From Nitrospirota bacterium (lineage in GTDB: Bacteria > Nitrospirota > Thermodesulfovibrionia > SZUA-242), in the NCBI GenBank assembly GCA_016212095.1, contig JACRHH010000015.1, positions 62,001-126,000 on the forward strand: DNA of 64,000 bases. Direction: 5' to 3'. The number at the start of each line of letters is the position of its first letter. Positions within the stretch are counted from its first letter, which is position 1. A model generated the notes under the pieces. It ran no database searches and had not been told where the DNA came from. It saw only the letters and a program-made list of their open reading frames with translations. The position numbers and the translations under genes are program-made. Shown here piece after piece: positions 1 through 64,000 of this stretch.

Positions 1-1386
1 CACGGAAATCTTTATAAAATCCTGCACGAAGACCGCGCGTATCTGCGCCCGGACATAGGTGGCGGCGCGCGTGTGCAGGTTGAGTTCGTCTCGGCCAACC
101 CAACCGGGCCGCTTCACATCGGCCACGGACGCGGCGCGGCTGTGGGGCTTGCGCTTTCGAACCTGCTTTCAGCCGCCGGATTCGGCGTGGAGCGCGAGTT
201 CTACATAAACGACGCCGGGCGGCAGGTGAAACTGCTGGGGCTTTCGGTGCATATCCGCTACAGGCAGCTTCTGGGCGAGGCGGTTGAATTGCCGGAAGAT
301 TCCTATCGCGGCGACTACATAGCCGATGCGGCGCAGGCTTTGATCGACGAAAAGGGCGATACATACCGGAATATGGCGTTCGAGGACTGCCGCGAGGAGA
401 TAGTGGACTGGTCGTACAAGCGGATGCTTGCCGATCTGAAGGCCGATCTGGAGTCGTTCGGCGTGGTTTTCGACACATGGAAAAGCGAGAAATCGCTGTT
501 TGCAAGCGGCAAAGTCGCCGACGCGCTCGACGCGCTTCGCGCCGCCGGGCATGTGTACGAGAAAGACGGCGCTGTCTGGTTTGCCTCCAGCGCGTTCGGC
601 GACGAGAAAGACCGCGTGGTCGTCAAGGCCGACGGCGAATTTACATATTTCGCCTCCGACATCGCCTATCACAAAGACAAGCTCGACAGGGGCTTCGATT
701 CCATAATCGACATCTGGGGCGCGGATCATCACGGCTACATTTCGCGAGTTGGCGCGGCGCTTCAGGCGTTCGGCCTCGACAGGGATAAGTTTCGCGTGCT
801 GCTCGTCCAGATCGTCAGCCTGCTTCGTGGCGGCGAGCCGGTGAAGATGTCGAAGCGTTCCGGCGAGTTTATTACCCTGCGCGAGGTGGTGGACGAAGTT
901 GGAGCGGACATCGCCAAGTTCATTTTTCTTACCCGCCGGTGCGACAGCCATCTGGATTTCGACATCGAGACAGCCAAGGCGCAGTCGTCGGAGAATCCAG
1001 TCTATTACGTTCAATACGCCCACGCCCGCATAAACAGCATATTCAGGCAGGCTCCGTCGAAAGGTTTTCAGGGCGTTGACCGGAACGCGATGGGCACGAT
1101 AGATGTTTCGTGTCTCGTGGAGGCAGATGAAATCGGCCTGATAAAGAAACTATGCCGTTATCCGGCTGTGTTCGAGGGCGCGGCCACTTCCTGCGAGCCG
1201 CACAGAATAACGTATTATTTGCAGGAACTTGCTGGCGAATTTCACGCCTTCTACCGCAATCACCGCGTGCTTGTGGAGGACGACCGGCAGCTTGGGCTTG
1301 CGCGCATGGCTCTGGCCCGCGCGGTCGAGGTTGTGCTGCACGAGGGGCTGTCGATTCTGGGCGTGAACGCGCCGGAAGAGATGTAG
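1..1386 (+). CDS. argS: arginyl-tRNA synthetase (5' truncated by window edge)
   Basis: Class I aminoacyl-tRNA synthetase that charges tRNA-Arg in the cytoplasm. The reading frame is open from base 1, so the start lies outside the window; the GTG at 73 is an internal valine. Visible landmarks are the ATP-binding HIGH motif (PLHIGHGRG, about residue 38 of the visible part), the KMSK loop (VKMSKRSG) and a C-terminal DALR-type anticodon-binding helical domain (YYLQELAGEFHAFY, ending GVNAPEEM). Only an N-terminal portion of roughly 100 residues appears to be missing compared with the family. Followed after 30 bp by a small coiled-coil gene. Family assignment is secure. Confidence 0.97.
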   Translation, partial: HGNLYKILHEDRAYLRPDIGGGARVQVEFVSANPTGPLHIGHGRGAAVGLALSNLLSAAGFGVEREFYINDAGRQVKLLGLSVHIRYRQLLGEAVELPEDSYRGDYIADAAQALIDEKGDTYRNMAFEDCREEIVDWSYKRMLADLKADLESFGVVFDTWKSEKSLFASGKVADALDALRAAGHVYEKDGAVWFASSAFGDEKDRVVVKADGEFTYFASDIAYHKDKLDRGFDSIIDIWGADHHGYISRVGAALQAFGLDRDKFRVLLVQIVSLLRGGEPVKMSKRSGEFITLREVVDEVGADIAKFIFLTRRCDSHLDFDIETAKAQSSENPVYYVQYAHARINSIFRQAPSKGFQGVDRNAMGTIDVSCLVEADEIGLIKKLCRYPAVFEGAATSCEPHRITYYLQELAGEFHAFYRNHRVLVEDDRQLGLARMALARAVEVVLHEGLSILGVNAPEEM

Positions 1387-1416
1387 ATGCTATAATATGG
1401 CGAGGGAGGATAGCAT

Positions 1417-1707
1417 ATGCAGGCAACATTGCCGCTCGAAGCCTTTGAAGCGCTGGAAAAGAGCCTCGGCAAGGAAGAAGCGAAAAAGGTTGTGCGGTCG
1501 ATAGAGACCACGATAACCGATCTGACCGAGTATCGCTGGAAGTCCAGCAAGGACGAGCTTCTGGATGCCATGAGAGCGGAGTTCGTGACCCGCGATCTTC
1601 TTGAGCGGCGCAATGCCGAACTTAGAGCCGACATTATAAAATGGATGTTCATTTTCTGGTGCGGACAGATCGGCGTGATCTTCGCTTTGCTGAAATTGGC
1701 GCGTTGA
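1417..1707 (+). CDS. small coiled-coil protein with C-terminal membrane anchor
   Basis: 96-residue protein of unknown function. Most of it is charged and helical, probably coiled coil (residues about 8-70, rich in E, K and R), and it ends in one hydrophobic segment (MFIFWCGQIGVIFALLKL, about 76-93). The layout resembles the DUF1640/CCDC90-like family, but similarity is by pattern only. The ATG has a strong ribosome site (GAGGGAGGA). A TATAAT hexamer at 1391-1396 just after argS could give it its own promoter. Lies between argS and tgt, same strand. Confidence 0.7.
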   Translation: MQATLPLEAFEALEKSLGKEEAKKVVRSIETTITDLTEYRWKSSKDELLDAMRAEFVTRDLLERRNAELRADIIKWMFIFWCGQIGVIFALLKLAR

Positions 1708-1712
1708 TTTGA

Positions 1713-3723
<2,011 letters not shown>

Positions 3724-3801
3724 ACCGGCGCCAGATGCAAGATTTTTTGCAGGCGCTTCGCATGACGATTCAATCAAGGCGACGGGGAAATGAGCCAACC
3801 C

Positions 3802-4467
3802 TTACACAAACACGCAATTCAGCCCAAGCGCCTCCGATAACCTGTCCAGATATTCCGCCCTCGGAATCTCAACAGCTCCAAGCGGCCCGGTTGCGGGCGT
3901 GACCATCTGGCAGTCGAGAAGCGCATATCCGCGCTCTTTCAGCCGTTCCACCAGAGCAACAAGCGCAGCCTTCGATGCGTTTGGTTGCAGGTGAAACATC
4001 GATTCCCCTGCAAACAGTCCGCCGACCGCAACGCCGTATAATCCGCCGACAAGCTGGCCGTCTTTCCATGCCTCAACACTGTGCGCGTGGCCAAGGCGGT
4101 GTAGGCGCATGTAGGCCGGCATCATCTCGTCTGTAAGCCAGCCGGGGCCGCGAGCGCTTTCGTGTGCGCTGGCGCAGCCGGTGATAACGCTGTCGAACGC
4201 CGTGTTGATGCGGATTTCGAATTCGGCGCGGCGGAGCGCCTTTTTTAGCGAGCGGTTTACGCGGAAGCCTTCAAGCGGGATTATGCCGCGCGGATCGGGC
4301 GACCACCAGATTATCGGCTGTCCGGCGCTGTACCACGGGAATATGCCGCTTCGGTAGGCAAGAAGAAGGCGGGCCGACGACAGATCGCCGCCGACCGCCA
4401 CGATTCCCTCAGGCGTTGATTGTTCTACGGGCGGAAAGCTGAGCGACGGGCCGAGCCATTTGATCAT
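3802..4467 (-). CDS. aat: leucyl/phenylalanyl-tRNA-protein transferase
   Basis: Adds Leu or Phe to N-terminal Arg/Lys of proteins, creating N-degrons for ClpS/ClpAP. 221 residues, normal length. Hallmark FPW...GQPIIWWSPDPRG segment (about 43-61) and the GLYGVAVGGLFAGESMF core. Its ATG overlaps the clpA stop (4464-4467), and clpS lies just upstream, so clpS-clpA-aat forms a complete N-end-rule operon: tagging, recognition and unfolding. Confidence 0.97.
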   Translation of the reverse strand: MIKWLGPSLSFPPVEQSTPEGIVAVGGDLSSARLLLAYRSGIFPWYSAGQPIIWWSPDPRGIIPLEGFRVNRSLKKALRRAEFEIRINTAFDSVITGCASAHESARGPGWLTDEMMPAYMRLHRLGHAHSVEAWKDGQLVGGLYGVAVGGLFAGESMFHLQPNASKAALVALVERLKERGYALLDCQMVTPATGPLGAVEIPRAEYLDRLSEALGLNCVFV

Positions 4468-6746
4468 GCCACCGGTTTAAACGTGAACACCGGTTTGCCG
4501 TCTTTAATGTCCACCTCAGCCTCGCCGCCCTTTTCGAGCGCGCCAAAGAGCATCTCGTCCGCCAGAGGCTGTTTTATCTCGCGCTGGATGAGGCGGCCAA
4601 GCGGACGCGCGCCGAAGGCCGGATCGAAGCCGTTTAGCGCAAGCCATCGCCGCGCATCCTGCGATACGCGAAGCGTAACCTTTCGCGCCGAAAGCTGGAG
4701 ATCCAGCTCGGCGATGAACTTGTCAACCACCTGCGCCATAACCTGTTCGCTCAGTTGGCCAAACGCGATGATTGAATCAAGGCGGTTGCGGAACTCCGGG
4801 CTGAATGTGTCTTTCACCTTCGCCGAAACTGCGCCGGATGCGTCGGCTCCGGCTTTGTCGAAGCCGAAACCGATGCTGCCGCGCGAAAGCTCCTTCGCGC
4901 CCACGTTGCTGGTCATGATGATGATAACGTTACGGAAATCGGCCTTTCTGCCGTTGTTGTCGGTGAGAGTGGCGTAGTCCATCACTTGCAGAAGTATGTT
5001 GAACATGTCCTGATGAGCTTTTTCAATCTCGTCCAGAAGTAAAACGCAGTACGGATTCTGGATTATGCCGTCGGTCAGCAGCCCGCCCTGATCGAAACCC
5101 ACATAGCCCGGAGGAGCGCCGATCAGGCGCGAAACCGCGTGGCGTTCCATGTACTCGCTCATGTCGAACCGCAGGAACTGAACTCCAAGCAGACGCGCGA
5201 GCTGGCGCGCAACCTCGGTTTTGCCCACGCCGGTGGGGCCGGTGAAAAGAAACGAGCCCATCGGGCGGTCGGGGTGCGAAAGCCCGGCGCGTGAAAGTTT
5301 TATAGCCGACGCAAGGGCGCTTATTGCCGCGTCCTGTCCGAAGACCGAGAACTTGAGGTCGCGTTCGATGGTTTTCAGCGCCGTCTTGTCGTCAACCGAG
5401 ATATTCCGCGACGGAATGCGGGCCGTGAGCGCCACGATCTCCTCGATTTCATGAACGCCGATCACCGATTTCCGTTTCGACTGCGGCATCAGGCGCACAG
5501 CCGCGCCCGCCTCGTCGATCACGTCGATTGCCTTGTCGGGCAGACGGCGCGAAGTGATGTGGCGGGCCGAAAGCTCTGCCGCCGCCCGAAGCGCCGGGGC
5601 TGAATATTTTATGCCGTGATGCGTCTCGTAGCGGGTTTTCAGGCCGCGCAGGATGAGCACCGTTTCTTCGACAGACGGCTCGGCAACGTCGATCTTCTGG
5701 AAACGGCGGGCAAGCGCCCTGTCTTTTTCGAAATGGTTGCGGTATTCCTGATGCGTGGTCGAGCCGATGAACCGGATGTCACCTGAGGCAAGCGCCGGTT
5801 TAAGCAGGTTCGACGCGTCCAGCGTTCCGCCGCTCACAGCGCCCGCGCCAACTATCGTGTGAATCTCGTCGATGAACAAAATTGCGTTTCCGGCCTTCGA
5901 AAGTCCTTTCAGCACGCCCTTAAGGCGCTCCTCGAAATCGCCGCGATACTTTGTTCCGGCAAGAAGCGCGCCCATGTCGAGCATGTAAAGACCGGCATTG
6001 CTTAGCGGCTCCGGTGTCTTGCCTTCGAAAATGCGAAGCGCAAGCCCTTCGGCAAGCGCGGTTTTCCCCACGCCGGGGTCGCCCACGAAAAGCGGGTTGT
6101 TTTTATTACGCCTGCACAGAACCTGCATGGCTCGCTTCAGTTCGGCGTCGCGCCCGATGAGCGGATCGATGCGTCCGGCAGCCGCCTTCTCAACAAGGTT
6201 TACTGTATAGGCCTCAAGCGGATTGGCGGCGGGACGGGCCTCGCACCCGCCGCCCTGTTCGCCGTTATCATGCCCGTTATCCGGCCCGCCTGGCTGTTCC
6301 TGTTCGTTGTCGCCCACGTTCTTCGATATGCCGTGGGCCAGATAGTTCACGACATCGAGCCTCGTCACTCCCGCCTGTTCGAGAAAGTAAACGGCATGGG
6401 AATCGGGCTCGTGAAATAGCGAAACCAGCATGTCGCCGCCGGTTATCGACTTCTTGCCGGTATTCCGCACATGCGCCGAAGCGCGCTGGAACACGCGCCG
6501 AAGCGCAAGCGTGGGTTCGGGAACGGCATCGCCCCCGGTACTGGCAGACATCGAAGATTTAAAAAAATCCTCCATGCCGCGGCGAATGATGTCGGGATCG
6601 CCGCCGGAATGCCTGATGATTTCTGCCGTGGCATCATCCATGAGCAGGGCAAAGAGCAGATGCTCGGTGGTAAGAAACTCATGGTGCTTTGACTGCGCCT
6701 CGGCCTGCGCCACTGTGAGCGCTATCTCGATCTCCGGACTTAACAT
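4464..6746 (-). CDS. clpA: ATP-dependent Clp protease ATP-binding subunit ClpA
   Basis: Hexameric AAA+ unfoldase that feeds ClpP. 760 residues: N-domain (about 1-145, TEHLLFALL), AAA-1 with Walker A GDPGVGKTA, AAA-2 with Walker A GPTGVGKTE and Walker B VLLLDEIEKAH, and C-terminal ClpB_D2-small domain. The start at 6746 (MLSPEIEIAL) follows GGAGAGGTAG with good spacing; an upstream in-frame start would extend the protein into the clpS gap. Begins 8 bp after the clpS stop. An acidic Gly/Asn/Gln-rich linker follows the N-domain. Confidence 0.97.
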   Translation of the reverse strand: MLSPEIEIALTVAQAEAQSKHHEFLTTEHLLFALLMDDATAEIIRHSGGDPDIIRRGMEDFFKSSMSASTGGDAVPEPTLALRRVFQRASAHVRNTGKKSITGGDMLVSLFHEPDSHAVYFLEQAGVTRLDVVNYLAHGISKNVGDNEQEQPGGPDNGHDNGEQGGGCEARPAANPLEAYTVNLVEKAAAGRIDPLIGRDAELKRAMQVLCRRNKNNPLFVGDPGVGKTALAEGLALRIFEGKTPEPLSNAGLYMLDMGALLAGTKYRGDFEERLKGVLKGLSKAGNAILFIDEIHTIVGAGAVSGGTLDASNLLKPALASGDIRFIGSTTHQEYRNHFEKDRALARRFQKIDVAEPSVEETVLILRGLKTRYETHHGIKYSAPALRAAAELSARHITSRRLPDKAIDVIDEAGAAVRLMPQSKRKSVIGVHEIEEIVALTARIPSRNISVDDKTALKTIERDLKFSVFGQDAAISALASAIKLSRAGLSHPDRPMGSFLFTGPTGVGKTEVARQLARLLGVQFLRFDMSEYMERHAVSRLIGAPPGYVGFDQGGLLTDGIIQNPYCVLLLDEIEKAHQDMFNILLQVMDYATLTDNNGRKADFRNVIIIMTSNVGAKELSRGSIGFGFDKAGADASGAVSAKVKDTFSPEFRNRLDSIIAFGQLSEQVMAQVVDKFIAELDLQLSARKVTLRVSQDARRWLALNGFDPAFGARPLGRLIQREIKQPLADEMLFGALEKGGEAEVDIKDGKPVFTFKPVA

Positions 6747-6754
6747 TGCTTGAA

Positions 6755-7072
6755 CTACCTCTCCGGTTCCATGCTGCAACGAAGCGGATGCTGATTGCTT
6801 GTTGCGAACTGGTGAACCTGTTCCACCTTGGTTTCGGCGATTTCGCGTGTGAAAACTCCGGCAACGCCCATTCCCTTGTGATGCACCGTCAGCATGATAT
6901 GCACGGCTTCGGCGTCGCTTTTCCCGAAGACGCCTTTAAGCACCGCCACAACAAATTCCATTGTGGTGTAGTCATCGTTATGAAGCAGAACGCGGTAAAG
7001 CGTTGGCCTTTTGGAAGCGGAACGTTCCCTTACATCCGTTCCGCTTTGTCCCTCTGTCCGTCCGATGCTCAA
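6755..7072 (-). CDS. clpS: ATP-dependent Clp protease adaptor ClpS
   Basis: Adaptor that binds N-degron substrates and docks them on ClpA. 105 residues with the family core LYRVLLHNDDYTTMEFVV (NDD metal/peptide-binding segment), VHHKGMGVAGVFTREIAETK. I choose the TTG at 7072: it is preceded by AAGGAG with 6-nt spacing, and the upstream extension (rich in Cys, Ile) is unlike ClpS. First gene of clpS-clpA-aat. Confidence 0.94.
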   Translation of the reverse strand: MSIGRTEGQSGTDVRERSASKRPTLYRVLLHNDDYTTMEFVVAVLKGVFGKSDAEAVHIMLTVHHKGMGVAGVFTREIAETKVEQVHQFATSNQHPLRCSMEPER

Positions 7073-7188
7073 GCCGATCTCCTTGCAACCTGTTTTTATA
7101 ATTATAATACAATATGTTCCGGCAATGATCCGATGGCAACTAACCGTGTTGTTTGTGATATTATTATCGGAACTTCCCCCGAAAAAAC
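7073..7188. promoter_or_regulatory. divergent promoter region clpS / exosortase
   Basis: 116-bp AT-rich gap between divergent clpS and the exosortase gene. It holds a TATAAT-type stretch around 7093-7111 and a second AT-rich patch at 7158-7168, so promoters for both directions are plausible. A TGGCAA segment at 7134 looks like half of a sigma-54 promoter but lacks the -12 GC. Confidence 0.4.
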
Positions 7189-8058
7189 ATGGACACCTCG
7201 GCGAACATAGAAAAGGGCGGCATCGGTTTCCGTCATTACGAAAGCGGACTTCTTGCGCTGCTTCTTGCCGCCGCATATTTTCAGGTGATCGCGCGGATGG
7301 TCGCCCACTGGGACGCCGATCCGAACTATTCGCACGGATTCATCGTTCCGTTTATTTCGGCTTATTTCTTGTGGCAGGAAAAAGATCGTTTAAGCGGTAT
7401 CCGGCAGGTTCCTTCCTCGCGCGGGCTTCTTGTGCTGGCCGCCGGGCTTCTGCTTTACATTCTGGCCTTTCTTGCGGCTGAACTTTTCACGATGCGTATT
7501 TCGCTGCTTGTCTGTCTTGCGGGGGTGATAATTATCTCTTACGGAATGGCGTTTTTCCGCGCAGTCTTGCTTCCGTACTGTTATCTCTACTTCATGATCC
7601 CGCTTCCTTATCTGTTGTACGACGCCGTGGCTTTCCCATTGAAACTATTTGTTGCAAAGTATTCCGTCATCACAATGCAACTGATAGGCATATCCGTTCT
7701 GCGCGAAGGCAACATCATAATCCTGCCCAATACCACGCTTGAGGTTGCCGACGCATGCAGCGGCATACGGTCGCTGATGTCATTGTTGGCGCTGGGCGTT
7801 GCCTATGCCCATTTTTCACAGCGAAAGCTTTCCAGAAAAATCATGCTCGTTGCCTCCACAATACCGATTGCAATATTCGCAAACTCCATACGGGTAATAG
7901 GCACGGGTGTTCTGGCTCGTTTCTATGGCGCGAAAGTTGCCGAGGGATTTTTCCATGAATTCGCGGGGCTTGTGATCTTTGCCGTCTCGATTGCGCTTCT
8001 TATCGGCATTGGCGCGCTGTTGAGCAGAACGAATGCCGATGAAGAACAGCTATCATGA
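7189..8058 (+). CDS. xrtA: exosortase (EpsH/XrtA type)
   Basis: Integral-membrane transpeptidase proposed to cleave PEP-CTERM sorting signals and attach or release substrates during export with exopolysaccharide. 289 residues, about eight membrane segments. The catalytic triad of the family is visible: Cys190 in ADACSGIRSL, Arg235 in ANSIRVIGTG, His256 in FFHEFAGL. Its TGA overlaps the ATG of the EpsI-like gene, and prsK/prsR and two PEP-CTERM substrates follow, so this is a full PEP-CTERM locus. The exact exosortase subtype (XrtA or another) is inferred from PrsK/PrsR. Confidence 0.94.
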   Translation: MDTSANIEKGGIGFRHYESGLLALLLAAAYFQVIARMVAHWDADPNYSHGFIVPFISAYFLWQEKDRLSGIRQVPSSRGLLVLAAGLLLYILAFLAAELFTMRISLLVCLAGVIIISYGMAFFRAVLLPYCYLYFMIPLPYLLYDAVAFPLKLFVAKYSVITMQLIGISVLREGNIIILPNTTLEVADACSGIRSLMSLLALGVAYAHFSQRKLSRKIMLVASTIPIAIFANSIRVIGTGVLARFYGAKVAEGFFHEFAGLVIFAVSIALLIGIGALLSRTNADEEQLS

Positions 8059-8717
8059 AACAGGCTGATCGGTCATCCCGCTGGAATCCCCAGGTTTTCC
8101 ATTATATTGCGGCGGCAATGATAGTGGCTGTCGGACTGTATCTGAACTTTTTCCTGAAGGTCGATTCGGTTCCGCCCAAAAAGCCGTTCTCGGCGTTTCC
8201 TCGCACCATCGGCGGATGGACAGCCGTGCGTGATTTCGATTTCGACAAGGAGACGATGGCCAACCTCCGGGTTGATGATTTCCTGTTCCGGTCGTACACA
8301 AACGGAGACCGCCAGATTCAGCTATACATCGGCTACTACCGCACCCAGCGCGAGGGCGCTCAGATTCATTCGCCGAAACACTGCCTGCCCGGCTCAGGCT
8401 GGTTTCAGATAAGCGAGGCAAAACGCAACTTTTCGCCGCCCGGAAGCGCAGCGTTTGAGATCGTTGAGGCTGTTTACCAGAAAGAGCGCGACCGGACGAT
8501 GTTTTTGTATTGGTACGACATGCATGGGCGCAAGATCACAAACGAGTACCTGATGAAGCTTGCAATGATATGGCATTCGATAGCCGACAACCGGAGCGAC
8601 GCCGCATTCATTCGGCTGTCTATCCCGGACAACGCAGACAATACGGAAAAGACCCTTCATCTAGGCGAGGAGTTTCTTGCTCAGGCTGTCCCGCAAATCG
8701 AGTCGTTTCTTCCCTGA
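8055..8717 (+). CDS. EpsI family protein (exosortase-associated)
   Basis: 220-residue EpsI-type protein (DUF3485), usually fused to or next to exosortase; role undefined, probably in exopolysaccharide/PEP-CTERM export. One N-terminal membrane segment (about 17-34) followed by a periplasmic domain with the hallmark GGWTAVRD and HSPKHCLPGSGW motifs. ATG overlaps the exosortase stop by 4 bp, so the two are translationally coupled. Confidence 0.9.
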   Translation: MKQADRSSRWNPQVFHYIAAAMIVAVGLYLNFFLKVDSVPPKKPFSAFPRTIGGWTAVRDFDFDKETMANLRVDDFLFRSYTNGDRQIQLYIGYYRTQREGAQIHSPKHCLPGSGWFQISEAKRNFSPPGSAAFEIVEAVYQKERDRTMFLYWYDMHGRKITNEYLMKLAMIWHSIADNRSDAAFIRLSIPDNADNTEKTLHLGEEFLAQAVPQIESFLP

Positions 8718-8778
8718 ACCGGCGGTCATTGCGCGCCTTTTCGGTCTGAACCTGCCGACCGGGGCATCATAGACCGGC

Positions 8779-10881
8779 ATGGATGTATTCGCCATAACAT
8801 CGATTACGCAGATCGTCTTGTGCGTCATCTTTGCGTTGTTCGTTCTCATCCGCAATTTCCGCTCTCTGGTGAACGTATCCTTCTCCATCGGCATGGTTTC
8901 GCTTGCGATTCTGGTGTTTGGCGACTACATGTCCATTCAGGACACATGGAATGCCATTGCGTGGAAGCGGCTTTCGATGATCGGCGAATCGCTGTTTCCG
9001 ATGTCGTGGCTTCTTTTTTCGTCCAGCTACGGATCATCTGAAAGTCGCTCAAGCCGGATATGGCCTGCGGTTCTTGCCATATCCGGAGCCGCCGGCCTGA
9101 CCTTGGCAGCGCTGTTCTATCCAACCTTCGGCTTCATGTATTCGCCGGAACTTATCACCGAGAAGATCATATACCTTAACGCTCCCGGATTTTATTTCTA
9201 CATGGTGCTTGTGATGGTTGCGATCATCGCTCTGGTGCGCCTTGAAAGTGTTCTCTGGCTTTCACGCGGCGGCACGAGGTGGAAGGTGAAATATGCGGTG
9301 GTCGGCGCTGCGGGGCTGCTCGGCATGTTCATCTACTATTACAGCCACTCGATCCTCTACCGCTCCATAGACATGAATCTGGCTGAGGTGAGAAACGCGG
9401 TTTTCCTTGTTTCAACCGTTCTGCTTGCCGCCGCTTTCGTCCGTCAGCAGTTTCTGGATGTGGATGTTTTTGTTTCGAGGCGAATGGTTTTCCGTTCGGC
9501 GTCGCTTCTGGTTGTGGGCATCTACTTCATATTCCTTGGGATAATCGGCGAGGGGATGCGTTATTTCGGCGAGGGCGTAAGCCGCCGGATCATGCTCTTT
9601 CTGGTTTTCGCCGGAACAATCGGCTTGAGCGTGCTGTTTCTTACCGAGGGTTTTCGCAGGCGGGCCAAGCGGTTCATAACCGACAATTTCTACCGCAACC
9701 GTTACGAATACAAGGATGAATGGATGAAATTCACCCGGAAACTTGCAACCGCGGTCGGCATGAGTGAACTCATCGATGTGATTCTGGAAATAATGATAGA
9801 AACCTTCGGCGTGCGCGCGGCATATTTCTGGTCTTGCGGCGCCGAGAACATGTCCGCCAGATGCGTTCGCTCAACATCGGGTTTCACCGCCCCCACATTT
9901 GAGGTCAAGGCGGAAAGCCCGCTTATGTGCAGAATGGCATCGGGCCTGATATACGACCGGCGAGCGCCGGACAATGATATCGAAGCAGCGCACGGCAATG
10001 ATCTGTCAGTTATCGAAGCCGGGATCGTGATACCGGTATGCACAGCCGACCGGCTTCTCGGCTTTGTGGTGCTGGGCGGGAGCATTGCCGGAGCTTCGTA
10101 TGACGACGAGGATTGCGAGCTTATGCTCACATTCTCGCGGCAGGGCGCGTATTCCATCGAGCGCATGTCGCTTTCTGAAGCGTTGACAGCCGCCCGTGAG
10201 ATGGAGGCGATGGGCAAGGTTGCTTCTTTTGTGATGCACGACCTGAAAAACATGACCACATCGATGTCGATGCTGCTTGAGAACGCCGAGCATTTTATCG
10301 GGCACCCGGATTTTCAGCGCGACATGCTGGGAACAATTCGAAGCCTCGTGGATCGGATGTCGAGCGTCATGCGCAAGCTGTCGCATCTGAGAGAACAGCA
10401 GGATGTGCGCATGAGATCGGAACGCTTGAGCGTTATTGTTCATGAGGTCATACTGACGCTGTCGATTCCGCGCGAAATCGAGCTTGTATTTCAGGAGCAC
10501 CAGGATCCTCCGGTGCCTTGCGACAGGGAGCAGATGAAAAAAGTTCTGGTAAACCTTATTATTAACGCGGTCGAGGCCATGAAGCAGAAAGGCTCAGGGC
10601 GCATGACCGTCGATGTTTCCCAGGCCGGAAGCGAGGTCTGCGCGTCTGTAAGCGATACGGGCTGCGGCATGTCTCACGATTTCATCGAGCGGGAACTGTT
10701 CAGGCCTTTTCACACGACCAAGAGCGGCGGGCTTGGTATCGGGCTATACCATTGCCGGTCTATTGTTGAATCGCACGGTGGGCGGTTTGCGGTTGAAAGC
10801 GTCATGGGCGAGGGCTCAAAATTCAGCATCTATCTTCCGATAAAAGGAAATAGCCGAAACGTTAATAAAGAGGGGTTATGA
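8779..10881 (+). CDS. prsK: PEP-CTERM system histidine kinase PrsK
   Basis: Membrane sensor kinase that marks exosortase systems. 700 residues: an N-terminal multi-helix region (residues about 1-285), a GAF-like domain (about 320-470, LMLTFSRQGAYSIER at its end), then the dimerisation/phosphoacceptor helix with HDLKN (His487) and a HATPase_c domain (NLIINAVEAM, DTGCGM, GLGIGLYHCRSIVE). Overlaps prsR by 4 bp. Likely phosphorylates PrsR. Confidence 0.94.
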   Translation: MDVFAITSITQIVLCVIFALFVLIRNFRSLVNVSFSIGMVSLAILVFGDYMSIQDTWNAIAWKRLSMIGESLFPMSWLLFSSSYGSSESRSSRIWPAVLAISGAAGLTLAALFYPTFGFMYSPELITEKIIYLNAPGFYFYMVLVMVAIIALVRLESVLWLSRGGTRWKVKYAVVGAAGLLGMFIYYYSHSILYRSIDMNLAEVRNAVFLVSTVLLAAAFVRQQFLDVDVFVSRRMVFRSASLLVVGIYFIFLGIIGEGMRYFGEGVSRRIMLFLVFAGTIGLSVLFLTEGFRRRAKRFITDNFYRNRYEYKDEWMKFTRKLATAVGMSELIDVILEIMIETFGVRAAYFWSCGAENMSARCVRSTSGFTAPTFEVKAESPLMCRMASGLIYDRRAPDNDIEAAHGNDLSVIEAGIVIPVCTADRLLGFVVLGGSIAGASYDDEDCELMLTFSRQGAYSIERMSLSEALTAAREMEAMGKVASFVMHDLKNMTTSMSMLLENAEHFIGHPDFQRDMLGTIRSLVDRMSSVMRKLSHLREQQDVRMRSERLSVIVHEVILTLSIPREIELVFQEHQDPPVPCDREQMKKVLVNLIINAVEAMKQKGSGRMTVDVSQAGSEVCASVSDTGCGMSHDFIERELFRPFHTTKSGGLGIGLYHCRSIVESHGGRFAVESVMGEGSKFSIYLPIKGNSRNVNKEGL

Positions 10882-12248
10882 GGAAACTTCTAATAGTTGA
10901 AGACGATGTCGGCATACAGACACAGCTCAAGTGGGGGTTGGCCGGCAACTGGAGCGTATCGGTATCCGGAGCGCGTCAGGAGGCGGTTGACGCCGTCAAG
11001 GCTGACGCTCCTGATGTCGTGATCCTTGATCTTGGACTTCCCCCGCACGAAGACGGTGCAACAGAGGGGCTTGCCTGCCTGAAGGAGATGCTTGCGATTT
11101 CCCCTCACACAAAAATAATCGTCGTGACCGGAAACGAGGAGCGCGCGAATGCGCTGGAGGCCATCGGTCTTGGCGCCTACGATTTCTATCAGAAGCCTGT
11201 TGACATGACCGTGCTCAAGATTATCCTGCAAAGGGCATTTCATGTTTCGGAACTGGAGAGGGAGCACGAACGCCTTAAAAGGCATCTTGCCGAAAGCAGC
11301 ACGTTTGAGGACATGCTTGGGTATTGCTCAGGAATGCAGGAGGTTTTTGCCGCCATCAAAAAGGTGGCGGGAACCGATGCGACTGTTTTAATTACCGGAG
11401 AGTCTGGAACCGGAAAAGAGCTTGTCGCGCGCGCCTTGCATAAGCGCAGTTCCCGCAAGGATGGCCCGATGATTGCAATAAATTGCGGAGGCATTCCCGA
11501 TACGCTTATTGAATCGGAGCTTTTCGGATACGAAAAGGGTGCGTTCACCGATGCCAAGGCTCGCAAGATCGGACTTATTGAAAAGGCATCCGGCGGCACG
11601 CTTTTTCTTGATGAAATAGGCGAGCTGCCGATTCAGCTTCAGGTCAAACTGCTTCGTTTCATTCAGGAGCGCAAGATTCAGCGTGTCGGCGGAACAGTGC
11701 CGGTTGATGTCGATGTACGCATCATCGCCGCAACAAACGTCGATCTCGAAAAGGCGGTGCAGGTTGGCAAGTTCAGGGAAGACCTTTTTTTCCGTGTAAG
11801 CGTGATCTGCCTTCATCTGCCGCCGCTAAGGGAGCGAGGCGACGATGTTCTCATTCTGGCGCGCAATTTTCTGGCTAAATTCGGACGCCTGCATCACAAG
11901 AAGTTCAAGGGGCTTACGCCGAAAGCTTTAGTCGCCATGCAATCATACGAATGGCCGGGCAATGTGCGGGAACTGGAAAACAGAATGCAGCGCGCTGTAA
12001 TCATGTCCAGTGAACCGGTCATAGACTGGAATGATCTGTCACTGCCAGGAGTTCAAACCGGTGAATGGGACGACTCGGAACCAAAAACCCTTCGTGAAGC
12101 CCGCGCTATTGCAGAGATGTCATTGATCAGGAAAAGCCTGATGATTCACGGCGGGAACATAAGCAAGGCCGCGGAGGATATGGAAATAAGCCGCCCCACG
12201 CTTCACGATTTGATCAAGAAGTACGAGATGAATGTGTCGGGACACTGA
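10878..12248 (+). CDS. prsR: PEP-CTERM sigma-54 response regulator PrsR
   Basis: NtrC-type activator, 456 residues: receiver domain with phosphoacceptor Asp51 (VVILDLGLPP), AAA+ domain with Walker [10 protein letters not shown] (about 172-180), the sigma-54 contact loop as GAFTDA (221-226, a variant of GAFTGA), Walker B GGTLFLDEIGE, and a C-terminal Fis-type helix-turn-helix (GNISKAAEDMEISRPTLHDLIKKY). Coupled to prsK. Two good sigma-54 promoters sit upstream of the PEP-CTERM genes nearby, which are its probable targets. Confidence 0.95.
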   Translation: MRKLLIVEDDVGIQTQLKWGLAGNWSVSVSGARQEAVDAVKADAPDVVILDLGLPPHEDGATEGLACLKEMLAISPHTKIIVVTGNEERANALEAIGLGAYDFYQKPVDMTVLKIILQRAFHVSELEREHERLKRHLAESSTFEDMLGYCSGMQEVFAAIKKVAGTDATVLITGESGTGKELVARALHKRSSRKDGPMIAINCGGIPDTLIESELFGYEKGAFTDAKARKIGLIEKASGGTLFLDEIGELPIQLQVKLLRFIQERKIQRVGGTVPVDVDVRIIAATNVDLEKAVQVGKFREDLFFRVSVICLHLPPLRERGDDVLILARNFLAKFGRLHHKKFKGLTPKALVAMQSYEWPGNVRELENRMQRAVIMSSEPVIDWNDLSLPGVQTGEWDDSEPKTLREARAIAEMSLIRKSLMIHGGNISKAAEDMEISRPTLHDLIKKYEMNVSGH

Positions 12249-12261
12249 CATGAGATAACGA

Positions 12262-12522
12262 TTATTGCATCTTCAACGGGTATCTTTCCGGATGCTCAAT
12301 AATCTCATCGGATAGATCAATATCCAGTTCCGGCCAGTAGTAATGACCGGCTGCCGGTTCCTCCACATTTAATATTTTGCCTACGGGCGCATCCCTGAAC
12401 CAGGGGAAATCCTCGTATGGCATGAACATCTCACTGTCTCCGGCCAAAAGCCACACACCATGATTCGAGATGTTCGTTACTTCAACTGTACCGGCGTCGT
12501 TCCCAAGCGTGTTTAAACTCAT
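12262..12522 (-). CDS. DUF2442 domain protein (putative antitoxin-like partner)
   Basis: 86-residue DUF2442 protein: GVWLLAGDSEMFMPYEDFPWFRDAP followed by WPELDIDLSDEIIEHPERYP, the usual family ending. Start at 12522 (MSLNTL), which overlaps the upstream DUF4160 gene by 41 bp. DUF4160/DUF2442 pairs are often listed as toxin-antitoxin-like, without firm biochemistry as far as I know. A second pair is at 19316-19868. Confidence 0.85.
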   Translation of the reverse strand: MSLNTLGNDAGTVEVTNISNHGVWLLAGDSEMFMPYEDFPWFRDAPVGKILNVEEPAAGHYYWPELDIDLSDEIIEHPERYPLKMQ

Positions 12523-12721
12523 TGCAGTGCTCCTCGATAATAGCCTTGATCTCATTCAACCTGACAGCCGACAAACCATGGCTTTTTGCCAACGACAGAT
12601 CTGGCTCTAACCAGTACTTTGCTTCGCCATCGGAACAAACAACATGAACATGCATTCTGCTTTCCTCGCGTGAAAAGAAAAAGAAACGATAGCCTTTCAC
12701 TTTCAACAACGTCGGACTCAT
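12482..12721 (-). CDS. DUF4160 domain protein
   Basis: 79 residues. Family pattern is MSPTLLKVKGYRFFFFSREESRMHVHV, with the xHxHV segment, and WLEPDLSLAKSHGLSAVRLNEI, then a helical tail. ATG at 12721 chosen because it gives the standard family N-terminus; ribosome site weak. First gene of a DUF4160-DUF2442 pair, reading against prsR. Confidence 0.85.
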   Translation of the reverse strand: MSPTLLKVKGYRFFFFSREESRMHVHVVCSDGEAKYWLEPDLSLAKSHGLSAVRLNEIKAIIEEHCNEFKHAWERRRYS

Positions 12722-12803
12722 CTGTCTATCAATCCCATTTTTGTGCAAACCTCGTGTTAGATATTAGCTCAAACACTTCCCTGTGAAAAGGATTTTTACT
12801 CAT

Positions 12804-12831
12804 AAAAAAAGCGGCGCTTTCGCGCCGCTTT
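12804..12831 (-). terminator. rho-independent terminator of the first PEP-CTERM gene
   Basis: Perfect 10-bp stem (12808-12817 with 12822-12831, AAAGCGGCGC) and 4-nt loop. On the minus strand it is followed by a run of seven T. It lies 40 bp downstream of the PEP-CTERM stop codon at 12872. Confidence 0.9.
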
Positions 12832-12871
12832 GAACTGTTCGGGTAAACCCCTCGTTACGTCTTTATTTCTC

Positions 12872-13552
12872 TTAGGCCTTTTTGCGGCGGCTGTAGAACG
12901 CTACGCCAACCAGACCTGAGCCGAGAAGAAGCATTGTGCCGGGTTCCGGCACTGGCTGTGTATGCGTATCCAGGCTGGTCGATTCAAACACCTGGGTGCC
13001 AGGATGATGAATGTCGATAATTGTGAGCAATGTGATCGGTGACAAACCAAACAATGTGTTGTTTGTTCCGCTTCCGGAGAACGGGCTCGAAACGATTGCG
13101 CCTGAATCTACGATCAGATTGCCGTTTGCATAGGTTCTGACCCTGACGGTTCCATCTGTTGTAATGCCACCGTAAGTGGAAATAAACCCGTCAGCCGCCA
13201 GCGGGCCTGCAACCGAATCAGATAATGTTATCTGAAGGTCGTTAGGTATGCCAACTGCAGGCATCTGAATTGTGAACTGCGCATTGTTAAGATGCAACTG
13301 CGGCAATGTGGAAGTTCCGATTGCCGGCGAGCCGACGCCCAGCGCCAAGCTTATATCCCAATTTCCAATCGACTGGGAATACTGGACTGTACCGGCAATA
13401 GCGCTTTCGTCGCCTGCGCCTCCGTCTGTGATGCTTAGGGATGTAGTGCCGTCAAACAGTGTAAGCACGGGAACCGCCTCAGCCTTCACCGATATGCCGA
13501 GCGCCATAACGAACGCCATGGCAACCATTCCAATTTTCTTCATGTTTTTCAT
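12872..13552 (-). CDS. PEP-CTERM sorting domain protein (substrate 1)
   Basis: 226-residue secreted protein with signal peptide (MKNMKKIGMVAMAFVMALG, cleaved near KAEA), a Ser/Thr/Gly-rich beta-type body, and the C-terminal sorting signal PVPEPGTMLLLGSGLVGVAF plus basic tail YSRRKKA, the exosortase recognition element. Start at 13552 has AAAGGAGGTG upstream. Paralogous to the next gene: both bodies begin with an L-x-DG-x-T-x-S-[IV]-x-D pattern and contain A-x-PVPEPGT endings. Preceded by a sigma-54 promoter (13664-13679) and a conserved upstream element. Function of the body unknown. Confidence 0.93.
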   Translation of the reverse strand: MKNMKKIGMVAMAFVMALGISVKAEAVPVLTLFDGTTSLSITDGGAGDESAIAGTVQYSQSIGNWDISLALGVGSPAIGTSTLPQLHLNNAQFTIQMPAVGIPNDLQITLSDSVAGPLAADGFISTYGGITTDGTVRVRTYANGNLIVDSGAIVSSPFSGSGTNNTLFGLSPITLLTIIDIHHPGTQVFESTSLDTHTQPVPEPGTMLLLGSGLVGVAFYSRRKKA

Positions 13553-13663
13553 GATTTCACCTCCTTTCGTACAAGATTGAAGCTTGCTGTTAAGTGTTGT
13601 TTCCATTTTAATCCTCCCTCCGAAGAGTTCATTCCAAAGGCTTATTGCCGTTGCATAACTGAA

Positions 13664-13679
13664 AGCAAACAGCGTGCCA
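13664..13679 (-). promoter_or_regulatory. sigma-54 promoter for PEP-CTERM gene 1
   Basis: Minus strand reads TGGCACGCTGTTTGCT: a full match to the -24/-12 consensus TGGCACG-N4-TTGCW, with GG and GC separated by 10 nt. Expected transcript start near 13653, about 100 nt before the ATG at 13552. Confidence 0.85.
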
Positions 13680-13729
13680 TTACGATAACACGTTGAATAT
13701 GCAACGAATACAACTCTCTACCGTATTTG

Positions 13730-13777
13730 AACCTGTAATTTATGTAAGGTTTATCGACAGTGCGCTTGGGGGTGTCG
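13730..13777. promoter_or_regulatory. candidate PrsR upstream activating element, copy 1
   Basis: On the plus strand: ACCTG at 13731, GTAAGGTTT at 13744, CGACAG at 13755, CTTGG at 13765 and TGTC at 13773. The same words in the same order occur at 14860-14905, upstream of the second PEP-CTERM gene. Includes inverted repeats AACCT/AGGTT (13730-13734, 13747-13751) and CGACA/TGTCG. It sits about 80-125 bp upstream of the predicted start, a normal place for an NtrC-type enhancer. Confidence 0.6.
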
Positions 13778-13918
13778 GTTAACATGTGGCCACCGGCAAT
13801 GCCTGCCCCCCTGTTACTGCGTGTCATGATTGTGATTAAAAGGCGTGTTGCAGGCTAAAACAGATGAAAAGATGCGATCTGCCTTGAGGAAGCAGCGTAA
13901 AATAAATCGACACATGGT

Positions 13919-13949
13919 GCGGAAAGCGGTTTTTTGAGCCGCTTTCCGC
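13919..13949. terminator. stem-loop after PEP-CTERM gene 2
   Basis: 11-bp perfect stem (13919-13929 with 13939-13949, GCGGAAAGCGG) and 9-nt loop, 25 bp downstream of the stop at 13974. There is no T run on the minus strand, so it may stabilise the 3' end rather than terminate. Confidence 0.6.
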
Positions 13950-13973
13950 TATTCAATGCATTGATGTCTCTGC

Positions 13974-14705
13974 CTACGCCTTTCTGCGTCTGCCGTAGAG
14001 AATCAATCCAACAACCCCGGTTCCAAGCAACATGATCGTTCCGGGTTCAGGAACCGGCTCGATAATGGCATCGAAGCTGGACACCTTGGTGCCGACTCCA
14101 TGATTGATTGTCATTACACTGGTAATGGAGAACGGGCTGCCGGTTCCAAGCTGTCCGGCGGTTGTTCCTGCAAAGGCGCCTCCGCTGAATGCGCCGAGGC
14201 TGCCTATCAGGCTGGTCTGAGCGAACAGGGTATTGCCTGTATCGTAGTAGGCATCCCAACTCACAGATCCACCTGTAACGCCGCCAATTGCCATCGACAC
14301 AAGATTGGAGCCAACTGCAAGCGGCCCATAATTGACTTCAGAGAACGCAATGGTTATTGTGCCGCCATTGCCGATTGAAACCTGCACTGAATTGACATCC
14401 ATGGTCGGCATGACAGGCGAGCCAAGTACCGGCATGGTCAGGCCAGTCGTGACACCGATCATGAAGTTGCCGATAGGGGTGAGTGACGTGACAGCGCCAA
14501 CCACAGGATTCGTATCCCCGGCGGCGTTATCGGCAATTGAAACAGTCGTGCTGCCGTCGGAAATCTGTAATGTCGCAATCGCATGAACATTGGCCGACAT
14601 GCCTGTGAGCAACATTGCCAAGGCAAACGCAATTGCTATCGCTGCTTTCAATCCATTGGCATTGCGCGGCATTGCGCTCACCCTGTTTTCAATCTGTGTT
14701 TTCAT
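13974..14705 (-). CDS. PEP-CTERM sorting domain protein (substrate 2)
   Basis: 243-residue secreted protein: N-terminal signal segment (about 20-45, AAIAIAFALAMLLTG), Gly/Ser/Thr-rich body beginning ATLQISDGSTTVSI, and sorting signal PVPEPGTIMLLGTGVVGLIL with tail YGRRRKA. Start at 14705 follows CAAGGAGGTAGCAAG. Paralogue of the previous gene. Own sigma-54 promoter at 14791-14806. The body is unassigned; probably a surface or exported matrix protein. Confidence 0.93.
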   Translation of the reverse strand: MKTQIENRVSAMPRNANGLKAAIAIAFALAMLLTGMSANVHAIATLQISDGSTTVSIADNAAGDTNPVVGAVTSLTPIGNFMIGVTTGLTMPVLGSPVMPTMDVNSVQVSIGNGGTITIAFSEVNYGPLAVGSNLVSMAIGGVTGGSVSWDAYYDTGNTLFAQTSLIGSLGAFSGGAFAGTTAGQLGTGSPFSITSVMTINHGVGTKVSSFDAIIEPVPEPGTIMLLGTGVVGLILYGRRRKA

Positions 14706-14790
14706 CTTGCTACCTCCTTGCTGATGACTGTTGCCAGCCATCGCTCATGATCCGATTCAGTCTTAGCCTTGGCCGTGGCGAGCATGTACG

Positions 14791-14806
14791 AGCATCACGC
14801 GTGCCA
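14791..14806 (-). promoter_or_regulatory. sigma-54 promoter for PEP-CTERM gene 2
   Basis: Minus strand reads TGGCACGCGTGATGCT: complete -24 element TGGCACG and a -12 element ATGCT (one mismatch to TTGCT), GG-N10-GC spacing correct. Expected start near 14780, giving a leader of about 75 nt. Confidence 0.8.
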
Positions 14807-14858
14807 TCTGTCGTAACCGATGCAAAACACGGAGAAATCTAAAAGCCAAGGCACAGAT

Positions 14859-14906
14859 TACCTGATAATTGTAAGTTTTGGCGACAGGCGGAGCTTGGCA
14901 TTGTCA
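14859..14906. promoter_or_regulatory. candidate PrsR upstream activating element, copy 2
   Basis: Plus strand words: ACCTG at 14860, GTAAGTTTT at 14871, CGACAG at 14882, GCTTGG at 14893, TGTC at 14902. They align with copy 1 (13730-13777) with two 2-nt gaps. The distance from ACCTG to the -24 GG is 55 bp here and 53 bp in copy 1. Confidence 0.6.
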
Positions 14907-15072
14907 CGGATGAAATATCTGGCGACCGGCATGGCAACCAGTTGTTATTCCAAGGATATTGCAGTAATCAGAAAAGAACGGCCATTTTGCGGGCATGGCA
15001 GGAACGGAACTGTGCCACGATTATTGTAAAACTATCCAACAGCAGGTTATCGCACAAGCCTGCGAGCTGCCG

Positions 15073-16695
15073 CTACTGCGAAATCGCCGGCTTCTTCCGG
15101 AACGGAGCATACAGCGGATCGCCAATGAGCGTCATTCTCCATGAAACAAATGGAGCGCTTCTGTAGTAAGCCTCGACAAGTGTAAGCTTTCCCGTCAATA
15201 GCAGTGGGAAAAAAATCTCCGGAGCCGGAAATGCCTGCAGATACGGCTCGTTAACCGGCCCCAAGGTTGCCGCAACGCCATCCTCCAGCATACGCTTGCA
15301 CCATACGGTGCTCGATCTGTCCCTGAGCGTCTGCGCTTCCGCGCTTGCGACATGAAAACCGACCGCCCCACGCTTCCATTTAAAGGAATCCACATATTTC
15401 CCCAACGAGTACCAGCCGACGTAAAGGGCGGCGTCCGGACAGCAATCCTGCGCGAATAGCGCCTCCCTTGTGTCGATCACCACCGGCATCGTTCCCTTTT
15501 CGCGCACCAGATTTGCCAGCCGCAGCAGGTGCGAATCGTAGTTTTCGTCATTCCCCCCGCTTTTGGCGTCAATATAAAACTTTCCGTCAAGTCCGTTTTC
15601 CTCGGCCCATATTGCGTCATCCACAAGCCTTTTGGCGATTTCCGGCGTCGGGCCGTCGAGCCGCGCCGCCATCACGGTATCTTCCCTCGAAAACACTATC
15701 CCCGGATTCCTGTCGAACTGCGCGTTGAACGGATTGGCAAGCCAGCCGCCAAGCCGATGAGGCGAGCCGGCCCCATTTGGCGCGCCTCCAGGTACATTCG
15801 GCGCCCCGGCAACCGACGCGGCAAGCTCGCTGTCGAGCGAGGCCGACGTCATTGAGGCGATCTCAATCGGATGAGACAGATCGTGCCAGAAGCGAAGCTC
15901 CCCAAGCAGTCCATAACTTGCGCGCACAGCCGAAGCCTTTTCGCTGGCGTCGTAATGTGTTACTCCGCGAAACAGGGCATTCCCCGAGACGGTCTGAAGC
16001 GCTGAGGCCCATCCGACAAGGTTGTCGCCTTTCAATTCATCGGCCTTTTTCCCTGCCTGCTGTATCACGTTGCGCGCGATGTTGCCGATTCCAACCAGCC
16101 GGAACACAATCGAACCGGCCTCAGCTGAAACGCGCGGCGATGTTTTTGTGCCGTTAAGCAGGCCGTTTGCCCCGATCACGGCCTTTTCGGCGCGTGCAAT
16201 CACGGCCAGGGCATCGGATGAGGAACCGGTTTGAGCCGCTACGCCTTCAAGTTCCTCAAGCCGGGCCGTCAAGGCGGTCACCAGGGAGGAAACCTCCGGA
16301 ACCCTCCGCTCCGCAAGCTGCTTGAGGTCATCGTTGCCGTCCTCGGCGCTCTCGTCGATGCGCAGAGGGGTTCCGTACACCAGCAGAATAACCGGCTTTC
16401 GCCCGGATTTGCGCAGCCTGCCGACAGCTTCCCTGAGCGGCGGCAGAACGCGCCGGTTGAATGAATCACGCGAGATGGATTCGGAATCCGGCACGTCGAT
16501 GCCGGTCAGGTTTCCGCCCGGAATGTTCCGGCGGGAGGCGTAATAGTCGGCCACATCGCGGCTTTCAGCCGATTTCCGGTTATAGACAACAATAATATCT
16601 TCCGGTGAAACCGCCGCATTGCAGATTGCTGGAGCCGCAAGCAGCGATCCCGCGATCAACAGGAATGCCAACAGACGGTTGGCTCGGCCCGTCAT
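15073..16695 (-). CDS. TIGR03790-type exported protein of PEP-CTERM-bearing bacteria
   Basis: 540 residues with signal peptide (residues 1-28, ending ICNA). The mature N-terminus VSPEDIIVVYNRKSAESRDVADYYASRRNIP and the LLVYGTPLRI segment are the signature I associate with the TIGR03790 family, uncharacterised and sporadic in exosortase-encoding bacteria. Later: SHPIEIASMTSASLDSELA, WYSLGKYVDSFKWKRGAVGFHVASAEAQTL and RMTLIGDPLYAPFRKKP. Function unknown; the exported location is inferred. Its ATG overlaps the stop of the 101-residue gene, so they are co-translated. Confidence 0.8.
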   Translation of the reverse strand: MTGRANRLLAFLLIAGSLLAAPAICNAAVSPEDIIVVYNRKSAESRDVADYYASRRNIPGGNLTGIDVPDSESISRDSFNRRVLPPLREAVGRLRKSGRKPVILLVYGTPLRIDESAEDGNDDLKQLAERRVPEVSSLVTALTARLEELEGVAAQTGSSSDALAVIARAEKAVIGANGLLNGTKTSPRVSAEAGSIVFRLVGIGNIARNVIQQAGKKADELKGDNLVGWASALQTVSGNALFRGVTHYDASEKASAVRASYGLLGELRFWHDLSHPIEIASMTSASLDSELAASVAGAPNVPGGAPNGAGSPHRLGGWLANPFNAQFDRNPGIVFSREDTVMAARLDGPTPEIAKRLVDDAIWAEENGLDGKFYIDAKSGGNDENYDSHLLRLANLVREKGTMPVVIDTREALFAQDCCPDAALYVGWYSLGKYVDSFKWKRGAVGFHVASAEAQTLRDRSSTVWCKRMLEDGVAATLGPVNEPYLQAFPAPEIFFPLLLTGKLTLVEAYYRSAPFVSWRMTLIGDPLYAPFRKKPAISQ

Positions 16696-16997
16696 GCAAC
16701 GGCCTGTTTCGGGGTTCTGACCTCAAACCGCGCGATGATGTCCACGTTTTCTACCTCCTCGCCGCTGGAGGCAAGCGTGTAAACCGCATCGGGGTCGCTA
16801 TCTTCGTAGAAATTGGGGTTGTAGGGTATACGGATAGATTCGCTTCTGCCGTTTGGAACATACTCAACCGAGTTGCCTTCGACTGCCGTGACCGTTCCAT
16901 GCTCCTGAACCACGCGCTCAACGCTGCCGTCCTCGCGCCGGTAAACTATTCCGACAAGTATATGCCTGCCCGGCATTTCATCTTTGCTGAATTTCAT
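16692..16997 (-). CDS. conserved-looking small protein of unknown function
   Basis: 101 residues, acidic, no signal peptide or membrane segment. I do not recognise a domain. Beta-rich appearance (RHILVGIVYRREDGSVERVVQEHGTVTAVEG), with a tyrosine/proline segment IPYNPNFYEDSDPDAVYTL. GAGG ribosome site present. Lies 19 bp after the HEPN gene and overlaps the TIGR03790-type gene by 4 bp, so a four-gene transcript MNT-HEPN-this-TIGR03790 is possible. Confidence 0.65.
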   Translation of the reverse strand: MKFSKDEMPGRHILVGIVYRREDGSVERVVQEHGTVTAVEGNSVEYVPNGRSESIRIPYNPNFYEDSDPDAVYTLASSGEEVENVDIIARFEVRTPKQAVA

Positions 16998-17016
16998 CTA
17001 TCGCCAACCTCAATTG

Positions 17017-17436
17017 TTATATTTGGGCTTCCGGATGAGTTTCAGCCGGAAGCAGCGACAGGACAAAACCGTATAGTCCGCCTGCGCATTCGAGCGCCTC
17101 GTCAAATTCCTCCTTGCCCGGTTCGGAATATTCCTGCGGGTATCTGAATAGTGTCGCGTAGGGAGTCAGCGTGGCTCCGGCGTCTGCCCATGACAGAAAG
17201 CCGCTGTTTACTGTTGCCGCTTCCTCGACAAGCTCTTCAATATCGTGCGTTTTGCCGAACCGGATATCGTGAAAAACAAGAAATGCCTTGACAGCCTTTT
17301 CCGCAGCCTGCTGGCAATGATAAACGGCTGTGTCGAGATAGCTGTCAGAACCGGAGGCGAGCTTGCGGGCGGAGCCTATATCCCGCGCAGCTTTCTCAAG
17401 CCAGGCGCGAGTCAGGTTATTTTTCTGTTCGCTCAT
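17017..17436 (-). CDS. HEPN domain protein (HepT-like)
   Basis: 139-residue all-helical HEPN protein: TRAWLEKAARDIGSARKL, YHCQQAAEKAVKAFLVFHD, and the RX4H motif as RFGKTHDI. HepT toxins are RNases using RX4H; the tyrosine of the RX4HXY form, the AMPylation site in characterised HepT, is isoleucine here. Start at 17436 (MSEQKN) overlaps the nucleotidyltransferase gene by 20 bp. Together they form an MNT/HEPN toxin-antitoxin-like pair. Confidence 0.88.
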   Translation of the reverse strand: MSEQKNNLTRAWLEKAARDIGSARKLASGSDSYLDTAVYHCQQAAEKAVKAFLVFHDIRFGKTHDIEELVEEAATVNSGFLSWADAGATLTPYATLFRYPQEYSEPGKEEFDEALECAGGLYGFVLSLLPAETHPEAQI

Positions 17437-17752
17437 ACAAAACTTTTCCATCCTCAGCAACCCTGCATTCGAGGGAAGCGCGAACATGACGGTAACGGTC
17501 AAACTCATCGCGTGTCTTGACGATCACGTCCTTTGCCATGCCAAGCCCGCAAAGCGCCTTGTGCGCCATGACAGCCCGCTTTGCAGGCGACAGCGCCGAA
17601 ACCGGAACAATCACCATCAGATCAAGGTCGCTTTCATCATCCGGCTTTCCCCAGGCCCGCGAACCAAAAAGGATTATCTGCTCAGGCTGAAACCGGGCGA
17701 CAAGTCTTCCGACGATTTCTTCATATAATTCATTCATATGCATGGTTCCCAT
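17417..17752 (-). CDS. minimal nucleotidyltransferase (MntA-like)
   Basis: 111-residue MNT-fold protein with the catalytic pattern GSX10DXD (GSRAWGKPDDESDLDL, about residues 30-45). In characterised pairs MntA neutralises HepT by AMPylation. ATG at 17752 is preceded by GGAGGG; ATG codons at 17743 and 17737 are alternatives. Precedes and overlaps the HEPN gene. Confidence 0.88.
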   Translation of the reverse strand: MGTMHMNELYEEIVGRLVARFQPEQIILFGSRAWGKPDDESDLDLMVIVPVSALSPAKRAVMAHKALCGLGMAKDVIVKTRDEFDRYRHVRASLECRVAEDGKVLYERTEK

Positions 17753-17765
17753 ACTGCCCTCCGGT

Positions 17766-17771
17766 TATAAT
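17766..17771 (+). promoter_or_regulatory. possible -10 element giving a leaderless transcript
   Basis: TATAAT ends 6 nt before the ATG at 17778. No good -35 is visible. Transcription would start at about the A of the ATG. The same GGTTATAAT arrangement precedes the gene at 26751. Confidence 0.3.
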
Positions 17772-17777
17772 ACCAGA

Positions 17778-18317
17778 ATGAACGCGAAGCCGATTCCGTC
17801 GAAACCTCGCCCCTTTACCGTCATCACGGACATGACGGTAAAGGGCGTCTGCTTTCCTGCGGGTTCCATCATCGGCCTCGACGAACGCGGCGCTCTTTGG
17901 CGCTGTCATCTGTCCGGGGAAACCATCATCAACGGAGCGCCATGCATGGCGGACACCGAGGTCGAATTCCATCAGGACGGCGCCATGGCCGCGTACTACC
18001 CGGCGCGCGATATAATCATTGAGGGCATTATTGTTTCCGGCGGCGCACTCACCCTGTTTCACGAAAACGGCACGCTTTTCCGGTGCGTGCTGGCGGGTGA
18101 CGCAATCATTCATGGCATTAATGCAAGAGCCGGAACAGAGCTTTGCCTCTTCGATGACGGACGCGTTTCGTCGTTCGAGACCGACGGCTCGTTTCAGGCG
18201 GAATTTCCTGTCATGCCGAACTCCCGCGTATGGCTTCACCGCGACGGCAGTCTTAAAGCGGCAACTCAGCGCGAAAGTGGTAAAATCGTCTGGTTCAATG
18301 ACGGAAATCATGACTGA
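17778..18317 (+). CDS. tandem-repeat protein of unknown function, short member
   Basis: 179 residues built of degenerate repeats of about 20-22 residues. Each carries a ligand-like core: hydrophobic-FH/LHxDGxL, then a short strand, then IxGI/xAGT. Examples: VEFHQDGAMAAYYPARDIII, LTLFHENGTLFRCVLAGDAI, LCLFDDGRVSSFETDGSF, VWLHRDGSLKAATQ. No signal peptide. MORN-like or beta-solenoid packing is possible but not shown. ATG at 17778 preferred over 17742 because it fits a normal N-terminus outside the opposite gene. Overlaps the next repeat gene by 8 bp. Confidence 0.75.
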   Translation: MNAKPIPSKPRPFTVITDMTVKGVCFPAGSIIGLDERGALWRCHLSGETIINGAPCMADTEVEFHQDGAMAAYYPARDIIIEGIIVSGGALTLFHENGTLFRCVLAGDAIIHGINARAGTELCLFDDGRVSSFETDGSFQAEFPVMPNSRVWLHRDGSLKAATQRESGKIVWFNDGNHD

Positions 18318-19284
18318 AACACGCTTCTACCTCAAAGGCGGAAGCCGCGCGTTCGAGCAAATAGATGGTGAAGCCGCCATTCAGGGCATCCCGTGCAGGG
18401 ATGCCGCATGGTTTTATTCCATCGGCAGCCTTTGGAAGGGAACGCTTTCGCGCGGACATGCCATTCGTGGAATACGCCTGCCGGAAGGCGCAAGCTTCGA
18501 ACTCTATCGTAACGGCAGACTGAAAGGCTTTATCGCGGCATCTGATGTTGCCATAGACGAAACCGTCGCTCTGGGCGGCAATCCGGTGCGGCTATACGAT
18601 GACGGGGACATCGCTCGCTTCACCCCCGCGCATGGATTTCAGGTTTCCGGCATTCATGCGATGGACGGCTCGCCGGTTGAGCTTTATCCCGGCGGCAGAC
18701 CGGCGATGTTCACGCCGGCCAACGACGCGCGAATCGGCGGCATTACTGCAATGGCCGGAACTGTTGTGCGCCTGTTCGAGGACGGCAGTCCTCGCGAATT
18801 TGTCACGGCAGTTGAGGTTGATAACGGGATTGGCCTGTTTCAGCGCGGCAGCAGGTTTTTTTATTTAGACGGCGACACGATCGCGCGCATCGATCCGGCA
18901 AATTCGGCGACTGTTAACGGCATCCAGTGCCGCGCCGGTGCGCCGATACTTTTCCACTACGACGGCGGCCTTCGCCGCGTGTTCCTCTCCGAAGCCGCAA
19001 CCATCGACGGAATTCCGGCCCACCCCGACACCTTTGTGCTCTTTCATCCGAACGGGCGTCTTTCCGCCTGCGAACTGGCGCAAGACATCGCCATTAGCGG
19101 AGTTGCCTGCATGGGACGGAAATGGGTGGGCCTTCATCCGGATGGCGCGCTGAAGCGCTGCTTTATTGCCGCACCGATTACATGGAACGGACAGGTTTTG
19201 CCGATCGGATCGTGGGTTTCGTTCCATCCGGACGGCGCTCCTGAATGCGCGAGGGATGAGGTTACGAAGCGGTACCTGGAATAA
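18310..19284 (+). CDS. tandem-repeat protein of unknown function, long member
   Basis: 324 residues made almost wholly of the same repeat as its upstream partner, about 12-14 units: FELYRNGRLKGFIAASDVAI, VRLYDDGDIARFTPAHGFQV, VELYPGGRPAMFTPANDARI, VRLFEDGSPREFVTAVEV, ILFHYDGGLRRVFLSEAATI, VLFHPNGRLSACELAQDIAI, VGLHPDGALKRCFIAAPITW. No export signal seen. Starts at the ATG inside the 3' end of the previous gene, so the pair is translationally coupled and probably acts together. Confidence 0.78.
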   Translation: MTETRFYLKGGSRAFEQIDGEAAIQGIPCRDAAWFYSIGSLWKGTLSRGHAIRGIRLPEGASFELYRNGRLKGFIAASDVAIDETVALGGNPVRLYDDGDIARFTPAHGFQVSGIHAMDGSPVELYPGGRPAMFTPANDARIGGITAMAGTVVRLFEDGSPREFVTAVEVDNGIGLFQRGSRFFYLDGDTIARIDPANSATVNGIQCRAGAPILFHYDGGLRRVFLSEAATIDGIPAHPDTFVLFHPNGRLSACELAQDIAISGVACMGRKWVGLHPDGALKRCFIAAPITWNGQVLPIGSWVSFHPDGAPECARDEVTKRYLE

Positions 19285-19315
19285 ACATCTCCGGCGCAAC
19301 CCAATGCCGATGACG

Positions 19316-19597
19316 TCAACCAGCGTCTTTTTCTTCCATCCAGTCCGGCAAGGGGCTGCCTGTCGCTTCGGCATAAAGCGTCTCCGGAGCGATATCTATT
19401 TCGTTCTGCCATGTCAAGACGCCCAGTTCCCGATTTATTTCAAAATTGCGAAAATATGCGATGTCTTTAAAACGCTGAAATACGCCGCCCCTGCAAAGGT
19501 ATCCTGAAAAATTCATGACGCCTTTATTGCCGTCGTCAAACTCGATTTCGATTTCGTAATTATCTATGTAACTTGCGCTGACAACATCGTGAATCAT
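19316..19597 (-). CDS. DUF2442 domain protein
   Basis: 93 residues with the typical DUF2442 layout: MIHDVVSASYIDNYEIEIEFDDG, GVMNFSGYL, FQRFKDIAYFRNFEINRELGVLTWQNEIDIAPETLY. ATG at 19597 sits 6-7 nt after AGGAGG. Second gene of a DUF4160-DUF2442 pair, 10 bp after its partner. Confidence 0.9.
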   Translation of the reverse strand: MIHDVVSASYIDNYEIEIEFDDGNKGVMNFSGYLCRGGVFQRFKDIAYFRNFEINRELGVLTWQNEIDIAPETLYAEATGSPLPDWMEEKDAG

Positions 19598-19607
19598 CGC
19601 CAACCTC

Positions 19608-19868
19608 CTAATTTAATGGACTTATCTTAGATAATGGCTGCTCGTTTCGCGCATCGTTCCAATTCCTCATCAGTTCATCCCGATGCTGCGCTGCCCATTC
19701 GATCACAAGCCCCAATGCCCGTGGCGGAAATTTACCTTCAATAACGCGAAGCGTGGCAATCTCGACAGCGACGTAATCCTTCCCGTATCGAGCATGAAAA
19801 TGAGGCGGATTGTGTTCGTCAAAATACATGGAAATGATGATTCCGAAAAAACGGGATATTTCAGGCAT
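19608..19868 (-). CDS. DUF4160 domain protein
   Basis: 86 residues beginning MPEISRFFGIIISMYFDEHNPPHFHARYG, the classic DUF4160 signature with PPHFHAxYG, then PPRALGLVIEWAAQHRDELMRNW. Start at 19868 chosen on family N-terminus. Putative toxin-antitoxin-like pair with DUF2442; biochemical role unproven. Confidence 0.9.
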   Translation of the reverse strand: MPEISRFFGIIISMYFDEHNPPHFHARYGKDYVAVEIATLRVIEGKFPPRALGLVIEWAAQHRDELMRNWNDARNEQPLSKISPLN

Positions 19869-19885
19869 GGCCTTCTCACCGGCAT

Positions 19886-19911
19886 ACGGGCCGGAATCGC
19901 TTCCGGCCCGT
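19886..19911 (-). terminator. stem-loop downstream of ppdK
   Basis: Perfect 11-bp GC-rich stem (ACGGGCCGGAA with its complement) and TCGC loop, 25 bp past the ppdK stop. No clear T run, so termination is inferred only. Confidence 0.6.
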
Positions 19912-19935
19912 TGCATATCAAAACTCTGAAACGGT

Positions 19936-22596
<2,661 letters not shown>

Positions 22597-22661
22597 TTGA
22601 TGCCCTCCTTGATTCTATCCGGAACCAAATGTTCCGTTTAAGCTGAAACCGATAAAACAAT

Positions 22662-22685
22662 AAAAAACCCGGCATTCACCGGGTT
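22662..22685 (-). terminator. rho-independent terminator of glyQS
   Basis: Stem AACCCGG/CCGGGTT (22666-22672 with 22679-22685), 6-nt loop and a T run on the minus strand. It starts at the last base of the glyS stop codon. Confidence 0.88.
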
Positions 22686-24733
22686 CATTCGACTATTCTG
22701 GAAAAATCGGCCACGCGCTTGAATACGGCCTTTACCTTTGCAAGAAGGGCAAGCCTGTTGCGCCTTATGTTTTCGTCCTTGTCCATCACAAGCACCGCGT
22801 CGAAGAATGCATTGACGGGCGCGACAAGCTCGTGTACCGGCATCGGATTTTCCGCAGTCACCCTTCTTTCGAGATCGACCGCCGCATTGTGAAGCGCGCG
22901 CTCCGCATCGGCAACAAATGCCGATTCATCCGGATCACCGGCGTTGTCGATCTTCGAAAGAATATTATGTACCCGTTTTGCCGCGGTGACAAGCTCAATA
23001 AATCCGGCGGATTCCCGCAATTTCCGCACAGCGGAAACACGCAGGCGAAGATCGGTCACGCGGCCCACGCCATCTGAGAGGGCGGCTGCCGCCTCGTCGT
23101 AGCGCACGCCCTCCGTCTCCAGCATCCCGGACAGCCTTTGCGCCATGAACGTCATTATCGACGCCGAAAGCCCGTCCGGCGTTGAAAGGGTTTCCGAAAG
23201 CGCCTTGACGGCGTCGTCAACAAGCTCCTCCACAGCAATGCCGTATCCCTTTGAGTCGAGAATGGAAATCACTCCAAGCGTCTGGCGGCGAAGCGCGAAC
23301 GGATCCTCCGAGCCGGTGGGAATCAGCCCCACGGAGAAAAACGCGGCAACGCTGTCGATCTTGTCTGCAAGCGACACAACCGCGCCCAGATCGGACGGCG
23401 GAACGTCGTCACCCGAAAAACGCGGCATGTAATGCTCGTCCACGGCGCAGGCCACGTTCTCGCGCTCGCCGTCGGCGAAGGCGTATGTCATTCCCATGTA
23501 GCCCTGAAGTTCCGGAAATTCGTAAACAACGCCTGTTGTAAGGTCGGCCTTGGCCAATCGACAGGCCCGGCCTACGTCATCGGGCGCAATCGACGGCGCG
23601 ATCTTCGGCGCAATGGCAAGGGCTATGCGCTCAAAACGCATCACCTTGTCGTAAACGCTTCCGAGCTTTTCCTGATAGTTGACCGATTTCAGCTTGTCCA
23701 GACGCGACGCAAGCCTCTGCGAGCGGTCTTCATTGAAATAGAACCGCGCATCCTCAAGCCGCGCCCGAATTACCCGCTCGTTTCCGGCGGCTATGTTCGG
23801 GCTGTTTTCAGGCCTTGAGTTGCTGATGGTGATGAAGCACGGGAGAAGATTTCCGGTCTTGTCCTCAACCGCGAAATACTTCTGATGCCCCTTCATCACA
23901 GTGATCAGAAGCTCGCGCGGAAGCGCCAGATACGACTGCTCGAATTTTCCCATTACCGCCGTCGGGTACTCGACAAGATTTGCCACGGTATCGAGCAGCC
24001 CCTCGTCGTGCAGAACCCGTCCGCCAACCGAGGCGGCAAGTTCGTCGCACTGTTTTCTTATGCGCCTCTTTCGTTCCTCCGGTTCGACGATCACGAAGTT
24101 CGTCTCGTGGAACGGAACGTAAGACTTGTGGTCGCGCACCTGCCACGCGCCGGGCGACAGAAACCGGTGGCCGCGCGTGATGTTTCCGCTTTTAAGGCCG
24201 TCCACCTCGAAATGCACGGTTTCGCCGCCATAGAGCGCAAGTATCCAGTGCAGGGGGCGCGCAAACCGGAGCGATCCGCTTCCCCATCGCATCGACTTCG
24301 GAAACGGAAGCGATGTGACCATGTCGGAAAGAATGAACGGAAGCCGCTCCGTTGCGGCCACGCCCTTTTCCTCGACAACGGCTGCCACGTACTCACCCTT
24401 TTCAGTGGCGCGAATCTGGAGCGCCTCAACCGTCACGCCCTGTCCGGCGGCAAAGCCGGTGGCCGCCTTAGTGGGGTTGCCGTCCTGATCGAACGCCGCG
24501 CGTTTGGGCGGCCCCATGACCTCGCGAATGCGGTCTTCCTGCCTCGCGGCCAAATCCTCGACCACGAGCGCAAGCCTTCGCGGAGTGCCGTATGTGTTTA
24601 TCGCGCCATGCGCCAGAGCCTCTTTTGCAAGGCGCGTCTCGGCAAGTTTCTTCAACGCTTCAAGGGCGGGCGGTATGAACCGCGCCGGAAGTTCCTCGCA
24701 GCCGATCTCAAGCAGAAGCGCATTTGTGCTCAT
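22685..24733 (-). CDS. glyS: glycyl-tRNA synthetase beta subunit
   Basis: Beta chain of the tetrameric bacterial GlyRS. 682 residues: N-terminus [25 protein letters not shown], the [20 protein letters not shown] region, GHRFLSPG, and a C-terminal anticodon-binding DALR-like domain. Start at 24733 (MSTNAL) gives the family N-terminus; the open frame runs further upstream only because of the 30-bp tandem repeat in the end of glyQ. ATG overlaps the glyQ stop. Confidence 0.97.
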
Positions 24734-25701
24734 TTCGCGCCTCCCGGTTCTTGCGAGCCTTGGCGGGCAACGCAAACGTCTTGCGAGCCTTGGCGAGCAA
24801 CGCAAACGTCTTGCGAGCCTTGGCGAGCAACGCGATTAATCAGTGGAAAGTTCATGTTGGTGCGAAGCTCCACATACCCCTCGGCGCAGAGTTTGGCCAG
24901 ATGCCGCACACGCGTAATGTATCCGGTGCGCTCGGTCACGCTCAAGGCGCCGCGGGCGTCGAGCATGTTAAACGAATGCGAGCATTTCAGCACGCAGTCG
25001 TAAGCCGGAAGAACAAGATTGGCTGCGGCAAGGCGCTTGGCCTCCTTTTCATGCATGTCGAACAGACGATATTGCATATCGACATCGGCCTCGTCGAAGT
25101 TGAACGCCGAGAACTGAACCTCGCCCACATGGTGAACATCGCCGTATGAAACGTTGTTTGTCCACTTGAGGTCGTAAACGCTGTTTACGCCCTGTATATA
25201 CATCGCCAGCCGTTCGAGGCCGTATGTTATTTCCACCGATACCGGACTGAGATCGATGCCGCCCACCTGCTGGAAATAGGTGAACTGGGTGATCTCCATG
25301 CCGTTTAGCCAGACTTCCCAGCCAAGCCCCCAAGCGCCCAGCGTGGGCGATTCCCAGTCGTCCTCAACAAAACGGATGTCGTGCTGAAGCGGATCGATGC
25401 CTATGGCGCGAAGGCTTTCCAGATACAGCTCCTGGCTGTCTATCGGAGAAGGCTTGAGAATGACCTGAAACTGGTAGTAGTGCTGAAGGCGGTTCGGGTT
25501 TTCGCCGTAGCGCCCGTCCGTCGGTCTGCGGGAAGGCTCAACATAGGCGGCCCTCCACGGCTCAGGGCCGAGCACCCGGAAAAACGTTGCCGGATTGAAT
25601 GTTCCGGCTCCAACTTCTATATCGTATGGCTGCTGTATCACGCAGCCCTTGGCTGCCCAGAAAGATTGAAGCTTGAGGATCAGATCCTGAAATAGTAGCA
25701 T
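24730..25701 (-). CDS. glyQ: glycyl-tRNA synthetase alpha subunit with repeat tail
   Basis: Alpha (catalytic) chain. Starts [20 protein letters not shown] at 25701 and has the signature [31 protein letters not shown]. The core ends normally at NMNFPLINR; the protein then carries three units of [10 protein letters not shown] (last ends QEPGGAK) that are encoded by a 30-bp tandem repeat. 323 residues, about 30 more than usual. Overlaps glyS by 4 bp. Confidence 0.97.
24750..24833. repeat. 30-bp tandem repeat, nearly three copies
   Basis: Units start at 24750, 24780 and 24810, differ by one base (GGCGGGCAA versus GGCGAGCAA), and the third is cut at 24 bp. Because 30 is a multiple of three it adds ten residues per unit to GlyQ and also covers the region just upstream of the glyS start. 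Confidence 0.95.
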
Positions 25702-25724
25702 TCCTCGCCTTGCATTCCCGGTAA

Positions 25725-25763
25725 TTTGAAACTCATGCCATAAGGGCATGAAAAGGTTTCAAA
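25725..25763 (-). promoter_or_regulatory. inverted repeat in the glyQ leader
   Basis: Outer arms TTTGAAAC/GTTTCAAA and inner arms TCATGCC/GGCATGA with a 4-nt bulge, 24-62 nt upstream of the glyQ start. It could be an operator or a leader hairpin. No T-box consensus is present. Confidence 0.45.
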
Positions 25764-25834
25764 TAGTACCAGAATAACTGGCCGATTTCAAACGTTTGTC
25801 AAGGAAATTCATCCGGCAGGTTTTTTGCGGCACG

Positions 25835-26371
25835 TTATATGAACAGAGTGGCCTGCCCCTCATAGGCCTTCCCAAGAAATGTCGCAACTCCGCCAACTTC
25901 CACTCCGTCGATCAGATCTTCCTTTTTAATGCCAAGCAGATCCATCGACATCTGGCATGCAACAATGCGAACTCCGAATTCCATCGCCATTGCAATGAGG
26001 GCGCCGAGGGGTTCCACATTCTTTTTCCCCATCATGTATCGAAACAGCCTCGGCCCGATACCGCCATAGTTCATCTTTGAAACGGCAAGCCTGCCCGGGC
26101 CTTTCGGTCTCATCCGGAGCAGTATGCGCTCAAGCAAACCGCGTCCCGACGTGCTGAACGCGGGCTTTTTAATAACATCAAGCCCCCAGAAGGTCACAAA
26201 TATCGTAACCTCCTTGCCCATCGCCAGCGCGCCATTGGCTATAATAAACGCAGCCATGGCCTTGTCGAAATCGCCGCTGAACAGCACCATCGTAAGCGAG
26301 TTGCCCTTGTTTTCGAGCCGGTCGATCCGCTCTTCCAGTTCCCTGATTTTGGCGGCAAGATCGTTACCCAT
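25835..26371 (-). CDS. DsrE/DsrF-like (DsrE2-type) sulfur-relay protein
   Basis: 178 residues. N-terminal coiled coil (AAKIRELEERIDRLE), then a DsrE fold: SLTMVLFSGDFDKAMAAFIIANGALAMGKEVTIFVTFWGLDVIKKP, RPKGPGRLAVSKMNYGGIGPRLFRYMM, and a C-terminal segment RIVACQMSMDLLGIKKEDLIDGVEVGGVATFL with the conserved Cys of DsrE2 proteins. Likely handles sulfane sulfur with the TusA-like protein 41 bp upstream. Confidence 0.9.
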   Translation of the reverse strand: MGNDLAAKIRELEERIDRLENKGNSLTMVLFSGDFDKAMAAFIIANGALAMGKEVTIFVTFWGLDVIKKPAFSTSGRGLLERILLRMRPKGPGRLAVSKMNYGGIGPRLFRYMMGKKNVEPLGALIAMAMEFGVRIVACQMSMDLLGIKKEDLIDGVEVGGVATFLGKAYEGQATLFI

Positions 26372-26412
26372 GACGGCGATACACGGAAAGGCTTTTTCTC
26401 TTCACTTGGCCA

Positions 26413-26637
26413 TCACTGTTTGGTTATGCTTGCGATGATGTCCTTGCCCTGCTTTTTTATATCGCAAGGCAGGTTTTTCGTTTCCTTGCACCATGCAGTT
26501 ATGTCCGGCTCGAATCCGGGATCGTCGCAGGTGATCTCGAATTGATCGCCTTGCGCCGCTTTCCTGAAAGCCATCGCGGTTTTCATTATGGGCATAGGGC
26601 AGTTCATGCCCCTGAAATCAAGCGTTATCCGGGCCAT
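26413..26637 (-). CDS. TusA-like sulfur carrier protein
   Basis: 74 residues of the SirA/TusA fold with the active-site CPMP motif (RGMNCPMPIMKTAMAFRKA, Cys13) and later Cys38, Cys50 and Cys58. Partners DsrE2 in rhodanese/DsrE/TusA sulfur trafficking. ATG preceded by GGAGGACTTGA. No rhodanese or sox gene is in the window. Confidence 0.93.
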   Translation of the reverse strand: MARITLDFRGMNCPMPIMKTAMAFRKAAQGDQFEITCDDPGFEPDITAWCKETKNLPCDIKKQGKDIIASITKQ

Positions 26638-26738
26638 TCAAGTCCTCCTGAATCGTTTACTGCCTGAATTGCTCGCTAATTATATCACAGGATAATTCGC
26701 GTGCCGTTCGTCGCGAGCATCCATGGGCGATATGGGGT

Positions 26739-26744
26739 TATAAT
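26739..26744 (+). promoter_or_regulatory. possible -10 element giving a leaderless transcript
   Basis: TATAAT 6 nt before the ATG at 26751, in the context GGTTATAATCG. A -35 is not evident and no ribosome site precedes the ATG. Confidence 0.3.
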
Positions 26745-26750
26745 CGAATC

Positions 26751-27257
26751 ATGCGGTTATTTGCCACAACCATTATCATGTTAGCGCTTGCCGTTTTCAG
26801 CGCTTCCGCCAGTGCCGCGGAGCGCATTCCAGCCGCCGATTTTGCGCTTCAGGATATGTCGGGAAAAACCGTGCGGCTGTCGGATTTCAGCGGCAAGGTG
26901 GTTCTGCTTAACTTCTGGGCGACATGGTGCCGCGAATGCGTCGATGAACTTCCGGAGCTTGAATCGCTTCATTTGAAATTCAAGGACAAGGGACTGGCGG
27001 TCATAGCCATCTCGATAGACAGAAAGGCCGCCACAGTTGCCGATTATCTGCTGAAAAAGCCGCTGCCGTTTCCGGTGCCGGTCGATTCTCGCGGAGAGGT
27101 TTTCATCAAAAGCTACACGGTTTTCGGCGTTCCGGCCACGTTTTTGATCGCCCGCGACGGGACAATTGCCGACAGGCTGCTCGGCAGACAGTCCATGACT
27201 TCGGGCAGTTTCATGAGGCGTATCGAAAATCTGCTTGAGGAAGGGGCTAAACGATGA
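26751..27257 (+). CDS. TlpA/ResA-like periplasmic thiol-disulfide oxidoreductase
   Basis: 168 residues: signal peptide or anchor (1-23, ending ASAAE), then a thioredoxin fold with WATWCRECVDELPELE (active-site C-R-E-C) and cis-proline GVPATFLIARDG. Such proteins reduce apocytochrome c or other periplasmic thiols; useful here given the c-type cytochromes at 47594-49163 and 57562. Stop overlaps the following lipoprotein ATG by 4 bp. Confidence 0.92.
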   Translation: MRLFATTIIMLALAVFSASASAAERIPAADFALQDMSGKTVRLSDFSGKVVLLNFWATWCRECVDELPELESLHLKFKDKGLAVIAISIDRKAATVADYLLKKPLPFPVPVDSRGEVFIKSYTVFGVPATFLIARDGTIADRLLGRQSMTSGSFMRRIENLLEEGAKR

Positions 27258-27592
27258 ACCGTCTTCTATTGGCTTCGGCTTTTATGGTTATGCTTGCGTC
27301 CTGCGGGCCTTCAACGTTTATAGTGAGCCGCGATTCCAGTTCATACTATTTCGGCTCGGAAAGCCAGAGCCTCAAACGCATGATCTGTGACACAGGCGAT
27401 CTGGAGCGCGTCCTGCGCGACGCGGAAATCCCGGAACATCTTAAAAGCGATTTCAACGAGTACGTCTGCACCGAGAAACGTTCCCGCGAAAAGGTTATCG
27501 CCCTGTATGCATTCCTTTCGCCTGAGGAAAAACGTTCGCTCAAGCGGGCGTTCAGCATGCGCGGCTACATGGTCAATCATGTAGCCTGTTGA
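27254..27592 (+). CDS. small lipoprotein of unknown function
   Basis: 112 residues with a lipoprotein signal peptide (MNRLLLASAFMVMLASCGPS, lipobox LASC). The mature part is charged and helical (LERVLRDAEIPEHLKSDFNEYVC, SPEEKRSLKRAF) and has three further cysteines (Cys45, Cys72, Cys112). No family recognised. Co-translated with the TlpA-like gene. A GTTCCCG/CGGGAAC hairpin at 27604-27619 follows. Confidence 0.75.
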   Translation: MNRLLLASAFMVMLASCGPSTFIVSRDSSSYYFGSESQSLKRMICDTGDLERVLRDAEIPEHLKSDFNEYVCTEKRSREKVIALYAFLSPEEKRSLKRAFSMRGYMVNHVAC

Positions 27593-27794
27593 GGGTAGAC
27601 AGGGTTCCCGGTCGGGAACGGATTCTGTTGTCCGCAATATTATGGATTTGGCGTGTCTGTAAATACAGCTTTGCAGTCTAAGCTACATATTTGTTAATTC
27701 CTTTAGCTGTCCGGTTCGTTTCCGGCGTTATTCCGGCGTTTAATCCCAGGCATGAATATTGCGTCTATTCCTGTCAACAAGAAGGAGTCGTGCA

Positions 27795-28562
27795 ATGATG
27801 GAAAAATTTATTCTTGCGGCAGCTATAACGATCTGCTTCAGCATCTTGACGGGCGTTTCCCAGGCTGAAACTCCGGCTATCACCGTGTCGGCGGCAATAA
27901 GCCTGAAAAATGCCTTCGAGGAAATCGGCAAGCTGTATGAGTCCGGAAGCAATGTGAAGGTCGTGCTGAATTTCGGGGCGTCGGGTGATCTTGCAAGGCA
28001 GATAGCTGGTGGCGCGCCTGCCGATGTCTTTGCTTCCGCTGCGCATAAAGACATGGACATGCTCGACGGCAACGGATTTCTCTCCCCCGGCACGCGCGTG
28101 AACTTCGCAGGCAACCCGGTTGTTCTCATCGTGCCGCTTCATGGGCCGCTATTGAAGGGATTTGACGATCTGAATACGCCCGCAGTAAAGAAAATAGCGA
28201 CCGGAAACCCCAAAACAGTGCCTGCAGGCAGGTATGCTGCCGAGGTGCTGGACTATTACAAACTCTCCGGCGCAATCAAGGATAAACTTGTTTTCACCGA
28301 AAACGTCCGGCAGGCTCTCGACTACGTGGCGAGTGGAGAAGTGGACGCAGGCATTGTTTATGCCACGGACGCCGCGGTCAGGGCCAGAGATGTCAAGCTG
28401 GTTTTCACTGCTCCGGAAGGAAGCCATAAGCCGGTTGTTTATCAGGTTGCCGTGGTTAAATCTACCGGAAATGAGGCTTCGGCAAAGGGTTTTATCTCGC
28501 TGGTTCTGTCGCCTGCCGGCCAGTCGATACTCAAAAAATACGGGTTTCAGACCGCCAGATAG
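27795..28562 (+). CDS. modA: molybdate ABC transporter substrate-binding protein
   Basis: Periplasmic molybdate/tungstate binder, 255 residues. Signal peptide 1-23 (ending SQAE), then TVSAAISLKNAFEEIGKLYE, VVLNFGASGDLARQIAGGAPADVFASA, and VNFAGNPVVLIVP, the ModA signature. ATG at 27795 follows AAGGAG; the upstream extension is not needed. modB begins 8 bp later. Confidence 0.95.
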   Translation: MMEKFILAAAITICFSILTGVSQAETPAITVSAAISLKNAFEEIGKLYESGSNVKVVLNFGASGDLARQIAGGAPADVFASAAHKDMDMLDGNGFLSPGTRVNFAGNPVVLIVPLHGPLLKGFDDLNTPAVKKIATGNPKTVPAGRYAAEVLDYYKLSGAIKDKLVFTENVRQALDYVASGEVDAGIVYATDAAVRARDVKLVFTAPEGSHKPVVYQVAVVKSTGNEASAKGFISLVLSPAGQSILKKYGFQTAR

Positions 28563-28570
28563 GCCGTTGC

Positions 28571-29236
28571 ATGGACGAATCGGTTCTTTTTTCGATACGC
28601 CTGTCATTGCAGGTTGCCGCTGTCTCGACAGCGCTTATTGTGCTGACCGGATTGCCGCTTGCGTATTTTCTTGCGCGAAGGGACTTCAGCGGCAGGGAAC
28701 TTCTCGATGTGTTACTTACGATCCCGCTGGTGCTTCCCCCCACAGTAACCGGTTATTATCTGATTATCCTCTTTGGACGCAATGGTTTTATCGGGAAATA
28801 TCTCTATTCATTGACCGGATGGAGCATCATGTTCACCTGGTATGCGGCAGTTCTTGCTTCCTACGTCGTGGCGCTGCCGTTGATGATAAAGACGGCAAGG
28901 GCTGCCATCGAATCCGTTGACGGAAGCCTCATCGATGCGTCATACACGCTCGGTCACTCCGAGCCCGACACCGCGCTGAAAGTCATACTGCCGCTTGCAA
29001 AGCGCGGCATTGTTGCCGGAATGGTCTTGTCCTTTGCCCGCGCCATGGGAGAGTTCGGAGCAACGCTCATGCTCGCCGGGAACCTGCCCGGCAAGACAAG
29101 CACGATGCCACTGGCGATTTACAGTCTTGCGGGAAGCGGGGAATGGTCGCAGGCTCATTTCATGGTCTTGCTGCTGACCATGATGTCCGGAATATTCCTG
29201 TATGTCGCAAACAGATACTCGCGGAGGATCATCTGA
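28571..29236 (+). CDS. modB: molybdate ABC transporter permease
   Basis: 221 residues, five to six membrane segments, with the LLTIPLVLPPTVTGYYLIILFGRNGFIG segment and the EAA loop (DASYTLGHSEPDTALKVILPLAKRGIVAGMVLSFARAMGEFGATLMLAGN) that contacts the ATPase. Stop overlaps the modC start by 1 nt. Confidence 0.96.
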   Translation: MDESVLFSIRLSLQVAAVSTALIVLTGLPLAYFLARRDFSGRELLDVLLTIPLVLPPTVTGYYLIILFGRNGFIGKYLYSLTGWSIMFTWYAAVLASYVVALPLMIKTARAAIESVDGSLIDASYTLGHSEPDTALKVILPLAKRGIVAGMVLSFARAMGEFGATLMLAGNLPGKTSTMPLAIYSLAGSGEWSQAHFMVLLLTMMSGIFLYVANRYSRRII

Positions 29237-29940
29237 TGGGCCTTCAGGTTAGCCTCCAAAAGAAGCTAAACGGCTTCAACCTTGATATCGGCTGGGAAAT
29301 ACGTAATGAGCTGGCCGTGCTCTTCGGTTTTTCAGGCGCAGGCAAGTCCATGACGCTTCAGTTGATTGCCGGTCTTATGAGGCCCGACAACGGGAGGGTG
29401 AGCCTTGATGACACGATATACTATGACAGCGTGACAAACACCGATTTCCCGGCGAATAAACGTCCATTTGGCTATGTTTTTCAAAACCTTGCGCTCTTTC
29501 CGCACATGACTGTTATCGGAAATATTCTTTATGGCGCCCCATCGGCACAGAAGCATGAAAAAATGAATCATGCCCTGGAGATGATACGCGCATTCAGGCT
29601 CGCGGGGCTTGAAGGCAGATACCCTCATGAGATATCCGGAGGCCAGAAGCAGCGGGTTGCGGTTGCAAGGGCGCTGATGCGGCGGCCACGGGCGCTATTG
29701 CTTGATGAACCGTTTTCGGCGCTTGACCGGCCTCTCCGCATCGAAATGCGAGGTTTTCTGCGGGAAGTCAGGGACGAATTCAATATTCCCGTGATACTGG
29801 TAACGCATGATTTCGAAGAGGCATCCGCGATAGCGGATAAAGTAATCATTTATGAGCATGGCCGGATAGCTCAAACCGGCACCCCGGAAGAGATCCGAAG
29901 CGCCGAAACGCCGTCCGGGGCCTGTGCCGTCAGGGTATAA
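29236..29940 (+). CDS. modC: molybdate ABC transporter ATP-binding protein (no TOBE domain)
   Basis: 234 residues: Walker A GFSGAGKS, Q-loop VFQNLALFPHM, signature ISGGQKQRVAVARAL, Walker B RALLLDEPFSALD, H-loop LVTHDFEEA. Ends shortly after the ABC domain, whereas many ModC proteins of about 350 residues add a C-terminal TOBE molybdate-sensing domain. The ATG at 29236 is chosen; the open frame upstream is inside modB. Confidence 0.95.
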   Translation: MGLQVSLQKKLNGFNLDIGWEIRNELAVLFGFSGAGKSMTLQLIAGLMRPDNGRVSLDDTIYYDSVTNTDFPANKRPFGYVFQNLALFPHMTVIGNILYGAPSAQKHEKMNHALEMIRAFRLAGLEGRYPHEISGGQKQRVAVARALMRRPRALLLDEPFSALDRPLRIEMRGFLREVRDEFNIPVILVTHDFEEASAIADKVIIYEHGRIAQTGTPEEIRSAETPSGACAVRV

Positions 29941-30175
29941 ATTTTTTCTGGAGTTTTTCGAACAAACCTGTATAATCTCCACGTGCGAGCTTACTGGTTC
30001 CGCCAAAGTCCGGATTGCAGTCCGATTCGTCCGCATGAAAATGATTCTGTCAATCACTTCACGCGGCACGTGCGTTATATTCCCCTATGAGCTTGAAATC
30101 TTGTTTCGGAAACACCGTTGACCGTGATGAAATCCTTACGATTCGGCGCGGCGCCGGTAACTAGGAGGGCTTGAA

Positions 30176-30952
30176 ATGGCCAAGAAGGAAAAAATACTTG
30201 TTCTCGACGACGATCCGGCGGTAACGCTAAGTTGTCAGCGAATCCTCGGCGTTGAGGGATACAGCATAACGACCGTTGCCCGCGGCGAGGACGCCATCAA
30301 GCGGGTGTCAAGCGAGGAGTTCGACCTGCTCATCTCCGACGTCAGGCTGCCGGACATCAGCGGCATAACGGTCTTGAAGGAGACGAAACTCATCCAGCCG
30401 AAGATGGACGTTGCGATAATAACAGGCTATCCCACGCTTGAGGACGCGCGTGAATCGGTGCGGCTTGGCGCGTTCGAGTTTCTGGAGAAACCGTTCACGC
30501 CGGAGTTCATGCTGAACATGGCCCGAAGGGTGTTCGACGAGCGCGGCTGGATACTTCGCAAGGCGTTCATCGACGAGTTCAGAAACTCCATAGTCGATCT
30601 GCGCGATCAGGACAATCCGGTGCTTTTCTACAAGGAAGGCACATGGGCGCGGCCCTTGAAGGGCGGCATGTGGGAGGTCGGATGCGACCTTCGTTACCTG
30701 CTTCTTGAGGGGCAGATGGTGTATGTGGAACTCACCGACAAGCTTCCCGCGCTGGTTGCGGGCGAAAGCTTCGGCCAGGTTGTGCTTGGCGACGGCAGGA
30801 GCCATGAGCTTCTTGCCCCGATGACCGGCAGGGTGCGCGAGCTCAACATGGGCGCAAACAACGCCGTCAGCGAGCTGGTGCGCGACAATCTGGCGCAGGG
30901 CTGGCTGCTGTGGCTTGCCAGAATCGCGCCGATCGAGGGCGCGCGGCTGTAA
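30176..30952 (+). CDS. response regulator: receiver fused to GcvH-like domain
   Basis: 258 residues. Receiver (1-120) with acidic pocket LDDDP, phosphoacceptor Asp55 (LLISDVRLPD) and Lys105 (EKPFTP). The second half (about 145-252) matches the glycine-cleavage H-protein/lipoyl fold: GTWARPLKGGMWEVGCDLRYLLL, MVYVELTDKLPALVAGESFGQVVL, LLAPMTGRVRELN, GWLLWLARIAP. The lipoyl-lysine position (VVLGDGRSHELLAP) has no lysine, so it is probably not lipoylated. GGAGGG ribosome site. First gene of the oxidoreductase operon; 34 bp before the REC-NuoE gene. Confidence 0.85.
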   Translation: MAKKEKILVLDDDPAVTLSCQRILGVEGYSITTVARGEDAIKRVSSEEFDLLISDVRLPDISGITVLKETKLIQPKMDVAIITGYPTLEDARESVRLGAFEFLEKPFTPEFMLNMARRVFDERGWILRKAFIDEFRNSIVDLRDQDNPVLFYKEGTWARPLKGGMWEVGCDLRYLLLEGQMVYVELTDKLPALVAGESFGQVVLGDGRSHELLAPMTGRVRELNMGANNAVSELVRDNLAQGWLLWLARIAPIEGARL

Positions 30953-30986
30953 CTGTGTTTCTCAATTAATAATCCCGGAGAACTGT

Positions 30987-31892
30987 ATGACAGAAAACGG
31001 CTTGAAGATACTTGTCGTGGACGATGAAAGCATCGTTATAAGAAGCTGCGAGATCGTGCTGAAGGGCGCGGGCTATCATATGGAAGGCGCGCTTGGCGGG
31101 CGCGAGGCGATCCTGAAGATGGAAAAAGAGCGCTACGACCTCGTTTTCACCGATCTGAAAATGCCTGAGGTTGACGGCATCACGCTCATCCGCTGGCTCA
31201 GGAACTCGCGGCCAGACACCGGCATCGTGATACTCACCGGCTATCCGTCGCAGGACACGATAAAGGAGGCTCTTGGGCTTGGGATAATCGATTACGTGCC
31301 GAAGCCGTTCACGCCTGCGGTGCTTCTCGATGTGACAAGGCGCGCGGTGCAGTGGCTTGAAACCCGGAAGCCGGGAGCCTTTGCAATATCCGCCGAGATG
31401 TCGTCGCCTGCCGAGCCTGTCCGCGACGATTTTCCGCCCGCGATGGCAGCCGAGCTTGACAAGGTCATCGCGCATTACAAGCATATCCCCGGAAGCCTTA
31501 TACCGGTCTTGCAGCGGGCGCAGGAGATGATAGGCTGGCTTCCCGTCGCCGCTCTCAAGCGCGTGTCGAAGGGCATGAATATTCCAGCCGCCGAGGTTCA
31601 CAGCGTTGTGAGCTTCTACTCGTTTTTCACCATGAAACCGCGCGGCGACCACAACATCAGGGTGTGTCTCGGAACCGCCTGCTACGTGAAACGGGCCGAG
31701 GAGATACTGCGCAATCTGAAGGAGGGGCTTGGGATCGGAGTGGGCGAGGTGACGCCGGACAGGAAATTCTCGCTTGAGGAAGTCCGCTGTCTGGGCGCGT
31801 GCGGTCTTGCGCCTGTTGTGGTGGTTGACCACGACACGTTCGGCGGAATCGATCCGAAGAACTCGATGGAAATCGTTGAGAAGTACCGTTAA
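30987..31892 (+). CDS. receiver domain fused to NuoE/HndA-type [2Fe-2S] subunit
   Basis: 301 residues. Receiver (1-125) with ILVVDDES, phosphoacceptor Asp56 (VFTDLKMP) and Lys106 (PKPFTP). Linker about 126-155, then a 24-kDa NuoE-type thioredoxin-like domain: IPVLQRAQEMIGWLP, VHSVVSFYSFF, and the [2Fe-2S] ligands Cys227, Cys232 (CLGTAC) and Cys268, Cys272 (CLGAC). NuoE normally starts directly with its helical domain. ATG at 30987 follows CCCGGAGAACTGT. Followed by HndB-like and NuoF-like subunits. Confidence 0.9.
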   Translation: MTENGLKILVVDDESIVIRSCEIVLKGAGYHMEGALGGREAILKMEKERYDLVFTDLKMPEVDGITLIRWLRNSRPDTGIVILTGYPSQDTIKEALGLGIIDYVPKPFTPAVLLDVTRRAVQWLETRKPGAFAISAEMSSPAEPVRDDFPPAMAAELDKVIAHYKHIPGSLIPVLQRAQEMIGWLPVAALKRVSKGMNIPAAEVHSVVSFYSFFTMKPRGDHNIRVCLGTACYVKRAEEILRNLKEGLGIGVGEVTPDRKFSLEEVRCLGACGLAPVVVVDHDTFGGIDPKNSMEIVEKYR

Positions 31893-31907
31893 GGGGGCAA
31901 GCAGGAA

Positions 31908-32291
31908 ATGGCAAGACTGACGATAGACGATCTGAAAAGAATAAAGGAAAAGCACAAGGAAGAATTCTCGCTTCGCGAGGGAGGATACAGGGCGAAGGTG
32001 ACTGTGCATATGGGAACGTGCGGCATAGCCGCCGGGGCGCGTGAAATAATGACTGCGCTTATGGCGGAGCTTCGCGAAGCGGGGGCCGAGGGCGTGATAG
32101 TTGCCACGTCGGGCTGCGCCGGATTGTGCAGCAAGGAGCCGCTTGCCACTGTCGAGATGCACGGGCAGCCGCCGGTGAAGTATGGCGAGCTTACCGAGGC
32201 GAAGATCAAGACCATCGTGAAAGAGCATGTGATCGGCGGCGCGCCGGTCGAGAAGCTGGCGCTTGTTACCGGCAGCGAAACGGCGTATTAG
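31908..32291 (+). CDS. HndB-like (2Fe-2S) thioredoxin-fold ferredoxin subunit
   Basis: 127 residues. N-terminal helix MARLTIDDLKRIKEKHKEE, typical of HndB-type proteins of NAD(P)-reducing hydrogenases, then a thioredoxin-like [2Fe-2S] domain with VHMGTCGIAAGAREI and ATSGCAGLCSKEPLATVEMHGQPPVKYGEL. Only one Cys (Cys38) is in the first cluster segment (usually C-x4-C in relatives), so the cluster may be incomplete or use another ligand. Sits between NuoE- and NuoF-type genes. Confidence 0.85.
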   Translation: MARLTIDDLKRIKEKHKEEFSLREGGYRAKVTVHMGTCGIAAGAREIMTALMAELREAGAEGVIVATSGCAGLCSKEPLATVEMHGQPPVKYGELTEAKIKTIVKEHVIGGAPVEKLALVTGSETAY

Positions 32292-32305
32292 CGGGTTTTG
32301 TTATG

Positions 32306-32358
32306 AAATCCCCCCTACCCCCCTTTGGCAAAGGGGGGTGGCATAGCCGGGGGGATTT
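32306..32358. repeat. GC-rich palindromic intergenic repeat, copy 1
   Basis: Complex palindrome with arms AAATCCCCCC...GGGGGGATTT and inner CCCCCCTTTG/CAAAGGGGGG and GGC/GCC. Shares the block GGGGGGTGGC-N2-AGCCGGGGGGA with 47537-47587. Lies inside the operon between the HndB-like and NuoF-like genes, which leaves 112 bp non-coding there. Confidence 0.85.
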
Positions 32359-32403
32359 AAGTGTGAAATTAAAACGACTTCATTGACGAAGGAGATTTTA
32401 TAG

Positions 32404-34317
32404 ATGGAACAGTATCGCGCGCACTTGATGATATGCGCCGGAACAGGTTGTGTTGCCAGCGGCTCGCTGAAGGTGCGGGACGCGCTCGATGTCGAAATCA
32501 GAAAACGCGGCCTTGAAAAAGAGGTCAAGGTGGTGCTCACCGGCTGCAACGGTTTCTGCGCCAAAGGGCCGATCATCGCGGTTCACCCCGGCGAAATCTT
32601 CTATCAGGTTGTTAAGCCGGAAGACGTGCCGCTTCTTGTCGAGGAGCATTTCATAAAGGGCAGACCGGTCGAAAAGCTGATGTACAAGATGCCCGCCGAC
32701 AAAAAGGCCATTCCGGTGATGAACGAAATCCCGTTCTTCAAGCATCAGGTGCTTCGCGTGCTTCGGAACAAGGGCATGATCGACCCGGACAGCATCGAGG
32801 AATACATAGCGCGCGACGGCTATCAGGCCGCCGCGAAGGCGCTTCTTGAGATGTCGCAGCAGGAGATTATCGACACGGTAAAGGGCTCCGGAATCAGGGG
32901 CAGGGGCGGCGCGGGCTTCCCCACCGGCCTCAAGTGGGAGTTCACCTCCAAGTCGGCGGCGGATCAGAAATACCTGCTCTGTAACGGCGACGAGGGCGAT
33001 CCGGGCGCGTTCATGGACAGATCGGTGATGGAGGCCGACCCGCATTCGGTGATCGAGGGCATGGTGATCGGCTCGAAGGCGATCGGCGCTACAAAGGGCT
33101 ACATATACGTGCGCGCCGAATATCCGCTTGCCGTCGAGCGATTGAAAAAGGCCATAAAAGACGCGAACGAGGCCGGGCTTCTCGGCAGGAACATCCTCGA
33201 TTCCGGCTACGATTTCGAGCTTGACGTTTACCTTGGCGCGGGCGCTTTCGTCTGCGGCGAGGAGACGGCGCTGATGCGCTCCATCGAGGGCCAGCGCGGA
33301 ATGCCGAGGCCGAGGCCTCCGTTTCCGGCGCACAAGGGGCTTTGGGACAAGCCCACGGTGCTGAACAACGTGGAAACCTTCGCGCAGATTGCGCCGATAA
33401 TTCTAAACGGAGCCGACTGGTACAAGAGCCTCGGAACCGAGAAATCCACCGGCACGAAGGTCTTCGCGCTCACCGGCGCGATAACAAACGTGGGCCTTGT
33501 TGAGGTGCCGATGGGCATTCCGCTTCGCACCATCATCTACGACATCGGCGGCGGAATATCCAAAAAGGGCAAGAAATTCAAGGCGGTGCAGATGGGCGGC
33601 CCGTCGGGCGGCTGCATACCCGAACACCTGCTCGATACGCCGGTTGACTTCGATTCGATCAATGCCACAGGCGCGATCATGGGATCGGGCGGCATGGTGG
33701 TGATGGACGAGGACAACTGCATGGTCAGCCTCGCCAAGTTTTTTCTCGGTTTCACTGCGGATGAATCGTGCGGCAAATGCCCGCCATGCCGCGTGGGTAC
33801 ACGCGTGATGCTCGACACACTCATCGACATAACCGAGGGGCGCGGCAAGCCGGGCGATGTTGAAACCCTGCTCGACCTCTGCGAGGACATAAAGGCCACC
33901 TCGCTCTGCGGCCTTGGACAGACAGCGCCGAATCCGGTGCTGACAACGATCAAGTATTTCCGCGAGGAATACGAGTCGCACATCCACGACAAATGGTGCA
34001 AGACAGGCGTATGCCGCGATCTTGCAAGCTTCGAGATCGATGCGGCGATATGCACCGGATGCGGCGTCTGCGCGCGGGCATGTCCGCAGAAGGCGATAAC
34101 CGGCGAGAAGAAACAGCCGCACAAGATCATTCAGGAGCTATGCATTCAATGCCGCACATGCTACGACCGATGCAAGTTCGGCTCGATAAAAATAGGCCCC
34201 GGACTGAAGTTCGCGAAAGCCGGAGCGACGAATGCGGCGGTTGCCGATGCAACTGCGGTTGGTGGGCCCGCTGCGGTTGCCGATGCAACCGCAGTTGGTA
34301 ATAGAGGTGAGAAATAA
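32404..34317 (+). CDS. NuoF/HndC-type NADH-binding flavo-iron-sulfur subunit
   Basis: 637 residues, diaphorase subunit. N-terminal thioredoxin-like [2Fe-2S] domain (Cys11, Cys16, Cys48, Cys52), then the NuoF core: GSGIRGRGGAGFPTGLKWEF (FMN/NAD glycine-rich loop), YLLCNGDEGDPGAFMDR, AGAFVCGEETALMRSIEGQRG, the [4Fe-4S] site SCGKCPPCRVGTR...SLCGLGQTAPNPV, and a C-terminal 2x[4Fe-4S] ferredoxin (from about residue 550, CTGCGVCARACP and CIQCRTCYDRC). The tail AVADATAVGGPAAVADATAVG comes from a 36-bp DNA repeat. Stop overlaps the next ATG by 1 nt. Confidence 0.95.
   Translation: MEQYRAHLMICAGTGCVASGSLKVRDALDVEIRKRGLEKEVKVVLTGCNGFCAKGPIIAVHPGEIFYQVVKPEDVPLLVEEHFIKGRPVEKLMYKMPADKKAIPVMNEIPFFKHQVLRVLRNKGMIDPDSIEEYIARDGYQAAAKALLEMSQQEIIDTVKGSGIRGRGGAGFPTGLKWEFTSKSAADQKYLLCNGDEGDPGAFMDRSVMEADPHSVIEGMVIGSKAIGATKGYIYVRAEYPLAVERLKKAIKDANEAGLLGRNILDSGYDFELDVYLGAGAFVCGEETALMRSIEGQRGMPRPRPPFPAHKGLWDKPTVLNNVETFAQIAPIILNGADWYKSLGTEKSTGTKVFALTGAITNVGLVEVPMGIPLRTIIYDIGGGISKKGKKFKAVQMGGPSGGCIPEHLLDTPVDFDSINATGAIMGSGGMVVMDEDNCMVSLAKFFLGFTADESCGKCPPCRVGTRVMLDTLIDITEGRGKPGDVETLLDLCEDIKATSLCGLGQTAPNPVLTTIKYFREEYESHIHDKWCKTGVCRDLASFEIDAAICTGCGVCARACPQKAITGEKKQPHKIIQELCIQCRTCYDRCKFGSIKIGPGLKFAKAGATNAAVADATAVGGPAAVADATAVGNRGEK
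34237..34298. repeat. 36-bp period direct repeat at the 3' end of the NuoF-like gene
   Basis: Two near-identical 26-bp copies at 34237-34262 and 34273-34298 (start GCGGTTGCCGATGCAAC), in frame, encoding AVADATAVG twice. Confidence 0.85.
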
Positions 34318-36770
34318 TGATTGAACTAACCATAAACGGAAAGCCTGTTCAGGCCGAGGATGGCGCGACCATCCTCAAGACCGCGAAGGCCAACGGAATA
34401 AAGATACCGAATCTTTGCTGGGACAAACGCCTGCGCCCTTACGGCGGATGCCGCCTCTGCGTGGTTGAGCTTGAAGGCCAGCCGCGCTTGTTCGCCGCCT
34501 GTTCAACTCCGGTGCAGCCCGGCATGAAGGTTCTTACAGACACGCCGAAGCTTAAAAAAGCCCGCCAGACGGTGCTTGAGCTGCTGCTTGTGCATCATCC
34601 GCTCGACTGTCCGGTCTGCGACAAGGCCGGCGAGTGCGACCTGCAAGACCTTGCCTACGAGTATGGCAAGCCCGAAGGCAGGTTCATCCGGTGGCGGAAA
34701 GACAAGCCCGCCGACGTGCGAGGCCCGCTTATCGAGCTTAACTCAAACCGCTGCATACTCTGCGGAAAATGCGTGCGCATCTGCGCCGAGCATCAGGGCC
34801 GTGGGGCGCTTGGGTTCATGGGACGCGGATTTCCGACGGTTGTCACCCCGGCCTTCGGCGAGATTCTGGAATGCGACTACTGCGGCCAGTGCGTTGACGC
34901 TTGCCCCACCGGCGCGCTTGTGGCCAAGCCGTACAAATACAAGGCGCGGGCGTGGTATCTGGACGAAAAGGATTCCATCTGCTCATACTGCGGCTGCGGC
35001 TGCACGCTCACGCTCGGCATTCGCGAGGGCAAGATCCTTCGCGCGCGCGGCGAGGAAGACAAGGGCGTATCCGACGGAAACCTCTGCGGCAGGGGCAGGT
35101 TCGGCTTCGATTACGTTCACGATCCGGCGCGACTGAAGACGCCGCTTGTGCGCAAAGACGGCGAGCTTGTCGAAACAACATGGGACGAGGCGATGAAATA
35201 CGCAGCCGACGCGCTTCGCGAGGTGATTTCCAGGGGCGGGGCGCAATCCGTGGGCGCAATCGGATCGCACCGCTGCACCATGGAAGACAACCACATGCTC
35301 AAGCGGTTCATGACCGTGCTCGGTTCGGGCAACCTCGACTATTCCGGCGCGTTCGGCTATGGCCGGGCTCAGAAGGCGTGGGAGTCGTGCTTCGGCGCCG
35401 CGCCGCATAAAATAGATTTAAAATCGCCGCTTGGCAAGCAGGCGATTCTTGTTGTGGATTCCGACATCACGGTCACGCATCCGGTGTTCGGCCTGAACAT
35501 CATGCAGGCCGGACGCGAGGGCGCGCATATCATTACGTCCGATTTCCGCGAAACAAAGCTTACGCGCCATTCGTCAACGTGGCTTCGCAACAGGCCGGGA
35601 ACCGGAATCGCCATGGTTAACGGCATCATGAAGGCGATCATCGACGGCGGAATGTTCGACAAGTCTGCCGCCGAAAAGATTGAGGGTTTTGCGGCGCTTG
35701 CCGCATCGCTCGAAAATTACACGCCGGAAAAGGTTTCGGCGATGACCGGCGTTCCGGCTGAAAACATTGCCGCCGCCGCGGCAACTTTTGCCAAGGTCGG
35801 TTCACGGCTGATAGTTATGTCGCTAGGAACATCCGACAATACAAAAAACGCCGACCTTGTTCGCGCTGTTGCGAATCTTGCCATTCTTCTTGGCGACGGC
35901 CCCGAATCCGTGCAGATTCCGGCTGAATATGCTAATACGCTGGGCGCTTGGAGCGCGGGCATAAGGCCGGGTGAAGGGGGCAAAAGCGCCTCTTCGATGC
36001 TTTACGAGCCGGGCTCGGTGAACGCGCTTATCGTGATGGGCGAGGATCCGGTGTCGTCATTCCCCGACGGGGGAGGGATTCTGCGCGCATTGAAATCGCT
36101 TGATCTTCTGATAGTAAGCGCTATCACCATGAACGAGACCGCGAAGATGGCTAACGTTGTGTTCCCGGCCACAAGCTGGGGCGAGAAGGACGGCACTTTC
36201 ATGAACGCCGAGGGCCGCGCTCAGCGGATGCTTCGGGTTTCGGAGCCCACCGGCATGAGCATGCCGGACTGGCAGATCATCCGCAACCTGTCGTGGGCCA
36301 TGGACAAGGAGACCGACATACGCTCGATCGAGGACATTCGCAAGGAAATGGCCGATGTTGCTGTTGCAACTGAAGCATCTGTTTGCCGCTTTGCGCCTGC
36401 CCGGCAGCCTGCAATTCCGGCTGACGGCAATCATGTCTTGCTTGCGGTTCGCGATGTGCTTCAGCATTCGGGCAGCATGTCAACACGGTCGGAGGCGCTC
36501 GATCTGGTGGTGCGCGAGGCTGTGCTGGAGATCGGAGAGGCCGACGCGGAGCGGCTTGGCATTGCCGACAACGCGCACGTGAAGGTTACAACCGTGTCGC
36601 AACCGCATTATTCTGTTTACCTCAAGGCACGGATCAGCGATGAGCTTGTAAACGGCGTGGTGACAACCTCGATGCATTTTCCTTCGGGGCGTGTGAACAC
36701 TCTTGTGGGCTTGGCGGCGGACGGCGGCGCGGCACCGTGCATGGTGCGCATTGAAGCCGCATCCGGCTGA
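34317..36770 (+). CDS. NuoG/FdhA-like molybdopterin-family iron-sulfur subunit
   Basis: 817 residues. N-terminal [2Fe-2S] ferredoxin (Cys34, Cys45, Cys48, Cys62), NuoG-type His/Cys cluster (His94, Cys98, Cys101, Cys107), two [4Fe-4S] sites (CILCGKCVRIC; CDYCGQCVDACP), the molybdopterin-oxidoreductase [4Fe-4S] motif (CSYCGCGC...GNLCGRGRFG), and the catalytic domain. The segment where formate dehydrogenases carry the Cys/Sec metal ligand reads SGAFGYGRAQKAWE, without Cys or Sec. A C-terminal molybdopterin dinucleotide-binding domain is present (from about 715). It is therefore NuoG-like or a changed Mo enzyme rather than a standard formate dehydrogenase. modABC lie 4.4 kb upstream. Confidence 0.88.
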   Translation: MIELTINGKPVQAEDGATILKTAKANGIKIPNLCWDKRLRPYGGCRLCVVELEGQPRLFAACSTPVQPGMKVLTDTPKLKKARQTVLELLLVHHPLDCPVCDKAGECDLQDLAYEYGKPEGRFIRWRKDKPADVRGPLIELNSNRCILCGKCVRICAEHQGRGALGFMGRGFPTVVTPAFGEILECDYCGQCVDACPTGALVAKPYKYKARAWYLDEKDSICSYCGCGCTLTLGIREGKILRARGEEDKGVSDGNLCGRGRFGFDYVHDPARLKTPLVRKDGELVETTWDEAMKYAADALREVISRGGAQSVGAIGSHRCTMEDNHMLKRFMTVLGSGNLDYSGAFGYGRAQKAWESCFGAAPHKIDLKSPLGKQAILVVDSDITVTHPVFGLNIMQAGREGAHIITSDFRETKLTRHSSTWLRNRPGTGIAMVNGIMKAIIDGGMFDKSAAEKIEGFAALAASLENYTPEKVSAMTGVPAENIAAAAATFAKVGSRLIVMSLGTSDNTKNADLVRAVANLAILLGDGPESVQIPAEYANTLGAWSAGIRPGEGGKSASSMLYEPGSVNALIVMGEDPVSSFPDGGGILRALKSLDLLIVSAITMNETAKMANVVFPATSWGEKDGTFMNAEGRAQRMLRVSEPTGMSMPDWQIIRNLSWAMDKETDIRSIEDIRKEMADVAVATEASVCRFAPARQPAIPADGNHVLLAVRDVLQHSGSMSTRSEALDLVVREAVLEIGEADAERLGIADNAHVKVTTVSQPHYSVYLKARISDELVNGVVTTSMHFPSGRVNTLVGLAADGGAAPCMVRIEAASG

Positions 36771-36781
36771 TACGACACAGT

Positions 36782-37135
36782 ATGAGGCTTGAGCAGATCT
36801 CCGAACTTGTTGATGCTGTAGTTATTACCGGGACGGAAGAACCTGATGTCCCGGTAGAGGTTGAGCACTGCTACATAGCCGACCTGATGAGCGATGTCCT
36901 GGCGTTCTGTCCGCCCGACGCGCTTCTTATAACCGGGCTGACCAACACGCAGGTTGTCCGCACCGCAGATGTTGCGGATATAAAGGCGGTTGTTTTTGTG
37001 CAGTCGAAAAAGCCGGATCACGAAACAGTGGCGCTCGCCCGCAAAAAACAGCTTCCGCTTCTTACGACATCGCTTCCCGGATTCGAGGTATGCGCCCGTT
37101 TGCACAAGGCCGGACTGGGAATGGCGGGCGGGTGA
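36782..37135 (+). CDS. DRTGG-domain protein
   Basis: 117 residues: VDAVVITGTEEPDVPVEVEHCYIADLMSDVLAF...LLITGLTNTQVVRTADVADIKAVVFVQSKKPDHETVALARKKQLPLLTTSLPGFEVCARLHKAGL. This pattern is that of stand-alone DRTGG proteins, often next to NuoE/F-type hydrogenase or oxidoreductase subunits in anaerobes. Role unknown, possibly nucleotide or phosphate sensing. 11 bp after the NuoG-like gene, so last gene of the operon. Confidence 0.75.
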   Translation: MRLEQISELVDAVVITGTEEPDVPVEVEHCYIADLMSDVLAFCPPDALLITGLTNTQVVRTADVADIKAVVFVQSKKPDHETVALARKKQLPLLTTSLPGFEVCARLHKAGLGMAGG

Positions 37136-37220
37136 TGCATTAATCGGTTTTTGCCGTATACTGGTTTTGTAACCTGCGGCGAATGTTCCGCAAAACGTCT
37201 GAAACGCGGAGGTGACACAT

Positions 37221-37547
37221 ATGAGCGAGAAGGATAATATTCAGGAGCAGATGGACGCTCTCAAAAACGATTTCGGAAGCCTGAGGCGCGACATCGCCGA
37301 TCTGTCCAAGACGCTTCGCGATGCCGGAGCCAGCAAGGCCGAGGGCATCAAGGCATCCATTGACGAAGAGCTTCACGCAAAGGCCGAGGAGTTGAAACGC
37401 GCCTGGGAATATGCGCGCGAGCACGGCCAGAAGGCGAAGCAGGAGCTAGAGGCGGGCGTCGGCGCGCACCCGTACACAACCATTTTGGCCGCATTCGGTG
37501 TGGGCTTCATTATCGCAAAACTGATCGACCGGGGACGCCGCGACTGA
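37221..37547 (+). CDS. DUF883/ElaB-YqjD-like membrane-anchored protein
   Basis: 108 residues: long charged helix (EQMDALKNDFGSLRRDIADLSKTLRD...), then HPYTTILAAFGVGFIIAKLIDRGRRD with one C-terminal membrane segment. ElaB/YqjD relatives bind ribosomes at the inner membrane in stationary phase. ATG at 37221 follows GGAGGTGACACAT. First gene of a three-gene set of small membrane proteins. Confidence 0.85.
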   Translation: MSEKDNIQEQMDALKNDFGSLRRDIADLSKTLRDAGASKAEGIKASIDEELHAKAEELKRAWEYAREHGQKAKQELEAGVGAHPYTTILAAFGVGFIIAKLIDRGRRD

Positions 37548-37819
37548 AAAATCTGGTTAATCTGCTTATCGCGGCGCTGGAACTGCTGGAGGCCGAGGCG
37601 CGCGCCTTTCGAAAGGCGGCCATGCGTCTCGGCCTTGGACTTGCGATGCTCGCGGTTGCATCATTCTTTGCGCTTGCGGGTTTTGCGCTATGCATATTGT
37701 CTCTCTTTTATGCGCTTAGGGAAAGCTTTGGAGCCGCTCCGGCTGCGCTGGCGTCTGGAGCGGCCTGTATCTTATGCGCGGGTTTGATCGCATGGACAGC
37801 GGCAAGAATGAACCGGTAA
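37544..37819 (+). CDS. small membrane protein (holin/YqjE-like), CTG start proposed
   Basis: 91 residues if started at the CTG at 37544, which overlaps the previous stop as CTGA: (M)KNLVNLLIAALELLEAEARAFRKAAMRLGLGLAML. A shorter version from the ATG at 37622 (65 residues) would lose the amphipathic N-terminus. Two membrane segments follow (about 30-52 and 64-86). Resembles YqjE/phage-holin-superfamily proteins found next to YqjD-like genes. Coupled overlap is the main support for the CTG. Confidence 0.65.
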   Translation: MKNLVNLLIAALELLEAEARAFRKAAMRLGLGLAMLAVASFFALAGFALCILSLFYALRESFGAAPAALASGAACILCAGLIAWTAARMNR

Positions 37820-38013
37820 GCGTTTCCGTGGCGAAAATTCGCCTGCGCGAGGCCGCCGGCAAGGTTGGCGTTGCGGACATCGTTTCGGATCATCCGCTTG
37901 TTGCGGTAGCCGGGGCTGTTGCTGCCGGTTTTCTTTTTGCGAAAAGTTCTCGCGCCCGTGACGTCATGGTGCGCGAACTGTTTCGCCGGGTTATAGGCGC
38001 TGCCGGCGAATAG
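37792..38013 (+). CDS. small membrane protein, third of the DUF883-like set
   Basis: 73 residues; MDSGKNEPVSVSVAKIRLREAAGKVGV then DHPLVAVAGAVAAGFLFAKSSRARDVMVREL, which repeats the H-P-x-membrane-helix-AK pattern of the DUF883 protein. ATG at 37792 overlaps the previous gene by 28 bp. Function unknown; YqjK-like position. Confidence 0.7.
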   Translation: MDSGKNEPVSVSVAKIRLREAAGKVGVADIVSDHPLVAVAGAVAAGFLFAKSSRARDVMVRELFRRVIGAAGE

Positions 38014-38067
38014 ATAAATACAAGCCGCGCCAGGCTCCAATCATCAAGTCGTTAAGGAAAAAGACAG

Positions 38068-39639
38068 ATGGCAACACCACCCAAAAAACGTCTTGGCGAG
38101 ATACTGATCGAAAAAGGGCTCATCAGCCACCCGCAGCTTACCGATGCGCTCAAGAAAACCAACCAGACAGGCGGCAAGCTTGGAGCGTCACTCATCAGCC
38201 TGGGATTCATTACCGAGGAGCAGTTGCTTGAGGCGCTGAGCAGTTCCCTTGGCCTTCCGTTTATAGATATCGCCAAAAACGTGATCTCTGTCGAGACGCA
38301 GGCGAGATTCCCATATGATCTCGTAAAGCGTTACAGAATAGTGCCGGTTGGAATTCAGGGGCAGGTTTTCACAATAGCCACCGAGGATCCTACCGACTAC
38401 CGGGTGATCGAGGAGTTGCAGTTCACGACGAACTACAACATTCGTCCGGTGTTGGCGTCGAGCTACCAGATTTCTGAAATCATTCGTTTTTTCGAGCAGG
38501 TTGGCTACGCGAAAAAGCCTTACGACCTGGGAATGCTCCGCAAGATTCAGGAGAAGATGAAGGTGCTCACCGTTGACATGCTTCTTTCGGAGCTAGTGCG
38601 GCTGGACGGCTCCGATCTTCATGTAACGGTGGGCGCGCCGCCTTCCGTGCGATTGCGAAACGAACTTCAGCGGCTTAATCTGCCGATGGTTGACCGCGAT
38701 ACTGTAAAAAGGTTTGTCGAGGAGCTTCTGACCAAGGATCAGATGCAGAAGCTCGAAAAGATGAAGGACATAGAAATTCCGTACATGAAGGACGGCATCG
38801 GCAGGTTCCGCGTGGTCATCTACATGCAGCGCCATTCGCTCACAATCTGCGCGCGCAACCTGAAGGCCGAAATCCCCTCGCTGGAAAGCCTTGGCCTGCC
38901 TTCGGTCATCAAGGATTCCGTGCTTACAAGGCAGGGGCTGCTGCTTGTAACGGGCCCGGCTGCCCACGGAAAATCGACAACGCTCGCCTCCATAATCAAT
39001 CTGCTGAACGAAAACCGCGCGCTGAACATCATCACGCTTGAAGACCCCATCGAATACCTTCACAAACACAAGAAATGCAACATCAACCAGCGAGAAATCG
39101 GCGAGGACACCACGTCGTTCGTGAAGGGATTGAAGCATGTTTTCCGTCAGAATCCGGACGTGATAATGATAGGCGAACTGCGCGATCCCGAATCCATCCA
39201 CATAGCGATGAAGGCTGCGGCAACGGGGCATCTTGTTCTGGCCACGATGCATACGCAGGACACCGCGTCGGCGATAGACACCATATTGAACTACTTCTCC
39301 GGCAACGAACAGAACGTAATCCGCCAGCAGTTGGCAGACTCGCTCATCTGCGTGATCTCCCAAAGGCTAATCCCCAGGAAATCGGGCGAGGGGCGATGCC
39401 TTGCCTACGAGCTTATGCTCAACTCATCGAGAATAGCGGCGCTTATCCGCGAGGGCAAGCCGCATCAGATCAAGGTGCAGACAGCCGCGGTGCGCGGCGA
39501 CATGGAAACTCTTGAGTACTCTCTTGCAAACATGGTGAAAAAGGGAACCATTTCGGCGGAAGACGCCATGCACTATGCGCTGAACAAGAAATCGCTGGAA
39601 GACATACTGGCGCAGAAACGGCCTGAAGGCACGGCGTAG
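38068..39639 (+). CDS. MshEN-PilT fusion: pilus retraction-type ATPase
   Basis: 523 residues. Residues about 8-150 are an MshEN/T2SSE-N domain with two copies of the c-di-GMP-binding pattern (RLGEILIEKGLISHPQLTDAL; KLGASLISLGFITEEQLLEAL). From about 165 the protein is PilT/PilU-like: SDLHVTVGAPPSVRLRNELQ, Walker A GPAAHGKST, Asp box ITLEDPIEYLH, Walker B VIMIGELRDPE, His box TGHLVLATMHTQDTASAID. No tetracysteine zinc site as in PilB/GspE. No other pilus gene adjoins it. Confidence 0.9.
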   Translation: MATPPKKRLGEILIEKGLISHPQLTDALKKTNQTGGKLGASLISLGFITEEQLLEALSSSLGLPFIDIAKNVISVETQARFPYDLVKRYRIVPVGIQGQVFTIATEDPTDYRVIEELQFTTNYNIRPVLASSYQISEIIRFFEQVGYAKKPYDLGMLRKIQEKMKVLTVDMLLSELVRLDGSDLHVTVGAPPSVRLRNELQRLNLPMVDRDTVKRFVEELLTKDQMQKLEKMKDIEIPYMKDGIGRFRVVIYMQRHSLTICARNLKAEIPSLESLGLPSVIKDSVLTRQGLLLVTGPAAHGKSTTLASIINLLNENRALNIITLEDPIEYLHKHKKCNINQREIGEDTTSFVKGLKHVFRQNPDVIMIGELRDPESIHIAMKAAATGHLVLATMHTQDTASAIDTILNYFSGNEQNVIRQQLADSLICVISQRLIPRKSGEGRCLAYELMLNSSRIAALIREGKPHQIKVQTAAVRGDMETLEYSLANMVKKGTISAEDAMHYALNKKSLEDILAQKRPEGTA

Positions 39640-39665
39640 AAAAAAGGCGCGGCAAAAGCCGCGCC
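39640..39665 (-). terminator. rho-independent terminator (minus strand, maybe bidirectional)
   Basis: 8-bp stem GGCGCGGC/GCCGCGCC with AAAA loop (39646-39665). On the minus strand a run of six T follows, so it ends the lipoprotein gene at 39686; it also lies right after the PilT-like stop. Confidence 0.85.
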
Positions 39666-39685
39666 TGCTAAAATGAAAATGTCTG

Positions 39686-40072
39686 TTATGATTTATTCGG
39701 CTGTTCTGTACAGATCGGGGTTACCGTGTATGTATTCGGTTCAACTTTCCACGCGCCGCCAGCCATCATGTCTATGGGTATTGTGAGTATGCCGAAATCG
39801 ATAAGAATTCCAAGAAGCGAAGTTGCGTCAAAACGTTCCGATGACATAATTGAAACATCCTGACAACCTTGTTTGGCTACCCTGATTTCATGGGGCTTAC
39901 CCTTTTTGACCTGCGCCATTGCACTGTCATAGCCACGCGGCGTGCCATCGATGAAAATAGTTGTTCCCTTTTCGAGTGAATTCACAGATAAATTCTCACT
40001 TGTTCCATGAATCATGCTGGCGCATCCTGTAAACATGGCCATCAGACACAACGCTGCAATTACTTTCCTCAT
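39686..40072 (-). CDS. lipoprotein (PEGA-like small domain)
   Basis: 128 residues with lipobox FTGC (Cys17). The mature part CASMIHGTSENLSVNSLEKGTTIFIDGTPRGYDSAMAQVKKGKPHEIRVAKQGC is a short PEGA-like beta domain; then a hydrophobic stretch (ATSLLGILIDFGILTIPIDMMAGG) and VEPNTYTVTPIC. Such proteins are anchored in the envelope; role unknown. Confidence 0.8.
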   Translation of the reverse strand: MRKVIAALCLMAMFTGCASMIHGTSENLSVNSLEKGTTIFIDGTPRGYDSAMAQVKKGKPHEIRVAKQGCQDVSIMSSERFDATSLLGILIDFGILTIPIDMMAGGAWKVEPNTYTVTPICTEQPNKS

Positions 40073-40105
40073 AACTCCCCCTTAATTCGGTTTGTACGGA
40101 TTTGC

Positions 40106-40699
40106 TCAACGCTGATGCGTTGTATTCAAGTCGTATGCAAGGTTTTTGTTTTGGACTGTCGCGTAATCCATGCCGGGCGAAGACATGTCTTTTAGCGCTA
40201 TCAAATGCTGTCGAAGATCAGGGGACATATCGTTTGCATCCATAACCACAAAGCCCTTAACGGCTGGATCGAACGGCCCGGACATCTCAGGTATTACACA
40301 AACTACGTCTTCAGGAATCAGCGTCCATGTGGAGCCGGAGCGCGGATCGACTACCAGATAACCATTGAAACCGCCTAGCGGAGCATCATCTGCAAACCAT
40401 CCGTTCAGCCGCTTCTCAATTTTCAGGTCAATAGTAGATAAATTTTTATCGGTTATGACGATTCGAAAACTCTCTTTGCCGGATGCCATGCTGATATGCT
40501 TAGAGTCTAACTTGAAGGGTGTAACGACAGAAGCAACAATAACGCCTTCCGAGTCGTACACGGTTGCGGATGCCCCCGTATCAGGATGCCAATTGCTGCC
40601 AATGGTTGTTACCCTCTGTGATGACGCGCATCCCGTAACAAGAAGAAATGTGAAAAACGCCAAAACACGTATCCACGCAAAACCGCTCTGATTGCTCAT
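40106..40699 (-). CDS. lipoprotein of unknown function
   Basis: 197 residues from the ATG at 40699 (MSNQSGFAW): signal peptide with lipobox VTGC (CASSQRVTTIG). The body is beta-rich and includes GASATVYDSEGVIVASVVTPFKLDSKHISMASGKESFRIVITDKNLSTI and GGFNGYLVVDPRSGSTWTLIPEDVV. The first half resembles the PEGA/TP-loop pattern of the neighbouring lipoprotein. Lies 33 bp upstream of it; probably one transcript. Confidence 0.75.
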   Translation of the reverse strand: MSNQSGFAWIRVLAFFTFLLVTGCASSQRVTTIGSNWHPDTGASATVYDSEGVIVASVVTPFKLDSKHISMASGKESFRIVITDKNLSTIDLKIEKRLNGWFADDAPLGGFNGYLVVDPRSGSTWTLIPEDVVCVIPEMSGPFDPAVKGFVVMDANDMSPDLRQHLIALKDMSSPGMDYATVQNKNLAYDLNTTHQR

Positions 40700-40886
40700 T
40701 TTCCCAACTCCCGTGTTTATATAGCGCGTCATTCTTTCATTAATTCGACGCTTCTTCGTGTTTTATCAATCCCGGGTTCTGTTTTCTGTTGTTGTCACGC
40801 CCCCGGCTTAAACGGATTGAGTAAATCAGATTTACCCCATCGATGTCAATAAAACAGTTAAAACGGCAGGCCAAACTGAAAAAGCG

Positions 40887-43226
40887 TCAACAAACCGTCA
40901 GACTTCGTGCGATAAACGCCTGTCCAAGCGACACGCCGCCGTCGTTGCACGGCACTGCGCGGTTTTTGTGAGGCGCAAGCCCTCGCTCGCGCAAGCCATG
41001 CACGACGCCGCCCAGAATAAGCCTGTTTTGGAACACTCCGCCGCTCAATGCAACATCGCGGATTCCGGTTGCCTGATGAATCGACATCACAGCTTCCGCC
41101 ACGGCGGCAACCACGGTGTTGTGAAACCGCGCCGCGATTACGCCTTTATCCGTGCCGCCGGTAATCTCGTCGATGATTCTGCGTATCGCATCAGAGAAAT
41201 CAATCTCCGCAAGCTGGCCCTCCGAAATCCGGTATGGATATTGCCCAGCATCATTCCGCGCCGCCGTCGCCTCCAGGGCAATCGCGGCCTCGCCCTCGAA
41301 CGTGTTTATGTCGGCTATGCCGAGCATCGACGAAACAGCGTCGAACAGCCGTCCGGCTCCGGATGTCAGTGGCGAAAGCTCGCGGTTTCCGGCTATCATC
41401 AGGATGTTTCCGACTGCGTTTTCGCCGCGCCGGGCTGTCAGTCCGATGCGCGTCAGAACATCACGCGCTTCGTCGCCGTAAATGCCGTGCAAAAAACTTG
41501 CGGCCATGCGCCAAGGCTCGCGTGCGGCAGCATCGCCGCCGGGCATCGGAACGGGGCGAAACCTGGCAACGCGCTTCAGATCGGCGGCGGTTCCGGTAAA
41601 AAACTCGCCGCCCCATACAGTATTACCAACGCAATGAACTACGTCATTGCGCGGCTCGTCATTGCCATGCCCCGATCCGTCCAGCGCCACACCGATTATC
41701 TCGCCCTCGATCTTCCATTCAGCCAAAACCGAAGCGATATGCGCATGATGATGCTGGATGCCGATTGTGGGAATATCCGTCTGCTCCATAGCCCATCCGG
41801 TTGAAAAATATCCGGGATGAAGGTCGTGGGCAATGGCCACCGGCTCACACCTGTAAACCTGCTTCAGGTTGGCAAGCGTTTCCTCAAAAAAACAAAGGGT
41901 TTCGTAATTCTCCATGTCGCCGATATGCTGGCTGACTATGGCGGCTCGGCCCTTTGCAAGCGTGAACGTGTTTTTCAGGTCGGCTCCCACGGCCAGAATG
42001 TCGGGGCCGCCGCAGGCCAAGGCAATCGGCGACGGCGTGTAACCGCGCGCACGGCGAATAAAAAGCGTCTGGCCTTCGTAGCTTGCCGTGACGGAATCGT
42101 CCACACGCATGAAGATGTCGCGGTTGTGAAGCAGAAATGCGTCGGCAAGCCCGGCAAGCTTCTCCATCGCCTCGTCATTGCCAATTACAATCGGCTCCTC
42201 GCTCATGTTTGCGCTGGTCATGACAAGCGCCCGAAGCCCGGAGCCGTTAAATAACAGATGATGAAGCGGAGCGTACGGAAGCATGATTCCAAGGCGCGGC
42301 GATGAGGGCGCGATTGCCGAAGGCAGTTCGCATTCGGCCTGCTTTTCCATCAGAACCACCGGACGCGCAGGCGATTCAAGAAGCGCCGCCGCGTCGTCAT
42401 CCATAACGCAGTATCGCCGTATCGTTTCCACATCGGGAGACATCAGCGCAAACGCCTTGTTGCTTCGGCGCTTGCGCACCCGAAGCGTTTCGACGGCCAC
42501 GACGTTTTCGGCGTCGGCGGCCAGATGAAATCCGCCAAGCCCTTTTATCGCAACGATCAGCCCGCTTCGAAGCGCATTCACAGCGCGGCTTAGCGCTGTA
42601 TTGCCGGAAATGCGCAGTCCGCCACTGATGAATTCGACATGCGGCCCGCAATTCGGGCAGGCGTTTGGTTGGGCGTGGAAGCGCCGGTTGTCGGGGTTGT
42701 CGTACTCGCGGCGGCAGTCGGCGCACATCTCAAACGCGGCCATCGTTGTGTTCGGGCGGTCATACGGAACCGCACGCGTGATGGTGTAGCGCGGCCCGCA
42801 GTTGGTGCAGTTTATAAACGGATAAAGATAGCGCCTGTCGGCGGGATCAAGCATCTCGCGCAGGCAGTCGGCGCAGACGGCGGTGTCTGGCGGAACGTGC
42901 GTCGAGCCGCCGATGTCCGCGCTTTGAACGATGGCAAAGTCCTTGCCGCCGCGAACCGGAACCGGTTTGAATTCCATCGAGAGTATTCCGGCAAGCGGAG
43001 GCGCTTCGGCAGCAATTCGCTCCGGGAAATCCTCCGCCCCTTCGCCTTCCACCTCAACCGTTACGCCGTCGGAGGTGTTCATCACGAAACCGGAAAGATT
43101 GCGCCCGACAGCAAGATTGCGGATGAACGGGCGGAATCCCACGCCCTGAACGATGCCGCGAACCTCGATGCGGAGACGGGTTAAGGGCGGATTGGTCATC
43201 GGCAAGCTTTCGTTGGTCTGCATCAT
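40887..43226 (-). CDS. hypF: carbamoyltransferase HypF
   Basis: Makes the thiocarbamate used for CN ligands of [NiFe]-hydrogenase. 779 residues: acylphosphatase domain (RGIVQGVGFRPFIRNLA), two zinc fingers (CADCLREM...CTNCGPRYT; CADCRREY...CPNCGPH), YrdC domain (GLIVAIKGLGGFHLAADA), and Kae1-like C-terminus (IQHHHAHIASVLAEW, ALSGGVFQNRLI). Start could be 43226, 43223 or 43199. No other hyp or hydrogenase gene is in the window. A CCGGG/CCCGG hairpin (43227-43241) lies just upstream of the first ATG. Confidence 0.96.
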   Translation of the reverse strand: MMQTNESLPMTNPPLTRLRIEVRGIVQGVGFRPFIRNLAVGRNLSGFVMNTSDGVTVEVEGEGAEDFPERIAAEAPPLAGILSMEFKPVPVRGGKDFAIVQSADIGGSTHVPPDTAVCADCLREMLDPADRRYLYPFINCTNCGPRYTITRAVPYDRPNTTMAAFEMCADCRREYDNPDNRRFHAQPNACPNCGPHVEFISGGLRISGNTALSRAVNALRSGLIVAIKGLGGFHLAADAENVVAVETLRVRKRRSNKAFALMSPDVETIRRYCVMDDDAAALLESPARPVVLMEKQAECELPSAIAPSSPRLGIMLPYAPLHHLLFNGSGLRALVMTSANMSEEPIVIGNDEAMEKLAGLADAFLLHNRDIFMRVDDSVTASYEGQTLFIRRARGYTPSPIALACGGPDILAVGADLKNTFTLAKGRAAIVSQHIGDMENYETLCFFEETLANLKQVYRCEPVAIAHDLHPGYFSTGWAMEQTDIPTIGIQHHHAHIASVLAEWKIEGEIIGVALDGSGHGNDEPRNDVVHCVGNTVWGGEFFTGTAADLKRVARFRPVPMPGGDAAAREPWRMAASFLHGIYGDEARDVLTRIGLTARRGENAVGNILMIAGNRELSPLTSGAGRLFDAVSSMLGIADINTFEGEAAIALEATAARNDAGQYPYRISEGQLAEIDFSDAIRRIIDEITGGTDKGVIAARFHNTVVAAVAEAVMSIHQATGIRDVALSGGVFQNRLILGGVVHGLRERGLAPHKNRAVPCNDGGVSLGQAFIARSLTVC

Positions 43227-43386
43227 CCGGGTTTCGCCCGGTTTTTCGTCTTCCAGGACATGTTGTTCATGCTACCATCCTTTTCCGATTGTTCACCGGG
43301 CTTCAGGCTGCTCACAATCAAGTTATTCAGGATAGCTCGCTTAGGTCTTCTTGCCGTGCGCCCCTTCGCTGTGCTAACTTGATTCC

Positions 43387-43884
43387 ATGCCATTAGCCGA
43401 TTTTGTTCTTTATGAAGAAGAATATGGAAAGGTCGAAGCCGAGCTGACCGCCCTCTGCCGCGATGCGAGGATAACAACCGCCGCCGTCATCGATAAAAAC
43501 GGCCAGATCATTGCCACCGCAGGTGAAACAAGGCGCATTGACGCCACATCGCTTGCTTCGCTTGCCGCCGGAGACGTGGCCGCCGCCAACGGCATGGCCG
43601 CGCTGATCGGTGAAACCGAATTTTCCGTGTTTTTTCACGAGGGGCAGAGGGATTGCATCTATATGTCGCTTTTGGCCGGGAGGTTCATCCTGATAGCGAT
43701 CTTCGACAAGAAGGTGACATCGCTTGGAATGGTGCGGCTGAAGGCAAACAAGGCAACCGAAGCCCTTGCCTCCGCCCTGACGTCAGCTTCGTCGAAGTCG
43801 GAATCCGGCAAGAACGCTGTTGGCGAACCGCTGTTTGCCGATATAACCTCCGAAGACATCGACCGGCTTTTCGGGCAGACGTGA
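43387..43884 (+). CDS. roadblock/LC7 domain protein (MglB-like)
   Basis: 165 residues with a roadblock fold: ALCRDARITTAAVIDKNGQIIATAGE, FHEGQRDCIYMSLLAGRFILIAIFDKKVTSLGMVRL. Roadblock proteins next to MglA are GTPase-activating partners (MglB type) that set cell polarity. MglA gene follows after 23 bp. An Ala/Ser-rich linker and C-terminal DITSEDIDRLFGQT helix extend the fold. Confidence 0.9.
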   Translation: MPLADFVLYEEEYGKVEAELTALCRDARITTAAVIDKNGQIIATAGETRRIDATSLASLAAGDVAAANGMAALIGETEFSVFFHEGQRDCIYMSLLAGRFILIAIFDKKVTSLGMVRLKANKATEALASALTSASSKSESGKNAVGEPLFADITSEDIDRLFGQT

Positions 43885-43907
43885 CGATTTCTGGAAAATA
43901 ACAAGGA

Positions 43908-44495
43908 ATGTCATTCATCAACTTCTCATCGCGGGAAATCAACTGCAAGATCGTTTACTACGGGCCAGGCCTTTGCGGCAAGACCACAAATCTTCAGCAT
44001 ATCTACGGCAAAACCGCAGCCGACCGAAAGGGCAAGCTGATTTCACTGGCAACCGAAACCGAGCGCACACTTTTTTTTGATTTCCTGCCGTTGTCGCTTG
44101 GCGCTATCAAAGGATTCAACGTGCGGTTCCACCTTTACACCGTGCCTGGGCAGGTTTTCTACGCCGCAAGCAGAAAGCTCATACTGAAAGGCGTTGACGG
44201 CATTGTTTTCACCGCGGACAGCCAGATTGAGCGCATGGACGCCAATCTGGAGAGCATGGACGACATGCGGCTGAACCTTGCCGCGCAGGGATACGATCCG
44301 GAAAAGATTCCGATGACAATCCAGTATAACAAGCGAGACCTGCCGGGAGCGGCTCCGCTTGTGGAGATGAACCGCCTGCTTAATCCCGGCGGCCACACAT
44401 GGTATCAGGCGGTTGCCGTCGAGGGCGTAGGTGTTTTCGAGACGTTGAAGGATATAGTTAAAAAGGTGCTTGCCGAAGTCCGGAATTCGTATTAA
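43908..44495 (+). CDS. mglA: MglA-type small Ras-like GTPase
   Basis: 195 residues, polarity/motility GTPase. P-loop G19PGLCGKTT, switch region ERTLFFDFLPLSLGAIKGFNVRFHLYTVPGQVFY with the MglA-type TVPGQ instead of DTAGQ, base-recognition YNKRDLP. In Myxococcus and relatives MglA-GTP marks the leading pole and controls type IV pili; the window also encodes an MshEN-PilT ATPase. Confidence 0.95.
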   Translation: MSFINFSSREINCKIVYYGPGLCGKTTNLQHIYGKTAADRKGKLISLATETERTLFFDFLPLSLGAIKGFNVRFHLYTVPGQVFYAASRKLILKGVDGIVFTADSQIERMDANLESMDDMRLNLAAQGYDPEKIPMTIQYNKRDLPGAAPLVEMNRLLNPGGHTWYQAVAVEGVGVFETLKDIVKKVLAEVRNSY

Positions 44496-44531
44496 ACCCG
44501 CATTCCGGCCATAACACACCCGCCGGCACGA

Positions 44532-44561
44532 TTGAATTTAACCCGTCTGCTATGCTATCTT
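44532..44561 (+). promoter_or_regulatory. putative sigma-70 promoter of rpsB-tsf
   Basis: TTGAAT - 18 nt - TATCTT. Start would be near 44570, giving a leader of about 113 nt that contains a perfect 8-bp hairpin GTGCGCGC/GCGCGCAC (44599-44617), a possible site of S2 feedback. Confidence 0.4.
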
Positions 44562-44682
44562 TGCGGCTAAACCACACGCCGGAACCGGTAAGGGGTCTGT
44601 GCGCGCATCGCGCGCACGGCATGCGCCGAAAGGCCCGGACGGCGGAGGAAACCTTGATCACAGAAAGAAGGAGAACCCCAAG

Positions 44683-45477
44683 ATGGCAGCAGTAACAATG
44701 AAGGAACTGCTTGAAGCCGGTGTGCATTTCGGACATCAGGCCAAGCGGTGGAACCCCAAGATGAAGAAATTCATCTTCGGCGAGCGTAACGGAATTCATA
44801 TCATCGACCTCCAGAAAACTCTCCGCATGATGAACGACACCTACGATTATGTTCGAGAGGTTGCCAAGACAGGCCGCCCGATCCTGTTTGTCGGAACCAA
44901 GAAACAGGCTCAGGATGCCGTGCGCGAGGAGGCCGAGCGCTGCGGCTCGTTCTATGTGAACGACCGCTGGCTGGGCGGAATGCTCACAAACTTCACCACG
45001 ATCAAGAAAAGCCTTCAGAAGCTCAAGAAGATCGAGACGATGCGCGCCGACGGAACCTACCTCCATATCACCAAGAAGGAAGCGGGAATGCTCGAAAAAA
45101 CGCGCACGAAGCTCGAAAAAACGCTTGGCGGCATCAAGGACATGCCCGGACTTCCGGCAGCGATATTCATTATAGACACCAAGAAGGAAACCATCGCCGT
45201 TGACGAGGCTCGCAAGCTGTCGATTCCGGTGGTTGCGATTGTAGATACCAACTGCGATCCGGACGTTATCGACCACATAGTGCCTGGCAACGACGACGCC
45301 ATTCGCGCCATCCGCCTGATAACCTCGAAAATCGCGCAGGCGATTCTCGAAGGCAAGGCGATTCGTGACAAGGACGCTGAAGTTGTGGAGACCGCAGAGC
45401 AGGCGGTTGAGGGCGCTGAGGAGTCTGCCGAGTCGTCGGTTGCTGCGGCGGCGGAAGTGAAGGAGGGCGGCGAATAA
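44683..45477 (+). CDS. rpsB: 30S ribosomal protein S2
   Basis: 264 residues. N-terminus [45 protein letters not shown], later [26 protein letters not shown] and [29 protein letters not shown], all diagnostic. Start at 44683 after GAAGGAGAACCCC. A Glu/Ala-rich tail ([31 protein letters not shown]) is usual. Stop overlaps tsf by 1 nt. Confidence 0.99.
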
Positions 45478-46082
45478 TGAGCGTTTCAATGGATGCAATC
45501 AAGGAACTGCGCGAGAAGACCGGCGCGGGCATGATGGACTGCAAGAAGGCGCTTGCCGAAACGGACGGCGACTTCGAGAAGGCGGTTGACGTTCTTCGCA
45601 AGAAGGGACTTGCCGCAGCAAGCAAGAAGGCAACGCGCACAGCCTCGCAGGGCGTTGTGGGCTCGTACATTCATCTGGGCGGCAAGATCGGCGTTCTTGT
45701 GGAGATCAACTGCGAGACCGATTTCGTTGCCCGCACCGATGATTTTCAGGCTCTTGTCAAGGATGTGGCGATGCACATAGCCGCCGCAAGCCCGCTTTAT
45801 GTGAGCCGCGAGGAGGTTCCGGCTGACGCGCTTGAGCGTGAAAAGGCGGTTCATGCCGATCAGCTTCGGCAGCAGAACAAGCCCGAAAACATGATCGAGA
45901 AGATCCTCACCGGCAAGGTGGAGAAGTTCTACAACGACATCTGCCTTGTGGATCAGATTTTCGTGAAGGACGCCGAGGGCAAGAAGAAGATCAGCGACCT
46001 TATCGCGGAGCATGTGGGCAAGCTCGGCGAGAATATTGTGATCCGGAGGTTTGCGAGATTCCAGCTCGGCGAAAAACAGTAA
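45477..46082 (+). CDS. tsf: elongation factor Ts (short form)
   Basis: 201 residues, nucleotide exchange factor for EF-Tu. N-terminal UBA-like domain [40 protein letters not shown], then [45 protein letters not shown]. Length matches the short Thermus/chloroplast-like form rather than the 280-residue E. coli form. pyrH probably begins inside its last codons. Confidence 0.98.
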
Positions 46083-46813
46083 CCGCCAAACCGGCGGCTC
46101 GTGCCGGTTACAAGCGTGTTCTGCTGAAACTCAGCGGCGAGGCGCTCATGGGCGACCAGCCCTACGGCATATCGCCGGATGTGGTTTCGATGATCGCAGC
46201 GGAGATTGCCGACGCACTGAAAACAGGCGTCGGCATAGCCGTTGTCATCGGAGCAGGCAATATCTTCCGTGGCGTGCAGGGCGCAGCCAGGGGCATGGAT
46301 CGCGCGGCAGCCGATTACATGGGCATGTTGGCAACCGTGCTTAACTGCATCGCCCTAAAGGGTGCGCTGGGCGCCATTGGCGTTGAAGCGAGGGTGCTTT
46401 CGGCAATCGAGATGAAGGAGGTTGCCGAGCCTTACATCCGCGACGCGGCGCTTGCCCATTTGGCGAAGGGGCGCGTGGTGATATTTGCGGCGGGAACCGG
46501 CAATCCGTTTTTCACCACCGACACCGCCGCCGCTCTTCGGGCGCTCGAAATCGGCGCAGATGTCGTGCTGAAGGCCACGAAGGTGGACGGAGTTTATTCC
46601 GCCGATCCGGTGAAGAATGCGGACGCAAAGTTTTATCCGGAACTGAGCTATCTTGAGGTGTTATCACGGGATCTTCGCGTGATGGACATGACGGCGATCT
46701 CGCTCTGCATGGAAAACGCGCTTCCGATCATCGTTTATAACATGAAGAAGAAGGGGAACCTCAAGAAGGTTCTCGGCGGCGCAAAAATTGGAACAATCGT
46801 AAGGAGTGCATGA
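46058..46813 (+). CDS. pyrH: uridylate kinase, ATT start proposed
   Basis: UMP kinase of pyrimidine synthesis. Core: [80 protein letters not shown]. The phosphate-binding KLSGEAL segment lies upstream of the first ATG (46148), so that ATG is internal. No ATG, GTG or TTG exists in frame before it; an ATT at 46058 sits 7 nt after GGAGGT and gives 251 residues, close to the family length. It would overlap tsf by 25 bp. Confidence 0.93.
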
Positions 46814-46814
46814 T

Positions 46815-47372
46815 ATGGCTTCAGCTACGAAGGATAACGCACAGTTGAAGATGGACAAAACCATCGAAGCCTTCAAGCGCGAGCTTGCATCGATCAGAAC
46901 CGGACGTGCATCGCTCGCATTGCTAGACGGGGTAACGGTCGATTACTACGGCACTCCAACGCCGCTTAGCCAGGTGGCTGCGCTGAGCGTGCCGGACAGC
47001 CGTACAATCGCTATTCAGCCTTGGGAGCAGAAGATGGTGCAGGCGATCGAAAAGGCCATCCTCAAGTCCGATCTGGGCATCAATCCGGGAAACGACGGCA
47101 AAACCATAAGGCTTCAGATTCCGATGCTAACCGAGGAACGGCGCAAGGAGCTTGTGAAGCTTGCGCACAAGCGGGCCGAGGAGAGCAAGGTTGCTATAAG
47201 AAACATCCGTCGCGACGCCAATGAGGAACTGAAGAAGATGGAGAAGGACAAGCTCATCACCGAAGATGAGCACAAGCGTGTGCATGACGAAATCCAGAAG
47301 ATAACGGATGCGCATATAAAGCGCGTGGACGAGGTCACCGCGCACAAGGAAAAGGAAATAATGGAGGTCTGA
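46815..47372 (+). CDS. frr: ribosome recycling factor
   Basis: 185 residues. Diagnostic FKRELASIRTGRASLALLDGVTVDYYGTPTPLSQVAALSVPDSRTIAIQPWE and the C-terminal helical hairpin VAIRNIRRDANEELKKMEKD, ending with HKEKEIMEV. Starts 1 nt after pyrH; ATG at 46815 with AAGGAG upstream. Last classic gene of rpsB-tsf-pyrH-frr. Confidence 0.98.
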   Translation: MASATKDNAQLKMDKTIEAFKRELASIRTGRASLALLDGVTVDYYGTPTPLSQVAALSVPDSRTIAIQPWEQKMVQAIEKAILKSDLGINPGNDGKTIRLQIPMLTEERRKELVKLAHKRAEESKVAIRNIRRDANEELKKMEKDKLITEDEHKRVHDEIQKITDAHIKRVDEVTAHKEKEIMEV

Positions 47373-47383
47373 CGGAGGCGCGT

Positions 47384-47530
47384 ATGAACATTAATTTCAT
47401 GCTCAAGGTCGAGGACGCAAAGATGGTCGATATAAAGAAGGCTCTGGAAACCGCCGGAATCAAGGTTCGGAGCATTCAGGAGATTCACAAGGAAGGCGCG
47501 GGAGCCGAGAAGGAAGAGAAGGCGGAGTAA
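47384..47530 (+). CDS. 48-residue ORF after frr
   Basis: ATG at 47384 with GACGGAGGCGCGT upstream, stop TAA at 47528. Translation begins MNINFMLKVEDAKMVDIKKA and continues LETAGIKVRSIQEIHKEG, ending with an acidic GAGAEKEEKAE tail. The first part looks like a small beta-alpha-beta (ACT-like half) fold. Only 11 bp after frr, so in the same transcript. No function proposed. Confidence 0.55.
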   Translation: MNINFMLKVEDAKMVDIKKALETAGIKVRSIQEIHKEGAGAEKEEKAE

Positions 47531-47536
47531 AACTTT

Positions 47537-47587
47537 AACTCCCCCCATGCCCCCCTCAATGAGGGGGGTGGCGAAGCCGGGGGGAGT
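47537..47587. repeat. GC-rich palindromic intergenic repeat, copy 2
   Basis: Same family as 32306-32358: arms ACTCCCCCC...GGGGGGAGT and inner CCCCCCTC/GAGGGGGG. It separates the convergent rpsB-frr and cytochrome operons and may act as a bidirectional terminator. Confidence 0.85.
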
Positions 47588-47593
47588 GTTCTT

Positions 47594-47950
47594 CTACTGC
47601 TCCGCCTTGTCCAGCAGGAAGTTAAGCAGTCCCACAACGATCTTCACATCAGGCTTGGTCATGTTCGAGTCCGGCTTTCTGAGCATCTTGACTCCGTATG
47701 CCGCCGTAGCCCCCTTGTCGAAAATGCCTCCGGATATCGGCGCAACACCTGTCTGGATCGCAACAATGGCTCTCTCCAGAGAGTGGCATTTCCTGCATTT
47801 CATCCGCATCAGATCGTAGGCAGATTTCATGTTCGGGGGGAAGCCGGCAGTGTCGATCTCAATGTTGTCGCCGCCGCCGATGACCTTGATGCCCGCGTAG
47901 GCAGGCATGGACAGAACCAGAACAATCAGTATTGCGATTAATTGTTTCAT
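47594..47950 (-). CDS. small monoheme c-type cytochrome
   Basis: 118 residues: signal peptide (1-19, ending AYA), heme-binding CRKCH at 52-56 (MRMKCRKCHSLERAI), and C-terminal SNMTKPDVKIVVGLLNFL that looks like the last helix of a class I-type fold. Candidate axial Met in MLRKPDSNM. Start at 47950 (MKQLIA). Lies 16 bp after the cytochrome-porin gene; probably its periplasmic electron partner. Confidence 0.85.
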   Translation of the reverse strand: MKQLIAILIVLVLSMPAYAGIKVIGGGDNIEIDTAGFPPNMKSAYDLMRMKCRKCHSLERAIVAIQTGVAPISGGIFDKGATAAYGVKMLRKPDSNMTKPDVKIVVGLLNFLLDKAEQ

Positions 47951-47966
47951 TTCGATTCCCAACCTC

Positions 47967-49163
47967 CTAGAACGCGTACACAATGGCTCCGACCACCTTG
48001 TCTTCCCTGGCGGAATCCACTTTCTTGTGAACATATTCCGCAACAACCTTTACGTTCTGCAGAACATTGTGGGCAACCGACGGCGCAAGAACAGTTGTTT
48101 CCTTTGCGCCGTTGTCAAGCGATTCATAGCGGGCAACGACCATTGTGTCGGAACCGATCAGATAGCTTGCCTGAGCCAGCCATGAACTTGATTCGAGCGA
48201 TTTGTTGTCGCCATTGGGGTTGTCGTCATTGCCCTTCGTGAATCCGAGGCGAAAACGCAGTGTTCTATACATGACCTCGGCTTCGATGCCTGCCTTGCTG
48301 AAATCGTTTGCGACCACCTGCGAAGAGCCGCTGTACCAGAATCCGCCAACGGTGATTGTGAGAAAGTCCATGATGCTGTCGCTGTCGAGGCTCACTTCCG
48401 GCTCATTGCCCTCATAGTCGGTTCCGGATAGCCTTGCCTGGGCATGAATGTACCAGTCGTTGCTGTCGCGGGTCGGATTGCCGTCGGCGTCGTCCGTATT
48501 GCTGTTGAGAGCGCCTGCGGCCGCAAAGATTCGCGATCCGAAAATCTTGCTCACCTCAACGCCTTCACGCGCGCTGTTGATCTTGAACGGGCTTTTCCCG
48601 ACCTTCATCTGGATGTAGTCCATCTTCTCAAGCGCCGCGCGATTGTTCGATTTCCAGAGGTTGAGAACCGGCTTGAAATTTCCGGCTCGCACGAACACCG
48701 GAACATTGAGCGGATTCCTGAACTTGATATAAATCTCACCGGTGGCTCCGTCTGAAAAGTTGTATTCGGCGAACCATCCGGCCTTGTCCTGAAACGATCC
48801 GGCAGTGAACATCTCGAACTCGGATGTCCCGAACAGGTTCAATCTGGGCGTGCTGTCCTTGTTGTACACGGCTTCATGGGTTCCCATGAAGCTTATCGGA
48901 ATCTCGGAGGGGATGCCGGACAGAAACAGGGCCTCGTTCTTCTGCTGAACCTGTTTGGGCGACTTCTTGCCCGGCCAGATGAAGCCGTTCTTCTCGAACG
49001 CCTCGCCGAATTCATTGCGCTCAGGGAAAATGGTGTGACAGGTCTTGCACTCGGTGTTGTACTGTCTGGCAAACGCCGGAATTGCCTGCGCTTCTCCCGG
49101 CGCGACAACCTGAAACGCAAGTACGGCGATGACTGCTGCAACTGCTCCTGCAATTTTCTTCAT
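47967..49163 (-). CDS. outer-membrane cytochrome-porin fusion (Cyc2-like architecture)
   Basis: 398 residues. Signal peptide cleaved after AQA27; a single heme motif CKTCH (39-43) in IPAFARQYNTECKTCHTIFPERNEFGEAFEKNGF; then about 330 residues of alternating beta strands (FTAGSFQDKAGWFAEYNFSDGATGEIYIKF, VFVRAGNFKPVLN, LRFRLGFTKG) ending in aromatic AIVYAF, typical of outer-membrane barrels. The N-terminal signature and layout match the fused cytochrome-porins (Cyc2/Cyt572-like) used for electron transfer across the outer membrane. Only 15 bp after the chemoreceptor gene. Confidence 0.85.
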   Translation of the reverse strand: MKKIAGAVAAVIAVLAFQVVAPGEAQAIPAFARQYNTECKTCHTIFPERNEFGEAFEKNGFIWPGKKSPKQVQQKNEALFLSGIPSEIPISFMGTHEAVYNKDSTPRLNLFGTSEFEMFTAGSFQDKAGWFAEYNFSDGATGEIYIKFRNPLNVPVFVRAGNFKPVLNLWKSNNRAALEKMDYIQMKVGKSPFKINSAREGVEVSKIFGSRIFAAAGALNSNTDDADGNPTRDSNDWYIHAQARLSGTDYEGNEPEVSLDSDSIMDFLTITVGGFWYSGSSQVVANDFSKAGIEAEVMYRTLRFRLGFTKGNDDNPNGDNKSLESSSWLAQASYLIGSDTMVVARYESLDNGAKETTVLAPSVAHNVLQNVKVVAEYVHKKVDSAREDKVVGAIVYAF

Positions 49164-49178
49164 GATGTTCCTCCTGTG

Positions 49179-51404
49179 CTAGATATTCTCAGCGGACTCG
49201 TTGAGCTTGAATTTGGCCATCTCCCTGCGCAAGGCGGATATCTGGGCAAGCAGATTCGCCACGGCGGAATCCATCACCTTCGCGGAATCTATGTTCATGG
49301 CGGCGGAATCCTGAATCTTGCCAACAGCTCCGATAATGCGTTCGGAACCCGTGATCTGCCCTTCGCACTCTTCCCTGATACGGCTGATCATGTTAAGGAT
49401 GTTTTCCGTTGAGGACATGACAAAGGCTCCGGCCTCCTTCTGTTCATGCGTGGCATTGCTGACCTGCCACGAAAGCTCCTTCATGCGCTCGACTGCAAGC
49501 ATGATGAAATCGTTGCTTCGTCCCTGCTCCCCGGTGGCGGTGGCAATTCTGGCAACCATGTCGGACACCTGCTCCATGGCGTTACGGATAAGCCTGATTT
49601 CAGCCGCCTGCTCGGCGGCGGCAGCCGCAATGACGCCAACCTGGGAAGTTGCCCTTGTCGCGCTTTCCACGATTTTACCCAGTGCGTCGCCCGATCTGCG
49701 CGACAGGTTCTCGCCGTCGGCGATGCTCTCGTCGGCCAGCCTTATCGCGATTACAGCCCGCGCGGTTTCGTCCTGAACCCCCTTGATGATGCGTGATATT
49801 TCATGTGTCGAACCGATTGTCTTGTCGGCCAGCTTCTTGATTTCATCCGCCACGACCGCGAATCCCTTGCCGTGTTCGCCGGCCTGTGCCGCGATAATGG
49901 CCGCATTGAGAGCAAGCAGGTTCGTTTGCGATGCGACTGCATTGATTACCGTCAGGATCTCGCCTATGCTTCTGCTCTTGACGGAGAGGCTTTCGATCAC
50001 CTCGGCAGTAACCCGCGAGGATTCCCTGATGCCGTAAATTCCGCTGATCGTCGCCTCGACAGCCTCCCTGCCTGCTTCGGCTGCCAGCCGCACGTCTTCC
50101 GAGAGCGCTGTCGTTTCATGGGCATTGGCCTCGATCTGAGCAATTGACGTATCCATCTGCGCCACCGAGTCGGCTGTGCCGGAGGCCGCCATCATCAGGC
50201 TATGCACGCTTCCGTCGATCTGCCTCACGGCTCCAGCCATTTGGGTAATGGATGTGCTCACGTCATCGACCGCGCCGGCCAGCGCCTCCATGCTGTTGGC
50301 CACGCTGTCGCTGCTGGAGATCATTTCATGGATGGACGACGCGCTCTCGGCTGCCGACTTCGAAAGGCTGCCGACGCTGCCGGCCACGCTGTGAACCGAG
50401 GCTCCTATCTGTGTCACGGCGGCTGAAGTCTCGTTCACCTCTCCTGCCTGAATACCCGCAACGTCAACAACCCCGCGGGAAGCGGCGGACAGCCTGCCGG
50501 AAACATCGCCGAGCACATCGGTGGTGGTGTTGAGCTTCCTGATCATGTCGGACAGCTTTTCAACCATGGTGTTGTAGTATCCGCTCAGAATGCCGAGCTC
50601 ATCGTTGGAATCGATGATTACCTTGGCGGTAAGGTCGCCTGTCGCGCCGTGGTTAAGCGCGTTGACCATGCGGTTGGTGCGCCTGACGATGCTTCGCGTT
50701 GTAAGCGTTCCAAGCGCTCCGGCAAGGAGAACCGAAACCGCAATCACCACCGAAAAGGCTATGAGCGTTCCGCGCTTCTGAATTTCTGTTTCCTTGCCGG
50801 CCTGGGCAACCTCCTTGCCTATTGCAACAAGCAGATCGTCGAGCGCCGTCTTTGCGTCTTCGTTTGCGTTTGCAAGGTCATCCAGCACCAGCTTTGCAAG
50901 GTTGTCCTCCTCCGCCTCGTAACGGATATAATCCTTCAGGATGGAATTGAATCGATGGACAACAATCTGTTCCTTTTTTGATATGAACTCCTCGGCTGCC
51001 GTGTCGAATTCATCCCATTTCGCAAGCGCGTCCTTCGTGCGTTTTTCTATTATTCCGCCGGGTTCGGCGGGACGAATTCCAAGCTTCGGGTTTCCCTTTA
51101 TCAGTATCAGGCCGTTCTTGCGCAGGATGTCGCGTTTCATGCGGTAGTCGCCCGCGAACTCCTCGAACTGTTCCCTGTTGGCGCGCACCGTCACCACTTT
51201 AAGAATGTCGGCGTATGCAGCCTTCTGTGTTATCTCCATGAGCATGATGAGCTTTTGCTGGCTGATCAGATTGTTCAGCACTTCGCTCATCCGCGCGGTG
51301 AGCCGGGTCATGTTCCAGACGCCGTAGGCGCCCGTAACGACAACCAGTATCGCCATTATCATGAACGAGCTTACAAGTTTCTGTTTTATCGATAAGTTTT
51401 TCAC
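49179..51404 (-). CDS. methyl-accepting chemotaxis protein
   Basis: 741 residues. First membrane segment 10-30, periplasmic four-helix-type sensor domain (about 31-210), second membrane segment ([24 protein letters not shown], about 207-230), HAMP ([31 protein letters not shown]), then a long signalling coiled coil with the hairpin tip [40 protein letters not shown]. The usual NAAIEAARAGE reads [11 protein letters not shown]. No heme or PAS motif. First gene of the minus-strand set with the two cytochromes. Confidence 0.95.
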
Positions 51405-51536
51405 ATGAGCCGCTTAAGCACGTCCAGGTTGCTGCCGTAGCCGTTGCGGTGGACTAGGCACGGTTGCCAACACCGCAAAAGCGTTTACAATAGTGCTAAT
51501 CGTCACTAGACACTTCTAACTTGAGGAGGTTTCGCA

Positions 51537-52541
51537 ATGGTAACAGGCTCTTTTGGAAGCAGGAAACTTGTTGCAGGAATCCTGTCCGTTCTTTTTACCC
51601 TTTCCGGGTGCGGAGGCGGCGGAGGCAGCTCAACCGGCAGCGGCACTACCCCAACCGCAACCATCACTCAGGAGAACGCGGCAACGCTGGCGGCAACCGC
51701 AATAGTTGGTTCCGAGGCCGTCTACACAAGTTCGAGCGCCGGCAACGACACAACTGCAAAGGCAACGGTAAGCAACGCAAATACCCGCAGGTTCAATCTG
51801 GCCGACTTCTCGCGGATGATGCTTGGCGAAATTGAACATTCTGCCGGCGGGCAGGTTTCGGGCAAGGCTGCGCCGAAGACCGGCGTTTGCTCATCCGGTT
51901 CGGCTGATGTCGGCTATACCGACACCGACGGTAACGGCCAGCAGTCCATCGGCGACACATTTACCGCCACATTCATATCGTGCAACATCGAGGGTGCGGT
52001 GATAAACGGCTCAATGTCCATCACTCTCACAAATGTTTCGATAGGGGGCGGCTCAAGCAGCATGTCCGCCACCATAAACCTCTCCAGCTTTACCGTAAGC
52101 GAAGGCGGCAATACCGTGTCGATGAACGGAGGGTATTCGTTCAGTTCCACGGTATCCTTGTCTCCGATGCAGGCCACCATTCATCTTTCCAGCTCGTCCC
52201 TGACGGTTGCCGTCAATTCAACTTCCACCACACTCAGCGATTTCAGCATGACTGCCACAGTGAACAACAGTTCATATTCCTATCAAACGAGCGGTGCGAT
52301 CAGCAGCACGGGGCTTGGCGGAATCATAGTCTTTCAGACAACAACGCCGTTTGTCGGGCCGGTCGGCTCAGGCGACGGATTCCCGACAAGCGGATCTCTC
52401 AAGGTCACCGGCGCGAACAACGCCTCGGTTACTATCACCGTCAGCGGAACCGTCGTTAACGTTGCCGCCGACATTAACGGAGACGGAACCAACGATTTCA
52501 GCACTAACACAACCTGGGACGCGCTTACGAGCGGTGTTTGA
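51537..52541 (+). CDS. Ser/Thr/Gly-rich surface lipoprotein
   Basis: 334 residues; signal peptide with lipobox LSGC followed by a Gly/Ser tether (CGGGGGSSTGSGTT), then a beta-rich body dominated by S, T, G, N (SITLTNVSIGGGSSSMSATINLSSFTV, STTLSDFSMTATVNNSSYSYQTSG). An EF-hand-like DTDGNGQQSIGD and a final DINGDGTNDFST loop suggest calcium binding. ATG after TTGAGGAGGTTTCGCA. The next regulator gene starts 9 bp later. Confidence 0.75.
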   Translation: MVTGSFGSRKLVAGILSVLFTLSGCGGGGGSSTGSGTTPTATITQENAATLAATAIVGSEAVYTSSSAGNDTTAKATVSNANTRRFNLADFSRMMLGEIEHSAGGQVSGKAAPKTGVCSSGSADVGYTDTDGNGQQSIGDTFTATFISCNIEGAVINGSMSITLTNVSIGGGSSSMSATINLSSFTVSEGGNTVSMNGGYSFSSTVSLSPMQATIHLSSSSLTVAVNSTSTTLSDFSMTATVNNSSYSYQTSGAISSTGLGGIIVFQTTTPFVGPVGSGDGFPTSGSLKVTGANNASVTITVSGTVVNVAADINGDGTNDFSTNTTWDALTSGV

Positions 52542-52550
52542 TTTCATCTG

Positions 52551-53918
52551 ATGCCGCATAAGATTCTGGTTGTTGACGACGAGGAGAGCATGAGAAACGT
52601 GCTCTCCATTCTCTTGCGCAAGGAAGGCCATGATGTTGCCACATGCGATGGTGGCGTCGAGGCGATAGCCGCGCTTCAAAACAGCCGGTTCGACATGGTG
52701 ATAACAGACCTGAAGATGCCGGAGGTCAGCGGCATCGAGGTTCTTCGCAGCGCCAAAAGCGTGAATCCGGCAGTGCCGGTCGTGATGATCACAGCCTTCG
52801 CCACCGCCGAATCGGCTGTCGAGGCGATGAAGCTTGGCGCGGCTGACTACATTACCAAGCCTTTCCGAGTGGACGATGTCCGCAGGATCGTGCGCGGCTG
52901 CCTTTCCGGAGGCGCGTCTCCGTATGCCGATAATGCCCAAACGGATGCCGGTTCATTCAATGTTACACACCTGATCGTCTCCGGCAGTCAGGCAATGCGC
53001 GATGTGCTGTCGCTTCTGCCTCGCATTTCCGCAAGCGACGCCAATGTGCTGGTAACCGGCGAATCCGGAACCGGCAAGGAGCTTGTGGCGAAGTCCATTC
53101 ACGAGATGAGCGCCAGAAGCGGCGCGGCGTTTGTTACGGTAAACTGCGGCGCGATTCCAGAAAACCTGCTGGAGTCGGAACTGTTTGGCCATGTGAAGGG
53201 CGCGTTCACAAACGCCATCGCCAACAAGAAAGGCCTGTTCGAGATGGCCGACGGCGGCACGATATTTCTCGACGAGATAGGCGACATGCCGCAGCCGCTT
53301 CAGGTGAAGCTTCTGCGCGTGATCGAGGACGGCGATTTCAGGCGCGTGGGCGACGCCGAAACCAGACGGGCCAACGCGCGCATCATCGCGGCCACAAACA
53401 AAGACCTGAAGGAGGCGATACGCGACGGATCATTCCGCGAAGATCTCTTTTACCGCCTGAATGTGCTGCCCTTGAAGCTGCCGCCTCTTCGAAACCGCGT
53501 CGGAGACGTGCCTGTGCTTATAAGGCATTTTCTCGAACGAATGAAACCGGTCAGGCGGCTTGATGCGGAGGCGATGGAAATCCTGTCGCGCTATCCGTGG
53601 TGGGGCAATGTGAGGGAGCTTGAGAACATGATCGAGCGGCTGGTGGTGATGAGCGACGGCGACGTCATCCTTCCGCGCCACATCCCCGACGAGATACGAA
53701 TGCCGGAATCGCTGCCGCTTCCGCAAGAGATCCCGCCCGGAGGCGTGAACCTCGACGGCATTATTGAAGACATAGAGAAGCGCTATCTGGTAAAGGCGCT
53801 CGAAAAGGCGAATGGAGTAAAAACAGACGCCGCAAAACTGCTCAATCTATCATTCAGGTCGTTCCGCCACCGGCTTGCCAAGTATCAACTTGGAAAGGCA
53901 GATGAAGAAGGGGAGTGA
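52551..53918 (+). CDS. sigma-54-dependent response regulator (NtrC family)
   Basis: 455 residues: receiver with Asp53 ([10 protein letters not shown]), AAA+ domain with [20 protein letters not shown], sigma-54 loop GAFTNA (variant of GAFTGA), Walker [14 protein letters not shown], and a C-terminal Fis-type helix-turn-helix ([23 protein letters not shown]). Close to PilR/AtoC-type regulators. No cognate kinase is adjacent. Closely follows the lipoprotein gene. Confidence 0.95.
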
Positions 53919-53988
53919 CAGCGCAGTTGCGGCAACGCGCAATGTGGTTTATTATAGCTATATATATCCACATGACAGGGAGGAACGC

Positions 53989-54219
53989 ATGCGAACCATT
54001 CAGATGACATTGGACGATGATTTGGTGGCGGCGGTTGACATGGTTGTCAAGAAACTGCAAACGACACGCTCAGCCTTTACCCGCAAGGCTCTGGCTGATG
54101 CCATCAAGCAGGTGAACGTCAATATGCTCGAAAAAAAACATAAAAACGGATACGAACTACATCCCGTCGGCAATGCGGAATTCAGCGTTTGGGAGTCGGA
54201 GCAGAACTGGGGCGATTGA
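53989..54219 (+). CDS. ribbon-helix-helix antitoxin (MazE-like)
   Basis: 76 residues: RHH DNA-binding N-terminus MRTIQMTLDDDLVAAVDMVVKKLQTTRSAFTRKALADAI and a C-terminal neutralising tail EFSVWESEQNWGD. ATG at 53989 after CAGGGAGGAACGC; the open frame extends upstream but without such a site. Stop overlaps the toxin ATG by 1 nt. Confidence 0.9.
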   Translation: MRTIQMTLDDDLVAAVDMVVKKLQTTRSAFTRKALADAIKQVNVNMLEKKHKNGYELHPVGNAEFSVWESEQNWGD

Positions 54220-54530
54220 TGAAACGGGGCGATGTGAGGTGGTACACGTTCAAAAGTCCGGACAAAAAACGCCCGGTTGTCATTTTAACGCGAAATTCCA
54301 TTCTTGATTATCTTGGCGAAGTCACGGTTGCGCCGATAACCTCCACCATCAGGGACATCCCAAGCGAAGTGTTCCTGTCGGAAGAGGACGGAATGCATAA
54401 CGACTGCGCTGTTAATTGCGATCATATACAGACGGTCTCAAAAGACAGGATCGGATCGTTGATAACCACCTTATCCAAGGAAAAACTGTTCGAAATACGC
54501 GGGGCAGTCTGTTTTGCCTTGGATCTGTGA
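54219..54530 (+). CDS. MazF/PemK family endoribonuclease toxin
   Basis: 103 residues: MKRGDVRWYTFKSPDKKRPVVILTRNSILDYLGEVTVAPITSTIRDIPSEVFL, then GMHNDCAVNCDHIQTVSKDRIG. Typical of MazF with the conserved GDV and RPVVIL strands and a T-S-T segment. Sequence-specific mRNA cleavage is expected. Coupled to the RHH antitoxin. Confidence 0.93.
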   Translation: MKRGDVRWYTFKSPDKKRPVVILTRNSILDYLGEVTVAPITSTIRDIPSEVFLSEEDGMHNDCAVNCDHIQTVSKDRIGSLITTLSKEKLFEIRGAVCFALDL

Positions 54531-54552
54531 TGGACGATGAGCGCGATAAGCG

Positions 54553-54573
54553 GCGCGGCGTGGTATCGTATTT
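54553..54573. repeat. 21-bp direct repeat, left copy
   Basis: Begins GCGCGGCGTGG and ends TATCGTATTT. Exact copy at 55128-55148. The two copies flank the second toxin-antitoxin module. Confidence 0.9.
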
Positions 54574-54600
54574 AGTACACGGATGGAACGGGGTATCGAC

Positions 54601-54813
54601 ATGGTTGTGAATTTGCAAGACATGACTACGGAAGATAAATTGATGTCAATGGAATTATTGTGGGACGATCTATGCAAGAACCGGATCGATTTTACATCTC
54701 CAGACTGGCATGGCGCGATATTGACGGAGAGGGAGAAAGCCGTCGCCTGCGGGGAGGATGAATTCGTGGACTGGGATGAGGCAAAGAAAGAAATACTGAA
54801 TTCAATTTTATGA
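54601..54813 (+). CDS. addiction-module antitoxin component (TIGR02574-like)
   Basis: 70 residues: MVVNLQDMTTEDKLMSMELLWDDLCKNRIDFTSPDWHGAILTEREKAVACGEDEFVDWDEAKKEI, the typical small acidic antitoxin paired with RelE/ParE. Alternative ATG at 54583 adds six residues. Stop overlaps the toxin start by 4 bp. Confidence 0.88.
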   Translation: MVVNLQDMTTEDKLMSMELLWDDLCKNRIDFTSPDWHGAILTEREKAVACGEDEFVDWDEAKKEILNSIL

Positions 54814-55103
54814 AAATACGCATTCTCCGGTCGGCGAAGGCTGACTTGAAGGAAGGCTATCATTTTTATGAGTCTCAGGCCGCCGGAATAGGCGCTTATT
54901 TCATTGAGTCAATTTATTCGGATATAGATTCGTTGAAATTGTTTGCCGGAATTCACCCCGTGTATTTCGGAAGTTATTGCAGATTATTATCGAAAAGGTT
55001 TCCGTTTGCCATTTATTACAGAATGGAAAAAGGCGAAATCAGGATTTACGCAGTTCTTGACTGCCGGCGCGACCCCGCCTGGATAAAGAACAAATTGCAA
55101 TGA
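54810..55103 (+). CDS. RelE/ParE family toxin
   Basis: 97 residues: MKIRILRSAKADLKEGYHFYESQAAGIGAYFIESIYSDIDSLKLFAGIHPVYFGSYCRLLSKRFPFAIYYRMEKGEIRIYAVLDCRRDPAWI. The final R-R-x-P segment and Y-strand match the fold. Coupled to the antitoxin. Its target, ribosome-bound mRNA or gyrase, cannot be read from sequence. Confidence 0.92.
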   Translation: MKIRILRSAKADLKEGYHFYESQAAGIGAYFIESIYSDIDSLKLFAGIHPVYFGSYCRLLSKRFPFAIYYRMEKGEIRIYAVLDCRRDPAWIKNKLQ

Positions 55104-55127
55104 CTTTCCTCTCTGATTACTTCAAAC

Positions 55128-55148
55128 GCGCGGCGTGGTATCGTATTT
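55128..55148. repeat. 21-bp direct repeat, right copy
   Basis: Identical to 54553-54573. It ends 3 bp before the GTG start of the sigma-54 activator at 55152 and may hold part of its original promoter or leader. Confidence 0.9.
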
Positions 55149-55151
55149 TCC

Positions 55152-56258
55152 GTGAACGAGAATGAACCGCCAGGCAGCGTGACCGAACCAGCGGGCGACG
55201 ATCTTCTCCTCTACGCCGCCTTCCATGGCATCGCCGGACGGTCTCACGCCATGCTTTCGGTCTTCCGCAAGATTCAGGCATACGGCCCAACGGACGCGGC
55301 GGTGATCATCACCGGCGAAACCGGCAGCGGAAAAGAGCTTGTGGCCCGCGCCATCCACGAGGAGAGCGCAAGAAGCCGCGGGCCGTTTGTTGCCGTAAAC
55401 TGCACAGCCATCTCCGAGGAATTGCTGGAATCGGAACTCTTCGGCCACGAGCGCGGCTCGTTCACCGGCGCGCTGCGGAGCCACAAGGGGCGGTTCGAGC
55501 GCGCGGACGGCGGCACGCTGTTTCTGGATGAGATCGGCGACATGCCGGTGCGGACGCAGGCCAAGCTTCTGCGCGTGCTGGAGGAAAAGCAGATCGAGCG
55601 GGTTGGCGCGGAACGCCCCATCCGCGTGAACGTGCGGATTGTGGCGGCCACGAACGTTCCGCTTGAGCGCGAGGTTGCCTCCGGGCGTTTCCGGGCTGAT
55701 CTGTATCACAGGCTGTCGGTGCTGCGGATTCATGTTCCGCCGCTTCGCGAGCGCGGGCGCGACCTTGAGCTTCTCTCCGACATGTTTCTTGCCGAATTCC
55801 GTGAAAAGTACGGCAGAAAAGTCTCGCGGCTCTCGCCCGCCGCGCTTGAGCTACTCTACCGCTACGCATGGCCCGGCAACGTGCGCGAGCTTCGAAACGT
55901 GCTTGAGCGCGTCTTCATAGAAACACATGCCGGTCTGATCGGCGCGCGGGCGTTCGAGGAATGGGTGAACGAGCGCCAGAACCTTGTTCCGGGCGAATGG
56001 AACGTTGCCGATCTGGAATCGAGACGGGCGTCGCAAAGCCCGATAATCGTAAACAGCGGCGGCATTCCGCTTCTGGCAGCGCCCGGCGATCTGCCGAATG
56101 CGGGGCCGATCACCAAAAATATATTTGCCGAGGCATTCTTGGCATCAGGCGGAAACATCACTGCGGCGGCAAGGAAACTTGGCGTCCACAAGGCCACGCT
56201 CTACCGGCTGATGAAGCGTGAGGGAATTACGCGGGAGTCTTTGTCGGCAAGTCGTTGA
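55152..56258 (+). CDS. sigma-54 activator without receiver domain
   Basis: 368 residues. A short N-terminus leads into the AAA+ domain (ITGETGSGKELVARAIHEES), sigma-54 loop GSFTGA, Walker [14 protein letters not shown], arginine finger region, then a linker and Fis-type helix-turn-helix (GGNITAAARKLGVHKATLYRLMKREGI). With no sensor domain it may act like PspF, controlled by a partner protein. GTG start at 55152; no strong ribosome site. The 3' end overlaps the convergent LOG gene by 32 bp. Confidence 0.92.
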   Translation: MNENEPPGSVTEPAGDDLLLYAAFHGIAGRSHAMLSVFRKIQAYGPTDAAVIITGETGSGKELVARAIHEESARSRGPFVAVNCTAISEELLESELFGHERGSFTGALRSHKGRFERADGGTLFLDEIGDMPVRTQAKLLRVLEEKQIERVGAERPIRVNVRIVAATNVPLEREVASGRFRADLYHRLSVLRIHVPPLRERGRDLELLSDMFLAEFREKYGRKVSRLSPAALELLYRYAWPGNVRELRNVLERVFIETHAGLIGARAFEEWVNERQNLVPGEWNVADLESRRASQSPIIVNSGGIPLLAAPGDLPNAGPITKNIFAEAFLASGGNITAAARKLGVHKATLYRLMKREGITRESLSASR

Positions 56259-57276
56259 TTGCGTCGATCAGGCTTCTCAGGCTGCCGAAATCCTTGCGGT
56301 TGAAATCTAGAAGCAGACGCGGCATGGCGGCAAGCTCAGGCTCGTCGGCCTCTTCCGGCAGCGCGACTCCCTGACATACGCTTCCGCCTGGAACAAGTAT
56401 CGCGGCGAAACGGCGCGCAAGCTCTTCAACGCAGTTTTCCGCAAGCATTTCCGACATCCGGACAACCAGCTTTCCGTTAACGTATCGCATCCCCTGATAG
56501 CGGCGGTAAAAACGGGTGATAATGCCTGCGGCTTCGTTGACTGAATCGGCATGCCTGAAAAGCTGCATGTCCGGATCGCTGATATAACCATGTTCGAGAA
56601 GCTCATGCCGCAGGAACCCGATCCAGCGTTTCCAGTATGTTCCGCCCGGAACGTCCATCAGCACAAGCGGAATCGGATCGCGCTTGCCTGTCTGGATTAG
56701 CGTGAGCGTTTCCATCGCTTCATCGAGCGTGCCGAATCCTCCGGGAAAGAGGGCCACGGCGTGCGCCTCCTTCAGAAAGGCCACTTTCCGGTTGAAAAAG
56801 TATTTATACGTTACAAGGCGCGGATTGTTTTCGAAAACCGGATTGGCGTGCTGCTCAAACGGCAGGCGTATGTTGATGCCGAACGATCTGTCAGGCCCTG
56901 CGCCCTCGTTTGCCGCCTGCATGATGCCCGGCCCCGCGCCCGTGATAATCATGAATCCGGCGTCGGCAAGCACGCTGCCAAGCTCATGCGCCATCTTGTA
57001 GATCGGCTCGTTCGGCGCGGTTCGGGCCGAGCCGAAAACCGTCACCTTCCGGAAATGCCTGTACGGCCCAAACGCCTTCGAGGTGAACCGCATCTCCTTG
57101 AGCGAGGAGTTCATCAGCTTGATGTCGCCGCGCGATTCGCATTCCTGTCCGGCCTTGAGCGCCGTGATAAGCATCACGCGCACCATGTCGGCGTTGGAAA
57201 CATCAGCGGCCTGTTCGATGATCCGGTCGATTGCGTCGTCGATATCGCCGTTTGCACGGGTAAAGCGGAGTTCCAT
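56227..57276 (-). CDS. LOG family protein (TIGR00730-like)
   Basis: 349 residues: VTVFGSARTAPNEPIYKMAHELG...ITGAGPGIMQAANEGA and the PGGFGTLDEAMETLTLIQTGK motif of LOG nucleotide-5'-monophosphate phosphoribohydrolases (mis-named lysine decarboxylases). It has an extra N-terminal helical region (about 1-80) and a C-terminal 90-residue extension (YQGMRYVNGKLVVRMSEMLAENCVEELARRFA), longer than classic LOG. Monocistronic. Confidence 0.92.
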   Translation of the reverse strand: MELRFTRANGDIDDAIDRIIEQAADVSNADMVRVMLITALKAGQECESRGDIKLMNSSLKEMRFTSKAFGPYRHFRKVTVFGSARTAPNEPIYKMAHELGSVLADAGFMIITGAGPGIMQAANEGAGPDRSFGINIRLPFEQHANPVFENNPRLVTYKYFFNRKVAFLKEAHAVALFPGGFGTLDEAMETLTLIQTGKRDPIPLVLMDVPGGTYWKRWIGFLRHELLEHGYISDPDMQLFRHADSVNEAAGIITRFYRRYQGMRYVNGKLVVRMSEMLAENCVEELARRFAAILVPGGSVCQGVALPEEADEPELAAMPRLLLDFNRKDFGSLRSLIDAINDLPTKTPA

Positions 57277-57319
57277 TGCGGTTTGAATTATACGATATTA
57301 TTCAGGAAGATTCGTGCCC

Positions 57320-57348
57320 TTGACTCTAAGTTGCCGGCTTGCTATATT
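57320..57348 (+). promoter_or_regulatory. sigma-70-type promoter of the tetraheme cytochrome gene
   Basis: TTGACT - 17 nt - TATATT. Predicted start near 57355 would give a leader of about 205 nt before the TTG at 57562. The leader holds several inverted repeats (for example CCGCTT/AAGCGG at 57390-57418) and a perfect AAGGAGGTGA at 57441-57450 that is not followed by a usable start codon. Confidence 0.55.
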
Positions 57349-57561
57349 CTATCGCCTTATTAAGCCAATGAGCTTATTGTCGCTTTTCCGCTTTAGCCTT
57401 GTTGCCGGAGAAGCGGTTGCTGAAATCAGGCTGTTTTTGGAAGGAGGTGACGTAGGCAGTACGTTTCCGTAAACAGCGGGGATGCATTTCCCCTGTGGTT
57501 TTGCAGATATTCACTTGGCCGTTATGGCCGACAATGAACACAACGCAAGGAGGGCAATATC

Positions 57562-58194
57562 TTGATCAGGAAAATTCTCATGGCCGCTGCGGCGGTTCTA
57601 ACTTTCAGTTCCGTATCATTCGCGGCAGGCGCTCACGACGGGCTTGTCTGCACAGGTTGTCACGATATTCACTATGCAAAGGATTCATTCATATTCGCGG
57701 TCGCCGCCAACAAGGTGGCCACGTCTCCGTCAACGAAGAAGAATTACAGCGGCGTAACGGCTCTTTGCCTTGGCTGTCATGCCGATGCCGAGCACGGCGG
57801 CATGGGCATCAAGCCTATCTCCCAGCACACCACCCACCCGTTCGGCACGCCGCCAAATCCGAAGGTGGCCCGTGTTCCGCGCGCTCTTCTGAGGGACAGC
57901 AAGATGGACTGCGTGAGCTGTCATGATCCGCATCCTTCAAACCCGAACTATCGTTATCTGAGGACTGACACAAAGGGCGGAAGCGAAATGCAGTATTTCT
58001 GCGCCATGTGTCATCCGGCCAAGGCCGATGCCTCTGTTTCGAACCAGGCGATGAAGACGCTGAAGGTGTTCACGAGCATGGACGAGAGCAAGGGCCCGAC
58101 AACATCCACTGTTGGCGAGCTTACGTCCGCTCCCGATGCCGGCCCGGCTGAGACGGCTCCGGCGGCTGCTCCAGCGGCTGCTCCGAAGAAGTAA
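57562..58194 (+). CDS. tetraheme c-type cytochrome (exported)
   Basis: 210 residues from a TTG at 57562 placed 8 nt after AAGGAGGG. Signal peptide 1-21 (ending SFAA), four CXXCH motifs at 30-34 (CTGCH), 69-73 (CLGCH), 117-121 (CVSCH) and 147-151 (CAMCH), extra histidines for axial ligation (HDIH, HTTHPF, HDPH), doubled-CXXCH-like spacing. Ala/Pro-rich tail APAAAPAAAPKK. Periplasmic electron carrier, matching the other cytochrome genes at 47594-49163. Confidence 0.93.
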   Translation: MIRKILMAAAAVLTFSSVSFAAGAHDGLVCTGCHDIHYAKDSFIFAVAANKVATSPSTKKNYSGVTALCLGCHADAEHGGMGIKPISQHTTHPFGTPPNPKVARVPRALLRDSKMDCVSCHDPHPSNPNYRYLRTDTKGGSEMQYFCAMCHPAKADASVSNQAMKTLKVFTSMDESKGPTTSTVGELTSAPDAGPAETAPAAAPAAAPKK

Positions 58195-58204
58195 TTTGTC
58201 TCTC

Positions 58205-58233
58205 GCAGGGGCGACCCGTCGGGTCGCCCCTGC
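58205..58233. terminator. strong stem-loop after the tetraheme cytochrome gene
   Basis: Perfect 13-bp stem (58205-58217 with 58221-58233, beginning GCAGGGGCGACCC) and 3-nt loop, 10 bp past the stop. No T run. Such GGGGCGACCC palindromes are widespread intergenic repeats in many bacteria. Confidence 0.7.
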
Positions 58234-58259
58234 ATCATGTCTGCCGGATTAAACGTTAA

Positions 58260-58291
58260 AAAGGGCTTGTCCGTCACCGGACAAGCCCTTT
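58260..58291 (-). terminator. rho-independent terminator of rpmB
   Basis: 14-bp perfect stem (AAAGGGCTTGTCCG and complement) with a 4-nt loop; on the minus strand five T follow. 48 bp past the rpmB stop. Confidence 0.88.
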
Positions 58292-58338
58292 AACATGTTG
58301 GCCTTTTTAACGTGTTAATTTTGTGCGTCAGCCCGGAA

Positions 58339-58530
58339 TCAGGCCTTCACAACCATCCCCGAACGAATGCAGCGTGTGCATGAGTGGATTTTCCTTGTGC
58401 TTTTTCCGTTGCCGGATGCAACCCTGACACTCTGCAGGTTGGGCATGAATACCCTCTTGGTTTTGTTGTTAGCATGGCTGACGTTGTTGCCGACCATCTT
58501 TTTCTTGCCGCAAAATTCGCATACTGCCAT
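58339..58530 (-). CDS. rpmB: 50S ribosomal protein L28 (zinc-binding form)
   Basis: 63 residues: [37 protein letters not shown]...[22 protein letters not shown] and CTRC make the C+ zinc-ribbon form. ATG at 58530 follows AGGAGG; the open frame upstream is not used. Transcribed alone, divergent from ylxR-infB. Confidence 0.97.
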
Positions 58531-58622
58531 TACCGATAATCCTCCTTGAACGCCGCCAAATAAAAAAACCGCCATGGCGGCCGTCGTTGATATTCAAAGG
58601 CCATTATGATAACATTACTAAA

Positions 58623-58937
58623 TTGCTTTTACAAGAGCCTGTAAGAACCTGCATCGGCTGCGGGATAAAGCGTAAAAAGAGCGAACTGTTAAGGATTACG
58701 CTTTCCGGCGGCGGCATCGAGTTTGATCCGCGTATGCGTCTGCCGGGGCGCGGTGCTTACGTCTGCCCCGATCAAGAATGTCTCACGAAAGGGATAGGTG
58801 TCAGGCCGCTCAGCCGTTCTTTCAGGCGGAAGATTGGCGCGGACGCCGTATCGGCGCTTGCCGAATCGGTAGCCGAATCCGGAAATACCGGCGAGATTAT
58901 ATCTCATGCTATTAATAAGGAAAGACAGAGGACTTGA
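58623..58937 (+). CDS. ylxR: YlxR (DUF448) RNA-binding protein
   Basis: 104 residues from a TTG at 58623 (an earlier TTG at 58587 gives 116). Family core [21 protein letters not shown], then [17 protein letters not shown]. Usually sits between nusA and infB; here nusA is not upstream. Stop overlaps the infB start region (infB ATG at 58937). Start uncertain because no clear ribosome site is seen. Confidence 0.88.
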
Positions 58938-61732
58938 TGGCGAATATACGGGTACATGAACTGGCGAAAAGGCTGGGGATAGACAACAAGAGCATTCTCG
59001 ATGCCCTGAGCAAGATCGGCGTAACCGGAAAATCGCATTCATCAGCTCTGGACGATCATGTGGTAGTAAAGATCAAGCGGGTATTGCTCGGCTATGATGT
59101 GGAGCCGGAACCGCCTCCAGCCCCTGCCGGACGCAGGAAGTCGAAGACAACCGTTGAACCCGAGGCTGAAGCCACGGAAATTCCAGTTCATGAGGAACCG
59201 GCATTGTCCACTGTCGAGCAGACAGTTGAAACCGTTGCAGCCGGAATTCCGCAGGCCGGATCAGGTGAACTTCCGGTTGAGAAGCCATCCACCGAAATAA
59301 TTGCCGCTGAACCGGCAGCCAAAGCGGTTTCCGTTGAAGAAAGTCATGCGGAGCCGTCGCCTGTCGCGAAGCCGGAACCGGTTGCGCCTTCCGCGCCGGA
59401 ACCGGTTGCCGAGCCTCCAAAGCCGGTCAAGAAAGCCCCAAGAAAGGTTGTGCTGAATCTCGCTGACATGCAGGCTGCCGCGCGTATGCAGGCGAAGATC
59501 CCGACACGTATCGAGGATCTGCCGAAAATAACCGAGACACTCAATGCCGTGGCAACACCACAGGCTGTCTCCGGACGCGTTCAGGAATCTGCGGGCCAGG
59601 CTGAAAACGTTCCCAGGGGAGCCCTGCCCGGCAAGAAAAAACCGAAAAAGGTATTTGCCGAAACCGCCGCTCCCGATGCCGAAAAACTTCCTGAAGAGCT
59701 TCAGGTCGAGAAAATCCCCGACAAATTCGCAAAGGAGCTTTCAACCGACAAATTGCAGAAGTTCAAGGGCAAGGCGTTCGAGTCGCTACAGAGGGTTGAG
59801 GCAACGAGGGCATGGACGCCGGCTGCGCCGGCTGCCGTTCGCGGCACACCTCCCCCGCGCGGAGGCGCAGGAGGGAAAAGGCCGTTTGTCAAGGGCCGGA
59901 AGCCGTTTGTGCCGCAGCAGCAGCCGGGCCGGTTCGACAAGCGCCAGGCTCCGCCTCCAATCACCGCGCCGCGCAGGAAAGACCTGAAGTTTTTCGAAGG
60001 CACGACTGTCAAGGACTTCGCCGCGCTGATCGGCCAGAAAGTTAACGATGTCATCAAGAAGCTGATGGAGCTTGGCCAGATGGCAACGCTCAATCAGCCC
60101 ATAGATACGGATGCCGCCATGCTGTTGGCCGATGCCTTCGGCGTGGGCATCGAGGTGGCGTCGGTCGATACTGAAGAGTCGATTCTTGCCGAAATAAGGG
60201 ACGACGCCGAAGCGCTTCGTCCGCGTCCGCCGGTTGTAACCGTTATGGGGCATGTCGATCACGGCAAGACTTCGCTTCTCGACGTCATTCGGAAAACACG
60301 GGTTACCGAGGGCGAGGCGGGCGGAATAACCCAGCATATCGGCGCGTACAAGGTGCGCCTGAACGACCGGGACATAACATTTCTCGATACGCCGGGTCAT
60401 GCCGCGTTCACGGCCATGCGCGCTCGCGGCGCCAAGGTTACTGACGTGGTCATACTGGTTGTCGCGGCTGACGACGGCGTCATGCCGCAGACCGCAGAGG
60501 CTTACAACCACTGCAAGGCGGCCAATGTGCCGATTGTGGTTGCGATAAACAAGATCGACAAGCCCGACGCCAATCTCGACCGTGTGAAGACGGAGCTTGC
60601 CGAGCTTGGGCTTGTGTCCGAGGAATGGGGCGGCCAGACCGTTTACTGCGAGGTTTCGGCCAAGAAGAACATCGGCATCGAGCATCTGCTTGAGATGGTG
60701 CTTCTGCAGGCCGATATTCTGGAACTCAAGGCCAATCCCGAACGGCTTGCCTACGGCACGGTTGTTGAAGCGCGGCTCGACAGGGGACGCGGCCCTGTTG
60801 CCACGATACTCGTCCAGAACGGCACGCTCCGTTCCGGCGATGTAATCCTTTCCGGCACTCTCTTTGGAAAGGTTCGGACTCTGAGCGACGACACCGGCAG
60901 ATTGATCGACAAGGCCGGGCCGTCTGTTCCGGTTGAGGTTGTCGGACTCTCCGGCGTGCCGAGCGCTGGCGATACGTTCGTTGTTCTTGAGGACGAACGC
61001 AAGGCCCGGCAGATAGCGATGCTCCGCGAGGAGAAACAGCGGGTGAGGGATATCGCCCACAGGCCGAAGCTTTCACTGGACGATCTGTACAAGAAGATTC
61101 AGGAAGGCGAGGTTCGCGAGTTGAACATCGTCCTGAAAACGGATGTTCAGGGCTCGGTCGAGGCTCTGCGCGATTCGCTTCACAAGATCACCCACGCCGA
61201 GGTGAAGGTGAGGGTCATTCACGCCTCAGCAGGCGGAATCACCGAAAGCGACATCATGCTTGCAAAGGCTTCGAACGCCATTGTCATAGGCTTCAACGTG
61301 AGGCCGGAGCCGAAGGCGCATCAGCTTGCCGAGCGCGACGGCGTGGACATCCGCCTGTACACCATCATCTATCAGGCTGTTGAGGAAGTGAAGCAGGCGA
61401 TGGAGGGCATGTTGGCCCCCACAATCACCGAAACCATTCTTGGCCGCGCAGAGGTGCGCCAGACCTTCATGGTTTCGCGTATCGGAACCATCGCGGGTTC
61501 GTATGTGCTGGACGGCGTGATAAGCAGGAAATGCACCGGAATCCGCGTGATACGCGACAACGTTGTGGTCTATCAGGGACGTCTGGGCTCGCTCAAGCGA
61601 TTCAAGGAAGACACGAAGGAAGTTGCCGCAGGCTACGAGTGCGGCATCACCATCGACAACTTCAACGACATAAAGGTGGGCGACATTCTGGAAGACTACT
61701 CGGTCGAGTCGGTGGCGACGAAGCTGGAATAG
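58937..61732 (+). CDS. infB: translation initiation factor IF-2
   Basis: 931 residues. N-terminal IF2N helix ([26 protein letters not shown]), long Pro/Glu/Ala/Val linker (about 55-340), second IF2N ([25 protein letters not shown]), GTPase domain with [21 protein letters not shown], and domains II-IV to the C-terminus. ATG at 58937; a TTG 3 nt earlier is the alternative. Followed by a DUF503 gene as in Gram-positives. Confidence 0.98.
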
Positions 61733-61765
61733 ACTGTTGCCGCCCGTCGCTCCGCATAATGGAAC

Positions 61766-62047
61766 ATGGTTGTCGGGCTTCTGACATTCGACATCCATAT
61801 TCCTGAGTCGGGCTCGCTCAAGTCGAAGCGCTTCGTGCTGAAGAGCCTGAAAGACCGTGCGCATAACCGCTTCAATGTGTCGATAGCCGAGGTTGGCGAC
61901 AACGATCTTTGGCAGAGAAGCGCGATGGCTGCGGCTGTGGTGGCGAACGATTCCGCTCATGCGCACGCCGTGCTGGAAAACGTGATTTCGCTTGTCAGGG
62001 GCATTCACGATGTTGAACTGCTCGATTACCGCATTGAGATGCTATAG
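61766..62047 (+). CDS. DUF503 (YlxP-like) protein
   Basis: 93 residues: MVVGLLTFDIHIPESGSLKSKRFVLKSLKDRAHNRFNVSIAEVGDNDLWQRSAMAAAVVANDS, the DUF503 signature. Found in the infB-rbfA neighbourhood of many bacteria; suspected RNA-binding role in ribosome assembly. rbfA and truB are not in the window. Confidence 0.93.
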   Translation: MVVGLLTFDIHIPESGSLKSKRFVLKSLKDRAHNRFNVSIAEVGDNDLWQRSAMAAAVVANDSAHAHAVLENVISLVRGIHDVELLDYRIEML

Positions 62048-62077
62048 CATCGGGACATTCAGATATCGGAGGGTAGT

Positions 62078-62986
62078 ATGGGGATGCTGGTTGTTGGTTC
62101 GGTTGCGTTCGATTCGGTCGAAACGCCGTTTGGAAAGGTTGATGATGTTCTTGGCGGCTCGGCCACGTATTTCTCGACGTCTGCCAGCTATTTCACGAAT
62201 GTTGCTCTTGTCGCGGTGATCGGCGAGGATTTTCCGGAAAAACATATAACTTTTCTAAAAAGCCGCAATATCGACGTTTCAGGCCTTGAGCGCGCATCCG
62301 GAAACACATTCCGCTGGAAGGGCCGCTATACCTACGAGCTTAACGAGGCCCACACACTCGAAACCCACCTTAATGTTTTTCAGTCGTTCAAGCCGGTGCT
62401 GCCTGAAAGTCATCGCGATTACGAAGTTGTGTTCCTTGCCAACATCGACCCAGACCTTCAGCGCGAAGTGCTTGCACAGGTGAAGAAGCCGAAGCTTGTG
62501 GCCTGCGACACGATGAACTTCTGGATTCAGGGCAAGCGCGATTCTCTCGTCGAAACGCTTGAACTCGTTGATATTCTTATCATAAACGACGGCGAGGCGC
62601 GCCAGCTTTCGGGCGAGCCGAATCTGGTCAAGGCAGCGGCGAAAATCCGCGCAATGGGGCCGAAAACACTGATAATCAAGCGCGGCGAATACGGCGCGCT
62701 TCTGTTTACCAACGACGGCGTCTTTGCCGCTCCTGCGTATCCGCTGGAGAAGGTTTTCGATCCGACCGGCGCCGGCGACACCTTCGCAGGCGGCTTCATG
62801 GGCTATCTGGCAAACACGATGAACTTCGACGACGCGAGCATCCGCAAGGCGATAATCTTCGGAAGCGTCATGGCCTCGTTCAATGTGGAGGATTTCTCGC
62901 TGAACCGCTTGAAAAGCCTCGACTATTCTGAGATCGAAGACCGTTACCGCGAGTTCCGGCGGCTTACACATTTCGACGATATCTAG
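62078..62986 (+). CDS. PfkB family sugar/nucleoside kinase
   Basis: 302 residues, ribokinase fold: MGMLVVGSVAFDSVETPFGKVDDVLGGSATYFSTSASYFT, FLKSRNIDVSGLERASGNTFRWKGRYTYEL, DILIINDGEARQLSG, and the catalytic DPTGAGDTFAGGFMGYL (anion hole and base Asp). Substrate not predictable. ATG after CGGAGGGTAGT. Precedes yqgE by 6 bp. Confidence 0.93.
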   Translation: MGMLVVGSVAFDSVETPFGKVDDVLGGSATYFSTSASYFTNVALVAVIGEDFPEKHITFLKSRNIDVSGLERASGNTFRWKGRYTYELNEAHTLETHLNVFQSFKPVLPESHRDYEVVFLANIDPDLQREVLAQVKKPKLVACDTMNFWIQGKRDSLVETLELVDILIINDGEARQLSGEPNLVKAAAKIRAMGPKTLIIKRGEYGALLFTNDGVFAAPAYPLEKVFDPTGAGDTFAGGFMGYLANTMNFDDASIRKAIIFGSVMASFNVEDFSLNRLKSLDYSEIEDRYREFRRLTHFDDI

Positions 62987-62992
62987 CTGTTC

Positions 62993-63544
62993 ATGGATTC
63001 GCTGAAAGGGTCTTTCGTTGTTGCCATGCCTCAAATGGCAGACCCGCGTTTCAAGCAGACCGTGGTGCTGGTTTGCGAGCATAACAAGGACGGCGCGCTT
63101 GGGATAATCGTGAACAAGCCGATGGACGGCATCCGCTTCGACGACATCTGCAGGCAACTGAATATTGCAACGCCGAAAAAAACGCCTCCAGTCTACTACG
63201 GAGGGCCGGTTGCTTCGGAGCGCGGATTCATCATACATAACGGCAACTGCCCGAACGGCGATGAATCGCTGAAGGTTACGGATTCGCTCTGTCTTTCGGC
63301 AAGCCAGTTGCTGCTTGAAAGCATCGGCAACGGGCGCGGGCCGGAAAAATTTCTTTTCGCGCTGGGCTATTCCGGCTGGGGCGCCGGACAACTCGAACGC
63401 GAAATAGCCGATGACGGCTGGCTTATTGTTCCCGCCGACGCGCGCATAATCTTTGAAACATCAGATGCCCGCAAATGGAAGGCATCCGCCGGATTGTTCG
63501 GCATAGACATTGCACTGATCGGCGGGAAGTCGGGAAACGCGTAG
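62993..63544 (+). CDS. YqgE/AlgH family protein
   Basis: 183 residues: MDSLKGSFVVAMPQMADPRFKQTVVLVCEHNKDGALGIIVNKPMDGIRFDDI, YYGGPVASERGFIIH, LFALGYSGWGAGQLEREIADDGWLI, all hallmark segments. Function not biochemically defined; AlgH is a proposed regulator. Convergent with proB. Confidence 0.96.
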   Translation: MDSLKGSFVVAMPQMADPRFKQTVVLVCEHNKDGALGIIVNKPMDGIRFDDICRQLNIATPKKTPPVYYGGPVASERGFIIHNGNCPNGDESLKVTDSLCLSASQLLLESIGNGRGPEKFLFALGYSGWGAGQLEREIADDGWLIVPADARIIFETSDARKWKASAGLFGIDIALIGGKSGNA

Positions 63545-63616
63545 GGGTTGGGATGGGTTGTTAACAGTTTGATCTGGAAATGGAATTAGCACATAGCGTT
63601 TATCAGTCGCCCGCCG

Positions 63617-64000
63617 CTACCCCTCCACCAACACCAGATTATCGCGGTGGATCACCTCGTCGGAATACTTGTAGCCCAGCCTCGCCTCGATCTCGGAGGT
63701 TTTCCGCCCCATTATGCCGGAGATGTCCTGCGCCGAGTAGTTCACCAGCCCCTTTGCTATGAGCCGCCCGCGCGGATCGCGGCATTCGACCGCGTCGCCC
63801 TCGCCGAAATCGCCGTCAACGGCGGCGATGCCTGAGGGGAGCAGGCTCTTTTTCAATATCGCCCTGGCTGCGCCATCGTCAAGGTGAAGCACGCCCTTGC
63901 ACCGAACGCCGTAGGCTATCCAGCCCTTGCGCGATGAAAGCCGGGAATCCGGCGGCGGCTCGAATACTGTTCCGCGTGAGAAACCTATGGCAACTTCCTT
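63617..64000 (-). CDS. proB: glutamate 5-kinase, C-terminal PUA domain (partial)
   Basis: The frame is open to the window edge, so only the last 127 codons are seen. It reads KEVAIGFSRGTVFEPPPDSR, then LSSRKGWIAYGVRCKGVLHLDDGAARAI, then a PUA domain (KSLLPSGIAAVDGDFGEGDAVECRDPRGRLIAKGLVNYSAQDI) ending DEVIHRDNLVLVEG. This is the C-terminus of ProB, first enzyme of proline synthesis. Confidence 0.93.
   Translation of the reverse strand, partial: KEVAIGFSRGTVFEPPPDSRLSSRKGWIAYGVRCKGVLHLDDGAARAILKKSLLPSGIAAVDGDFGEGDAVECRDPRGRLIAKGLVNYSAQDISGIMGRKTSEIEARLGYKYSDEVIHRDNLVLVEG

Follow-up and report, generated by a model that had tools for sequence, protein, structure and literature searches.

Receiver domains are built into two consecutive genes of a conserved operon from a member of the Nitrospirota, one of the proteins continuing into a GcvH-like domain and the other into a NuoE electron-transfer subunit. 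We lean slightly towards the view that a dedicated kinase phosphorylates these receivers and that a bifurcation-family NADH oxidoreductase is thereby adjusted after translation, without transcription. The window, by which we mean the whole stretch of 64,000 nt that was analyzed, covers positions 62,001-126,000 of the forward strand of contig JACRHH010000015.1 (assembly GCA_016212095.1; Nitrospirota, Thermodesulfovibrionia, SZUA-242). The genes of the operon, in window coordinates, are:

30176..30952, + strand: REC-GcvH-like protein, 258 aa (Pfam, conservation, AF2)
30987..31892, + strand: REC-NuoE, 301 aa (Pfam, 103-sequence alignment, AF2, Foldseek)
31908..32291, + strand: HndB-like [2Fe-2S] thioredoxin-fold protein, 127 aa (Pfam E 2.8e-4, sub-threshold; NCBIfam 2Fe-2S ferredoxin; conserved position)
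32404..34317, + strand: NuoF-like protein of the HydB/BfuB type, 637 aa (PDB matches, cysteines, NADH/FMN motifs)
34317..36770, + strand: NuoG-like protein with a molybdopterin-oxidoreductase domain, 817 aa (Pfam; Fe-S cysteines; Gly347)
36782..37135, + strand: DRTGG-domain protein, 117 aa (Pfam 2e-7; module in relatives)

Successive genes are separated by 34, 15, 112, -1 and 11 nt, and the reading frames of REC-GcvH and REC-NuoE are open with good starts. An initial annotation of this DNA had placed a receiver and a metabolic domain in each of these two genes, and the Pfam domain search agrees. The HndB-, NuoF- and NuoG-like genes that it listed after REC-NuoE were confirmed by Pfam and their linkage is conserved in relatives; the operon additionally includes the DRTGG-domain gene, beyond the genes named there.

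Genes resembling modABC, for a molybdate transporter (window 27759-29940), immediately precede the operon and share its strand. The 112-nt gap between hndB and nuoF contains a near-perfect GC-rich palindrome, CCCCCCTTTGGCAAAGGGGGG (window 32318-32338), which occurs once in the window. At the glyQ/glyS junction (window 24749-24833), a 30-bp tandem repeat of 2.8 copies with 98% match adds repeated residues at the C-terminus of the glyQ reading frame.

The two receiver fusions

In REC-NuoE, Pfam assigned Response_reg to residues 8-116 (3.5e-26) and 2Fe-2S_thioredx to residues 158-301 (3.1e-48), and Foldseek matched 7t2r_C, 7p5h_C, 9bp5_C and CheY folds. The receiver carries D12/D13, D56, T84 and K106. 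Asp56 and Lys106, reported initially as intact, are retained in 100 and 101 of the 103 aligned sequences, respectively, and the [2Fe-2S] cysteines C227, C232, C268 and C272 are each present in 103/103. REC-GcvH has its Response_reg match at residues 7-115 (5.5e-24), with the D11/D12 pocket, D55, T83 and K105; here too the phospho-Asp and Lys named at the outset are in place, each conserved in 78/78 sequences. With the required acid pocket, phospho-Asp, T/S and Lys present, both receivers of the window are apparently working.

The C-terminal half of REC-GcvH matched GCV_H at residues 151-247 with 7.6e-4, slightly under the curated cut-off. Since 61 of the 62 family members match PF01597 (best 1.5e-9), we accept the GcvH assignment as real on profile evidence, though weak in the window protein alone. 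The GcvH/lipoyl fold proposed initially thus held as to the fold and failed as to the lipoyl lysine: no conserved Lys occurs at 200-211 in REC-GcvH and Gly207 is found in 77/78 sequences, on which grounds a lipoylated GcvH was rejected. Foldseek matches of this protein are dominated by receivers, with RssB and PorX among the fold matches.

The two halves of REC-NuoE are joined by a weakly conserved linker of about 30 residues (mostly 29-31), of which residues 131-145 are disordered in the AF2 model; the AF2 models are of single chains only, with pTM of 0.45-0.47 and an undefined REC orientation. Such a flexible tether would suit receivers that act independently of phosphorylation, as modules for docking or dimerisation that join REC-GcvH, REC-NuoE and other subunits. 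Moreover, the fusion persists in three genomes (G174, G199 and G201) whose degenerate REC-NuoE receivers have another residue in place of D56, which shows that the fold can persist where phosphorylation does not; REC-GcvH was not detected in G174 and G199 and lies elsewhere in the genome in G201. However, pure docking would not need the D, acid pocket, T and K that about 95-100% of the receiver sequences of both proteins retain, and a conserved kinase neighbour speaks against it as well. We regard constitutive docking as quite improbable.

Solitary REC-NuoE genes were found in G189 and G307. At L157:9633-10490 and L158:9523-10449, a solitary REC-NuoE with intact catalytic residues and cysteines adjoins a methyltransferase-like gene, and NuoF is missing from the vicinity. 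The second REC-NuoE of G058 (L152:7099-15306), beside NfnAB-like genes, has lost the C-terminal [2Fe-2S] domain, and REC-NuoE matches in G022, G038, G046 and G060 stop near the same residue as this truncated copy.

Distribution and gene neighbourhood

Among 396 sampled Nitrospirota genomes, the REC-NuoE fusion occurs in 112, all belonging to the class of the window (Thermodesulfovibrionia), and several of the assemblies are single contigs; an assembly error is therefore ruled out. The initial annotation had named such an error, or relatives in which the two parts are always separate genes, as what would undo the fusion; neither applies, and a chance fusion was rejected likewise. REC-GcvH was found in 95 genomes and both proteins in 93, a co-occurrence with an odds ratio of 690, not corrected for shared ancestry. 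The proposed association with REC-GcvH, NuoF and NuoG was borne out: 93 of the 112 REC-NuoE genomes have REC-GcvH, and in related loci REC-GcvH lies upstream in 67/76, NuoF comes next in 69/70 and NuoG is present in 58/60. For the 19 genomes with REC-NuoE and no detected REC-GcvH, contig edges may account for some. Some lineages of the class, such as family f10, are without the fusion. The best 80 loci of the contig scan were nearly all titled Nitrospirota or Thermodesulfovibrionia, the related contigs carry Nitrospirota titles, many of them Thermodesulfovibrionia, and no match over the full length turned up among plasmids or viral contigs.

A HAMP-HisKA-HATPase kinase together with a REC or NtrC gene lies upstream of the operon in 38 of the 54 related loci having at least 7 kb of upstream sequence. 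The candidate kinase, initially taken to be unlinked, is thus linked in most relatives. In the sister genus G001 (L178), a single contig holds complex I genes, kinase, REC, REC-GcvH, REC-NuoE, HndB and NuoF. In the genome of the window the cluster is split: the orthologous kinase-REC pair is on another contig, beside complex I genes (G000:C18:24.1-25.5 kb), and the PHP/HATPase module genes are at C30. Identity is 61% for this kinase ortholog and drops to 39% for the next kinase of the genome. Linkage marks it as the probable cognate histidine kinase.

The usual order in relatives is kinase, REC (sometimes NtrC), often an accessory module (DRTGG, RsbW-like HATPase, DRTGG, PHP, HATPase), REC-GcvH, REC-NuoE, HndB, NuoF and NuoG; in other loci the module follows NuoG. 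The DRTGG gene of the window is the first gene of this module, which is complete in relatives. A complex I operon often adjoins the cluster. Nine loci contain NfnA/NfnB-like genes, several of these loci having them inserted between REC-GcvH and REC-NuoE, and some loci include NfnAB and tandem NuoFG copies.

The presence of one kinase and several related receivers in a single cluster could also mean that REC-NuoE and REC-GcvH are phosphate sinks, draining phosphoryl groups from the kinase and so shaping REC/NtrC signalling, with the metabolic domains only localising them. The fusion of a sink to a subunit of a catalytic complex, in 112 genomes and with all Fe-S cysteines kept, would then be left unexplained, and we give this reading very little credence.

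REC-GcvH is not solely an enzyme part, because in G004 it stands with REC and the kinase away from enzyme genes and any REC-NuoE, and in G262 and G201 enzyme genes are not nearby. At L205:7425-10266, a kinase-REC-REC-GcvH unit adjoins apparent hrcA/grpE/dnaK/dnaJ genes, without enzyme genes.

Descent of the receivers

In the receiver tree, REC-GcvH formed one clade (100/99) and REC-NuoE another (99/100), the two being sisters (96/71) placed among the REC/NtrC receivers of the cluster. The receivers of the cluster fell apart from most others of the genome, in a tree built on few columns and with several long-branched controls. An 'SC' pair in helix 1, on the kinase-docking surface, is found in 40/41 REC, 20/22 NtrC, 72/76 REC-GcvH and 59/98 REC-NuoE sequences, and in 0/20 control receivers of the genome. 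Judged from their sequences, the receivers of the cluster (REC, NtrC, REC-GcvH and REC-NuoE) are shown here to share common descent.

Un-fused NuoE homologs with 54-58% identity, from another Nitrospirota class, share the accessory module and have no receiver, and the same holds for the un-fused NuoE homolog of an [FeFe]-hydrogenase operon in the class of the window. Because these relatives share the module without the receiver, the comparison suggests that the receiver was joined to NuoE within this class.

Enzyme family

The best PDB match of NuoF was 7t2r_B (1e-249); HydB of 7q4v scored 1e-242 and complex I NuoF about 1e-115. Its closest solved relatives are the B subunits of bifurcating NiFe and FeFe hydrogenases. 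The protein comprises an N-terminal Trx-like [2Fe-2S] domain, an FMN/NADH domain and an extra C-terminal 2x[4Fe-4S] part; the cluster cysteines are conserved, including those of the N3-type and C-terminal 2x[4Fe-4S] clusters, and the NADH/FMN motifs are intact. These motifs uphold the NAD-linked Fe-S oxidoreductase of the initial annotation, and the NuoF matches make its class more specific. Two features of HydABC-type enzymes (Bfu family) are present, namely a HydB-type NuoF and a NuoE/HydC subunit with four [2Fe-2S] cysteines, and by homology a more fitting name is NADH oxidoreductase of the HydB/BfuB type, a member of the bifurcation family. Family membership suggests bifurcating activity with NADH, ferredoxin and a third couple.

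The NuoG-like subunit has all Fe-S cysteines, and Gly347 occupies the Cys/Sec position of formate dehydrogenases, with Gly in 73/73 sequences. Arsenite oxidase holds Mo without a protein ligand, so Gly at this site is no proof of an inactive subunit. An NAD-dependent formate dehydrogenase was rejected on the missing catalytic Cys/Sec, and an [FeFe] hydrogenase on the third subunit, which is NuoG-like with a molybdopterin domain and no H-cluster domain. Respiratory complex I was rejected since the operon is without membrane or Q-module genes and NuoF is far nearer to HydB; complex I NuoEFG exist separately from the REC-NuoE operon.

Two other gene sets of the genome contain related subunits. 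One (L120:6778-11762; G000:C17, 16.8-21.8 kb) is an NAD-linked formate dehydrogenase that has separate NuoE and NuoF genes to itself and an in-frame TGA at NNVDHCARY*H, likely a selenocysteine enzyme. In the other (L119:3482-10801; G000:C9, 139.5-146.8 kb), a NuoE-NuoF-NuoG-like set adjoins the gene of an anaerobic CO dehydrogenase catalytic subunit.

The main rival explanation reverses the flow of the signal: NuoE, NuoF and NuoG would be a redox sensor, in which the state of the NuoE [2Fe-2S] cluster alters receiver phosphorylation or kinase binding, and the kinase, the stand-alone REC and, in genomes that have it, NtrC would be informed of the NADH/ferredoxin balance, as in regulatory hydrogenases. 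Neither REC protein has a DNA-binding output, as the initial annotation stated, which does not extend to the pathway, for in some relatives the cluster includes the gene of an NtrC-type regulator. That regulator and the stand-alone REC sharing the cluster, the missing formate dehydrogenase ligand in NuoG and the ability of the kinase-REC-REC-GcvH unit to stand without nearby enzyme genes would all fit such redox feedback. Many clusters, however, are without NtrC, the complete HydB cofactor set and NADH motifs resemble those of a working enzyme, receivers usually take signals rather than give them, and NfnAB and tandem NuoFG copies accompany some loci, as expected for a metabolic enzyme. We consider this reversal unlikely.

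Proposed mechanism

In the preferred reading, in which phosphorylation adjusts the enzyme, the HAMP-HisKA-HATPase sensor kinase would phosphorylate the related receivers of stand-alone REC, REC-GcvH and REC-NuoE; we infer both the phosphotransfer and a single kinase for all of them. REC-NuoE would take the NuoE/HydC place in a HydB-type NADH oxidoreductase made of NuoE, HndB, NuoF and NuoG. Phosphorylation of its tethered receiver may alter how the complex assembles, its oligomeric state or the way it gates electrons, an effect of either sign, and REC-GcvH would be a lipoate-free GcvH-like adaptor, probably acting together with REC-NuoE. As a result, NADH/ferredoxin/NADPH traffic might be tuned without transcription, the substrates beyond NADH being presumed. 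The narrower proposal, that kinase phosphorylation of the receiver built into NuoE/HydC, with the receiver-GcvH adaptor, gates the electron flow of a bifurcating NADH oxidoreductase in Thermodesulfovibrionia, we put somewhat short of an even chance.

We counted in favour of the preferred reading the conserved receiver residues, co-occurrence, the conserved gene order, kinase linkage, the kinase ortholog in the genome of the window, the receiver tree, the SC pair, the HydB-like NuoF with its intact NADH/FMN motifs, the NfnAB-type genes in 9 loci and the un-fused NuoE homologs that have the accessory module and no receiver. Counted against it were REC-GcvH apart from enzyme genes, solitary REC-NuoE, the 19 REC-NuoE genomes in which REC-GcvH was not detected, the D56 losses, the undefined REC orientation in the single-chain models and an SC pair in just 59/98 REC-NuoE.

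Comparison with known systems

The initial annotation knew of no described system of this kind, and our search of open-access full text likewise found no published description of a REC-NuoE/REC-GcvH system. In the passages searched, the 'Candidatus Sulfobium' paper mentions NfnAB and complex I, and not the REC-NuoE operon (PMC5812927). Each half is of a known kind; provisionally, their joining is new among the Nitrospirota genomes and open-access literature compared.

Little is settled about how bifurcating enzymes are regulated, and the roles known for two-component systems lie mainly in gene control or chemotaxis. Signalling may here act on the enzyme itself, not on its genes. A receiver covalently within the enzyme, class-wide in a large group of uncultured environmental Nitrospirota, makes it possible to test whether redox metabolism is under direct phospho-control, for which the C18 kinase and its linked orthologs are the candidate kinases.

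The enzyme resembles HydABC, HydABCSL, NfnABC and StnABC (BfuBC core; 7p5h, 7q4v, 7t2r, 9bp5, 8oh5) in its NuoF architecture, NuoE/HydC partner and NuoG-like third subunit. Unlike bifurcating HydABC-type enzymes, it bears an N-terminal receiver on NuoE and is accompanied by separate REC-GcvH and HndB-like proteins; an H-cluster domain is missing from its third subunit, in which Gly occupies the site of the formate dehydrogenase Cys/Sec. The HydABC operon of [FeFe]-hydrogenase group A6 (L144, same class) shares the DRTGG/HATPase/PHP accessory module and relatives of HndB, NuoF and NuoE, but its NuoE is un-fused, HydA replaces NuoG and REC-GcvH is not beside it. The C-terminal half of REC-GcvH shares the fold of the glycine cleavage H protein, here receiver-fused and devoid of the lipoyl lysine. 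CheB, RssB and PorX are response regulators with outputs that do not bind DNA, and in them, too, an N-terminal phosphorylatable receiver controls a non-transcriptional C-terminal domain; the output here differs, being either a subunit that serves electron transfer within a larger enzyme complex or a GcvH fold devoid of lipoate.

Follow-up and report, generated by a model that had tools for sequence, protein, structure and literature searches.

Conserved linkage of a chemoreceptor family with a Cyc2-related cytochrome-porin and a small monohaem cytochrome in a Nitrospirota bacterium and in Desulfuromonadia

Introduction

The closest described relatives of the cytochrome-porin considered here are the Cyc2 proteins, among them Cyc2 of PV-1, Cyc2 of A. 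ferrooxidans, and Cyt572 of Leptospirillum, which are defined by the motif AXPXFAR[Q/K][T/Y] together with a PXL motif and a single CXXCH (PMC8406198). A signal peptide, the single CXXCH, a length of about 400 amino acids, the AXPXFAR[Q/K][T/Y] motif at the same spacing, and a small cytochrome partner are common to this family (PMC8406198) and to the locus described below. Cyc2 proteins also have a 16-stranded OprO/OprP-like barrel, and an OprO/P-like barrel is predicted for the protein considered here. Outer-membrane conduits composed of a barrel and c-type cytochromes are also known as porin–cytochrome complexes of the OmcB/ExtABCD/MtrCAB type; these, however, are made of a separate multihaem protein and a separate barrel, whereas the protein considered here would combine the barrel and one haem in one polypeptide.

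On the signaling side, a chemosensory system has been tied to extracellular electron transfer in Geobacter sulfurreducens. The electrode-sensing network consists of the chemoreceptor (MCP) EsnA, the CheW protein EsnB, the CheA protein EsnC, and the diguanylate cyclase EsnD; strains with any one of the four deleted grow less well on electrodes, whereas their growth on Fe(III) oxide is not impaired, and the genes encoding CheW (GSU2220), an ATPase (GSU2221), and CheA (GSU2222) are neighbors (PMC5585712). A similar CheA–ATPase–CheW set accompanies the receptor class studied here in its own genome, but EsnA has a GAF sensor (PMC5585712), whereas our MCP has a different, periplasmic sensor and is encoded beside conduit genes. 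Haem-binding MCPs of Geobacter, Gsu0582 and Gsu0935, likewise link an MCP to periplasmic redox sensing (PMC2577667); in contrast, the MCP considered here has no CXXCH, so that any redox input would need a partner.

Results

The window, that is, the whole 64,000-nucleotide stretch of Nitrospirota DNA analyzed, contains at 47594–51404, on the minus strand, three genes in the order MCP, cytochrome-porin, monohaem cytochrome. All three open reading frames of the original prediction were found in place, with the gaps of 15 and 16 bp that it had listed. The first gene (49179–51404, GTG start) encodes a 741-aa MCP with the Pfam domains MCPsignal and HAMP; the second (47967–49163, ATG start), a cytochrome-porin of 398 aa with a signal peptide, a haem domain, and a predicted OprO/P-like barrel; the third (47594–47950, ATG start), a small, probably periplasmic monohaem cytochrome c of 118 aa with the haem motif CRKCH. 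An alternative TTG start of the latter, at 48046, was set aside, as it would make this gene overlap the porin gene. Shine–Dalgarno-like sequences (AGGAGG/TAGGAGG) lie in the 15-bp gap before the porin gene (49164–49178) and in the 16-bp gap before the small cytochrome gene (47951–47966). The intergenic region of 132 bp (51405–51536), separating the MCP gene from a divergent lipoprotein-like gene, is the presumed promoter region of the set. Promoter and terminator scans of the set were at background, with no more promoter sites than in shuffled sequence, and an Rfam search of the window and ten homologous loci yielded no riboswitch, e.g., of the c-di-GMP or cGAMP types. The GC content of the set is unremarkable (0.554 vs 0.558).

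Several other features of the window were recorded. On the far side of the 132-bp intergenic region, the gene divergent from that of the MCP (51537–52541, plus strand) encodes a 334-aa lipoprotein-like protein with no Pfam match; a small four-haem cytochrome of the c7/c3 type (Pfam Paired_CXXCH_1, Cytochrome_C7) is encoded at 57562–58194 (plus strand); and the region 7189–14741, judging by its appearance, is likely an exosortase/PEP-CTERM region, with EpsH-like, PrsK-like, and PrsR-like genes and two possible PEP-CTERM substrates.

In the window alone, the position of an MCP gene next to any given gene is unremarkable because the genome encodes at least 17 MCPs (the chance would be a few per cent), and thus it is the linkage across genomes that counts as evidence. 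We considered 277 genomes of Desulfuromonadia, the class of Geothermobacter, with neighborhoods of 3 kb around the small cytochrome gene; the porin and the MCP sensor were also each sought separately in these genomes, which removes the bias of seeding by the small cytochrome. Geothermobacter hydrogeniphilus HR-1 has all three genes, with identities of 44–45% for the porin, 58% for the small cytochrome, and 41% for the MCP (737 positions, full length). Within 3 kb of a small cytochrome gene lie 74 out of 76 porin copies and 44 out of 60 copies of the MCP sensor family, and all three genes occur together in 36 of the 277 genomes. The gaps between the MCP and cytochrome genes are mostly 5–20 bp or below 100 bp. 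Genomes with the MCP family nearly always encode the small cytochrome as well (52 out of 55; Fisher 8e-27, with kinship of the genomes ignored).

The order of the genes differs: in Geothermobacter, the MCP gene is divergent from the porin–cytochrome pair, in other Desulfuromonadia the order is porin–cytochrome–MCP, and in the window, MCP–porin–cytochrome. That the genes stay linked in at least three different orders speaks for a functional relationship rather than for inherited order.

The association of the MCP with the conduit is strong but not exclusive. About half of the porin–cytochrome pairs (39 out of 75) have no MCP gene nearby, and at eight loci the MCP and small cytochrome genes are paired with no porin detected, which in one case (G575) is due to a contig break. 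Sixteen of the 60 MCP-family copies are away from the small cytochrome, three adjoining an octahaem cytochrome gene and the rest mostly housekeeping genes; hence, the suggestion that these copies always stand beside cytochromes proved false. The three paralogous MCPs beside the octahaem cytochrome belong to the same sensor family (L128:5135–9007, L130:5185–9124, and L132:5124–9054), and in the first two of these loci a possible porin gene comes next. Additional small cytochromes were also seen, with a second copy about 4.6 kb away at one locus (L059) and five copies in one genome (G606).

Profile annotation of forty fetched neighborhoods revealed in most of them a cytochrome family with 9–12 (about ten) haems and a lipobox-like start. 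The genome of the window has no copy of this lipoprotein cytochrome.

Homologs of the small cytochrome are present in 93 of the 277 genomes of Desulfuromonadia and in 14 out of 395 in a wider sample of that phylum, while among 395 sampled genomes of the phylum of the window the window's own genome is the only one with this protein. This difference between one out of 395 and 93 out of 277 makes horizontal transfer of the set likely, and the transfer is probably old.

PccH (GSU3274) and the OmcJ region were considered as possible relations of the cluster. The literature search identified no G. sulfurreducens locus for the cluster, and we claim no locus tag. In the open-access literature, we found no paper describing the MCP–conduit linkage; each component is a variant of something already known, and it is the conserved pairing of receptor and conduit that appears to be new to the literature.

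According to the original prediction, the middle gene has a haem-binding N-terminus and a beta barrel ending in Phe, in the layout of Cyc2/Cyt572-type conduits. The haem domain is AIPAFARQY-NTE-CKTCH-TIFPERNEFG, with one CXXCH, which is invariant across the porin family, and the C-terminus is ...VYAF. Neither the window porin nor the small cytochrome, when searched singly against Pfam and NCBIfam, matched a family. The motif AXPXFAR[Q/K][T/Y] upstream of the single CXXCH is reproduced exactly in the window porin, and its 398 aa exceed the minimum of 365 residues for Cyc2, but there is no PXL about four residues after CXXCH: the window porin reads TIFPER, and the Geothermobacter one, TVFPER. 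In most orthologs the situation is reversed, as PXL is retained in 18 out of 20 family members and the FAR motif is relaxed, being present in two out of 20. Profile comparison shows the family to be homologous, from end to end, to Cyc2-like proteins found in the window's class (E 3e-29), two of which (L016 and L018) carry the full Cyc2 motif. In a tree with these proteins, rooted at the midpoint only, the window porin groups with porins of Desulfuromonadia (support 100/98), and this clade is apart from the FARQT group. Many diverse cytochrome-porins of the AXPXFAR/FARQT type, sometimes several per genome, were seen in the window's class (L013–L026).

We thus treat the porin family as a clade of its own, homologous to Cyc2-type fusions, and do not claim it as Cyc2 proper. 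The label of an iron oxidase is not justified, because the PXL half of the signature fails and the clade is separate; in addition, the window porin differs from the Cyc2 family in its linkage to an MCP. The Cyc2-type layout is supported by the haem domain, the barrel predicted for the family, and the full-length homology, but strict Cyc2 membership is not, and the porin would work as a Cyc2-type conduit.

The barrel is predicted mainly at the level of the family. The family profile has OprO as its only match among solved structures in PDB (E 0.0019), Pfam Porin_O_P matches eight out of 20 members, the siderophore porin model LbtU weakly matches five out of 20, and the family-averaged strand alternation has P 0.002–0.004. 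When the window porin is taken alone, its barrel is suggested less clearly, with non-significant strand alternation (P 0.26) and a pLDDT of 33 for the AlphaFold2 model built from a two-sequence alignment, which was used for no fold search. The predicted haem N-terminus and terminal Phe are thus seen directly, while the barrel between them is backed by the family but not by the single-protein tests.

The small cytochrome is the hub of the conserved cluster, and its role as the partner of the conduit, suggested in the original prediction, agrees with its place beside 74 out of 76 porin copies. It has the features of periplasmic c-type monohaem cytochromes, i.e., a signal peptide (as judged from the sequence), a single CXXCH (CRKCH), and a conserved candidate distal Met. 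Met48, Met89, and Met97 are invariant in the family alignment, the latter two across 18 sequences, and either Met89 or Met97 is a candidate distal haem ligand. Weak matches to Cytochrome_CBB3/Cytochrom_C were observed in members of the family. Nothing was concluded from a structure model (pLDDT 70), for which the best Z was 4.7 and cytochromes c were found among unrelated helical proteins.

The MCP contains MCPsignal (1.7e-37) and HAMP (2e-8), both above the curated Pfam cut-offs, and a weak 4HB_MCP_1 match. A periplasmic sensor of about 170 aa is followed by HAMP at 235–285 and the tip at 508/509; the arms, from the end of HAMP (about 286) to the tip and from the tip to the C-terminus, each span about 32 heptads, which corresponds to a length of the 64H type. 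Conserved residues of the sensor are Q49, K51, L55, M56, Y87, G104, N105, K107, G116, R122, and K144; there is no conserved Cys or His in the family and no haem motif (CXXCH) in the sensor.

The tip of the window MCP reads IIAAQAGE and that of the Geothermobacter ortholog NASIIAAQSGE, both deviating from the canonical NAAIEAARAGE, which is typical though not strictly defining. A survey of che and MCP genes in selected stretches of the own genome covered 17 MCPs, and the I[IL]AAQAGE tip was found in four of them, the window MCP and three others. These four have the longest arms (268–277 residues from TM2 to the tip, vs 153–239 in the remaining ones; C-terminal arm, 226–233), and one of them carries an added C-terminal binding-protein domain. 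In an own-genome MCP at L112:9867–12725 (plus strand), which has a sensor match of the 40H type (Mcp40H-20), the signaling domain is followed by a fused phosphonate-binding-protein domain, an unusual location for a domain that binds a substrate.

Two MCPs with the I[IL]AAQAGE tip are encoded in the cluster CheY–CheA–AAA ATPase–CheW–MCP–MCP (L112), which is not adjacent to the genes of the window, while MCPs with the canonical tip sit with other CheA-like genes. With CheA, AAA ATPase, CheW, and MCPs of the same class, this cluster has the Esn-type gene set, and its likeness to esn is one of gene set and order. Although flagellar rod-like genes occur in the genome, we regard an esn-like output as the likeliest for the window MCP, ahead of a flagellar one, because of the receptor class shared with the MCPs of this cluster, from which we infer the pairing. 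The original prediction interpreted the MCP and the conduit as taxis toward an external donor or acceptor. The association itself is conserved, but taxis is less certain, as the only che cluster seen for this receptor class is esn-like, and in Geobacter such a system acts in electrode growth and colonization rather than in swimming. Surface sensing is, in our opinion, as likely an output as flagellar taxis.

Discussion

Based on the observed gene content, gaps, homologies, linkage, and receptor class, we propose, as a somewhat probable explanation, that the three genes work together as a single module, in which an outer-membrane electron conduit is equipped with a chemoreceptor that signals via an esn-like system. 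The cytochrome-porin would reside in the outer membrane as a small barrel whose periplasmic opening is plugged by the haem domain, and would pass electrons between an outside partner and the periplasm. This partner could be a dissolved metal, a humic, or, in the Geobacter relatives, the surface lipoprotein with about ten haems, and the small monohaem cytochrome would serve as the periplasmic shuttle. The MCP would monitor how this path is operating, and the simplest means would be contact with the small cytochrome or binding of the conduit's substrate. Its signal would pass through the esn-like CheY–CheA–ATPase–CheW proteins and adjust how cells attach or move when an electron partner that they can use is close by. 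A more specific version, in which the small cytochrome docks on the MCP sensor as a redox messenger and reports the electron flow of the conduit to the chemosensory array, so that the receptor would sense "current" and not a chemical, seems unlikely to us.

The direction of the electron flow may be read in two ways: uptake is suggested by homology to Cyc2, and export by the multihaem protein that usually accompanies the cluster and by the carriers being Fe(III) reducers. Uptake would apply if the porin were a genuine Fe(II) oxidase of the Cyc2 type, paired with a periplasmic electron acceptor, the MCP driving flagellar taxis toward Fe(II). The exact AXPXFAR[Q/K][T/Y] motif, the full-length profile homology to Cyc2-like proteins, and flagellar rod-like genes in the genome (L121) agree with this, but the PXL half reads PER, the porin belongs to a separate clade with those of Desulfuromonadia, a class known above all for its Fe(III) reducers, the tip of the MCP is not of the canonical class, and no terminal-oxidase context is linked; hence, we consider such an oxidase distinctly unlikely. 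Export, with a respiratory conduit to external acceptors and the MCP guiding cells to them, is tentatively possible, given that the carriers are mostly Geobacter relatives, where the cluster is usually accompanied by the lipoprotein cytochrome with about ten haems, as in the porin–cytochrome conduits of metal reduction. However, this multihaem partner is absent from the window genome, and a single haem in a small barrel fits dissolved rather than solid partners, as has been argued previously (PMC8406198).

The remaining explanations separate the components of the module. The MCP could be simply co-regulated with the conduit, or carried along beside it, and sense an unrelated ligand; in favor of this are the sensor, which has no haem motif and no conserved Cys or His, and the 16 out of 60 copies away from the small cytochrome, most of them next to housekeeping genes. 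On the other hand, 44 out of 60 copies adjoin it, mostly at less than 100 bp and in at least three arrangements, and the MCP stays by the small cytochrome at the eight loci with no detected porin (including the contig break in G575), which makes this explanation rather unlikely. It is very unlikely that the cytochrome-porin is an uptake porin of the siderophore or phosphate type with a structural or ferric-reductase haem: despite the weak LbtU matches and the resemblance of the fold to OprO, a member of the phosphate porin family, the invariant CXXCH and the conserved partner cytochrome point to electron transfer.

The module with its own chemoreceptor, which we prefer, bears on how bacteria recognize electrodes, minerals, and partner cells, a largely open question, as the esn genes demonstrated the need for such signaling in Geobacter but not the receptor input. 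At the level of the family, our results call for caution, since not all AXPXFAR cytochrome-porins should be annotated as iron oxidases. Linkage by itself leaves the stimulus of the MCP to inference; nevertheless, a receptor family repeatedly encoded beside one conduit provides a concrete, testable sensor–conduit pair, and its carriers have relatives that are cultivated and genetically tractable. With the trio linked in dozens of Geobacter-type genomes, the sensor may be wired to one electrical contact of the cell with the outside.
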